Origin: an uncultured Lachnospiraceae bacterium
GTDB taxonomy: Bacteria > Bacillota > Clostridia > Lachnospirales > Lachnospiraceae
Direction of reading: 5' to 3'
Assembly: GCA_930972465.1 (NCBI GenBank)
Contig: CAKNHF010000027.1
Location: 1 to 40,022 of the forward strand
Length of the DNA: 40,022 nucleotides
The notes beneath the pieces were generated by a model. It was not told the origin of the DNA. It saw only the letters and a list, made by a program, of their open reading frames with translations, and did not search any database. The position numbers and the translations under genes are program-made. This document shows positions 1 to 40,022 of this stretch, one piece after another. Position 1 is the stretch's first letter; each line of letters opens with the position of its first letter.

Positions 1-2
1 TC

Positions 3-425
3 GCTGTCATGTTCGGAGTCCCGCTGATCCTGATCCTGTTCAAGGAACCGCTTACACGGATCATCCAGAAACGGGCGGACAAGATGGAGGAGAGCAAGGC
101 AATGTTCCTCGTCCAGGGATTCTTTGAGATGTTCGAGACTCTTCTGAGCTACTTCTCGAACACGATCTCATTTATCCGTATCGGCGCTTTCGCCGTCAGC
201 CACGCAGCCATCATGGAAGTGGTGCTGCAGCTCGCCGGAGTTGAGAGCGGACATCCGAACTGGATCGGAGTGATCTTCGGCAATCTGTTTGTCTGCGGTT
301 TCGAAGGACTGATCGTGGGCATTCAGGTGCTCCGTCTGGAATATTATGAACTGTTCAGCCGCTATTACAAGGGAAGCGGCAGGGCGTTTGATCCATATAC
401 AAAAAAGAAAACGAATAAAAAGTAG
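3..425 (+). CDS. ntpI: V-type ATP synthase subunit I, C-terminal part (truncated by window edge)
   Basis: This is the 3' end of the membrane stator subunit (a-subunit homologue) of a V/A-type ATPase, which forms the ion half-channels beside the proteolipid ring. The reading frame is open to the left edge, so the true start lies outside the window. About 140 residues are visible. They include the family segment NTISFIRIGAFAVSHAAI, whose arginine corresponds to the conserved arginine facing the ring glutamate, followed by further transmembrane segments. The protein ends in a lysine-rich tail. Subunit K begins 12 bp downstream with a good Shine-Dalgarno, so the two are co-transcribed. The call rests on this motif and on the adjoining K, F, E, A and B genes. 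Confidence 0.93.
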   Translation, partial: AVMFGVPLILILFKEPLTRIIQKRADKMEESKAMFLVQGFFEMFETLLSYFSNTISFIRIGAFAVSHAAIMEVVLQLAGVESGHPNWIGVIFGNLFVCGFEGLIVGIQVLRLEYYELFSRYYKGSGRAFDPYTKKKTNKK

Positions 426-437
426 GAGGATTCTACC

Positions 438-872
438 ATGACATTAGCAACAAAAATCATCTTTATCGCAGCCCTTATCTTAAGCATCATCATTCCGTTT
501 GGCTATTATCTGATCGGTGAGAAAAACAAGAAACGCTATAAACGTACCATCGGTGTGAACGCATTCTTCTTCTTCGGAGCTTTCGCCCTCGCATCCATCA
601 TGATGCTGGGCGGACCTGATGTACAGGCTGCGGAGACAGCCGCTACCGGTTCCGGTCTGGCGGAAGGACTCGGATACATCGCGGCGGCCCTCGTAACAGG
701 ACTCTCCTGTGTGGGCGGCGGTATCGCAGTTGCAAGCGCGGCAAGCGCAGCGCTGGGCGCCCTCAGCGAGGATTCCAGCATCCTTGGTAAATCCCTTATC
801 TTCGTAGGACTTGCAGAAGGTGTCTGCCTCTACGGCCTGATCATCTCCTTCATGATCCTCGGAAACCTGTAA
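438..872 (+). CDS. ntpK: V-type ATP synthase subunit K (proteolipid, c-ring)
   Basis: This is the membrane rotor proteolipid that carries ions through the ATPase ring. The 144-residue protein has four predicted membrane helices: about 5-27, 40-57, 72-108 and 115-143. Only the second hairpin keeps the ion-binding carboxylate, E127, in the context FVGLAEGVCLYGLIISF. This lines up with the Glu139 region of Enterococcus hirae NtpK (FAAMVETYAILGFVISF). The first hairpin looks degenerate and rather polar, with a linker at 58-72. The glutamine of the E. hirae sodium site (SGIAQG) appears to be replaced by glycine here, which argues weakly for proton coupling. AGGAGG lies just upstream of the ATG. 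Confidence 0.92.
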   Translation: MTLATKIIFIAALILSIIIPFGYYLIGEKNKKRYKRTIGVNAFFFFGAFALASIMMLGGPDVQAAETAATGSGLAEGLGYIAAALVTGLSCVGGGIAVASAASAALGALSEDSSILGKSLIFVGLAEGVCLYGLIISFMILGNL

Positions 873-888
873 CCCAGTGAGCAGTGCG

Positions 889-1019
889 GAAAATCACGAA
901 ATGACAGCATCTGCAGGCTTGTCTGCAAGGGCTGGCATTTTCGGGATTTTCCATAGGGCACACGCCCGTCAGCGAGAAGAAGCAGCAGCGCTGCGTATTC
1001 GAGCTGGCACGACTGACGG
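889..1019 (+). repeat. Palindromic intergenic element (two imperfect hairpins) between ntpK and ntpF
   Basis: The 190-bp gap between K and F is unusually long for this operon and is structured. Arms 889-908 and 931-951 pair over about 20 bp with a few mismatches; the arms start GAAAATC and end GATTTTC. A second, weaker hairpin pairs 966-972 (CCGTCAG) with 1013-1019 (CTGACGG). A reading frame runs through the gap into ntpF, but its translation has no V-ATPase character and the real ntpF Shine-Dalgarno follows it. It resembles the dispersed REP-like elements of Lachnospiraceae, but copy number cannot be checked here. An mRNA-processing or attenuation role is possible. Confidence 0.5.
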
Positions 1020-1062
1020 AAATATCCAAGCATCGCTGTACGGAAAAGGAGGGATACGTAAT

Positions 1063-1371
1063 ATGAAAATGTATCTCATCAGTGATAATGTGGACACCTA
1101 CACAGGCATGCGTCTTGCCGGAGTGGACGGCGTGGTCGTCCATGAGCGTGAAGAACTCCGCAAAGCGCTTGAGGATGTGCTCACCGATAAAACGGTCGGC
1201 ATCGTTCTCCTCACAGAGAAATTCGGCCGGGAGTTTCCGGATATCATCGATACCTTTCGTCTGGAACGAAAGCTCCCGCTCCTGGTAGAAATTCCGGACC
1301 GGCACGGCACCGGCCGAAAAAAAGACTTTATCACATCCTATATCACCGAAGCAATCGGACTGAAACTGTAA
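1063..1371 (+). CDS. ntpF: V-type ATP synthase subunit F
   Basis: This 102-residue protein is the central-stalk subunit F, which with D couples ATP hydrolysis in A3B3 to rotation of the membrane ring. The N-terminus KMYLISDNVDTYTGMRLAG and the later segment VGIVLLTEKF are typical of the Rossmann-like subunit F fold. The frame stays open upstream to 877. The ATG at 1063 is chosen because AAAGGAGGG lies directly before it and the family N-terminus begins there; the upstream extension is the translated palindromic element. It sits between K and E. An 88-bp gap with no recognisable signal follows before ntpE. Confidence 0.88.
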   Translation: MKMYLISDNVDTYTGMRLAGVDGVVVHEREELRKALEDVLTDKTVGIVLLTEKFGREFPDIIDTFRLERKLPLLVEIPDRHGTGRKKDFITSYITEAIGLKL

Positions 1372-1459
1372 CAGTTCGGCCGCATCATTCGTAAAACCGC
1401 ACTATAGACTCACCGTGGCTTAACTGTTACCTAAAACTATAAGAAGGGAGGAATTCCTC

Positions 1460-2047
1460 TTGACTCTGGAAGAAAAGATCGCGCATCTGCAGACTACGTC
1501 CATGGAACAGGCAAGGGCTGAGGGAAATGCCATCATTGACTCCCACCGGGAAGCGTTGGAGAAGGTCTTCGAGGACCATAAGGCAGAAGCTGTACGCCAG
1601 GCTGAAACACGTGTAAAAGCTGAAACGACCAACGCAAAACTTATGCTCAACCAGGCAGCCGCAAAATCTCAGCTCGAGATCAAACGCCGCCAGGGCAAGA
1701 TCCAGCAGGAGCTGAAAGATAAAATATTTGACGAGGCCAGAAGCCTTGTAAACGACTATATGAAAACGGAAGCCTATACGGACTTCCTCATAAAATGCAT
1801 CAAACAGGCCGGACACTTTGCGGGAACAGACCCCGTCGTCATCTATCTCAATCCGTCGGACGAATCAAAGCGCCCGGAACTCGAGGACGCCACAGGCGTT
1901 CATCTTACGATCAGCGCCGAAGATTTCATCGGCGGCGCGCGGGCTGTGATCCGCGCACGCAATATTCTGATCGATAATTCGTTCAAGACACAGCTTCAGA
2001 ACGAATATGATAAATTTATGTTTTTAGGAGGTGACGGCATTGCTTAA
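1460..2047 (+). CDS. ntpE: V-type ATP synthase subunit E
   Basis: Peripheral-stalk subunit E, 195 residues, which together with a G/H-type partner holds the A3B3 head against rotation. The N-terminal half (about 1-100) is a long charged, alanine/glutamine-rich helix that should form a coiled coil. The C-terminal half is the globular head-binding domain ending in [11 protein letters not shown]. The start is a TTG at 1460, supported by GGGAGGAATT seven to eight bases upstream. The stop codon overlaps the start of subunit A, so the two are translationally coupled. No separate gene for the partner helix is visible in the window. Confidence 0.9.
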   Translation: MTLEEKIAHLQTTSMEQARAEGNAIIDSHREALEKVFEDHKAEAVRQAETRVKAETTNAKLMLNQAAAKSQLEIKRRQGKIQQELKDKIFDEARSLVNDYMKTEAYTDFLIKCIKQAGHFAGTDPVVIYLNPSDESKRPELEDATGVHLTISAEDFIGGARAVIRARNILIDNSFKTQLQNEYDKFMFLGGDGIA

Positions 2048-3809
2048 GACCGGAACTATCTATGGAATCAACGGGCCCGTCATTTACCTGAAAGGGAACA
2101 CCGGTTTCCGCATGTCAGAAATGGTGTATGTAGGCAAACAGAAACTGGTCGGTGAGGTCATTGCCCTGGATAAGGATCTGACTACCGTACAGGTATACGA
2201 AGAAACCACAGGACTGCGTCCCGGAGAGGAAGTTGTTGCAAGCGGAAATGCCGTCTCTGTTACTCTGGCCCCCGGCATCCTGAATAATATTTTTGACGGA
2301 ATCGAACGTCCGCTGGAACGCATCGCCGAATCTTCCGGCGGCGCCTTCATCACCCGCGGCGTCAGCGTTGATTCCCTTGACAGACAGAAAAAATGGCAGA
2401 CCCATATCACAGTGAAAAAAGGGCAGTACCTGCACGGAGGCGACATTATCGCAGAGGTGCCGGAAACTCATGCCATCGTGCACAAATGCATGGTTCCTCC
2501 TGATACTGAAGGTACCGTCACGGATGTTGTGTCCGACGGAGAGTACACAATCGATGAGACTCTGGTCACGCTGGAACTGTCCGACGGCTCCTCAAAACAG
2601 CTGACCATGACACAGCACTGGCCGATCCGCACCCCCCGTCCGACACATCATCGTTTTCCCGCGTCCGTCCCGCTGATCACAGGTCAGCGTATCATCGATA
2701 CCATGTTTCCTATCGCAAAAGGCGGTACTGCTGCCATCCCGGGAGGTTTCGGAACCGGTAAGACCATGACACAGCATCAGATTGCCAAATGGGCTGATGC
2801 CGATATTATCATCTACATCGGCTGCGGCGAGCGTGGAAATGAAATGACTCAGGTACTTGAAGAGTTCGGAGAACTGACAGATCCCCGGACAGGCAATCCG
2901 CTGATGGATCGGACCACCCTGATTGCCAACACTTCAAACATGCCTGTCGCTGCCCGTGAAGCGAGCATATATACCGGACTGACCCTTGCGGAATACTACC
3001 GCGATATGGGGTATGACGTGGCTATCATGGCGGACTCCACTTCCCGCTGGGCAGAGGCATTAAGAGAACTGTCCGGCCGTCTGGAGGAAATGCCTGCGGA
3101 GGAAGGTTTCCCTGCCTATCTGGCTTCCCGCCTCTCGGCTTTCTATGAGAGGGCAGGTATGATGCACAACTTAAACGGAACAGACGGTTCCGTCACCATA
3201 ATCGGAGCGGTCTCTCCTCAGGGAGGCGATTTTTCCGAACCTGTAACGCAGAACACCAAACGTTTTGTTCGCTGCTTCTGGGGACTTGACAAAAGTCTTG
3301 CGTATTCCAGACATTTCCCTGCAATCCACTGGCTGACCAGTTACAGCGAGTATCTGAATGATCTGAGCCACTGGTATCAGGACAATGTGTCTCCAAAATT
3401 CGTGGATTACCGCAACCGCCTGATGGCGCTTCTGAATCAGGAAAGCAGTCTGCTTGAGATCGTCAAGCTGATCGGAAGCGATGTTCTTCCGGACGACCAG
3501 AAGCTTATTCTGGAGATTGCCCGTGTGATCCGTCTGGGATTCCTGCAGCAGAATGCATTTCACAAGGATGACACCTGTGTCACCATGGAGAAACAGTTCC
3601 TGATGATGGACACCATCCTGTATCTCTACAAACAGGCGCGCACTCTCGTCACAATGGGACATCCCATGTCCGTGCTGAAATCGGAAAATATTTTCGACCG
3701 CGTCATTGCCATCAAGTACGATGTCCCCAATGACCGGCTTGAGATGTTCGCTCAGTACCGCCGTGACATAGACGCATTTTACCAGCGCGTACTTGAGAAA
3801 AATGCATAA
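2040..3809 (+). CDS. ntpA: V-type ATP synthase catalytic subunit A
   Basis: Catalytic nucleotide-binding subunit of the V/A-ATPase head, 589 residues, the usual length for bacterial A subunits including the bulge domain. The Walker A motif GGFGTGKT is at about residues 235-242 (catalytic Lys241). The arginine- and glycine-rich segments CGERGNEMT and [14 protein letters not shown] follow in the expected order. The start chosen is TTG at 2040, eight bases after AGGAGG (2026-2031). The in-frame GTG at 2031 lies inside that Shine-Dalgarno and is unlikely. It overlaps the ntpE stop by eight bases. ntpB follows after 15 bp. Confidence 0.96.
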
Positions 3810-3824
3810 GGAGGGAACGTTTTC

Positions 3825-5210
3825 ATGTCAATCGAATATTTAGGCCTAAGCAGCATCAACGGCCCTCTGATCGCGCTTGAGGGCATACAGGACGCTTTCT
3901 ACGACGAAATCGTGGAGTTTGTCGTAGACGGAAAGGAAAGAAAGATCGGCCGTATCATTGAAATCTATGAAGATAAGGCCGTGATCCAGGTATTTGAAGG
4001 CTCTGAGAATATGTCTCTGAAAAATACGCACACGAAACTCACGGGACATCCTATGGAGATCGCGCTCTCCCCGGATATGCTGGGGCGTACCTTCAACGGG
4101 ATCGGACAGCCCATAGATGACCTTGGCCCCATTGTCTCCACATTGAAGAGGGATGTCAACGGACTTCCGCTGAACCCTGTGCGGCGTGAATATCCCAGGA
4201 ACTATATTCACACGGGCATCTCTGCCATCGACGGACTGACCACTCTGATCCGCGGACAGAAGCTCCCTATCTTCTCCGGAAACGGACTTCCCCACGATCA
4301 GCTGGCAGCGCAGATCGTAAAGCAGGCTTCGCTGGGGGAGGGATCCGATGAGCAGTTTGCCATCGTGTTCGCTGCCATGGGCGTCAAGCATGACGTGGCG
4401 GATTTCTTCCGTAATACCTTTGAGGAAAGCGGCGTTGCGGACCATGTGGCGATGTTCCTGAATCTTGCGAATGACCCGGTTGTGGAGCGTCTGATCACCC
4501 CCAAAGTGGCGCTCACCGTTGCGGAGTACCTGGCGTTTGAACAGCACATGCATATCCTGGTTATCCTGACGGATATGACTTCCTTTGCAGAAGCCATGCG
4601 TGAGGTGTCCTCCTCCAAAGGCGAGATTCCCAGCCGTAAAGGATATCCCGGATATTTATACAGCGAACTGGCGACAATCTACGAGCGCGCCGGAATCGTA
4701 CAGGGTGTGGAAGGTTCAGTGACGCAGCTTCCGATCCTTACCATGCCAAACGACGATATTACCCACCCGATCCCGGACCTCACCGGGTATATCACAGAGG
4801 GACAGATCGTGCTTGACCGTCCGCTCCACGGCCAGTCCATCTACCCGCCCATCAATATCCTTCCTTCCCTCTCACGTCTGATGAAAGACGGTATCGGAGA
4901 AGGGTATACCCGGGAGGATCATCAGGATCTTGCAAACCAGCTCTTCTCCGCTTACGCGAAGGTGGGCGATGCGAGGAACCTGGCCTCCGTCATCGGCGAA
5001 GATGAACTCTCTCCGATTGATAAGAAATACCTGGAGTTCGGAAAAGAATTCGAGGAACATTATATCGGTCAGGGTGTGGAGGAAAACAGGAGCATGGAAG
5101 AAACACTTGATCTGGGCTGGAAACTCCTCGGGAAACTTCCGAGAGAAGAACTCGACCGTGTTGATACAAAGATCCTGGATAAATACTATAAACCCGAACC
5201 GGAGGAATGA
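3825..5210 (+). CDS. ntpB: V-type ATP synthase regulatory subunit B
   Basis: Non-catalytic nucleotide-site subunit that alternates with A in the hexameric head, 461 residues and full length. As expected for a B subunit, the P-loop is degenerate: [16 protein letters not shown] stands in place of a Walker A. The segments [14 protein letters not shown] and [18 protein letters not shown] are family signatures. AAGGAGGGAACG precedes the ATG. In most operons of this type subunit D follows at once. Here a hairpin terminator and 4.4 kb of unrelated genes come first. Confidence 0.96.
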
Positions 5211-5224
5211 TCCCGGTATTATAA

Positions 5225-5292
5225 CGGCAGCGCGGCAGAAAAAATTTCTCCAACTGTGCGGTTGGAATTTTTTCGATCCGTCGCTGCCATTT
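5225..5292 (+). terminator. Nested hairpin terminator after ntpB
   Basis: An inner stem CCAAC/GTTGG is extended by an A-run and a T-run: AAAAAATT on the left and AATTTTTT at 5266-5273. It sits inside an outer stem GGCAGCG/CGCTGCC (5226-5232 and 5283-5289) followed by ATTTTAT. Either stem could terminate transcription 15-80 bp after the ntpB stop. If it works, subunit D, 4.5 kb downstream, is not made from the main V-ATPase message. Confidence 0.6.
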
Positions 5293-5333
5293 TATCTGAA
5301 TTCAAAAACAAGCAATAACGGAGCGCAGATCCT

Positions 5334-5566
5334 ATGAGTAAGTATACTGTCTCAACTGAATCAAAATATATAAAGGCTTATCAGAATTACCATTATCGCG
5401 CTGTCATCCTGGATGATCGCGGGCGCCGCATCCGCTGTGGGGACAACTGGTTCCTGACGGAAGAGCAGGCAGCCGCAGAACATGTACCAAAATTCTATAT
5501 CTGCGTCCGGGCTATAATAACTATGACCAACTGATCCGGTGTTTTGAATATCTTGAGAATGTTTAA
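5334..5566 (+). pseudogene. Small hypothetical protein with a one-base frameshift
   Basis: The ATG at 5334 opens a frame that runs through a charged, tyrosine-rich segment (SKYIKAYQNYHYRAVILDD) and then stops early at 5534. Switching frame at the A-run 5489-5492 continues naturally as LYLRPGYNNYDQLIRC and FEYLENV, with a stop at 5564-5566. That gives a coherent protein of about 77 residues. The simplest reading is loss of one A from a run of five. It could be a true mutation, a sequencing error or, less likely, programmed slippage. No family is recognised. It is the first gene of the block that separates ntpB from ntpD. Confidence 0.5.
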
Positions 5567-5597
5567 GACAGAACCGGTTCGAAAAAGGAGAATGATT

Positions 5598-6083
5598 ATG
5601 AGACTGTTTATCGCGATCCGCCTTTCCGATGAAATGAAGAAAGCGCTGGTCGCCTGCATGCACGATCTTAAGAAACAGGGGGTTGAGGGGAATTATGTGC
5701 CGGCTCAGAACCTGCATATGACCCTTGCCTTTCTTGGCGAATATGATGATCCCGCAACAGTGAAAGATGTGATCCGCAAAGTACCGCTCCCCGAGTTCAG
5801 GCTGTCTCTTTCTGAGAAGGGGAACTTCGGAAACATCCTCTGGGCAGGCGTGAAAGGGAACCAGAAACTGAAAACTTATGTGAAAGATCTGAGAGCCGCA
5901 CTTGCGGAGGAAGGGATCCCCTTTGACAGAGAAAAGTTTGTCCCCCATATCACCCTGATCCGAAAGGTATCTGCGAAAAAGCCCTATCAGGTCCATTTGC
6001 CGAAAGCGGACATGACCGTAAAGAAGGCGTCGCTGATGCGATCGGAACAGAAAAACGGAAAGATGGTATATAAAGAGCTTTGA
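5598..6083 (+). CDS. thpR: RNA 2',3'-cyclic phosphodiesterase (ThpR/LigT-like 2H phosphoesterase)
   Basis: 161 residues, the normal size for a 2H phosphoesterase of the ThpR group, which opens 2',3'-cyclic phosphates on RNA ends. Both catalytic H-x-T-x motifs are present: HMTLAFLG (His40, Thr42) and HITLIRK (His117, Thr119). The N-terminus MRLFIAIRLSDEMK is typical. The start is placed at ATG 5598, seven bases after AAGGAG; an in-frame ATG at 5592 is too close to that site. It is cytoplasmic. Its exact substrate in the cell is not known for this family. It lies in the cargo block inside the V-ATPase operon. Confidence 0.85.
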   Translation: MRLFIAIRLSDEMKKALVACMHDLKKQGVEGNYVPAQNLHMTLAFLGEYDDPATVKDVIRKVPLPEFRLSLSEKGNFGNILWAGVKGNQKLKTYVKDLRAALAEEGIPFDREKFVPHITLIRKVSAKKPYQVHLPKADMTVKKASLMRSEQKNGKMVYKEL

Positions 6084-6152
6084 GAAATTTCCATCTTCCC
6101 AAACAGAATCCGTCTCATTCTGATCAAGCCAATACGAGGGAGGAAAACGATC

Positions 6153-6605
6153 ATGAATTTCAAAGTTATAAGAGCAACCGAGACTTATCAGCAGGCGGGT
6201 GCCTACTATGTCCGCATTCAGGCAATGGCAAGACAATACAACATCACGCTGCGGGAAGAATTTGACGAGCACGATACGCCGGACACAAAATATATCGTCA
6301 TCCTTGACGGAGAGTTTCCCGTCGCCACCTGCCGTTTATATGAACTGCCAGAGGATGAGGAACACGTTCCCGCCATGATGTTCGGGCGGATCGTCGTCCT
6401 TCCCGAGTACAGGAAACAGGGACTGGGACGTCTTGTCGTCACAGAGGCTGAAAAATGGGCGAAAGAGCTGGGATGCCGGAAGGCTGTGCTGGACAGCCGG
6501 GATGTGGCGGTCGGGTTCTATGAGAAGCTGGGATATACGGCTGACTACAGCCGAAAAGTCCGGGGCTGGACATTCAACTGCATCCACATGGAGAAGATGC
6601 TCTGA
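6153..6605 (+). CDS. GNAT family N-acetyltransferase
   Basis: 150 residues with the GNAT fold that transfers acetyl from acetyl-CoA to an amine. Motif A is RIVVLPEYRKQGLGRLVV at about residues 78-95, with the Q-x-x-G-x-G pyrophosphate-binding loop in KQGLGR. Motif B is the later VGFYEKLGY. The protein resembles the ElaA/YjdJ-type small acetyltransferases, but the substrate cannot be read from sequence. The ATG at 6153 follows GAGGAAAAC. The SMI1/KNR4 gene begins 15 bp downstream, so the two are probably co-transcribed. Confidence 0.85.
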   Translation: MNFKVIRATETYQQAGAYYVRIQAMARQYNITLREEFDEHDTPDTKYIVILDGEFPVATCRLYELPEDEEHVPAMMFGRIVVLPEYRKQGLGRLVVTEAEKWAKELGCRKAVLDSRDVAVGFYEKLGYTADYSRKVRGWTFNCIHMEKML

Positions 6606-6620
6606 CGGGAAGGAACTGAT

Positions 6621-7097
6621 ATGAGTTATGAAAATTACAAAGCAGCGATGGAAGCCGCAAAGAACCTGAGATTCTACACCACCGCCGGCGGATATTCAGA
6701 CGAATCGATCCGAAAGTCCGAGGATCTGCTGGGCATAAAGTTTTCTTCGCAGTACAGAGATTTTAACAAGCAATACGGCTACCTTTCTTTCTTTGGCTGT
6801 GAGATCTTCGGAGCGGATCCGAAAAATCTGGAAATCGCGGAGGGAAATTCCGTCGCCTGCGCATTGAGCGAACGAACAGACTACGGTCTGCCCTCTTATC
6901 TTCTTCCCATATACAACTTTGACGACGGGTGTATGGCATATCTGGATCACTCTTCTCTAAATGAGTCGGGTGAACCCCGGGTGGTGATGATGGAATATAC
7001 CGGAAGTGGTTATGAACTTGTGGAAGTTCTGAATGAGGACTTTGGTGACTTTGTCCTGCATCTGGTCCGGGAAGCCGAAGAAATCCCGGATCAATGA
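6621..7097 (+). CDS. SMI1/KNR4 family protein
   Basis: 158 residues with a single SMI1/KNR4 (SUKH-type) domain. The recognisable stretch is DESIRKSEDLLGIKFSSQYRDF, followed by GYLSFFGCEIFG and then LPIYNFDDGCMAYLDHSS. In bacteria many SUKH proteins are immunity factors against secreted nuclease-type polymorphic toxins. Here there is no toxin gene next to it, so an immunity role is only suggested. The start ATG follows GGAAGGAACTGAT. Its stop overlaps the next frame's upstream ATG, and translation of the next gene is probably coupled to it. Confidence 0.8.
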   Translation: MSYENYKAAMEAAKNLRFYTTAGGYSDESIRKSEDLLGIKFSSQYRDFNKQYGYLSFFGCEIFGADPKNLEIAEGNSVACALSERTDYGLPSYLLPIYNFDDGCMAYLDHSSLNESGEPRVVMMEYTGSGYELVEVLNEDFGDFVLHLVREAEEIPDQ

Positions 7098-7114
7098 TTA
7101 AGAAGGAGAAACTT

Positions 7115-8992
7115 ATGCAGCGCCAGAAGATTGCTGAAAAACTGAAGCAGAACCTGTCTTCCGTTTCTACTGAAAGGAAGGAGTCCTTGCCTCTGAGGGA
7201 AGACCGCGACCCTTTTTCCTTTCTGAAGATTTCCGCCGTAAATATCCGGGAGGCGCGGAAAGACCTCAAATATATCGGCTGTTACCACGCCTGCAGAAAC
7301 GGCGATATGAGGATCCTGTATCGTGCTGTCAGGCAGGATACGCGGCTTGAGTATGCCGGGATCCTGCATGGAGCAGAATCCTTTCTGTGGATCCAGGCAC
7401 TGATCGCCCTTTCCGGGAACGACCACGATCTGGTCATAAGGATGCTCCCCAGGGACACAGCATACTATGACCGGGCACATACGATCCATAAGGTACTTGG
7501 ACGCCTCCTCACTGCCCTGTATTACAGGGACAATAATCTTGGCCGGGGAGCGCTCAAAGCCTCAGAAACGTTCCTCTGTCAAAAACATCCGAAAATCTGG
7601 CTTCTCACGGCGCAGTATCTGTGTGCGCTCTGGAGAAAGGAAACCGGCCGTCTGTCATCCCTGCTCACAGAGATCTGTACGGCGGAGAGAAAATCTGATC
7701 TTCTCCTGGAACAATGTACTGACGACAGAAATCTCGACCTGGAGAAAACCTTCAGTTTCTTTGCTCACGGATTATTTGCTCTGGCACAGCACTGTCTCTC
7801 TCCGGAAGAATTTCAAAAAATTCCCCTTCCGGAAGACAGGGGATTTCTGAAAGAATACGAGGAATACCGCCGGACCGCCTCCAGTTCCGTTGATGCAGAA
7901 AGATCTGCCGAACCTTTCATCCGCTTTTCCGGAGACGCCGCATGGCTGAACGAGGTAGCGGACGCTCTTCCGGAAACCGGACTGAAGGCGGACACGGATG
8001 GAGACATTTTCATAGACTATGAGGATCACTATGAAAAACTTTTCACACACCTGCTCCACTCTCCCTCCTTTCGGAAGATGTATCAGAACAGAGACGTCTG
8101 CTGGGCAGCAAAGTGGGATACCTTTGATCATTTTCTGGATCAGTACCATGCCGGAGATGAAAAGAAACGCTTCTATGGACGGGGGCTTCTGTACTATGCC
8201 CTGGCGAATCCGGATCTCAATGCAAGATACCGGATCTCTCACTTTCTGCTTGAGCACGGTGCGGAAGTTCTGCCGTTAGAAAAAGAATTCGATGGTCCCT
8301 TTCATTATCTTTTCCGCCAGAAATACCACGATATTCCTCGCACAAAAACGCTGTGTGAGGACCTCCTCCGGCATGGCGCAGACCCGAACCGGGCGGGGAC
8401 CCGGAATCTCCTGCCCGTGGATGACATGATCCGGATGCAGTATTCCGAAAAAGAACTGAAACCGTTGTATGATCTGTGGCTGTCTCTCCCAGATCTGGAA
8501 TTAAACTTAAGAACCTTTGGCGGACGCAGACCCATCGATCTTGCCAGGGAATACGGACGCAAAGAGCTGGCCGGGCGACTGGAGAAAAAGATGCATGCGG
8601 AGACAGAAGACTCTTATCCCCTTCTGGTCAGGGAGGTGGATTCCTGCGACTGGAGCAGGGAAGGCATCTTCCCGTACAGTATATTGAAGAAGGTGTTAAA
8701 AGACGCTCTCTGCGACCTTGCGCTGGCGCTGAAGATCTTCTATCTCCTGGACGGATACAGTTTCCTGTCCAGCTGTCTTCACAACAGCAGTTCCGGGAAC
8801 ACGTCCGGGAAAATGTGCGGAAAAAAAGCCGCAGAAAAGTGGACTGCCTTTATGGAAAAACTCTATACTGATATCTTAAAAGGCAGATATGCCAAAGGTC
8901 CCGGAGCATTCAAAAACCCGCTCACAAAAGTACAGAAATATAAACTCCGCAAGCTGGATACGCCGGACATTTTCCTGGAAGATATTCCCTGA
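7115..8992 (+). CDS. Large ankyrin-repeat-like protein of unknown function
   Basis: 625 residues, no enzyme motif recognised. The segment around residues 370-500 has ankyrin-type helices and turns: FLLEHGAEVLPLE, then LLRHGADPNRAGTRNLLPVDD and GRRPIDLAREYGRKELA. The N-terminal part is helical and charged. There is no signal peptide or clear membrane segment, so it is probably cytoplasmic. The start at 7115 has AAGGAG six bases upstream. An in-frame ATG at 7094 would overlap the SMI1 stop but has a poor Shine-Dalgarno. Ankyrin proteins paired with SUKH proteins occur in toxin-immunity neighbourhoods, which is the best functional hint. Confidence 0.7.
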   Translation: MQRQKIAEKLKQNLSSVSTERKESLPLREDRDPFSFLKISAVNIREARKDLKYIGCYHACRNGDMRILYRAVRQDTRLEYAGILHGAESFLWIQALIALSGNDHDLVIRMLPRDTAYYDRAHTIHKVLGRLLTALYYRDNNLGRGALKASETFLCQKHPKIWLLTAQYLCALWRKETGRLSSLLTEICTAERKSDLLLEQCTDDRNLDLEKTFSFFAHGLFALAQHCLSPEEFQKIPLPEDRGFLKEYEEYRRTASSSVDAERSAEPFIRFSGDAAWLNEVADALPETGLKADTDGDIFIDYEDHYEKLFTHLLHSPSFRKMYQNRDVCWAAKWDTFDHFLDQYHAGDEKKRFYGRGLLYYALANPDLNARYRISHFLLEHGAEVLPLEKEFDGPFHYLFRQKYHDIPRTKTLCEDLLRHGADPNRAGTRNLLPVDDMIRMQYSEKELKPLYDLWLSLPDLELNLRTFGGRRPIDLAREYGRKELAGRLEKKMHAETEDSYPLLVREVDSCDWSREGIFPYSILKKVLKDALCDLALALKIFYLLDGYSFLSSCLHNSSSGNTSGKMCGKKAAEKWTAFMEKLYTDILKGRYAKGPGAFKNPLTKVQKYKLRKLDTPDIFLEDIP

Positions 8993-9109
8993 CATATGCG
9001 GTCCGCCGCCTCCTGCTTCGCATCCGCAACTGGTGGTTGACAGACCGCAGACATCCGTTGGTAGCATGCAACTTCCGGTTATGATATCTTTAGTTCGGAG
9101 GTGATGTGT

Positions 9110-9457
9110 ATGGAAATTGCAGAAAGGTTTCAGAAACTCCGCAGGAAAGCCGGCTACTCTCAGGAGCAGACCGCTGAACTTCTGGGGATCTCGCGTCAGG
9201 CAGTCTCCAAATGGGAAAGCGGGCAGGGAAAACCTGACCTTGATAATCTGGTCCGTCTGACCGAAATTTATAACACGAGCGCGGACTACATTCTGCTCGG
9301 AACCGAAAAGAATATGGGAACTTCCGTCCCTGAGAAAAGCGGTCTCAGTCCCGAAGTTCGGAAAATGCTCTGCAGCCTTGCGATCATCGCGGGTACTGCA
9401 CTGGTTACGATCCTTTTTATCACTGTACTGGGACTTGTCGCGAAATATCTTTTATAG
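9110..9457 (+). CDS. XRE-family regulator with a C-terminal membrane segment
   Basis: 115 residues. An N-terminal Cro/CI helix-turn-helix domain (about 1-65) contains SQEQTAELLGISRQAVSKWESG and then LDNLVRLTEIYNTSADYILLG. A linker follows, and a single hydrophobic helix (about 88-110, LAIIAGTALVTILFITVLG) ends the protein, so it is likely anchored in the membrane. The start at ATG 9110 is eight bases after CGGAGG; the GTG at 9101 and ATG at 9104 are within or too near that site. It is followed after 19 bp by a small lipoprotein gene, which suggests an envelope-sensing pair. Confidence 0.85.
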   Translation: MEIAERFQKLRRKAGYSQEQTAELLGISRQAVSKWESGQGKPDLDNLVRLTEIYNTSADYILLGTEKNMGTSVPEKSGLSPEVRKMLCSLAIIAGTALVTILFITVLGLVAKYLL

Positions 9458-9476
9458 GGAGGAGCTGATAATTAGA

Positions 9477-9665
9477 ATGAAGAAGAAATGGAAAAGGCTT
9501 TTCCTTCTCACACTGACACTGGTCATGCCCTTTCTCTCTGGCTGTATCTACTCACATAATTATGACAAAAACGGGAATGAAATGGATCAGGAACAGGTGG
9601 AGGAAGCCATAGAAAATACCATAGAAAATATAAAAGATGTGCCATTTGGCGTAAATGCCCGGTAA
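9477..9665 (+). CDS. Small predicted lipoprotein
   Basis: 62 residues. A basic start MKKKWKR, a hydrophobic segment and the lipobox LSGC (cysteine at residue 22) mark it as a lipoprotein exported by Sec and anchored to the outer face of the membrane. The mature part is about 40 residues, acidic, with MDQEQVEEAIENTIENI predicted helical. No family is recognised. The Shine-Dalgarno AGGGAGGAG is 13 bases from the ATG, longer than usual. It is co-directional with the preceding XRE gene and with ntpD, which starts 63 bp downstream. Confidence 0.7.
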   Translation: MKKKWKRLFLLTLTLVMPFLSGCIYSHNYDKNGNEMDQEQVEEAIENTIENIKDVPFGVNAR

Positions 9666-9728
9666 AAGCTTGAAACTTGTCTCAGAATATGTCAAAATTG
9701 ATAACAGATACAAAAAGGAGGGATCTAT

Positions 9729-10352
9729 ATGGACCCACGTACATTTCCCACAAAAGGCAACTTAATGCTGGCGAAGAACTCTCTTGCACTGGCACAGCAG
9801 GGATACGACCTGATGGACAAGAAGCGCAATATTCTGATCCGCGAGCTGATGGATCTGATCGACGAAGCACGGAATATCCAGGACGAGATCGACACTACAT
9901 TCACCTATGCTTACCAGTGTCTGCAGCGCGCCAACATCGAAAACGGCATCAGCAATGTGGAGCTTCTGGCATATACGGTCCCCATCGAGAACTCCATCAC
10001 GATCCAGACCCGGAGCATCATGGGAACCGAGATTCCCCATGTAAAATATATTCCGGATGCCGGAAAGCCGACCTACTCGTTCAGCGATACCCACGAGTCA
10101 ATCGACCAGGCGAAAGAGGCTTTCCGAAAGGTGAAAGATCTGACGATCAAGCTCTCCATGGTGGAGAATGCCGCCTATCGTCTGGCGACCAATATCAAGA
10201 AGACGCAGAAACGCGCAAACGCGCTCCAGAACATCACGATCCCGATGTACTCCTCGCTGGTCTATACGATCACAAACGCACTGGAGGAGAAAGACAGGGA
10301 AGAGTTCACCCGGCTGAAGGTGATCAAGAGAATGAAAGCAAAGAAAGGGTAG
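9729..10352 (+). CDS. ntpD: V-type ATP synthase subunit D
   Basis: Central-stalk rotor subunit D, 207 residues, which turns inside the A3B3 head and drives the ring together with F. The N-terminal helix contains the family signature PTKGNLMLAKNSLALAQQG and then the long coiled helix DLMDKKRNILIRELM. The C-terminal helix has RLATNIKKTQKRANALQNI. AAAAAGGAGGG is seven bases before the ATG. In related operons D directly follows B; here it is 4.5 kb away behind a terminator. It must be transcribed from a promoter in the cargo block or by read-through. Confidence 0.93.
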   Translation: MDPRTFPTKGNLMLAKNSLALAQQGYDLMDKKRNILIRELMDLIDEARNIQDEIDTTFTYAYQCLQRANIENGISNVELLAYTVPIENSITIQTRSIMGTEIPHVKYIPDAGKPTYSFSDTHESIDQAKEAFRKVKDLTIKLSMVENAAYRLATNIKKTQKRANALQNITIPMYSSLVYTITNALEEKDREEFTRLKVIKRMKAKKG

Positions 10353-10373
10353 CCTGACCGGCCGCCCTTTCTT
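10341..10373 (+). terminator. Hairpin at the end of ntpD
   Basis: The stem AAGAAAGGG (10341-10349) pairs with CCCTTTCTT (10365-10373), and CCGGCCG fills the loop. It overlaps the ntpD stop codon and faces the convergent epimerase gene ending at 10404. The T-tract is short, so efficiency is uncertain. Confidence 0.5.
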
Positions 10374-10403
10374 CTTAATCTGATTTTCCGGCTCTGCCGC
10401 CTC

Positions 10404-11273
10404 CTACGCCACGACTACCGTATACTCTTTCTCAAAGCACTCGCCCGGATCCACCGCATTGATCCCCGGCTTCTCGGAGATGTCCCGGTCGAACCCTATG
10501 TTGTCTGCACGCCCCATCCAGGGTTCCAGGCAGACGAACGGCGCGTCTTTCACAGACCAGATCCCGAAGTTCGGGAATCCCTGGCATTTCATACCCACAT
10601 AAGGCGTTCCGTCCTTGTGATACAGCCAGACTTCCCCGATCTGGCCTCCGTCAAAGATCAGCGCATCGTTTTCAAAAAGTTCTTCCGTCACTTCACAGCA
10701 TCCCTCTTTCAGTTTCAGCTCATGAACCTTTTTCGGATCCACAGCCGCCTCAGCCGGATCGATAAGCACATACTGAAGCGCTTCTTTCCCCGGGAACTTC
10801 AGGAGATAATCCGTCTTCACCTCATCTTTTCCGGCAAATCGGAACGCCGGATGTCCGCCGATCGTAAAGTAGATCGTCTCATCGGATGGGTTGCGCACCT
10901 CCCATTTCACCGTCAGGCTGTTTTTCTTCAGACGATAGGTGATGATGAGTTCAAACTCAAAAGGATAAACTTCCTTTGTCTCCTCGTTCGATACGAACAG
11001 GAATGACACACTGTCAGCGGAAGAACGGATACATCTGAACTCGTTATCTCTCGCAAATCCGTGCTGTGAGGTAGGATACTGCACTCCGTTGATCAGCATC
11101 GTATTCTTATAAGTCTTCCCTACATTCGGAAAGAGCACGGGAGAGTGGCGCTTCCAGAATACAGGATCTGCCTCCCACAGCACATCCGTTTCATTCTTCT
11201 TGTCGTAGATCCGTGTCACTTCTGCTCCCAGATCAGCAATTTCGACACAGAGGCGCTCATTTTCCAGTTTCAT
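10404..11273 (-). CDS. Aldose 1-epimerase family protein
   Basis: 289 residues of the galactose-mutarotase fold, closest in style to the LacX/YeaD-like group that interconverts sugar anomers. The motif FTIGGHPAFRF contains the conserved histidine, and RKHSPVLFPNVG-type residues (WKRHSPVLFPNVGKTY) appear near the N-terminus. The C-terminus has CLEPWMGRADNIGF. The start at 11273 follows AAAGGAGGGGATCTT. A longer in-frame ATG upstream at 11330 would place a hairpin inside the gene and is rejected. It is a single gene. Its sugar substrate cannot be read from the sequence. Confidence 0.82.
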   Translation of the reverse strand: MKLENERLCVEIADLGAEVTRIYDKKNETDVLWEADPVFWKRHSPVLFPNVGKTYKNTMLINGVQYPTSQHGFARDNEFRCIRSSADSVSFLFVSNEETKEVYPFEFELIITYRLKKNSLTVKWEVRNPSDETIYFTIGGHPAFRFAGKDEVKTDYLLKFPGKEALQYVLIDPAEAAVDPKKVHELKLKEGCCEVTEELFENDALIFDGGQIGEVWLYHKDGTPYVGMKCQGFPNFGIWSVKDAPFVCLEPWMGRADNIGFDRDISEKPGINAVDPGECFEKEYTVVVA

Positions 11274-11305
11274 AAGATCCCCTCCTTTGATCTGTTTTAT
11301 AATGA

Positions 11306-11327
11306 AACGGAGAGCAGCCTCTCCGTT
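11306..11327 (-). terminator. Hairpin downstream of the trigger-factor-like lipoprotein gene
   Basis: The perfect stem AACGGAGAG/CTCTCCGTT has a four-base loop. It lies 30 bases after the lipoprotein stop and 33 bases before the epimerase start. On the minus strand it is followed by TTTCATTATAAAA, a poor but possible T-tract. Confidence 0.45.
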
Positions 11328-11356
11328 CATTTTCTTCTCTGTCAGAAAAACTGTCT

Positions 11357-12424
11357 TTATTCGCTCTCGCCGGAGTCCTCCACCTGGACACAGTGGTCTA
11401 CCAGATATCCAAGCACTTCCTCTCTGAGCACGGACATTCTCAGTTCTTCCTCTCCATACTGCTCTTTAAAAGCTTCTACATCATCTGTACCGGCATCCTC
11501 CGCGTACTGCGCGATCTCTTCTTCATACTCTTCCTCAGTAGGCTCCAGCCGCTCCTTCTCCGCGATCAGTTTTATAGCCTCATCAAGCTGAACCGTCTGC
11601 TGCGCTGCCGTTTCCACACTGGCGTTAAAATTTTCTTCCGTCGTTCCGAGATACTGCGTTATATAATCTGAAAGTTCAATACCGTAGAGTCCGGCAATAT
11701 AGGAATAATACTCATTTGCCTGCTGGATCTGAGCATCCACAGCACCTTCCGGGTACTCTTTGATCTCACTCTGGCTCAGCAGTGCATCCTGTACTCCGCT
11801 CTCCAGCTGTGTCCTGACATCCTGTTCGTTGCTCTCTTCCAGAAGACCGCGCATCTCTTCTCTGTACTCTTCCGTCGTATCAGAATCCTCACTGTGTTCT
11901 GCAACCCACTCATCCGTCAGTTCTGCTGTATTCTGCTGATAGATTCCGTTCAACACAATGTGAAACTGGGCTACCACTCCGGATTTCGTCGGATCCGCAT
12001 ATCCTTCCGGGAACTGTACTGTAATGTCAAATTCTTCCCCTTTGCTGTGTCCTACGATCTGATCCTCAAATCCTTCATAATCCTCTGTCGCTCCGATAAA
12101 GCTGCCGGATCCCAGCTGAAGTTCCGCTCCTGTATCCGAACCTCCGTCAAAGGCCTCCCCGTCAATATATCCGGTATAATCAATGTTTACCCAGTCGCCA
12201 TTCTGCGCAGCGCGATCGGTGATCTCCTCCACCGTAGTCAGATTGCTCTGAATCATCTGCTCAACCTGATCGTCTGTGACTTCCTGCGCTTCCACCTGAG
12301 GAACCTCAAGCCCCTTATACTTTTTCACAGTCACATAGTCATTTGATATCTGTCCGCTGCACCCCGTAAGCAGACCTCCTGTCAGTGCAGAAGCGATAAG
12401 TACTGCAACAATTCTCTTTTTCAT
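11357..12424 (-). CDS. Trigger-factor-like peptidyl-prolyl isomerase lipoprotein
   Basis: 355 residues. The N-terminus has a Sec signal with lipobox LTGC (cysteine at about 22), so the protein acts outside the membrane. Residues about 95-165 form an FKBP-type isomerase domain: GDWVNIDYTGYIDGEAFDGG and then EGFEDQIVGHSKGEEFDITVQFP. The remainder, about 170-330, is acidic and helical like the trigger-factor C-terminal chaperone domain (EYREEMRGLLEESNEQ and QIQQANEYYSYIAGLYG). The ribosome-binding N-domain of true trigger factor is missing. It is best read as an extracytoplasmic foldase, in the role PrsA plays in other Gram-positives. The terminal region is glutamate-rich. Confidence 0.82.
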   Translation of the reverse strand: MKKRIVAVLIASALTGGLLTGCSGQISNDYVTVKKYKGLEVPQVEAQEVTDDQVEQMIQSNLTTVEEITDRAAQNGDWVNIDYTGYIDGEAFDGGSDTGAELQLGSGSFIGATEDYEGFEDQIVGHSKGEEFDITVQFPEGYADPTKSGVVAQFHIVLNGIYQQNTAELTDEWVAEHSEDSDTTEEYREEMRGLLEESNEQDVRTQLESGVQDALLSQSEIKEYPEGAVDAQIQQANEYYSYIAGLYGIELSDYITQYLGTTEENFNASVETAAQQTVQLDEAIKLIAEKERLEPTEEEYEEEIAQYAEDAGTDDVEAFKEQYGEEELRMSVLREEVLGYLVDHCVQVEDSGESE

Positions 12425-12487
12425 AGAACCTTTTCCTCCGTAATCAATAATTTCAATTAATTCTTTTACGCATCTTTTTGAGAAAGA

Positions 12488-13963
12488 TCAGAGAAGAGGT
12501 GACAGAAGACGCGAGAACTGCTCTTTTGCCTTGATCACAATTCCTCTCTCGTCGTATACCTTTCTTGTCACATGCGTGCACTGCGTCATATCATTTTCAA
12601 ACGCCCTCTCCAGACGCTGTACAGTCCTCTCACTGTATATGACGGCATTCACTTCAAAGTTAAGCCCAAAACTTCGGATATCCATGTTAGCGGTGCCGAC
12701 ACAGGCCACCATTCCATCCACACTCAGGGTCTTTGCATGCAGGAACCCGTTATTGTATACATAACACTTTGCTCCCGCCGCGACCATATCCCCCACGTAG
12801 GAGTAGGTTGCCCAGTATACAAACGGATGATCCGGCTTGCAGGGCACCATGATCCTGACGTCGATCCCCGAACGGCTTGCGATCTTCAGCGCGTCCAATA
12901 TGGAATCATCCGGGATAAAATACGGCGTCTGGATATATACATGATCCTTTGCGCTGTGTATAAGACGCAGATAATTATCATGAATCGTCTTTATCTGGGA
13001 ATCCGGGCCGCTGGATATGATCTGAACCGGGTCTCTCCCGTTCCGTACGTACTTTGGAATCTCAAAGAGATTATCTTCCAGGAACAGGTTCTCTTTGGCC
13101 GCGTAATTCCAGTCCAGCACAAATCTCACCGCCAGCGACGTCACCGCCGCGCCCTCTATGCACAGGTGAGTGTCTCTCCAGTAACCGAACTTTTCATCTC
13201 TTCCGAGATACTCTCTGCCCACATTGAAGCCGCCTACAAAACCGATTCTTCCGTCAATGACAACTATCTTCCTGTGGTTCCGGTAATTTACGCGCAGCTG
13301 CAGCTTTCCGAGCAGCGCCGGAAAGAATTCCGCCACCTGTATTCCTTCTTTCTCCAGCCGTTCCCAGTCTCGATTCCTCATGGTACGGCATCCCATGCTG
13401 TCGAACAGCACGCGAACTTCCACTCCTTCATGGGCTTTCTGTATGAGAACAGTCTCGATCTCCTGCCAGAGCTCGTCATTGCGGATAATATAATACTGAA
13501 GATGGATATATTTCCGCGCCTGTTTCATTTCTTCAATCAGCGCACGGAATTTTGCCTTTCCGTCCGTATATATTCTGATGTCGTTGTTATCTGTGAGAAC
13601 AGCTTCTCCGGCCTCAAGATTATACAGAATCAGATTTCTGAACCGTTCCATCTCCGGATTCGCAAGTCTCAGCTGCTTTCTGTAGATTGTCTCTTCCTGT
13701 CTTCGGACAGCATACTTAATCTCTCCTTCAATTTCTTTTGCTTTAAACATCCTGCTCTTGTGAAAATCCTGCCCGATCACCAGATACAGGATGAACCCGA
13801 GAATTGGTATAAAGTAAAGCAGAAGCAGCCATGTCCAGACTGTCTGCGGAGATCTCCTCTGAAAGAAAACAATCACGAGCGCCAGCAGCACATTGATGAT
13901 GACAAGGTTGTCCATTATAAAATAAAAGACAGTCACCGCTCCGTTCCAAATTGTTTCTGCCAT
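12488..13963 (-). CDS. cls: Cardiolipin synthase (phospholipase D family)
   Basis: 491 residues, the usual length. Two N-terminal membrane helices lie at about 15-35 and 43-64. Two HKD phospholipase-D motifs follow: NHRKIVVIDG (His230, Lys232, Asp237) and HAKTLSVDG (His409, Lys411, Asp416). The enzyme joins phosphatidylglycerol molecules to make cardiolipin in the membrane. The start at 13963 has AAAAGGAG upstream of MAETIWNG; the frame extends to 14113 but that part has no family similarity and overlaps the promoter region. A possible promoter lies at 14060-14088 on the minus strand. Confidence 0.92.
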   Translation of the reverse strand: MAETIWNGAVTVFYFIMDNLVIINVLLALVIVFFQRRSPQTVWTWLLLLYFIPILGFILYLVIGQDFHKSRMFKAKEIEGEIKYAVRRQEETIYRKQLRLANPEMERFRNLILYNLEAGEAVLTDNNDIRIYTDGKAKFRALIEEMKQARKYIHLQYYIIRNDELWQEIETVLIQKAHEGVEVRVLFDSMGCRTMRNRDWERLEKEGIQVAEFFPALLGKLQLRVNYRNHRKIVVIDGRIGFVGGFNVGREYLGRDEKFGYWRDTHLCIEGAAVTSLAVRFVLDWNYAAKENLFLEDNLFEIPKYVRNGRDPVQIISSGPDSQIKTIHDNYLRLIHSAKDHVYIQTPYFIPDDSILDALKIASRSGIDVRIMVPCKPDHPFVYWATYSYVGDMVAAGAKCYVYNNGFLHAKTLSVDGMVACVGTANMDIRSFGLNFEVNAVIYSERTVQRLERAFENDMTQCTHVTRKVYDERGIVIKAKEQFSRLLSPLL

Positions 13964-14059
13964 ATAGTAAAACTCCTTTTCTTTGAGGCAGTGTTCCGCG
14001 AAAGTCCCGCCCGCCTGTGCGGCCGGTATCCTGTCCGCTTCAAAAGCACTGCTATAGAC

Positions 14060-14088
14060 AGTATACTCGTTTTCCTTCTGAAAAGTAA
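14060..14088 (-). promoter_or_regulatory. Possible promoter for cls
   Basis: On the minus strand, TTACTT (14088-14083) is 17 bases from TATACT (14065-14060). The -10 is good and the -35 weak. It is placed about 100 bases upstream of the cls start. Confidence 0.4.
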
Positions 14089-14107
14089 CCCCAAAATTGC
14101 AATCCAC

Positions 14108-14136
14108 TTGCACTTACCTGAAAACAATGGTACAAT
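14108..14136 (+). promoter_or_regulatory. Sigma-A promoter for the 14184 gene
   Basis: TTGCAC (14108-14113), a 17-base spacer and TACAAT (14131-14136). The start codon is 48 bases further on, preceded by AGGAGGG. Confidence 0.75.
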
Positions 14137-14183
14137 ACTACTTGCGAAACAGCGGAAATCAGAGCGTTTAGGAGGGTTTTAAA

Positions 14184-14630
14184 GTGAATACATTCACTAT
14201 TGTCTTGCTCGTCATCCTTGTAGTATTGATCGCAGCATGCATCGCATTATATTTCTTCGGCAAAAAAGCGGAAAAGCGCCAGGCCGAACAGCAGGAACAG
14301 ATGGACGCGGTTGCACAGACTGTCAGCATGCTTGTCATCGACAAGAAGATGATGAAGCTGAAAGAAGCCGGATTTCCTTCCGTAGTGCTGGAGAATACGC
14401 CCAAGTATCTCAGACGTACAAAAGTGCCTGTTGTAAAGGCAAAGATCGGACCCAGGATCATGACATTAATGTGTGACGCCAAGGTATTTGAAGTCATACC
14501 GGTCAAGAAAGAGGTCAAAGCGGTCGTAAGCGGCATCTACATAACAGGAATCAAAAGTGTTCGCGGCGGTTCCATTGAAGCTCCGCAGAAGAAGAAAAAA
14601 GGACTTCTTGCAAGGTTTAAAAAAAGCTGA
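14184..14630 (+). CDS. Conserved membrane-anchored protein of unknown function
   Basis: 148 residues. Residues 4-25 form one transmembrane helix (FTIVLLVILVVLIAACIALY). A charged, glutamine-rich stretch follows and then a small soluble domain with KVPVVKAKIGPRIMTLMCDAK, ending in a lysine cluster. The arrangement suggests a cytoplasmic domain tethered to the membrane. The start is GTG at 14184 after AGGAGGG. It is monocistronic: a good promoter precedes it and a strong terminator follows. No domain family is recognised by eye. Confidence 0.75.
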   Translation: MNTFTIVLLVILVVLIAACIALYFFGKKAEKRQAEQQEQMDAVAQTVSMLVIDKKMMKLKEAGFPSVVLENTPKYLRRTKVPVVKAKIGPRIMTLMCDAKVFEVIPVKKEVKAVVSGIYITGIKSVRGGSIEAPQKKKKGLLARFKKS

Positions 14631-14632
14631 TT

Positions 14633-14670
14633 AAAAAAACATCTGCCCGTATGGACAGATGTTTTTATTT
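14633..14670 (+). terminator. Bidirectional hairpin terminator
   Basis: Arms AAAAACATCTG and CAGATGTTTTT surround the loop CCCGTATGGA. A-runs on the left and T-runs on the right suit termination on both strands. It lies between convergent genes ending at 14630 and 14679. Confidence 0.85.
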
Positions 14671-14678
14671 TCGTTTTT

Positions 14679-15146
14679 TCAGCTCAGCACGGAGAAATCT
14701 CCGCTGTTTTTCGAAGTGATGTTCATCCTGATCTTGCAGTCCGCAAGCGGCTCATGATTGACGTCAAGCTCGTAATCCACAAGCACATCAATATTATCCT
14801 CTGATACGCTGACCTTCATGTTCTTTGTATTAATCCCGATCAGCATCTGGCCGTACGGAGTTTTATAGTATGTAAGGTTCTTCTTGTTCTTCTCGAATAC
14901 CATATGCGTACCTGACACTCCGCTTTTCATTATCTCCACACTTGCGTCTCCGGTAATCTTGATCTTGTTTCTGATCGTTCCCGCCATTCCCTCCATCACT
15001 TCGTCATAAATAATATAATGTTTTCCATTCCGGCAGTAATAGCTGGCAGGGGTTACGACCTCAATCGGTTCGTCTCCTTCATCCGGCTGCGGTTCCGTTA
15101 TACCCATATGCATCCCGGAGATGCTGACCAGTACATCCTTCGTCAT
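14679..15146 (-). CDS. DUF1934 domain-containing protein (YwiB-like)
   Basis: 155 residues matching the DUF1934 calycin-like beta-barrel family. The barrel strands are visible as KDVLVSISGMHMG, then ASYYCRNGKHYIIYDE, then IKITGDASVEIMKSG and the closing DVLVDYELDVNHEPLADCKIRMNI. A small-ligand-binding role is presumed for the family but not established. It starts three bases after the murI stop, so it is translated from the same message. No signal peptide is present. Confidence 0.88.
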   Translation of the reverse strand: MTKDVLVSISGMHMGITEPQPDEGDEPIEVVTPASYYCRNGKHYIIYDEVMEGMAGTIRNKIKITGDASVEIMKSGVSGTHMVFEKNKKNLTYYKTPYGQMLIGINTKNMKVSVSEDNIDVLVDYELDVNHEPLADCKIRMNITSKNSGDFSVLS

Positions 15147-15149
15147 ATT

Positions 15150-15977
15150 CTAATATTCCTCAATATTTACTACATTTGTGGTAGGCACGTCAAACGGCAT
15201 CACCGTATTGGCAAACCTTCTGAACTTCTCAGCCGCGTCGCTCACATAAAATGAATATCTGCTGTGCTGCGGCGTAGTCCCGTCATTTGCCATATCCTGT
15301 TCTTCCAAAAGCCTTTTAAGATCCATGGCGGTCTCGTAGGCCGGATTGACGATCTGTATCCTGTCTCCCATGTAAGCCCTGATCTTTGACCGAATCAGCG
15401 GATAGTGGGTACAGCCGAGTATCATCGCGTCAATATCCGTATTCCTCATGGATTCAAGATAATATTCAATGATCTCCTGTGTCACCACATGCTCTTTAAA
15501 GCCTTCTTCCACGAGAGGTACAAAGAGCGGGCAGGCCTTTTCGATCACCGTGATATCCGGCGCCATCTGATGTATGACTTTTGTATACATCCCGCTCTGC
15601 ACAGTTGCATCTGTTCCCACAACGCCCACTTTCCTGTTCTTTGTAGCTTCCACCGCTGCTCTGGCCCCCGGAATGACTACCCCCATAATGGGAATGTCAA
15701 ACTCATCCCGTACCGCGTCCAGGGCAAGCGCACTCGCCGTATTGCAGGCGATAACGATCGCTTTTACCTGCTTTGTCTTCAGGAAACGGATGATCTGCTC
15801 TGAAAACCGGATGATCGTGTTCTGCGACTTGCTGCCGTACGGGACACGGGCAGTATCTCCGAAATATACAATATTTTCATCCGGCAGCTGGCGGGATATC
15901 TCCCGCGCAACTGTCAGTCCGCCGACCCCGGAGTCAAAAACACCGATCGGAGCCGTTTTTCTGCTCTCCATACTCAC
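15150..15977 (-). CDS. murI: Glutamate racemase
   Basis: 275 residues; converts L- to D-glutamate for peptidoglycan in the cytoplasm. The two catalytic cysteines are in ACNTAS (Cys78) and GCTHYP (Cys189). The N-terminal FDSGVGGLTVAREI holds the conserved aspartate (Asp15) and serine. The start is GTG at 15977, ten bases after AGGAG, which itself overlaps the pfkA stop. An ATG two codons later is an alternative. It sits between pfkA and DUF1934 in a minus-strand cluster. Confidence 0.95.
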   Translation of the reverse strand: MSMESRKTAPIGVFDSGVGGLTVAREISRQLPDENIVYFGDTARVPYGSKSQNTIIRFSEQIIRFLKTKQVKAIVIACNTASALALDAVRDEFDIPIMGVVIPGARAAVEATKNRKVGVVGTDATVQSGMYTKVIHQMAPDITVIEKACPLFVPLVEEGFKEHVVTQEIIEYYLESMRNTDIDAMILGCTHYPLIRSKIRAYMGDRIQIVNPAYETAMDLKRLLEEQDMANDGTTPQHSRYSFYVSDAAEKFRRFANTVMPFDVPTTNVVNIEEY

Positions 15978-15990
15978 GTTGTCCTGTCTC

Positions 15991-17010
15991 CTAAAGTGCT
16001 AATACCTTTGCAACGTCATACTGATACTCAGATATGGATTTCTTCATTGCAAGTGCTTCTTCGATATCGAAATCAACGAATTTTCCGTCCTTGTATCCTA
16101 CTACGCGGTTTGTCTTGCCCTGGGCAAGCAGATCGACCGCCATTGCTCCCATAATAGACGCATATACTCGGTCCTTACATGTCGGACTTCCGCCGCGCTG
16201 CATGTGTCCCAGAATCGTTGCTCTTGTCTCCATGCCTGTGGCTTCCTCGATTCTCTTTGCCATATTGATGGAATCGCCGATGCCTTCCGCATTGATAATG
16301 ATATAGTTCTTCTTTCCACGCTTCTGGCACTCTCTGATGTCGGCAATAATTGCCTGCTCATCATAGTCATGCTCTTCCGGCATGAGAATACGCTCAGCGC
16401 CGTTGGCAATACCGCACCACAGTGCCAGGTATCCCGCATCACGTCCCATAACTTCGATGATACTGCATCTCTCGTGAGATGTGGAAGTATCACGCACCTT
16501 ATCGATTGCTTCCATAGCCGTATTTACAGCCGTGTCAAATCCGATTGTATAATCCGTACATCCGATATCAAGATCAATCGTTCCCGGTACGCCTACTGTG
16601 TTCACACCAAGATTGGCAAGCTTCTGTGCGCCGGCAAAGGATCCGTCTCCGCCGATAACTACCAGTCCGTCGATTCCGTATTTCTTGCAGATCGCAGCTG
16701 CCTTCTGCTGTCCTTCTTCTGTACGCATCGCCTTGCAGCGTGCTGTCTGAAGGATCGTACCGCCGCGCTGGATCGTATCGGAAACGTCACGCGCTGACAT
16801 ATCGATGATTTCCTCTTTCAGAAGGCCATGATATCCTCTGCGGATTCCGCGAACCTTGATGCCTTTTGAAAGTGCTGTTCTGACGACAGCACGGATCGCT
16901 GCGTTCATTCCCGGTGCATCGCCGCCGCTTGTAAGGACTCCTATTGTACGTACTCTGTCCTCGATGTCATCCATCATTTCCACTCTGTCAATTGCGTTGT
17001 TTTCTGCCAT
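15991..17010 (-). CDS. pfkA: ATP-dependent 6-phosphofructokinase
   Basis: 339 residues. Phosphorylates fructose-6-phosphate in glycolysis. The N-terminal GVLTSGGDAPGMNAAIRAVV is the nucleotide loop, GGDGSFAGAQ follows, and PGTIDLDIGCTDYTIGFDTA carries the catalytic aspartate. The residue between the two aspartates is Leu where the Escherichia coli enzyme has Asn (TIDND). EVMGRDAGYLALW and GHMQRGGSP complete the fructose-6-phosphate site. The start at 17010 has AAAGGTGGAG upstream. An in-frame GTG at 17022 is rejected because it lies within that site. No good promoter is visible before it, so it is probably read from the dnaE message. Confidence 0.95.
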   Translation of the reverse strand: MAENNAIDRVEMMDDIEDRVRTIGVLTSGGDAPGMNAAIRAVVRTALSKGIKVRGIRRGYHGLLKEEIIDMSARDVSDTIQRGGTILQTARCKAMRTEEGQQKAAAICKKYGIDGLVVIGGDGSFAGAQKLANLGVNTVGVPGTIDLDIGCTDYTIGFDTAVNTAMEAIDKVRDTSTSHERCSIIEVMGRDAGYLALWCGIANGAERILMPEEHDYDEQAIIADIRECQKRGKKNYIIINAEGIGDSINMAKRIEEATGMETRATILGHMQRGGSPTCKDRVYASIMGAMAVDLLAQGKTNRVVGYKDGKFVDFDIEEALAMKKSISEYQYDVAKVLAL

Positions 17011-17114
17011 GTTTTTCTCCACCTTTCCCTAAAAAGTAAGATAACTGTCAAACCCGAATTTATGTGTGCCACCCTTGTAGACATACACTCGAATCCTAGA
17101 ATATTCTACCTTAT

Positions 17115-20100
17115 TTAGAATCTGTTTTCAATAACTTTTTCAACCACTTTCACCCTGTTCTCCCCGAAATGATTCATCAGGCGGCTCAGTACCTGTGAGC
17201 TGACAGTGATATTTCTGTTGCGCGGAAGCCTTTTAACCGCACGTTCTTTTGCACAGTAAATAACCACTTCGTCATCGCCCTCCGAATCTGCCAGATAACC
17301 ATAGACGATCTGTTCATCATCCATGTAAGATTTTTTGTCCGGGAACTGAATCCAGAGCTCTTTTTTTGTCTTTTCAAAGGGTATGACTTTTTCGCAGATC
17401 ATCTTGCTGGCACGCTCGTCTTCCTCGGACACTCTTCCGCGGATGAAGACCTTGCTGTCTTCCTCGAGATACTGCCGGTTTTTTTCATAATCTCTGGGAA
17501 AGACAACCACTTCCACTGTGCCCAGAAGATCCTCCAGAGTCACAAACGCCATCATCTGATTTGTCTTTGTGTGCTTCACGGTTTTCTCGGTGATCATGCC
17601 TCCGATAATCTCCCTGGCGCCGTCACGGACCTTAGTCCGTCCGGTTTCCTCATCCGGCTGAAAATCCGCCGTCGTCGCGGTAATGACTTTTTTCCATCTG
17701 TCCTCATATTCCTCCAGCGGATGCCCGCTTATATAGATTCCCAGTACTTCCTTCTCAAAAGCCAGGAGATTCTCCCTGGAATACTCGCCCACGTCAGGGA
17801 GCCTGATCTGAAACTCCTGCTTCTGCTCATCCGACACCATGTCAAACAGCGTCATCTGTCCCGCCATGGAATATTTCTTTTCCTGATTCACATGATCCAC
17901 AATCTGAACATAGATTGTCATGAACTGCTTCCGCGTACCCCCGAGCGTATCAAGAGCTCCTGATTTTATCAGATTCTCTATGGCCCTTTTGTTCAGTACA
18001 TCCCGGGAGGAAAGCCTGGTGATAAAATCTTCCAGATTCTTAAACAGCCCGAACTCTTCCCGTTCTGCCACAATGGCTTTGATCACCGGCCGCCCGATGC
18101 TCTTGATCGCCGCGAGTCCATAGCGGATATTTCCTCCGTCAACAGAAAAATCCGCCTGGCCTTTGTTGATATCCGGCGGAAGAATCCGGATATTCATCTG
18201 TCTGCAGGCGTAAATATATTCTGCCACTTTTGACGGATTTTCAATCACCGATGTCATAAGTGCCGCCATAAATTCCACGGGATAATAATATTTCAGCCAT
18301 GCAGTCTGATAGGACACCACCGCGTAGGCTGCAGCATGAGATTTATTGAAGGCATATTTGGCGAAATCAATCATCTCATCGTAGATTTTGTTCGCTGTCT
18401 TCTCATCTATACCGTTCTTTATACAGCCCGGTACATTCGCCGTCTCATCGCCGTATACGAAGATCTGGCGCTCCTTCTGCATCACATCGCCCTTTTTCTT
18501 CGACATGGCGCGCCGCAGCAGATCGCTTCTTCCCAGCGTATATCCCGCAAGATCGCGCACGATCTGCATAACCTGCTCCTGATAGACAATGCAGCCGTAC
18601 GTGGGCGCCAGAATCGGCTCCAGCTGCGGGCAGTCATACGTGATGGAGCCCGCCTCATTTTTCCCCTTGATATACTGCGGAATAAAGTCCATCGGACCCG
18701 GCCTGTACAGAGCGATGCCTGCGATAATATCCTCCAGGCTGTGGGGCTTCAGCTCCTTCATAAAGCTCTTCATGCCGCTGCTCTCGATCTGGAATATGCC
18801 GTCCGTCTTTCCGGTACCGATATAGTCCATCACGGCCTGATCATTGTAATCGATCTTCTCCATATCCAGAGACGGGTCTTTTTTTCTTGCCATCTGAACC
18901 GCATTCTGAATCACAGTCAGAGTCCTGAGTCCCAGGAAATCCATCTTCAGAAGTCCCAGTTCCTCCAGCGTGGTCATTGTAAACTGGGTGGTGATTGTAC
19001 CGTCCGCCGCCCTGGAAAGAGGAACATATTCATCCACAGACTTCTGACTGATCACGACTCCCGCCGCGTGCATCGAGCTGTGGCGGGGAAGTCCTTCCAG
19101 ACGCTTCGCCATATCAATCAGATTCTTCACCTGCTCATCGTTTTCATATGTTCTCCTCAGCTCCGGATTCTCCTTCAGGGCCTTGTCGATCGTAATATTA
19201 AGCTCCTGCGGAATCATCTTGGCGATGCTGTCCACAAAGGCATATGGCAGATCCATCACACGCCCCACATCCCGGATAACGCCTCTTGCCGCCAGCGTAC
19301 CGAAAGTCACGATCTGCACGACTCTGTCCTTGCCGTATTTGCGCACAACATAATCGATTACTTCCTGTCTTCTCTCGAAACAGAAGTCAACGTCGATATC
19401 AGGCATGGACACACGCTCCGGATTCAGGAATCTTTCAAAAAGAAGCTGATACCGGATCGGATCGATGGTAGTGATTTCCAGGCAGTATGACACGATGCTT
19501 CCCGCGGCGGATCCTCTTCCCGGACCGACCGCGATTCCGTGATCCTTGGCATACCTGATGAAATCCCATACAATCAGGAAATAGTCCACATACCCCATAT
19601 TACGGATCGTATCCAGCTCATACGTCAGGCGATCCTTCAGTTCCTGCGACGGATTCTCTCCATATCTCTTCTCAAGCCCCTCCCAGCAGAGCTTCTGCAG
19701 ATATTCCCAGGATGTCATGCCATCGGGAACGTCATATTTCGGCAGCTTGGTCACACCAAACTCGATTTCCACCGAACATCTGTCGGCAATCTTCTGTGTA
19801 TTTTCAAGAGCCTGCAGGGCATACGGAAACAGACGCTCCATCTCCTCCGGGGACTTCACATAATACTGGCCGCCTTCATAGCGCATCCGGTTCTCGTCCG
19901 CCAGCTTTTTTCCGGTCTGAATACAGAGAAGAATATCATGAGCCTTGGCGTCTTCTGCATAGGTGTAATGAACATCGTTGGTAGCCACCAGTTCAATGCC
20001 GGTTTCCCGGGACATCTTGAGGAGCTGCTGGTTGACCAGCGCCTGATCCGGAAGCCCGTGATCCTGAAGTTCCAGAAAATAATTGTTTTCTCCGAAAATA

Positions 20101-20591
20101 TCTCTGTACTCAAGAGCGGTCTTCCTGGCCTCGTCGTACAGACCTTTCACAATATACCGCTGCACTTCTCCCGCAAGACACGCGCTCAGGGCGATGATCC
20201 CCCCATGGTACTGACGCAGAAGTTCCTTATCCACCCTCGGTTTATAATAATATCCCTCCACAAATCCTTTGGAGACAATCTTCATCAGATTCGAATATCC
20301 TTCATTGTTCTCCGCCAGAAGAACAAGATGATAATAGCGGTCCTCTCCTCCGGTCACTTCCCGGTCAAATCTGGAATTGGGCGCAACATACACCTCGCAT
20401 CCGAGGATCGGATTGATCCCCTGTCTCTTTGCTTCGCGGTAGAAATCAATGACTCCGTACATCACACCGTGATCTGTGATAGCCGCACTGTTCATTCCCA
20501 GCTCTTTGACCCTTGCAACATATTCTTTTATTTTATTGGAACCGTCCAGAAGACTGTACTCCGTGTGGACGTGTAAATGTACAAAACTCAT
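17115..20591 (-). CDS. dnaE: DNA polymerase III subunit alpha
   Basis: 1158 residues, full length for the DnaE type. The N-terminal PHP domain has HLHVHTEYSLLDGSNKI. The polymerase palm contains MPDIDVDFCFERR near residues 395-405 with the catalytic aspartates. The tandem helix-hairpin-helix and OB-fold regions follow, with the OB domain around RAREIIGGMITEKTVKHTKTN. The Shine-Dalgarno AAGAGGTGAGAG precedes the ATG. Clostridia usually carry PolC as the main polymerase, so this DnaE may be the partner enzyme. It is 50 bp downstream of the cvfB-like gene. Confidence 0.97.
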   Translation of the reverse strand: MSFVHLHVHTEYSLLDGSNKIKEYVARVKELGMNSAAITDHGVMYGVIDFYREAKRQGINPILGCEVYVAPNSRFDREVTGGEDRYYHLVLLAENNEGYSNLMKIVSKGFVEGYYYKPRVDKELLRQYHGGIIALSACLAGEVQRYIVKGLYDEARKTALEYRDIFGENNYFLELQDHGLPDQALVNQQLLKMSRETGIELVATNDVHYTYAEDAKAHDILLCIQTGKKLADENRMRYEGGQYYVKSPEEMERLFPYALQALENTQKIADRCSVEIEFGVTKLPKYDVPDGMTSWEYLQKLCWEGLEKRYGENPSQELKDRLTYELDTIRNMGYVDYFLIVWDFIRYAKDHGIAVGPGRGSAAGSIVSYCLEITTIDPIRYQLLFERFLNPERVSMPDIDVDFCFERRQEVIDYVVRKYGKDRVVQIVTFGTLAARGVIRDVGRVMDLPYAFVDSIAKMIPQELNITIDKALKENPELRRTYENDEQVKNLIDMAKRLEGLPRHSSMHAAGVVISQKSVDEYVPLSRAADGTITTQFTMTTLEELGLLKMDFLGLRTLTVIQNAVQMARKKDPSLDMEKIDYNDQAVMDYIGTGKTDGIFQIESSGMKSFMKELKPHSLEDIIAGIALYRPGPMDFIPQYIKGKNEAGSITYDCPQLEPILAPTYGCIVYQEQVMQIVRDLAGYTLGRSDLLRRAMSKKKGDVMQKERQIFVYGDETANVPGCIKNGIDEKTANKIYDEMIDFAKYAFNKSHAAAYAVVSYQTAWLKYYYPVEFMAALMTSVIENPSKVAEYIYACRQMNIRILPPDINKGQADFSVDGGNIRYGLAAIKSIGRPVIKAIVAEREEFGLFKNLEDFITRLSSRDVLNKRAIENLIKSGALDTLGGTRKQFMTIYVQIVDHVNQEKKYSMAGQMTLFDMVSDEQKQEFQIRLPDVGEYSRENLLAFEKEVLGIYISGHPLEEYEDRWKKVITATTADFQPDEETGRTKVRDGAREIIGGMITEKTVKHTKTNQMMAFVTLEDLLGTVEVVVFPRDYEKNRQYLEEDSKVFIRGRVSEEDERASKMICEKVIPFEKTKKELWIQFPDKKSYMDDEQIVYGYLADSEGDDEVVIYCAKERAVKRLPRNRNITVSSQVLSRLMNHFGENRVKVVEKVIENRF

Positions 20592-20641
20592 CTCTCACCT
20601 CTTCTTTCACAGCAGCACGGACTCATGTGGAAGCGCATCGC

Positions 20642-21463
20642 CTACGGCAGCCGGATCTCCTTGTCGTCCATCCGTATCTTTCCCTGCTTCAGCAGACGTC
20701 CCACAGCCCGCTTAAAGGCCGCTTTGCTCATATCAAACTCCCGTCGAATGTCCTCCGGCGACGACTTATCCGTAACACGAAGTCTTCCGCCGCCCTGTTC
20801 CAGCCTGGCCAGCAGCAGTTCCGCGTCTTTATCCATCTGTTCCGGTATCCTGCTCCTGACACTCAGATCCAGTTTTCCGTCCGGCTTGACTCCTGCGACT
20901 CTTGCTTCGATCTGCTGTCCGATCCTCATCTTACCGTATGCTTCTCTCCGGGGAATCATTGCAGAAAACCGGTCATCCACCGCAACGTATATCCCGTATT
21001 CTCTGTTGATTCCATATACTGTTCCCCGGACTGTGTCATTCTTTTTGTACGGGGAATCTGTGCGGAGCAGGGACGACACCTTCATTGTGGCGCACAGGCG
21101 CCCGCTTTTGTCGATATAGAGACTCACAAGACAGCGGTCTCCTTTTTCCACCCTCTCTGTCTGCTCCTTATAAGGAAGAAGCAGATCTTTCTCCAGCCCC
21201 CAGTCAAGAAAGGCTCCGATCTTACCTACATCCACGACTTCCAGAACCGCAAGAGTCCCCAGCGTGATCTTCGGTTCATTGGTCGTTGCGATCATACGGT
21301 CGGACGAATCTTTATATAAGAACACTTCCACCGGATCTCCGATCTCAATTCCTTCGGGGACCTGCTTCTTCGGAAGCAGCACTCTCTCTTCATCACTTCC
21401 CAGGTATACTCCGAAGTCCACGGTCTTCACAACGGTCAGCACCTGTTTTTCTCCTAATTTCAT
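20642..21463 (-). CDS. S1-domain RNA-binding protein, CvfB-like
   Basis: 273 residues. Several S1-like OB folds lie in tandem: VLTVVKTVDFGVYLG near the start, GKIGAFLDWGLEKDLLLPYKE at about 75-95, and VRGTVYGINREYGIYVAVDD at about 145-165. A winged-helix C-terminal domain ends it (SPEDIRREFDMSKAAFKRAVG). This is the CvfB layout, known in staphylococci as an RNA-binding regulator of virulence genes. The start at 21463 (MKLGEKQ) follows GAGGAGAAGTGT. Its leader is long and hairpin-rich. It is the first gene of the cvfB-dnaE-pfkA-murI group. Confidence 0.88.
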   Translation of the reverse strand: MKLGEKQVLTVVKTVDFGVYLGSDEERVLLPKKQVPEGIEIGDPVEVFLYKDSSDRMIATTNEPKITLGTLAVLEVVDVGKIGAFLDWGLEKDLLLPYKEQTERVEKGDRCLVSLYIDKSGRLCATMKVSSLLRTDSPYKKNDTVRGTVYGINREYGIYVAVDDRFSAMIPRREAYGKMRIGQQIEARVAGVKPDGKLDLSVRSRIPEQMDKDAELLLARLEQGGGRLRVTDKSSPEDIRREFDMSKAAFKRAVGRLLKQGKIRMDDKEIRLP

Positions 21464-21475
21464 ACACTTCTCCTC

Positions 21476-21617
21476 AGCAAAACATTGCGGCGGGGATATT
21501 CCCGCCTGCATTTCTCACCGCGCCCTTTCGGCGCCTCGCTACTTTTCAGACCCGCATCTGCGGGTCCCGGCCCGGGATCCGGTTCAGCTTCAGTCTGACA
21601 AGCTGCTTTTCCGGATC
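21476..21617 (-). ncRNA. Structured 5' leader of the cvfB-like gene, class unknown
   Basis: Between the predicted transcription start near 21621 and the start codon the minus strand can fold into four hairpins. The first is GATCCGG/CCGGATC enclosing CAGCTT/AAGCTG. The others are CCCGCA/TGCGGG, GCGCC-GAAA-GGGCGC and GGCGGG/CCCGCC. No known riboswitch signature is recognised. It could be an RNA-level switch, an autoregulatory site for the RNA-binding product or a dispersed repeat. Confidence 0.4.
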
Positions 21618-21627
21618 TCTGGTATAT

Positions 21628-21656
21628 AATCTAATGTATCGGCAGGGGATTGTCAA
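21628..21656 (-). promoter_or_regulatory. Promoter of the cvfB-dnaE-pfkA-murI cluster
   Basis: On the minus strand, TTGACA (21656-21651), a 17-base spacer and TAGATT (21633-21628). The -35 is perfect and the -10 matches four of six. It overlaps the last codons of the lacI-type gene. Confidence 0.65.
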
Positions 21657-22666
21657 TGCCCGCCGAGCTTTCTCACTGACGCCCTTTCCGCCAGTTTGAC
21701 ACCAAGTACGATGTTCTCCGCGGGACAGTCCGGTTCCTTTATATTTTTCATGAGCAGCGCACATGTCACAGCTGCTTTTTTCTTAATATCCTGCCCCACC
21801 GTAGTCAGCGGCGGCGTCATCCTTGCGCTCATGTTCAGATCGTCAAAGCCGATGACCGACAGATCCTCCGGCACCCGGATCCCCATCCGGTACGCCTCCG
21901 AATAGATCTGATAGGCACAGTTATCCGCCGTGGTAAAGATCCCGGTCACCGGATTCTCCCCGCTGCAGAGCTTTTTCAGTTCCCCGCCCAGATCCTTTAC
22001 TTCCAGGTTCATAAAATTCTCCGGGGGAAGAGAGAGTCCCGCCTCCCTCAGCACCGTGACGAACCCTCTGAGCCGGTGCATGACAACGCCGTTGTCCAGC
22101 ACCTCCGGTCCATAGAAAGCCAGATTTCTGTGCCCGTTTTCGAGAAAATGCTTCGCCGCAAGCTCTCCGCCCGTATAGTCATCGATCCCCACATTCGTGA
22201 TACTGCGAATGGAACTGTAGCTGTCTGTAAAGATCAGCGGGATATGATTGTCCTCCTGGAGTTTCCTTATACTCTCATCAAACATGCCGATGAACACTGC
22301 ACCCGCCACATTCCAGGATTTCAGGCTGTATGTGATCTCTGAATAATCTTTTACATAATGGAGCATCAGGTCGTAGCCCTCTTTCTTGATCTGAAGCGCC
22401 AGCTCTCCCAGGAAGCAGCTTGTATAACTGTCCTCCAGAGGATTGTGGTCCTCGTCATATTCCTGAAGGAGCGCCGCGATCAGCCGGGAAGAACGGGACG
22501 CCAGCGCCCTCGCGGAAGAATTCGGCACATACCCCATCTCGTGCGCAATCTTCCTTATCCTCTCCGAAGTCCTGCTGGAAACCTCCTTCGTATTCCCGTT
22601 CATCACGCGGGAGACCGTCATGCTGCTGACCCCGGCCTTCTCCGCGATATCTTTTAACGTAACCAT
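21653..22666 (-). CDS. LacI family transcriptional regulator
   Basis: 337 residues. The N-terminal helix-turn-helix is VTLKDIAEKAGVSSMTVSRVMNG, followed by the hinge helix region PNSSARALASRSSRL. The remainder is a periplasmic-binding-like effector domain (VAGAVFIGMFDESIRKL, then GIDDYTGGELAAKHFLENGH and PEDLSVIGFDDLNMSARM). It very probably represses the divergent transporter and glycosidase genes and its own gene through the palindromes at 22692-22705 and 22794-22807. The inducer is likely the imported sugar or a product of GH31 action, which is inference. Confidence 0.94.
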   Translation of the reverse strand: MVTLKDIAEKAGVSSMTVSRVMNGNTKEVSSRTSERIRKIAHEMGYVPNSSARALASRSSRLIAALLQEYDEDHNPLEDSYTSCFLGELALQIKKEGYDLMLHYVKDYSEITYSLKSWNVAGAVFIGMFDESIRKLQEDNHIPLIFTDSYSSIRSITNVGIDDYTGGELAAKHFLENGHRNLAFYGPEVLDNGVVMHRLRGFVTVLREAGLSLPPENFMNLEVKDLGGELKKLCSGENPVTGIFTTADNCAYQIYSEAYRMGIRVPEDLSVIGFDDLNMSARMTPPLTTVGQDIKKKAAVTCALLMKNIKEPDCPAENIVLGVKLAERASVRKLGGH

Positions 22667-22691
22667 AATTTCACCATCCTGTTTTTCATTT

Positions 22692-22736
22692 CGTTATCGT
22701 TAACGTAATTATACCCTAAAAAAATAACTATTGCAA
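22692..22736 (-). promoter_or_regulatory. lacI-type gene promoter with an overlapping operator
   Basis: On the minus strand TTGCAA (22736-22731) is 17 bases from a perfect TATAAT (22713-22708). Immediately after it lies CGTTATCGTTAACG (22692-22705), a near-copy of the perfect operator at 22794-22807. The placement indicates autorepression. Confidence 0.75.
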
Positions 22737-22755
22737 TGCAATTCAAAAATAGTTA

Positions 22756-22807
22756 TTGACATTTCCTCAACGAATATTTATAATAGTTGCAAACGTTAGC
22801 GCTAACG
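22756..22807 (+). promoter_or_regulatory. Transporter operon promoter with a LacI-type operator
   Basis: TTGACA (22756-22761), 17 bases and TATAAT (22779-22784) form a consensus promoter. Ten bases downstream lies the perfect 14-bp palindrome CGTTAGCGCTAACG (22794-22807), with the CG centre typical of LacI/CcpA-type sites. A bound repressor would block open-complex formation. Confidence 0.88.
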
Positions 22808-22838
22808 CACAGAGTAAAGTTTTATCAGGAGGTGCAAT

Positions 22839-24224
22839 ATGAAACGATTACTGGCAATCTGTCTCTCCTTTATCCTCTTGCTTTCTCTCGCCGGATGTGC
22901 CGGCAGAGACAGTGAAGCTGACACTGCCGCCGGAGGAGTACAGGATACACAGGCAGACAAAGGTCTGGACGTCATGGGTGAAAATGTGACCTACGATCCC
23001 AACCACCTTGTAAACAACGGCGATCCTATTTCCATCGACTGGTGGGTCTGGGCATCGGAAGATATGTTTCGCAGCATAGCAGAGGCATATGAAGAGATAC
23101 ATCCCAATGTCACAATCAATGTGATCAACAATCCGTGGGACGGATTTTTTACCAAACTCCCCCTGGCCCTGCAGAGAGAAGAGGAAGGGCCTACGCTTTT
23201 CAACGTCCACAACAGCTATGAGAATCTGCTCCTTAACTATATGGAGCCCTACGACATCGATACAGAAGAGCTGACCGCTGATTATCCGTCTGCGTCCACC
23301 CATCTCATGGACGGCAAAATCTACTATATGGATTACGGTCTGTCTACCGGCATGTACTACTACAATAAAGATCTGTGGGAGGAAGCCGGACTGACGGACG
23401 ACGACATTCCGAAAACCTGGGACGAATTTATCGAAGTTGCCCAGAAGCTGACAAAGTTTGACGAAAACGGCAATATGATCCAGGCGGGATATAACTACAA
23501 CAACTATTTCAATTCCACCGTCATCGGCCTTAACTACCAGTTCGGGGACAATCTTTTCTCCGCGGACGGGAAGACTTCTCTTGTGGACAGCGACGGCATG
23601 AAGGAAGCGGTTTCCTTCCTGATCGATCTCTATGAAAAGTATCAGGTGGGCGACAAGGATTTCGGTACCAACTACGACCAGAGCTTCTATCAGGGACAGA
23701 GCGCGATCGTGTTCGCCTGGGGATTCTTCGTGGGAAACCTGGCTGCCAATGCGCCCGACATCAATTACGGCACCTTTGAGATCCCCACGTCAGACGGCGG
23801 CACGCCCTACGCATACTACCGCTATAACGGTGAGTCCACTCCGGGAATCAACAAGAACGCAACGGACGCCCAGAAGGAAGTTGCGCAGGATTTCATCCGT
23901 TTCTTCCTCGCCAGCGATGAGGTGCAGATCCGGCTCAGCGCGGAAGGCGGTCTTATTCCTGCCAAAACAGCGCTCATGGAGGCGCCGGAACTCAAAGACA
24001 CTCCCATCGTCAGGACTGTGGGACCTCATATCGACCGCTACATATGGCCCGGCGCAATGCCTTCCACCGTGGAGAACAACATGAAAATCGCAGGTGAAGA
24101 TATCCTGTACAACGGAAAGGATGCAGCCGACGCACTGAAGACCGCGGCGGATACGATCGATATTGACCTCGCAAACGCAGACTTCACTTCAAGCGAGAGT
24201 CTCTACGCATACTATGAAGAATAA
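22839..24224 (+). CDS. Sugar ABC transporter substrate-binding lipoprotein
   Basis: 461 residues of the family-1 extracellular solute-binding fold. The signal peptide ends in lipobox LAGC (cysteine at about 20), so the protein is tethered outside the membrane. Typical segments are ISIDWWVWASEDMFRSIAEAYEEIHP at about 65-90 and YYYNKDLWEEAGLTDDDIPKTWDEF at about 165-190. It delivers an oligosaccharide to the two permeases that follow. The ligand is not readable. AGGAGGTG precedes the ATG. It is first in the operon and about 50 bases behind the consensus promoter. Confidence 0.93.
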   Translation: MKRLLAICLSFILLLSLAGCAGRDSEADTAAGGVQDTQADKGLDVMGENVTYDPNHLVNNGDPISIDWWVWASEDMFRSIAEAYEEIHPNVTINVINNPWDGFFTKLPLALQREEEGPTLFNVHNSYENLLLNYMEPYDIDTEELTADYPSASTHLMDGKIYYMDYGLSTGMYYYNKDLWEEAGLTDDDIPKTWDEFIEVAQKLTKFDENGNMIQAGYNYNNYFNSTVIGLNYQFGDNLFSADGKTSLVDSDGMKEAVSFLIDLYEKYQVGDKDFGTNYDQSFYQGQSAIVFAWGFFVGNLAANAPDINYGTFEIPTSDGGTPYAYYRYNGESTPGINKNATDAQKEVAQDFIRFFLASDEVQIRLSAEGGLIPAKTALMEAPELKDTPIVRTVGPHIDRYIWPGAMPSTVENNMKIAGEDILYNGKDAADALKTAADTIDIDLANADFTSSESLYAYYEE

Positions 24225-24238
24225 AGGAGGGGGAAATT

Positions 24239-25117
24239 ATGTTCAAAAGAAGACCGCTTCAAAGTAAGAGCGAGATCTGGATGCGGAATATCGCGATGGG
24301 ATTCCTTATCATCTATATGACGATCTTCCTGATCGTCCCTGTGATTATTGTCGTAGCGGGAAGCTTCCACCAGTGGAACCCGCTGAATCAGACCTATAAC
24401 TGGATCGGGCTGGACAACTACATCCGGATGTTTTCCTATCCGACGTTCTGGCAGTCCATGGCAAACACTGTGATCTTCTGCGTAGTCGTTGTCATCTTCC
24501 GTGTCCTTCTGGGACTGGCGATTGCCTACGCGCTCAACTCAAAACTGATGAAACACAAGACACTGTTCCGCACAATCTTTTACATGCCTACCGTAACGCC
24601 GCTGGTCGCTGTTGCATACGTATGGAAGATCATGTACAACCCTCAGTTCGGTCTGATCGACAACATCTTCGGTCTGGACATTAACTGGCTGTATGACAGC
24701 AGGTTCGCTCTCATCGCGCTCATGGTGATGACGATCTGGAAGGACTTCGGATACGCTGTGATCCTTTTCCTGTCGGGGCTGCTCTCCCTTCCCTCCGACT
24801 GTTACGAGTCGGCCAGCATCGACGGGGCGAACGCATGGCAGACGTTCCGGTATATCACGCTGCCGCTCCTGAAGCCGACCATGCTCTTCGTAGTGGTGAC
24901 TTCCATCATTTCCTATCTGCAGGCATACGTGCCTGTTCTGGTCATGACCACAGGAGGGCCCGGAACTTCAACCTACTTAAGTTCCTACCTTGTCTATGAC
25001 CAGGCGTTCAAGCAGTATAACTTCGGTTTCGCATCGGCTATCTCGCTGTTTATCCTCGTGCTGACTGCGATATTCACCGTGATCTCATTCAAGGTCACCG
25101 GCGCAAATGAAAATTAA
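24239..25117 (+). CDS. Sugar ABC transporter permease (MalF-type)
   Basis: 292 residues with six predicted transmembrane helices. The cytoplasmic coupling loop carries the EAA-type motif YESASIDGANAWQTFRYITLPLL at about 190-215, which contacts the ATPase. It forms a heterodimeric channel with the next gene product. AAAGGAGGGGG precedes the ATG and the gap to the upstream gene is 14 bp. No ATPase gene lies in the operon, so a shared MsmX-like ATPase elsewhere must energise it. Confidence 0.93.
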   Translation: MFKRRPLQSKSEIWMRNIAMGFLIIYMTIFLIVPVIIVVAGSFHQWNPLNQTYNWIGLDNYIRMFSYPTFWQSMANTVIFCVVVVIFRVLLGLAIAYALNSKLMKHKTLFRTIFYMPTVTPLVAVAYVWKIMYNPQFGLIDNIFGLDINWLYDSRFALIALMVMTIWKDFGYAVILFLSGLLSLPSDCYESASIDGANAWQTFRYITLPLLKPTMLFVVVTSIISYLQAYVPVLVMTTGGPGTSTYLSSYLVYDQAFKQYNFGFASAISLFILVLTAIFTVISFKVTGANEN

Positions 25118-25129
25118 GGGGGTCAGGAT

Positions 25130-25951
25130 ATGAAACACAAGACACTGAAAACCGTTTTATACATCGTGCTCGCTCTGCTGGGAGTCGTCACTGTCTTCCC
25201 GTTCGTGTGGATGGTGCTCTCCTCCTTTAAGACGAACAATGAGATCCAGTCCATCGTACAGACACTGCTCCCGCAGGAGGCGATCGTGGACAACTACCTG
25301 AACCTCCAGCAGACATTCGATTTCCTGAGATATTTTCTGAACAGTATCTTTATCGCCGTGGCCGTCACGGTCATTGTGATCTACACAAGCTGCCTGTGCG
25401 GCTATGTACTCGGGAAATATCAGTTTAAAGGCAAAAATGTCATCTTCGGATTTGTCATGATGACCATGATGGTTCCCTGGTCGGTCACCATTATCCCGCG
25501 TTACACCATGTTTATGGAGGCCGGTCTCCAGGATACGTACATCTCCCTGATCCTTCCGGTCATGGTCAGCGGCTTCGGAATTTTCATGATGAAGCAGAAC
25601 ATGGAGTCTATTCCGGATGAACTGATCGAGGCGGCGAGGATGGACGGTTCCAATGAATTTCAGACATTCCACAAACTGGTTCTCCCGCTGTGCAAGAATG
25701 GGATCTCCGCTATCGCGATCTTCCAGTTCCTGTGGGTATGGGAAGATTACCTCTGGCCGTACCTGATGATCGACAGTGAAAAGAAACAGCTTCTTGCCGT
25801 AGGACTTACCCTGTTCAACGGACGGTATTCCACGGATTACGGCGGACTGTTCGCGGCAACCACGATCTCGATCCTGCCGGTCATCATCGTTTACGTCATC
25901 TTCCAGAAACGTTTCGTTGCCGGAGTGGCCGCCGGAGCAGTAAAAGGCTGA
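25130..25951 (+). CDS. Carbohydrate ABC transporter permease (MalG-type)
   Basis: 273 residues, six predicted transmembrane helices. The coupling motif is LIEAARMDGSNEFQTFHKLVLPL at about 160-183, with the EAA and glycine in place. The MalG-like N-terminus VVTVFPFVWMVLSSFKTNNEI is also typical. It starts 12 bp after the first permease, behind GGGGTCAGG. It pairs with that protein to form the membrane channel. GH31 follows after 27 bp. Confidence 0.93.
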   Translation: MKHKTLKTVLYIVLALLGVVTVFPFVWMVLSSFKTNNEIQSIVQTLLPQEAIVDNYLNLQQTFDFLRYFLNSIFIAVAVTVIVIYTSCLCGYVLGKYQFKGKNVIFGFVMMTMMVPWSVTIIPRYTMFMEAGLQDTYISLILPVMVSGFGIFMMKQNMESIPDELIEAARMDGSNEFQTFHKLVLPLCKNGISAIAIFQFLWVWEDYLWPYLMIDSEKKQLLAVGLTLFNGRYSTDYGGLFAATTISILPVIIVYVIFQKRFVAGVAAGAVKG

Positions 25952-25978
25952 TTCACCCTGAATTTAGGAGGATATTAT

Positions 25979-28366
25979 ATGAGACCAGAATTAATTGCAT
26001 CAACCCATCCTGAAACAGCCCCTGAAAATATTGTCCAGGGAGACTGTTACCGTATCTCCGTACTGACAGAAGGACTGCTGAGGCTGGAATATTCCGCCGA
26101 CGGCATCTTCGAAGACAGAGCCACTCAGGCAGTCTGGAACAGGGATTTTCCCAAGACAGCCTTCCGTCTCATTGAGACGGAGGACTGTCTGGAGATTATT
26201 ACTTCAAAAGCCCACCTGATCTATGACAGACGGGAATTTTCTTCCAGCGGCCTGTCTGTTCAGGCCGTAGGCGATTACAGTGCATATTCCAGCATCTGGC
26301 ACTACGGTGAAGATTTCAAAGACCTGGGCGGCACCGCCCGGACCCTGGACGAAGCGGACGGAGCGGTTCCGCTGGAACACGGAATCATAAGCCGCTGCGG
26401 ATTCTCTGTGATGGATGACAGCCGTTCTCTGGCGCTCCGGGAAGACGGCTGGGTAGAGCCCAGGAGAGAAGGATGCATCGACATCTATTTCTGGGCCTGG
26501 GGTCACGATTATTACCGGGCCCTGAAGGACTTCTATCATCTGTGCGGAAAAAGTCCCATGGTGCCCCGATATGCCCTCGGGAACTGGTGGAGCCGGTACT
26601 ACAGGTACTCTGAGGAGTCCTATAAATCGCTGATGGAAAGATTTGAAAAGGAAGACCTTCCATTTACCGTAGCGGTCATCGACATGGACTGGCATCTTGT
26701 GGATATCGATCCGAAGTACGGAAGCGGCTGGACAGGATACACATGGAACAGAGATCTGTTCCCGGATCCGGAGAGATTTATGAAATGGCTGCACGACAGA
26801 GGCATGCATGTCACTTTGAATGTCCATCCCGCCGACGGAATCCGCGCTTACGAGGAGATGTATCCGGAAATGGCAAAAGCCATGGGAATTGATCCCGAGA
26901 CGGAACAGCCGGTCAGCTTCGACGCTTCTGATCCCGACTTCTTCGAAGCATGCTTTAAATATATCTTTCATCCGGGAGAGAAGCAGGGAGTGGATTTCTG
27001 GTGGCTTGACTGGCAGTCCGGGGGCATCAGCAGAATGAAAGGGCTTGATCCGCTCTGGATGCTGAACCACTATCATTATCTGGATAACCGAAGAAACGGC
27101 AGACGTCCGATGACTTTCTCCAGATACGCCGGTCCCGGAAGTCACAGATACCCGGTAGGATTCTCCGGAGACACGATCATTACCTGGGATTCCCTTGACT
27201 TTCAGCCATACTTCACAGCCACTGCTTCCAACATCGGTTACGGCATGTGGAGCCATGATATCGGGGGACATATGCAGGGATTCAAGGATGACGAGATGGC
27301 CGGAAGATGGCTGCAGTTCGGCGTCTTCTCCCCCATCATGCGCCTGCATTCCAGCAGCAGTGAATTCAACGGGAAGGAACCCTGGAGATACAAACCTGAG
27401 ATCTGCGCCATGATGAAGGAGTTTCTCCGTCTTCGTCACAGGATGATCCCCTATCTCTACACAATGAATCACCGGGCATATGAAGAGGATATCCCCATGA
27501 TTCTCCCGATGTATTATGACCATCCCGAAGAAGAAGCGGCATACCATGTTCCTGATGAGTATCTCTTCGGGAGTGAGATGATCGCCGCTCCGGTCACGGC
27601 TCCGCGCATCCCGGGACTGAATGTGGCGAAGGTAAAAGTATGGCTCCCGCAGGGTATATATTTTGATATATTTACCGGGAAAAAATATCGCGGAGACCGT
27701 ACGCTCATGATGTACCGGGGCATAGATTCCTTCCCGGTCCTGGCAAAGGCCGGAGCTGTCATCCCGACCACCGGGGACATTGCCCATGCCGGCGGGAATC
27801 CGAAAGAGATCTGCATCCACATCTACGCAGGAGCAGACGGAGCTTTTACCCTGTATGAGGACGACAATGAGTCGGAAGAGTATAAAAACGGAAAATGTGC
27901 GGAAACGCCCATGAAATTCCTGTGGGGAAAGGATGCCGAATTTATCATAGAAGGCGCAAAAGGCGATACTGAACTCATACCGGAAAAGCGCAGCTATACT
28001 GTAAAGATCCATGGCATCAGCCCATGCAGCGGCAGAGTGTCCGTCCATGTGAACGGATTTACCGATGCTCCCGACAGTCATGCCGTCTATGATGAGGATT
28101 CTCATACCCTTTGCTGCTCTCTGGAAGATATGCCATGCAGCGCGCGGATCAATATCCGGATCGGGAACGTAAAGGAATCCGAAAATGATATTAAAAAAGA
28201 AGCTTTCGAGTTTCTGAACCAGGCCGAAATCTCTTTTGCCCTGAAAGACGAACTGTACCGGCTGATAACGCAGGATCAGGATTCGACGCTTCTTCTGTCC
28301 CGGCTTCAGGCCATGGAGCTTGACCGGGATCTGATGGGTGTGCTTACAGAAATAATCAGTGCTTAA
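25979..28366 (+). CDS. Glycoside hydrolase family 31 enzyme (alpha-glucosidase-like)
   Basis: 795 residues. An N-terminal beta-sandwich (about 1-190) leads to the TIM barrel beginning at PRYALGNWWSRYYRYSEE. The nucleophile is Asp344 in FWWLDWQSGG and the acid/base is probably Asp398 in GFSGDT. SHDIGGH follows. The C-terminal beta domains and a helical tail complete it. There is no signal peptide, so it acts in the cytoplasm on the imported sugar. GH31 includes alpha-glucosidases, alpha-xylosidases and others; the WLDWQ form differs from the classic WxDMNE type and the substrate is unknown. AGGAGGATATTAT precedes the ATG. Confidence 0.9.
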   Translation: MRPELIASTHPETAPENIVQGDCYRISVLTEGLLRLEYSADGIFEDRATQAVWNRDFPKTAFRLIETEDCLEIITSKAHLIYDRREFSSSGLSVQAVGDYSAYSSIWHYGEDFKDLGGTARTLDEADGAVPLEHGIISRCGFSVMDDSRSLALREDGWVEPRREGCIDIYFWAWGHDYYRALKDFYHLCGKSPMVPRYALGNWWSRYYRYSEESYKSLMERFEKEDLPFTVAVIDMDWHLVDIDPKYGSGWTGYTWNRDLFPDPERFMKWLHDRGMHVTLNVHPADGIRAYEEMYPEMAKAMGIDPETEQPVSFDASDPDFFEACFKYIFHPGEKQGVDFWWLDWQSGGISRMKGLDPLWMLNHYHYLDNRRNGRRPMTFSRYAGPGSHRYPVGFSGDTIITWDSLDFQPYFTATASNIGYGMWSHDIGGHMQGFKDDEMAGRWLQFGVFSPIMRLHSSSSEFNGKEPWRYKPEICAMMKEFLRLRHRMIPYLYTMNHRAYEEDIPMILPMYYDHPEEEAAYHVPDEYLFGSEMIAAPVTAPRIPGLNVAKVKVWLPQGIYFDIFTGKKYRGDRTLMMYRGIDSFPVLAKAGAVIPTTGDIAHAGGNPKEICIHIYAGADGAFTLYEDDNESEEYKNGKCAETPMKFLWGKDAEFIIEGAKGDTELIPEKRSYTVKIHGISPCSGRVSVHVNGFTDAPDSHAVYDEDSHTLCCSLEDMPCSARINIRIGNVKESENDIKKEAFEFLNQAEISFALKDELYRLITQDQDSTLLLSRLQAMELDRDLMGVLTEIISA

Positions 28367-28380
28367 AATCTGATATAGAG

Positions 28381-28432
28381 TGACGCCGCGCAGACAGCAC
28401 TTGCAGCTTCCGCGCGGCGTCATTTTTTTATT
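28381..28432 (+). terminator. Strong terminator of the carbohydrate operon
   Basis: TGACGCCGCGC (28381-28391) pairs perfectly with GCGCGGCGTCA (28412-28422), followed by seven T residues. Confidence 0.92.
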
Positions 28433-28463
28433 TCTTTTCTGCCGATTTTATTAATTGTTATCT

Positions 28464-28521
28464 TTAGTTGACAAACTTCCATCCTCCGATGGTAGACTTA
28501 GTTGACAGGTTCCGCTATACT
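28464..28521 (+). promoter_or_regulatory. Promoter with direct repeats upstream of the XRE repeat-domain gene
   Basis: TTAGTTGACA occurs at 28464-28473 and again at 28498-28507, 34 bp (about three helical turns) apart. A plausible promoter is TAGACT (28493-28498), 17 bases, TATACT (28516-28521). The alternative pair TTGACA (28468) with TAGACT has a 19-base spacer. The second repeat lies in the spacer of the first choice, as expected for an autoregulatory operator. Confidence 0.5.
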
Positions 28522-28585
28522 TTCCTCAGCAGACAGGAACGGTACCGACAAAAATCTGCCCAGATTTACAGGAGGAAACAATATC

Positions 28586-29398
28586 ATGACTTTTCAGGAA
28601 CAACTCATTACATTAAGGAAACAGCAGGGGCTCTCCCAGGAACAGCTCGGCGCAAAGCTTGGCGTCACCCGCCAGACAGTGTCCAAATGGGAACTTGGCA
28701 TCACTACTCCCGAGATGGATAAACTGATGCTGCTTGCCGATCTCTTCCATATATCCATAGACGAACTCGTAGGCAGAAAGCGAAAAGATGGGGAATCGGA
28801 GACGGAACACGGACACACCGCCGAGGCGGTTCCCCCGGTAAAGGAGATCCACTATATTCCCTATCCCTGGCATTACGAATATAAGAGCCGCAGGACTCTC
28901 TTTGGGCTCCCCCTTGTGCATATCAATATCGGGAGATGGATCCCCGGGCAGAAGCACTGCCGGGCAAAGGGTGTCGTCGCGATCGGAAACTTCGCGTCCG
29001 GCTTTCTGGCCCTTGGCGGGATCGCATCGGGCATCTTTTCTGTGGGAGGAATCTCCGCCGGGCTCTTCTCTCTGGGCGGACTGGCTGTGGGGCTTTTGCT
29101 TGCGGCCGGCGGCTTCTCCGTGGGGACTGTCGCAGTTGGCGGACTGGCTCTCGGGATTTTCGCAATGGGCGGCGGTGCCTTTGGTATCTACGCCCTCGGC
29201 GGAGCGGCAGTCGGCCAGAAAATTGCGGCCGGCGGATTTGCCCGGGCCGCTGTCGCCATCGGAGACGTTGCTCAGGGAGAGATCGTGTTTGACATTAACT
29301 CCCACATTTCTCCTTCAGCCATAGAACATGCCATTCTGGAAAAATTTCCCGGAACATGGGATATCATCGTTAAGCTTTTCTCACATTTGGCAGAGTAA
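28586..29398 (+). CDS. XRE-family protein with a glycine-rich decapeptide-repeat domain
   Basis: 270 residues. Residues 1-62 are a Cro/CI helix-turn-helix (LSQEQLGAKLGVTRQTVSKWELG). A linker and the motif RTLFGLPLVHINIG (about 103-116) follow. Residues about 129-232 are roughly ten repeats of ten residues with the pattern G-h-h-A-h-G-G-h-A-h, for example GFLALGGIAS and GIFSVGGISA. A short acidic C-terminus ends it. The repeats are hydrophobic and could form glycine-packed membrane helices or a beta-solenoid. The ATG at 28586 is preceded by AGGAGGAAACAATATC; the upstream frame extension is rejected because it includes the promoter. Confidence 0.8.
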   Translation: MTFQEQLITLRKQQGLSQEQLGAKLGVTRQTVSKWELGITTPEMDKLMLLADLFHISIDELVGRKRKDGESETEHGHTAEAVPPVKEIHYIPYPWHYEYKSRRTLFGLPLVHINIGRWIPGQKHCRAKGVVAIGNFASGFLALGGIASGIFSVGGISAGLFSLGGLAVGLLLAAGGFSVGTVAVGGLALGIFAMGGGAFGIYALGGAAVGQKIAAGGFARAAVAIGDVAQGEIVFDINSHISPSAIEHAILEKFPGTWDIIVKLFSHLAE

Positions 29399-29480
29399 AG
29401 AGTTCCGCTCGCGGAACTCTCGCGCCGGGCGCGGCCGCTTTAGCGACAAATTTCCACTTTGCGCGAGTGCGCATCTTAAA
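29399..29480. repeat. Hairpin-rich intergenic element
   Basis: AGAGTTCCGC (29399-29408) and GCGGAACTCT (29411-29420) form a perfect stem directly after the XRE stop. It is followed by GCGCC-GG-GCGC and then TTTGCGCGAGTGCGC. It probably terminates or stabilises the XRE message. The composition resembles dispersed Lachnospiraceae intergenic repeats, which cannot be checked here. Confidence 0.45.
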
Positions 29481-29484
29481 AATC

Positions 29485-29523
29485 GCGGCTGTGCGGTCAT
29501 CTCTGTCCGCACAGCCGCATTTG
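29485..29523 (-). terminator. Terminator of the EndoQ-helicase gene
   Basis: A perfect 12-bp stem, GCGGCTGTGCGG (29485-29496) and CCGCACAGCCGC (29507-29518), lies 28 bases past the helicase stop. On the minus strand it is followed by GATTTTTAAG, a usable T-tract. Confidence 0.75.
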
Positions 29524-29545
29524 CAGAAATTCTATTTTCAAACAG

Positions 29546-32500
29546 CTACATTTCAAACAGGCTCATCTGATGCCAGTTCTCTTCTTTCCTTTTTTTCACG
29601 GCGTTCTCTTCCTGTACAAGTCCATCCGGAAGACGGACAAGAAACTCGGAAATTTCTCCTGATGTTGTCAGAAGCAGCTCTTCCTTTGCCCGGGTAATCC
29701 CCACATAGAAGAGTCTCCGTTCCTCCTCCGGATCGGAAGGGTGCTTCTCGTTCTCCAGGGGAATAGATCCCTGATCCGCTCCGTAAATGAGCACGACCGG
29801 AAATTCCAGGCCCTTAGATCCATGGAGTGTCATAATTGTGACCGCCCCGGAAGTATACTTTTTCGTACCGCACCGCTTAAGATCACTCTCCACTCCAAGG
29901 TCAAGTGCTGTCATAAACTCCGGCATCGCCTTGTAGAACACGGTCATCTGCAGAAGTTTCTGCATGGCAGGGCTGTCCGAAAGCCCCATCTCATCCATCC
30001 ACTGTTCCATGAATTTCTGCGGCTTCTTCTTCCGATACAGAGGCCGGAATTTCTCCCCTACGGTTCTGACCGCCTCTGCCGTCATATCATTCCACTCCAG
30101 GTTCCAGAGCCGTTCTGCGCATAACCGCACCGACGGCAGATCCCCGGAATCTTCCAGATACCGGAAGAAACACAGACTGTCCTGCACGGCGCTGTCCGTC
30201 AGAAAGTCCTCCCGTCCTGCCACAATATACGGGATACTCTCCTGCTTCAGACATTTCTCCACAAGTTCCGCCTGATGATGCGTCCTGCAGAGAACTGCGA
30301 TCTCATCGAACCCCCTTGTCTTCCTGTCTCCCATGTCCCAGGCTGCCTGGTGGGCTTCCAGCATGCCGATTCCTCCTACAAGCCGGTTGATCTCTTTTGC
30401 TATGAAGACTGCCTCCCCCATGGGACTTCCCGCATGAACCAGGCGTACAGGCACGTTATCCGGACAGTTCGCGCAGAGCGGCCGCCTGTTCTGTTCCCCG
30501 TCCTGCGATATAACGGCCCACGCCGCATTCAGTATCTGCGGAGAAGACCGGTAATTTTCTTTCAGCTCCACAAACTGCAGGTCACTGTATTCTTCACTGA
30601 GTTTGTCGAAACACGCCGCGTCTGCGCCGCGGAACCCGTAGATCGACTGATCCGGATCTCCGATCACAAAGAGTTCCCGTCCTGCGCGGCTCCAGAGTTT
30701 CACCAGCCGGAACTGCGCCTGATTGATATCCTGGAATTCATCCACAAGCAGATATCGGAACCGCTTCTCCCACCCGTCAGACACATTCCCGCTCTCGATC
30801 CTGTCCGCAGTCCGCAGCAGAAGATCGTCAAAGTCCCAGAGATTTCCGTATCGCTTCTTCTCCTCATATATTCCATATGCCTGCTGCCAGAGTGCATCGG
30901 GAATCTTTTCCTCCCCGAGTCCTGCCGGCAGGCCGGACTTAGACCGCGAAACCGATTCCAGAAATTTCTTCGCGCTGATGGAAATTCCGCTCTCCACGAT
31001 CGTTTCCTCTGCCAGTCTCCGCTGTTCCTCGTCCGTCATGAGGATCGGCTGTTCCCCCTGTTCCTTCAGGAAATTCAGACAGATGGCATGAAACGTTCCG
31101 ATTTGCATGGAACGCGCCGCCAGTTTCTTCCCGGTCTCACGCTCAATCCTCTCCCGCATCTCTGCCGCGGCCTGATTCGTAAATGTAACAGCGGTGATGT
31201 CTGACGGTCTTACCTTCCGGTATTCCATCAGGAATCGGAGACGTGAGACAAGAGTTTTTGTCTTTCCTGTTCCCGGACCCGCTATCACGGCAATATGCGG
31301 CGCATTGCAGCGCACCGCGTATTCCTGTTCCGGATTCAGTACAGGAGCCGCCGGGATGCCCGTATCCTTACAGATTTCTTCCGCCGGCGCCTTAAGCGTT
31401 TCATTTTCCTCCGCCGGTATCTTCATCATCGGTACTGTGCCCGCATCTCGTCTGCTTTTTCCCTCCTCTCTGCCGGAAGACTCCCCGTTTTTCCCGGCTG
31501 TCCCCAGCAGATCAAAAAAGTTCATCTGACCTTCCGTATTATTCAGTTCCTCTGCACTGAACAGCCGGATTACTCCGTATTCACCGTCGAACCCCGGAAT
31601 ACGTTCCACCCGGCCATCCCGCAGCCTTCCGATCCCTTCGGCGACCCGGTCTCCGGATACACGGCGGATATCCTCAAGAGGGAGATTTCTCAGAATCTCA
31701 AACTCCGGTCCCAGCTCAGCGAGTATGCGGTGATATTCACGGACGGCCTTTTTACTCGCCGCCGATGTTCCGATGGAAGCGCCGATAACCTCCGGAAGCG
31801 GCACAAGACTCTCAAACCGCTTCGCATTCTCTCTGATGTATCCTTCCTCACGGTCTGCAAGCTCCTCCACCCGATGGGAAACTCCGATGGTGATCTTCCG
31901 TCCGCATACAGGACATTTTCCATTATATTTCAGTGTCTCCGAAGGCGTCAGGCAGAGATTGCACTTGCGATGTCCGTCCATGTGATATTTCCCTTCTTCC
32001 GGGAAAAACTCTATGGTGCCTCCGAGCCCTTTTCCGGTCTGAATCGCCTCTGCCATAGCTTCATATTCCATCGGTATATCGAACAGTGTCGCCTCCCTCC
32101 CCAGTTTGGCCGGAGAGTGCGCATCCGAATTCGAAATCAGCTGAAACCGGTCCAGGGCCGACACCCGCCAGTTCATCGGCGGATCGGAGGAAAGCCCGGT
32201 CTCCATGGCGTGAATGTACGGGGTGAGATCCTCAAAGCATTCTTCTACCGTATCGAAGCCCGAGAAAGCACCAAAGAGCGAGAAATGCGGCGTCCAGATA
32301 TGGGCCGGAACATACACTGCCTTCGGACAGAGTTCCAGTATGATCTCCAGAAGATCATGGCAGTCCAGTCCCAGGATCGGCCGCCCGTCTGAATGTATAT
32401 TTCCGATCTGCTCCAGTCTGGCCGATATCTTCTCTGCATCCTCAAGTCCGGGCAGAAGGATCAGACTGTGGACCTTGCGTACTTTTCCGTTCTTTTTATA

Positions 32501-32779
32501 GATAGAACTGATCTCGCCGGTGACGACAAAACGCGGGATCACCTCATGGGGGATCCTCTCCTCCCTGATCCTGTACTCATCTTTGAGTACATAGAATCCA
32601 TCCTCCGCCGGCTCCAGTTTCTCCTCAAGTTCCTCCCGCCAGGCCGGGTGGGTAAAATCCCCTGTTCCCACGATGTGGATCCCCTTCCGCCTCGCCCAGA
32701 GATCCAGATGCTCAGGCGTACAGTCCCTGCTCGTCGCCCGGGAGTAACGGGAGTGGATATGTAAATCTGCTATGTACAT
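29546..32779 (-). CDS. Endonuclease-Q-like PHP nuclease fused to a UvrD/PcrA-type helicase
   Basis: 1077 residues. Residues 1 to about 410 match the EndoQ family: ADLHIHSRYSRATS (His7, His9), GTGDFTHPAW (Asp41, His44), SNSDAHSPAKLGRE (Asp219, His221) and a zinc module CNLC...CPVC (Cys273, 276, 289, 292). EndoQ cuts DNA 5' of deaminated bases. After a charged linker (about 430-480) comes an SF1A helicase: GPGTGKT (501-507), VDEFQD (679-684), GDPDQSIYGFRGA, ENYRSS, TLHGSKGLEF and YVGITRAKEE. QMNFF (418-422) and the terminal QMSLF (1071-1075) look like sliding-clamp motifs. The start at 32779 follows GGTGATTTCA; the frame extends to 32845 without family similarity. Confidence 0.92.
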   Translation of the reverse strand: MYIADLHIHSRYSRATSRDCTPEHLDLWARRKGIHIVGTGDFTHPAWREELEEKLEPAEDGFYVLKDEYRIREERIPHEVIPRFVVTGEISSIYKKNGKVRKVHSLILLPGLEDAEKISARLEQIGNIHSDGRPILGLDCHDLLEIILELCPKAVYVPAHIWTPHFSLFGAFSGFDTVEECFEDLTPYIHAMETGLSSDPPMNWRVSALDRFQLISNSDAHSPAKLGREATLFDIPMEYEAMAEAIQTGKGLGGTIEFFPEEGKYHMDGHRKCNLCLTPSETLKYNGKCPVCGRKITIGVSHRVEELADREEGYIRENAKRFESLVPLPEVIGASIGTSAASKKAVREYHRILAELGPEFEILRNLPLEDIRRVSGDRVAEGIGRLRDGRVERIPGFDGEYGVIRLFSAEELNNTEGQMNFFDLLGTAGKNGESSGREEGKSRRDAGTVPMMKIPAEENETLKAPAEEICKDTGIPAAPVLNPEQEYAVRCNAPHIAVIAGPGTGKTKTLVSRLRFLMEYRKVRPSDITAVTFTNQAAAEMRERIERETGKKLAARSMQIGTFHAICLNFLKEQGEQPILMTDEEQRRLAEETIVESGISISAKKFLESVSRSKSGLPAGLGEEKIPDALWQQAYGIYEEKKRYGNLWDFDDLLLRTADRIESGNVSDGWEKRFRYLLVDEFQDINQAQFRLVKLWSRAGRELFVIGDPDQSIYGFRGADAACFDKLSEEYSDLQFVELKENYRSSPQILNAAWAVISQDGEQNRRPLCANCPDNVPVRLVHAGSPMGEAVFIAKEINRLVGGIGMLEAHQAAWDMGDRKTRGFDEIAVLCRTHHQAELVEKCLKQESIPYIVAGREDFLTDSAVQDSLCFFRYLEDSGDLPSVRLCAERLWNLEWNDMTAEAVRTVGEKFRPLYRKKKPQKFMEQWMDEMGLSDSPAMQKLLQMTVFYKAMPEFMTALDLGVESDLKRCGTKKYTSGAVTIMTLHGSKGLEFPVVLIYGADQGSIPLENEKHPSDPEEERRLFYVGITRAKEELLLTTSGEISEFLVRLPDGLVQEENAVKKRKEENWHQMSLFEM

Positions 32780-32929
32780 TGAAATCACCTCTCTGTACCT
32801 TATCCTGATGTATTCACTCAAAAATTCCAGTTTCAATTTTATCACAGAAAGTATGAAACTGCCACCGGCTCCGGACGCTGCTCTTATTCAATTTATTCCA
32901 TTTCAGAATATATGCCGTCTGAAGTGGAA

Positions 32930-32958
32930 TTGACTCTGTAATGTACGCTCACTATAAT
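32930..32958 (+). promoter_or_regulatory. Promoter of the YczE-like gene
   Basis: TTGACT (32930-32935), a 17-base spacer and TATAAT (32953-32958). The start codon at 32987 follows 28 bases later with AAGGAGG between. Confidence 0.85.
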
Positions 32959-32986
32959 GAGAACCGAATCAAGGAGGTTCTTTATT

Positions 32987-33652
32987 ATGAGTACTATTAT
33001 GAAAATAAATAAATCATTTTATGAAAGGATGTTCTGCTATATCGCCGGACTGCTCATCATGTCTGTGGGATCCAATCTGTTCCTGAAAGCCGCTCTGGGC
33101 GTTGCTCCCAGCTGCACGATCGCACTCGCGCTTTCAGAGATCTTTCCTTCCCACAGCTATGCTGTTTTCAATTTCCTTGTAAACTCATTCCTGCTTCTCT
33201 GCGAGATTGCAGTGGTAAAGAAGGTCGAAAAAAAACAGGCAGTACAGCTTGCACTTACATTCCTCTACTCCCTGTTTATTCAGTGGACGGCAGCTCCGCT
33301 TCAGTTCATCTCCGCGGACAGCATGATTTCCAGGATCCTGCTCAGCTTCGCTGCCTGCGCCGTGCTTGCTGCAGGTATCTCATGCACGGTAAATTCCGGA
33401 TTTGCAGTGCTCCCCATGGAAGGATTTGTTTCCAGTCTCTCCGAGAAGACGGGAAAATCTTTCGGAACCATCCGCGTTTACACGGAAGTCAGCATTACAA
33501 TCATCTCCGCGGTCGTTTCGATCACCTGTCTCGGAAATTTCTCCGCGGTCGGAGTCGGAACCGTGATCGCGGCAGTCTGTACAGGGACGATCACAAATCT
33601 GCTCTCGCGCATTTTTGCGGGAGGATTCCGGTTCTCCCATTCGGCAGCATAG
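32987..33652 (+). CDS. YczE/YitT-like integral membrane protein (DUF6198 type)
   Basis: 221 residues with five or six predicted membrane helices: CYIAGLLIMSVGSNLFLKAALG at about 13-34, then AVFNFLVNSFLLLCEIAV, LALTFLYSLFIQWTA, LSFAACAVLAAGIS and a C-terminal pair. The motif LKAALGVAPSCTIALALSEIF (about 30-50) is typical of the YczE/YyaS family, whose substrate is unknown. The ATG at 32987 is chosen for AAGGAGG; an upstream in-frame ATG at 32957 overlaps the -10 box. It has its own promoter and a possible terminator hairpin after it. Confidence 0.82.
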   Translation: MSTIMKINKSFYERMFCYIAGLLIMSVGSNLFLKAALGVAPSCTIALALSEIFPSHSYAVFNFLVNSFLLLCEIAVVKKVEKKQAVQLALTFLYSLFIQWTAAPLQFISADSMISRILLSFAACAVLAAGISCTVNSGFAVLPMEGFVSSLSEKTGKSFGTIRVYTEVSITIISAVVSITCLGNFSAVGVGTVIAAVCTGTITNLLSRIFAGGFRFSHSAA

Positions 33653-33677
33653 TATTTTCCGATGGCGCTATCCACAG

Positions 33678-33703
33678 ACCGGCCGCCTGTCAGAAGCGGC
33701 GGT
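33678..33703 (+). terminator. Possible hairpin terminator after the YczE-like gene
   Basis: ACCGGCCGC pairs with GCGGCGGT apart from one bulged base, followed by TGTCTCCCTTTCTG. The T-tract is interrupted. Confidence 0.4.
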
Positions 33704-33805
33704 TGTCTCCCTTTCTGCAGGCAGTTGTCCCGGTAAAGATCAAGTAATATCCGGAGGCCTGACTCTCATACACTGTTAGAAAACCTTAATAAGGAATCAT
33801 CTGAC

Positions 33806-34435
33806 ATGAACAGAAACGATCATTATCCTTTCATAAACACACCTCTCCCCTATTCTTACGACGCTCTCGAACCGTTTATCGACGAAAAGACCATGTGCCT
33901 GCATCACGACAGGCATCTCCGGACCTATATTGCCAATCTCAATCGATTTCTGGAAGAAAATCCTTCCCTTCAGAAATTTTCTCTGGAAGAACTGCTCTCC
34001 ATGTGGAGGTGTCTTCCCTGTCAACTCCAGGCTCCGCTTCGTAATAACGCAGGCGGAGTATACAACCACCGGTTCTATTTCAACAGTATGAAAGGTCCCG
34101 ATATTCCCTGCGCTGCGCCCAATCTCTTTGAGGCCATGACCGTCCAATTCGGAAGTCAGGAAAATTTCCGGGCGCAGTTTAAAGAGGCGGCGCTTTCCGC
34201 CTTCGGTTCCGGTTACGCGTGGCTTGTACTGGACCGGGGATGCCTGAGAATCGTCACCTCAGCCAACCAGAATACACCGCTTACCTGCTCCCGGACACTT
34301 ATCCTCAATATCGACATGTGGGAGCATGCCTACTATCTGAAGCATTATAACCTCCGGGCAGCGTATATCGACGACTGGTTCCGGGTGGTGAACTGGGGAA
34401 TGGCGGAAGAACGGTTTATGGGAATGAATTTATGA
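33806..34435 (+). CDS. Divergent Fe/Mn superoxide dismutase
   Basis: 209 residues with the Fe/Mn-SOD fold. All four metal ligands are present: His33 (LHHDRH), His88 (VYNHRFYF), Asp170 and His174 (NIDMWEHAYY). Tyr41 in the second shell is kept. The usual FGSGWAW is FGSGYAW (Trp to Tyr at about 137) and TANQDSP is SANQNTP. The enzyme would convert superoxide to oxygen and peroxide in the cytoplasm; the substitutions make activity and metal preference uncertain. AAGGA lies about ten bases before the ATG. No clear promoter is seen in the 150-bp gap upstream. Confidence 0.85.
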   Translation: MNRNDHYPFINTPLPYSYDALEPFIDEKTMCLHHDRHLRTYIANLNRFLEENPSLQKFSLEELLSMWRCLPCQLQAPLRNNAGGVYNHRFYFNSMKGPDIPCAAPNLFEAMTVQFGSQENFRAQFKEAALSAFGSGYAWLVLDRGCLRIVTSANQNTPLTCSRTLILNIDMWEHAYYLKHYNLRAAYIDDWFRVVNWGMAEERFMGMNL

Positions 34436-34442
34436 TCTATAA

Positions 34443-35168
34443 TCAGAATCCCGTTACAAATGTCACCACCCCCGCAAATCCGATGAACCCGTACACCAGC
34501 AGCTTCATCTTTCCGACATCGATCTTGTCCACGACTCTGCTCCCCGCATATGCGCCCAGCAGAAGCGCCGCGGCTCCCACCGCCAGGGGAAGGACCATAT
34601 CGCCGGTCAGCTGTCCTGCCAGAGTGCGCACAACTGTACCATAGAGATTGGTCGTCATGAAAAAGATCTGGATGGTTCCAAGATACGACCTCTTTTCCTG
34701 CAGAACAGCCATGAAATAAACCACCATCGTGGGACCGCCGATCCCGAAGAAGGAGTCAATGATTCCCGCCAGAGCCGCGCAGACAAATGCGGTTCCCGGA
34801 TTCGCCGAAATCTTTATCTTCCCCTCACCGAGAATAAAATATACTGCAAGCGCGATCAGAAAGATCCCCAGCACAGGCTTCAGATAATCCATATCCAGTC
34901 TTGCTGCAGCCTGCATCGCCGCCAGATAGACCGGAAAGTAAAAGACCAGCGGAAGGATGCACATCCGGAAACGGACAAAACGCCGGTACCGCCAGACGAT
35001 GGAAATACACAGGACTGCGCACAAGAGCTGGCACATGGCGGAAGACTGTACCATGCTGAAGCAGAACGGATAGAACATCATGAGCAGGATACCTGCTCCG
35101 AACCCTGTCACTCCCTGTACCAGCCCGGCAAAAAGCGCCGGTGCCGCCACACACAGATACTGGATCAT
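34443..35168 (-). CDS. TSUP family (TauE/SafE-like) membrane permease
   Basis: 241 residues with about eight hydrophobic helices. The N-terminal GLVQGVTGFGAGILLMMFYP and the repeat-related ALAGIIDSFFGIGGPTMVVYFM are the duplicated family motifs. TSUP proteins export sulfite, sulfonates or similar anions; the substrate here is unknown. GGGAGAGATAAGAT precedes the ATG. It ends seven bases from the convergent SOD gene and starts 100 bp downstream of the PTS gene, with a hairpin between. Confidence 0.85.
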   Translation of the reverse strand: MIQYLCVAAPALFAGLVQGVTGFGAGILLMMFYPFCFSMVQSSAMCQLLCAVLCISIVWRYRRFVRFRMCILPLVFYFPVYLAAMQAAARLDMDYLKPVLGIFLIALAVYFILGEGKIKISANPGTAFVCAALAGIIDSFFGIGGPTMVVYFMAVLQEKRSYLGTIQIFFMTTNLYGTVVRTLAGQLTGDMVLPLAVGAAALLLGAYAGSRVVDKIDVGKMKLLVYGFIGFAGVVTFVTGF

Positions 35169-35192
35169 ATCTCTTATCTCTCCCTTCTGTCA

Positions 35193-35256
35193 GAACAGCC
35201 CCGCGGATGATCCGCAGGGCTGTTCCTTTTGTCATCCGCCTCTGAAAGTTTCAGAG
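35193..35256 (-). terminator. Hairpins between the PTS gene and the TSUP gene
   Basis: 35240-35256 (CTCTGAAA/TTTCAGAG) and the long stem 35193-35208 with 35210-35225 lie just after the PTS stop. The larger stem has a T-tract only on the plus-strand side (CCTTTTG), so the termination direction is unclear. Confidence 0.5.
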
Positions 35257-35268
35257 CAGACTGTATTT

Positions 35269-37074
35269 TCATTCCTTTGTCACAGTGAGTACTTTATCCA
35301 TAGCCGAAGCCGTACCTGTCTTCTCTACATTGACGGATGTATAGTCAAAGCTGTTTGTGACAGCCACCACGGTGATATCCGGATGTCCGGCTTTCCGTAT
35401 CGCTTCCGGATCGAAGCTGAGCAGAAGCTGCCCGCGCTTTATCTCATCCCCTTCTTTGCACTTCAGATCAAAGCCTTCGCCGTTCATATCCACGGTATCG
35501 ATGCCCACATGGATCAGGACTTCCATACCGTCCTCTGACTGAAGTCCCACCGCATGTTTCGTGTCCATAGTCTGAATTACCGTGCCGTCAAAAGGTGCAT
35601 ACACACAGGGTTTTGACGGCCTGACGGCAAAGCCCTGTCCCAGAACTCCGGATGCAAATGTCTCGTCCGGGACCTGCTCAAGGGGAACAATCTCTCCTTC
35701 CAGGGGTGCATACAGGGTATTTGGCTCTGCTTCCGGGAGTTCAGCCTCAGGCCTGATCCGGGATGCTGCCTCTTCAGCGTTTCCCCTGCCGGCAGACGCC
35801 GCACCCTTTTTCACTTCTTTCTTGTCCGCGCCGAGGAAGAAAGCCGCCACCGCAGATACAACGAATGCGATGCACACGGTTCCGATAGCGACGAAAATAT
35901 TGTTCGGATCCTCCCCCATGAAGGTCGGCAGCGCCGGGATACCCGGTGTGGCGATGGCATACCGTTTCAGATGAAAGATTCCGGCAAACAGACCGCCTGT
36001 CACGCCGCCCAGCACAACTGCCGGAATGATCTGTTTGTATTTTACGATGATACCGTACACAGCCGGCTCTGTCACACCGCAGAGTGCGGTAAATCCGGTT
36101 GAAAAGCCCAGTTCTTTTACGTTCTTATCCTTGCTGCGCACCGCAAAGCCGAGCGTTGCTCCGGCGCAGGCCAGGATCGCCGCCAGGAAGCCCGGTCCGC
36201 AGACAGTCTCGTATCCCATCTCCGCGAGCTGAATCGTCTGAAGCGGCGGGAAGATGGCAAGATGCATTCCGAAGAATACCAGGAGAGGCTGGATCGCTCC
36301 CACAATGGTCGGCACGAGCACAGGAACATTCTCATCCAGGAATGCGATTCCACTGGAGAGAATACTGCCGATGTAGGATCCCAGAGGAGCCAGGATGATC
36401 AGGGACACCAGAGAGGTGACCGCCATGGTGATCAACGGCTTCAGGATCGCCTTCACCATGTTCGGGGATACCTTCTCTGCAAACCGCTCCACATAGGACA
36501 TGAACCAGACCGTCAGGATAATCGGCAGAATCGAAGATCCGTAGGAGAACAGTCTGACCGGAATTCCAAAGAAGTCGACCGCTTCTCCTGCCGCTACCAG
36601 AGCGTTCCAGTTGGGATGGATCAGCACACCGCCGATCATTGCCGCAAGGTAAGGATTGCATCCGAACTTCTGTGCCGAAGAAAATGCCAGAACCACAGGG
36701 AAGAAATAGAACCCCGAATCCGCGATAAAGTTCAGAATATAGTATTCCGTCGACTCATCGGGCAGGCCCAGCGCCACCATGATCACGAGGATGGCCTTGA
36801 TCATACCGGCTCCGGTGATCAGCGGGATAACCGGTGCAAAGATGCCCGAGATCATGTCCAGAAGCTTCGCACTGAGCTTCTGCTTCTCTTCCCCTTCTCC
36901 CTGGTCCGCTTTTTCGTCTCCTCCTGCGTCCTTCAGGTCTCCGACAATATTTTTCACTTCTTTATATACAGCCGCCACATTCGGCCCGATGATGACCTGG
37001 GTCTGTGCGCCCACTTCCTTCACGCCCATGACTCCGTCCAGCGCCTCAATCTCTGCGATCTTCGCCTTGCTCAT
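35269..37074 (-). pseudogene. PTS EIIBCA transporter, 5'-truncated (lacks EIIB active-site cysteine)
   Basis: A beta-glucoside/sucrose-type PTS permease reading EIIB-EIIC-EIIA. The EIIB domain is cut: it begins at DMSKAKIAEIEALDGVMG, so the preceding segment with the phosphorylated cysteine (normally HCxTRLRF) is gone. The EIIC membrane domain (from AKLLDMISGIFAPVIPLI through CGVTEPAVYGI) is intact. The EIIA domain keeps its phospho-histidine in LIHVGIDTVDMNG. An in-frame ATG at 37122 runs through the junction into foreign sequence. The first plausible native codon is near 37074. No promoter or Shine-Dalgarno remains, so it is probably inactive, unless an assembly error removed the start. Confidence 0.8.
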
Positions 37075-37076
37075 GT

Positions 37077-37751
37077 CCCACAGGGACGGCAACCATACGT
37101 AAGGGTGTAATGTCCTCTGCAAATGACAAATTTAAAATCCGGATCAAAGGGAAAGGCTGCCATGGTTCGGCGCCGCAGAACGGTGCCGATGCCCTGCTTA
37201 CGGCATCAGCTCTGGCTCAGACACTGCAGACAGTTATCAGCCGCGAGAGCGATCCGCTGAAGCCTACCGTCATGACGATCGGTATCCTTCAGAGCGGTAC
37301 AGCATTTAACATTCTTCCTGAAAATGCTTATATGGAAGGAAGTATCCGGGTCCTTGAAGAAGCCCAGCGTGAAATCAACCGCCGTGCAATCAGAAGAATG
37401 GCGGAATCAACAGCCGAAGCATATCGCTGTAAAGCCGATGTTGAATTTGAGATTACTGCCAAGGTGGTTTATAATGACAGCTTTCTGACAGATGTAGCGG
37501 TCTCGGCTTCCGAAAAAGTTCTCGGAGACGGTATGGTGACAGAACAGCCGCTGAGTCTCGGCGCAGAGGATTTTGCAGAATATCTCGATGTGTGTCCGGT
37601 TACCTATCTGAATGTAGGATCCAGAAACGAGGAGCTTGGCATCACTGCTCCCCACCATCATGGAAACTTTGATATTGATGAAGACTGCCTGCCAATCAGC
37701 ATGGCCATTTATGTCCAGTTTGTGTATGACTACTTTTCAAAAATAAAATAA
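37077..37751 (+). pseudogene. M20-family amidohydrolase/peptidase, C-terminal fragment
   Basis: The frame PTGTATIRKGVMSSANDKFKI then IKGKGCHGSAPQNG matches the dimerisation-domain region of M20 amidohydrolases (hippurate hydrolase type). LSLGAEDFAEYLDVCP holds the conserved Glu of the C-terminal metal site, and APHHHGNFDIDEDCLP the family's final motif. Full-length members are about 390 residues; only about 220 remain, so the N-terminal metal-binding half is lost. The ATG at 37110 is internal to the family sequence. The homologous frame begins right at the junction with the beheaded PTS gene. Confidence 0.78.
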
Positions 37752-37791
37752 CTGTTTGTTTTGCAGTTTTTCGGTTTCCAAAACAGAGCGT

Positions 37792-37838
37792 GAAAAGTCC
37801 GGAGCAGAAATTCTATATCTGCCCCGGACTTTTCTCAT
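37792..37838 (+). terminator. Terminator of the M20 gene
   Basis: GAAAAGTCCGG plus GCAGA pairs with TCTGCCCCGGACTTTTC (37818-37834) apart from one mismatch, with a ten-base loop and TTTTCTCATTC after it. It is 40 bases past the M20 stop. Confidence 0.8.
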
Positions 37839-37928
37839 TCTCTGTTATTGCCACATGCACGGTATTCCTGTCCCCTTTTCCAATCTTTGCGCATATCGTT
37901 TCTTTTCCACGCTCTTTTTCTCTCCCCT

Positions 37929-38396
37929 TTATTTCTTTATCCTGAACAGACGGATCAGCCAGAATGCCATATCCCCGAATACAAGGATCATAACTGCAGG
38001 AGTAAACCATCCCGGAAGCGGAGCACTCTGGAGACTGTTCACGATCAGATAAGCAAAGATCAGTGCTGTCAAGAATTTCAACGTTTTGAGCATATATTTC
38101 AGCGTCCGGTAAACCTTCTCTTTATTCTTCGCCGTCACTTCCACTCCTGTATTCCAGATCTGAGGATATTTCTCGACTACGCCGATCCCGAGATAGAGGA
38201 TCCACATCATCACTTCAATGAAAATGATCTCCCCTTTTCCTCCCCACCGGTCGATCTCACCTGCGCCGTTATAATGCATGGGAATCTGATCCGGAAAAGA
38301 GGACCAGCCCAGGATCAGGTAGGCAAGCGTCCCGATCAGCAGGATCCAGCCCAGAAGATCCAGGATCCGGTCTGCCCTTGTATTTTCTGTCTTCAT
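37929..38396 (-). CDS. DUF1648 domain-containing membrane protein
   Basis: 155 residues. Four predicted membrane helices. The DUF1648 signature FPDQIPMHYNGAGEIDRWGGKGE lies at about 34-56 between helices 1 and 2. The motif occurs at the N-terminus of SdpI-type immunity proteins, but the SdpI part itself is absent here. The function is unknown. The start at 38396 has GAAGAAGGTGCC upstream. It lies 39 bp after the small gene at 38436-38627 and is probably co-transcribed with it. Confidence 0.82.
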   Translation of the reverse strand: MKTENTRADRILDLLGWILLIGTLAYLILGWSSFPDQIPMHYNGAGEIDRWGGKGEIIFIEVMMWILYLGIGVVEKYPQIWNTGVEVTAKNKEKVYRTLKYMLKTLKFLTALIFAYLIVNSLQSAPLPGWFTPAVMILVFGDMAFWLIRLFRIKK

Positions 38397-38435
38397 AATG
38401 GCACCTTCTTCCGGGATTTATACTCCCAGTTCTTT

Positions 38436-38627
38436 CTACAGCGTATTGTCTTTATGTTTTTGGTACGCCCTCACAAGCCGTTCCGCCTGCGCTTCTCCTT
38501 CCAGATGATCTGTCAGGTTTCTCAGCCAGAGATTTTCTTCCTCTGAAGGATGCCACTGGAGGAGCTGTTTGGAGATTGTTCTTCCCCGTAAACCTTTCTG
38601 CGTCTCTTTCGTACGCGGTTTTTCCAT
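38436..38627 (-). CDS. Small basic protein of unknown function
   Basis: 63 residues, strongly charged: MEKPRTKETQKGLRGRTI at the start, then LLQWHPSEEENLWLRNL and HLEGEAQAERLVRAYQKHKD. No signal peptide or membrane helix. It looks like a small helical protein, but no family is recognised. AAAGGAGGTACGGTGT before the ATG is an excellent Shine-Dalgarno, which is the main support for a real gene. It precedes the DUF1648 gene on the same strand. Confidence 0.55.
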   Translation of the reverse strand: MEKPRTKETQKGLRGRTISKQLLQWHPSEEENLWLRNLTDHLEGEAQAERLVRAYQKHKDNTL

Positions 38628-39014
38628 ACACCGTACCTCCTTTATGAAGTTGTTCTCAGGAGATTCGGTTTTCGGAATCTCCTGCTTAAAAATTGGTAAT
38701 TAAAGCACGAATTTTCCGAAAAGACAGATCCTGCAGACCAGAATCTGCTGTATGAATATAGAATCCGCATCTATTGACACAGAATAAGAATAATAGAAAA
38801 CTCTCTTATTGAACTTTTCAGTTTCAACAAATTTATGCTTTGTCTCATTTTAGCACTGAGATTTCTTCCCTTCAATGAAAACCTATATTTTGGACGGCGT
38901 AAATTTACTGTAGGAATTATAGTGGCAGAAACTGCCAGATGTGTTTCAGATATATCAGTTCAATACCTTTTTATACTATACTTCCTTTGTTTTCTCTTTG
39001 CAAGTCCTTTGCTT
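38628..39014. other. Gene-free stretch of low coding content, with one hairpin
   Basis: No convincing gene in 387 bp. A perfect 10-bp stem CAGGAGATTC/GAATCTCCTG lies at 38657-38684, upstream of the small gene. The rest is AT-rich. The plus-strand frame at 38835-39020 lacks a Shine-Dalgarno and runs into the transposase remnant, so it is not called. Confidence 0.5.
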
Positions 39015-39642
39015 TTATAATCCCCAGATATGCGTATTAAACCATGCATACTTTTTCACTTCTGCACTGACACTGTGGTTTATACTCTCTATATATTTTC
39101 CCAGCTTATTGTAACTCAACTGTCTTTTTCTCCGGCTTTTCTTCCTTCTGTTGCGGGAATGTCAGTTTATGCAGTTTATTTTTGACAGTCTGTTTGCTCA
39201 CCTGATCTGTCAGGCTTATTTCTTCCCCTGCTTTCCGGTATGAAGTCTGAACCGCCTCTTCCAGCAGTTTCGCTTCAGCGTCTTCTGTCAGCCGTTCATG
39301 GCTTTCTACTCCCATAATCCGATCCAACAGATAAGCGCTTTCTCCGGTCTGTTTATTCCGGAACAATGTCTTTTCAAAACAAACGGTCCCAAGATATGTT
39401 GTCAGCTTCTTTCTATCTGTTCTTACCACTTCCCAGGACCGTTTTCTTTTCGCACTGTCACGGAGCATCTGGTTGCAGTCTTCTAATGTCTCTTTTATGA
39501 TATCCAATCCCAGAGCAATTACCTCATCCCGGACTCCATAAACAAAGGATGCCATATCTTTGGGATCTTTTATGAAACTTTCAATGACCTTCTCTAATTT
39601 TTTGATGCCAGACTCTTCAAACTGTTGTATACTCTTAATCAT
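39015..39642 (-). pseudogene. ISLre2-family (UPF0236) transposase with an internal deletion
   Basis: The N-terminal 175 residues (MIKSIQQFEESGIKKLEK, then RDEVIALGLDIIKETLEDCN and YLLDRIMGVESHERLTEDAEA) match ISLre2-type transposases, normally about 450-480 residues. After KTVE the frame breaks. In the next frame the sequence continues as YNKLGKYIESINHSVSAEV and ends WFNTHIWGL at 39015, plausible as the native C-terminus. So the central part, with the presumed catalytic core, has been deleted. The start at 39642 follows GGAAGG. This remnant cannot transpose itself. Confidence 0.75.
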
Positions 39643-39710
39643 AGGGAACACCTTCCTTTGTGCTATTGGTTTTGGTCGACTAATATAATAACACAAAACT
39701 GGTGTTCCCT
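39643..39710. repeat. Imperfect inverted repeat covering the transposase start
   Basis: AGGGAACACC (39643-39652) and GGTGTTCCCT (39701-39710) are perfect complements. Pairing resumes inwards after a four-base mismatch (TTTGTG-TATT with AATA-CACAAA). The arms are 39643-39667 and 39686-39710. The hairpin would bury the transposase Shine-Dalgarno in any message reading in from outside. It probably lies close to the element's left terminus, on its transposase-start side. Confidence 0.55.
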
Positions 39711-39780
39711 TTTCCATTTCTCCTACAAAAATTTTACGCTAGCTTTTCCAACCGTTATTCCGGCGCTGCCGCGATGTATC

Positions 39781-40022
39781 TTACGCTGTCCTGACCAGAG
39801 AAAAATCCGACAGCTCAATTGTTGATGCGGGTGTTTCGATTCCCGCGACCGCCCCCATGGAAATAACCATGGATGCATTCAACTCCGTTGTCCCATTCAT
39901 TGTAAATTCTACTGAAATCTCTTTTTCCTGATCTTTCTCCAGGACAATATCTTCGCCTCCATACCACGCATAGCTCGGGCTGAGCATGGCAAGTTTGATC
40001 GTTCTCGCCTCTGAGGATTTTG
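39781..40022 (-). CDS. 3' end of a probable carbohydrate-binding or glycosidase protein (truncated by window edge)
   Basis: The frame is open to the right edge; about 79 residues are visible. The sequence is beta-rich: SSEARTIKLAMLSPSYAWYGG, then DIVLEKDQEKEISVEFTMNG, and TPASTIELSDFSLVRTA at the end. The close resembles the last strands of jelly-roll carbohydrate-binding modules found at the ends of cellulases and similar enzymes. That assignment is tentative because no catalytic part is in view. It converges on nothing and is followed downstream by the ISLre2 remnant. Confidence 0.5.
   Translation of the reverse strand, partial: KSSEARTIKLAMLSPSYAWYGGEDIVLEKDQEKEISVEFTMNGTTELNASMVISMGAVAGIETPASTIELSDFSLVRTA

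Follow-up and report, generated by a model that had tools for sequence, protein, structure and literature searches.

A nuclease and a helicase in one reading frame

The window analysed here is the whole 40,022-nucleotide stretch of contig CAKNHF010000027.1 from an uncultured Lachnospiraceae bacterium. On its minus strand it carries a gene joining an Endonuclease Q (EndoQ) domain to a UvrD-like helicase (Table 1). The original prediction for this DNA, which gave no strand, claimed an uninterrupted 1077-residue frame, and this was borne out on the minus strand from the ATG at 32779. The listed ORF spans 29546-32845 as a single frame (1099 aa counted from GTG), and its in-frame GTG at 32845 would lengthen the protein by 22 aa; the ATG start is supported by the relatives' common start, MYIADLHIHS, which falls there. 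The single plus-strand frame tried over 29546-32779 holds six stops. An assembly artefact, or two genes read as one, was ruled out, with both halves in-frame at 92 of 107 relative loci. The single-chain fusion of an EndoQ nuclease and a UvrD helicase in this gut bacterium is confirmed. No description of an EndoQ-UvrD fusion was found in the searchable literature. Two pentapeptides that resemble clamp-binding motifs are new here; the original prediction mentioned neither these nor how widespread the fusion is, nor the repair genes that lie next to it in one family.

Table 1 The fusion gene and the parts of its product.
Feature	Residues	Position in the window	Strand	Basis or remark
EndoQ-UvrD fusion gene	1-1077	29546..32779	-	1077 aa; ATG 32779, stop codon 29546-29548
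Endonuclease Q half	1-408	31556..32779	-	Profile, structure-database, model and residue comparisons
Putative zinc site, H270-x2-C273 ... C289-x2-C292	270-292	31904..31972	-	PfuEndoQ alignment
Junction clamp-binding-like motif, QMNFF	418-422	31514..31528	-	About 10 residues past the EndoQ homology
Linker	423-480	31340..31513	-	Predicted disordered
UvrD/PcrA-like SF1A helicase	481-1045	29645..31339	-	Pfam, structure matches, motifs, model
C-terminal clamp-binding-like motif, QMSLF	1071-1075	29555..29569	-	Low-confidence tail, 1062-1077

The N-terminal half resembles EndoQ in sequence, predicted fold and active-site residues

In a search of solved structures, residues 4-406 matched the chains of Pyrococcus furiosus EndoQ (PfuEndoQ) with an E-value of 6.5e-49. 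Another PHP family was rejected, CehA/McbA reaching only E 0.0015. NCBIfam TIGR00375 was covered over its whole length by residues 4-404 (E 1.4e-52), and the score of 179.4 bits, below the curated cut-off of 326.6, places this half outside the TIGR00375 equivalog as NCBI draws it. The predicted model superposed on 5zb8 and 7k30 with TM scores (target) of 0.85-0.86 (E 8.2e-30 to 1.0e-27).

The PHP motifs named in the original prediction are present and mostly invariant. Residues D5, H7, H9, E89, H104, H160, E193, D219 and H221 are identical in 20 of 20 aligned fusions, and the first seven correspond to Pfu D6, H8, H10, E76, H84, H139 and E167. E76, H84 and H139 are essential in PfuEndoQ, where roles have been described for the PHP residues (PMC4357722, PMC8307549). 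The base-gating residues H160, G195 and S197 align with Pfu H139, G169 and S171 and are likewise invariant in all 20 fusions; according to a review, the Pfu residues keep T and A out of the pocket (PMC8307549). The roles of the base-gating residues follow this review. A four-cysteine zinc module had also been proposed, and C273, C276, C289 and C292 are indeed present, but the set that aligns with PfuEndoQ C249, C252, C268 and C271 is H270, C273, C289 and C292, the first ligand having changed from Cys to His. H270 is invariant in the 20 fusions and C276 is kept in 17 of them.

The original prediction named two findings that would refute it, placement in another PHP family and loss of the EndoQ metal and zinc residues. 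Neither was found, and the equivalents of Pfu E76, H84, H139, G169 and S171 are all kept. Sequence, modelled fold and residues together support the assignment of the N-terminal half to EndoQ and not to another PHP family.

The C-terminal half is a divergent UvrD-like helicase

Pfam UvrD-helicase covers residues 481-731 (E 2.6e-61) and UvrD_C residues 975-1040, and solved PcrA, UvrD and Rep structures match about 481-883 (E 5.4e-66 to 2.5e-58). The SF1A motifs GPGTGKT (501-507), DEFQD (680-684), QSIYGFRG (711-718), HGSKGLE (986-992) and GITRAK are mostly invariant across the 20 aligned fusions, so the proposed UvrD/PcrA-type helicase with a complete SF1A motif set stands. PcrA homology lapses at about 884-974, the 2B region, which is mostly helical in the model. 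Scores fall far below the NCBIfam equivalog cut-offs for pcrA (317.8 against 911.2 bits), rep (294.1 against 951.45) and uvrD (262 against 1144.45). A stand-alone origin of this half was sought at loci L061-L113, which show no EndoQ frame at E 1e-10. One of these, L061, is a stand-alone relative with 33% identity and a clamp-like motif at its own end.

Two clamp-binding-like motifs flank the helicase

QMSLF at 1071 fits the QxxLF pattern and QMNFF at 418 is near it, and both lie in low-confidence stretches of the model; around QMNFF, pLDDT falls below 50 over residues 416-478. The linker differs among relatives in length and sequence. The published clamp-binding consensus is QL[S/D]LF or QxxLF (PMC12309361, PMC3919608). 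At the junction, the strict pattern occurs in 73 of 92 fusions and the loose one in 81 (shuffled means 2.9 and 8.1). Within the last 20 residues of the complete fusions, the strict pattern occurs in 78 of 84 and the loose one in 80 (shuffled means 1.8 and 4.9). Both motifs keep a fixed position and greatly exceed the shuffled counts. The strict form is thus missing from the junction in 19 of 92 and from the C-terminus in 6 of 84.

The last 20 residues of stand-alone EndoQs carried no strict motif in any of 16 members of the query clade, nor in any of 20 sampled TIGR00375-type bacterial proteins; bacterial EndoQ homologues are reported to carry the clamp-motif consensus (PMC4858679). The result for the 16 clade members suggests that the helicase and the junction motif go together. 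That members without the helicase also lack the junction motif yields a clear prediction about function. In archaea, PCNA binds and stimulates EndoQ through a C-terminal PIP box (PMC4858679), and the Bacillus subtilis DnaE motif QMGLF binds the clamp very weakly (PMC12309361). QMNFF and QMSLF look like candidate docking sites for DnaN, a motif alone being no interaction.

Distribution and phylogeny of the fusion

The 92 single-frame loci came from 107 relative loci fetched, and in 84 the helicase is complete. Fusions were found in Bacillota, Thermodesulfobacteriota and KSB1, and homologues occur in Sporomusa acidovorans and Desulfogranum japonicum. In the window's family the EndoQ domain is patchy (25 of 200 genomes), and stand-alone EndoQs of the TIGR00375 type are found in numerous genomes across the phylum to which the window belongs. 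This patchiness, together with clade members that have no helicase half, indicates that the fusion is dispensable. Bacterial EndoQ-type genes are perhaps commoner, and differently built, than the phrase "some limited groups in Bacteria" (PMC6202378) suggests.

The query clade is separated with a support of 100 from the TIGR00375-type EndoQs (20 rows sampled), and long branches divide it from these and from PfuEndoQ. Within the clade, which includes 16 stand-alone rows, the fused or stand-alone state changed 10 times, nine of the changes being forced by well-supported branches. Both trees came from quick searches with SH-aLRT support only. The tree of 129 rows, which lacks PfuEndoQ, has four stand-alone members branching deepest (support 92); when PfuEndoQ was added to 72 hand-picked rows of that tree, it sat on a long branch and the Thermodesulfobacteriota and KSB1 fusions were deepest. 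The deepest members differ between the two rootings, so the clade may have begun either fused or unfused.

Gene neighbourhoods and mobility

In one genus (g226) of family f24, the fusion gene is co-directional with uvrB at eight loci, with uvrA at five and with the start of uvrC at two. Elsewhere in this family, in a single genome from a different genus, it heads a run of LigD-polymerase, Ku and ligase genes. The neighbouring genes were confirmed by Pfam at loci L212 and L186 only. The eight uvr neighbourhoods belong to one genus and hence make one case, and the Ku/LigD run is from a single genome, which weakens the case for a role in repair. No recurrent repair family appeared among the 25 most frequent of the 132 Pfam families for 108 neighbours. 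Nor was there a conserved operon partner across the clade, beyond local synteny, among the 25 largest clusters or these 25 most frequent families.

An origin as a mobile or phage gene was considered and rejected. Of the 144 phage records with a match, not one covered 80% of the query, and in the ten that were listed the match was confined to the helicase part. Relatives of the EndoQ half were found neither on plasmids nor on viral contigs, the latter in a scan seeded by six exact query peptides.

Glycosylases in EndoQ-bearing genomes

The original prediction had cast the fusion as a one-protein alternative to glycosylase-based repair. This idea, and with it a replacement of glycosylases, is not supported: a UDG-superfamily gene is present in 24 of the 25 EndoQ-bearing genomes of the window's family, and why these would need a further system for uracil is not obvious. 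The sole bearing genome lacking one is the window's own, which is 86% complete. A weak link exists in this family between the EndoQ domain and absence of the hypoxanthine glycosylase family, found over the cut-off in 10 of 25 bearing and 109 of 175 other genomes (Fisher p 0.049) and, with weak matches included, in 11 of 25 and 112 of 175 (p 0.077), relatedness being ignored in both tests. EndoV is rare (6 of 200 genomes, 1 of the 25 bearing).

Proposed function and alternatives

With its two halves, kept active-site residues, motifs and linker, its wide distribution and, in one family, its repair neighbourhoods, the fusion is probably a bacterial repair enzyme that performs the first two steps of endonuclease-initiated, or alternative, excision repair in one clamp-tethered chain. 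From sequence and model we infer the biochemical steps, the clamp binding and the order of action, which would run as follows. The two motifs flanking the helicase would tether the protein to DnaN on new or repaired DNA. The EndoQ half would take up its target, which may be uracil, hypoxanthine or an AP site, by flipping it into the pocket, and would nick just 5' of the lesion, leaving a 3'-OH and a 5'-phosphate. The fused 3'-to-5' helicase could then load at the nick on the intact strand and peel the lesion-bearing strand away from its 5' end, after which a polymerase on the same clamp would extend the 3'-OH to refill the strand, leaving completion to a 5' nuclease and a ligase. In published models of the steps after EndoQ incision, either a polymerase displaces the strand or a helicase removes it (PMC4357722). 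The nick-then-unwind order is consistent with them and plausible for this protein.

The fusion may instead nick a different substrate in the cell, for example AP sites, or may provide clamp-associated mismatch repair with the nicks that mark the strand. PfuEndoQ also cuts AP sites and oxidised pyrimidines (PMC8307549, PMC6202378), UDG is already at hand in the bearing genomes, and the long branches that isolate the query clade mean that specificity may have moved. We consider this rather unlikely, given that the pocket residues that discriminate uracil and hypoxanthine from T and A never vary among the aligned fusions. It is less probable still that the protein is an anti-phage nuclease-helicase that attacks uracil-containing or otherwise altered phage DNA in the manner of Gabija, which pairs a nuclease with the UvrD-like GajB. 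GajB gave the best PADLOC score of the helicase half, in a match that spans almost all of it (E 7e-76), but this half matches very many GajB models, and these therefore seem to match UvrD-like proteins broadly. The patchy distribution of the gene would suit defence, and a review suggests an antiviral role for Bacillus EndoQ in addition to repair, reporting also that phage Ugi fails to inhibit the B. subtilis enzyme (PMC8307549). However, defence matches among the 108 neighbour proteins of relatives are few and nearly all single-member (among the 25 of 34 families listed), repair genes adjoin the fusion gene in family f24, and the search of plasmids and viral contigs gave no relative of the EndoQ half.

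Two unrelated activities might also have been joined only for co-expression, with a helicase that acts elsewhere, clearing forks or transcription like PcrA, and gains nothing from EndoQ. The frequent changes of state within the clade do indicate that EndoQ can manage without the helicase, but the single chain in three phyla, the conserved junction motif and the lack of a strict end motif in the clade's stand-alone members make this explanation very improbable. Returning to the clamp-tethered repair enzyme, we hold the chances to be about even that it is widespread and unrecognised, combining glycosylase-free incision at deaminated bases with strand removal and two clamp contacts, analogous to archaeal EndoQ-PCNA repair. 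Processing after EndoQ incision becomes testable with one protein from a mesophile that carries EndoQ, helicase and clamp-like motifs.

Comparison with known systems

In Gabija, as in the fusion, a UvrD-like helicase has a nuclease partner, and the GajB model covers residues 482-1041; the nuclease of the fusion, however, is EndoQ and lies in the same chain, whereas GajA is an OLD/TOPRIM nuclease, which was unseen among the 25 of 34 families listed for 108 neighbours of relative loci. With PcrA, UvrD and Rep, its best structural matches, the helicase half shares the SF1A motor and all motifs; it differs in its divergent 2B region, the clamp-like motif at its end and its sub-equivalog scores. 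TIGR00375-type bacterial EndoQs, presumably the type of the Bacillus enzymes, are homologous to the EndoQ half (listed rows are about 26-35% identical to the query) but form a separate clade and have no helicase. The P. furiosus and Thermococcus kodakarensis EndoQs (5zb8, 7k30-7k33) resemble residues 4-406 over their whole length, with the same PHP and base-gating residues, a zinc site at the same columns and a sliding-clamp peptide after the domain. PfuEndoQ and the EndoQ half are 35% identical (131 of 372 aligned columns), with C249 replaced by H270. The archaeal enzymes stand alone with one C-terminal PIP box, whereas the fusion carries a helicase and two bacterial-type motifs.

The fusion protein and its two halves

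A single uninterrupted frame joining an Endonuclease Q (EndoQ) half to a UvrD/PcrA helicase half, as the original prediction proposed, was confirmed (see the table). Endonuclease Q of Pyrococcus furiosus (PfuEndoQ) was matched by residues 4-406 (E 6.5e-49) and UvrD/PcrA by residues 481-1045; the TIGR00375 model was matched over its full length, yet with a score below the cut-off. In the window genome (2.81 Mb, 64 contigs, 86% complete) the whole protein occurs in a single copy, on contig C27, and the remaining matches to it are helicases only. Judged by the fusion gene in a tree of 129 EndoQ domains, its closest relatives belong to Lachnospiraceae, and several carry the name Mediterraneibacter.

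Location of the fusion gene in the window
Feature	Start	Stop	Strand	Length
EndoQ-UvrD fusion gene	ATG 32779	29546	minus	1077 residues

An AlphaFold2 model built from an alignment of 20 fusions has two folded halves (mean pLDDT 78.4, pTM 0.51), with pLDDT <50 at residues 416-478, 805-818, 963-977, and 1062-1077. The relative placement of the EndoQ and helicase halves is not to be read from the model because of this pTM. Foldseek ranked UvrD, PcrA, and Rep first, followed by PfuEndoQ at a TM (target) of 0.85-0.86.

PfuEndoQ and the fusion are identical in 131 of 372 aligned columns, and the counterparts of PfuEndoQ D6, H8, H10, E76, H84, H139, E167, G169, and S171 (residues and roles from the accessible parts of PMC4357722 and PMC8307549) are identical in all 20 aligned fusions. 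The metal and zinc residues of EndoQ were thus retained, with one zinc ligand changed from Cys to His, as PfuEndoQ C249, C252, C268, and C271 align to H270, C273, C289, and C292. The zinc module had been read as four cysteines; three of these (C273, C289, and C292) lie at PfuEndoQ ligand columns, but C276 is replaced in 3 of the 20 fusions and the first ligand is the invariant H270. The SF1A motif set of the helicase half is complete as predicted, with motifs intact and mostly invariant across the aligned fusions. The homology to PcrA lapses at ~884-974 (2B region), which is mostly helices in the AlphaFold2 model.

Distribution and history of the fusion

To reveal the distribution of the fusion, the window's family was surveyed in 200 genomes, each from a different genus, at an EndoQ domain threshold of E ≤ 0.001. 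The domain was present in 25 genomes: 22 had one-frame fusions (window counted), two had stand-alone proteins (G003 and G035), and one (G104) had a fusion broken by an in-frame stop within the helicase. At the phylum level, matches were detected in 203 of 398 genomes. The matches listed fell into two populations, query-like (whole matches with ≥54% identity) versus distant (about 26-35%), the latter being stand-alone proteins of about 390-450 aa among those listed.

Both halves were in one frame in 45 of the 56 query-like phylum loci fetched (a set leaving out at least G231, G287, G361, G404, and G440), in 22 of 24 other family loci (the interrupted G104 counted), and in 25 of 27 loci from a scan of named genomes (L034-L060). 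That scan found 231 relatives and kept 80, of which L061-L113 match in the helicase only. In total, 92 of 107 fetched loci had both halves in one frame, 84 with a complete helicase and eight cut by contig ends or stops. The 18 EndoQ-only frames comprised 16 stand-alones, the split L196, and a 66-residue fragment, L204. L196 is split by an in-frame stop past the junction motif (4351-4353, minus-strand count), L150 has one inside the helicase (5017-5019), and the L204 frame is broken near the N-terminus; these interruptions reflect either decay or sequencing errors. Named carriers include Sporomusa acidovorans, Bacilliculturomica massiliensis, Desulfogranum japonicum, a Desulfobulbus, and a KSB1 bacterium. 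The EndoQ-UvrD architecture may be listed in domain databases.

In the 129-domain tree, the 20 rows of the distant type group as a single clade with support 100. Fused rows number 92 in the query clade, alongside 16 stand-alone rows and one split row; these three states need 11 changes. The Lachnospiraceae stand-alones nest among fusions, and one of them, L053, retains the cvfB-dnaE order of fused relatives such as L039, so these proteins probably arose there by loss of the helicase in situ. Whether the whole query clade had a fused origin depends on the root. The window carries cvfB and dnaE on the same strand as the fusion, about 8 kb downstream.

Clamp-binding-like motifs flank the helicase

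An alignment suggested Q-initiated pentapeptides at two places, directly behind EndoQ and at the C-terminus; the known clamp-binding consensus is QL[S/D]LF or QxxLF (accessible parts of PMC12309361 and PMC3919608). A strict pattern (Qxx[LMI]F or QxxFF) was matched in a 30-residue junction region spanning the end of EndoQ homology in 73 of the 92 fusions (shuffled mean 2.9, maximum 9), and among the 84 fusions with a complete helicase the last 20 residues matched it in 78 (shuffled mean 1.8, maximum 6); the pattern was picked after the alignment was viewed and many rows are related, so the shuffles overstate independence. Both motifs occurred together in 63 of the 84, and in 31 of the 78 no residue follows the C-terminal motif. 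Elsewhere, strict matches averaged 0.07 per protein across the remainder of the helicase, and EndoQ had none. Many misses are near variants (QLCFL, GEPSLF, QMRLPF), and a looser pattern was matched in 81 of 92 junctions (shuffled 8.1) and 80 of 84 C-termini (shuffled 4.9). In the window protein the strict pattern is matched exactly twice, by QMNFF at residue 418 and by QMSLF at residue 1071.

No strict motif was detected in the last 20 residues of the 16 query-clade stand-alones or of 20 TIGR00375-type EndoQs. Twelve of the 16 terminate ≤10 residues from the end of EndoQ homology, and the other four (L191, L193, L209, and L211) extend 12 to 25 residues beyond it, likewise lacking the motif. 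A stand-alone deltaproteobacterial helicase (L061, 33% identity to the helicase half) ends with a clamp-like QKGLF, and no EndoQ was found in its available DNA.

Gene neighbourhoods

In genus g226 of family f24, eight loci have a co-directional UvrB-like gene upstream of the fusion, five have a UvrA-like gene downstream (two with one intervening gene, three without), and in two the start of a uvrC-like gene follows uvrA; these eight loci of one genus count as one case, the Pfam check covering L212 alone. L212 and L216 have the fusion set within a uvrB-uvrA-uvrC neighbourhood. In six of the eight, a small opposite-strand gene pair, VapBC-like by eye, separates uvrB and the fusion. In a single genome of another f24 genus (L186), the fusion is the first gene of a co-directional run that continues with genes for LigD primase-polymerase, Ku, and ATP-dependent ligase. 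In family f12 (L188 and L189), a DUF763 gene shares one base with the fusion start, and the same genome encodes a stand-alone EndoQ paralogue 5-7 kb from the fusion. Genomes G476 and G522 also carry both forms, on different contigs. Elsewhere, no recurrent partner genes were seen among the neighbour clusters and Pfam families listed. One of 108 neighbouring proteins strongly matches Wadjet JetA (E 2.4e-149) and is non-recurrent.

Relationship to known repair systems

A one-protein alternative to glycosylase-based repair, as originally proposed, was not borne out. UDG superfamily genes were detected in 192 of the 200 family genomes, including 24 of the 25 bearing EndoQ, thus the fusion adds to uracil glycosylase rather than replacing it; none was found in the 86% complete window assembly. 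With relatedness ignored in all these counts, TIGR04274 hypoxanthine glycosylase was present in 11 of 25 bearing versus 112 of 175 non-bearing genomes (p 0.077; over the cut-off, 10 versus 109, p 0.049), and EndoV in one versus five. A role for the fusion in hypoxanthine repair is possible in genomes without hypoxanthine glycosylase.

UvrD-type helicases translocate 3' to 5' (accessible part of PMC7776575). At an EndoQ nick, by the geometry we infer, such a helicase on the intact strand would displace the fragment carrying the lesion, starting at that fragment's 5' end. Published EndoQ models already propose strand displacement and a helicase (PMC4357722, in part). No mention of an EndoQ-UvrD fusion was found in the accessible parts of PMC8307549, PMC7690668, PMC7776575, PMC4357722, PMC6202378, PMC4858679, PMC11354406, PMC3820547, and PMC7824862, the subscription literature (B. 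pumilus enzyme, structures) lying outside this search.

In archaeal EndoQ, a terminal PIP box is required for PCNA binding and stimulation, and clamp-motif consensus sequences are mentioned for bacterial homologues (both from the accessible part of PMC4858679), so clamp contact by EndoQ is not a new idea. The two putative clamp-binding motifs flanking a helicase are, as far as the literature was searched, new.
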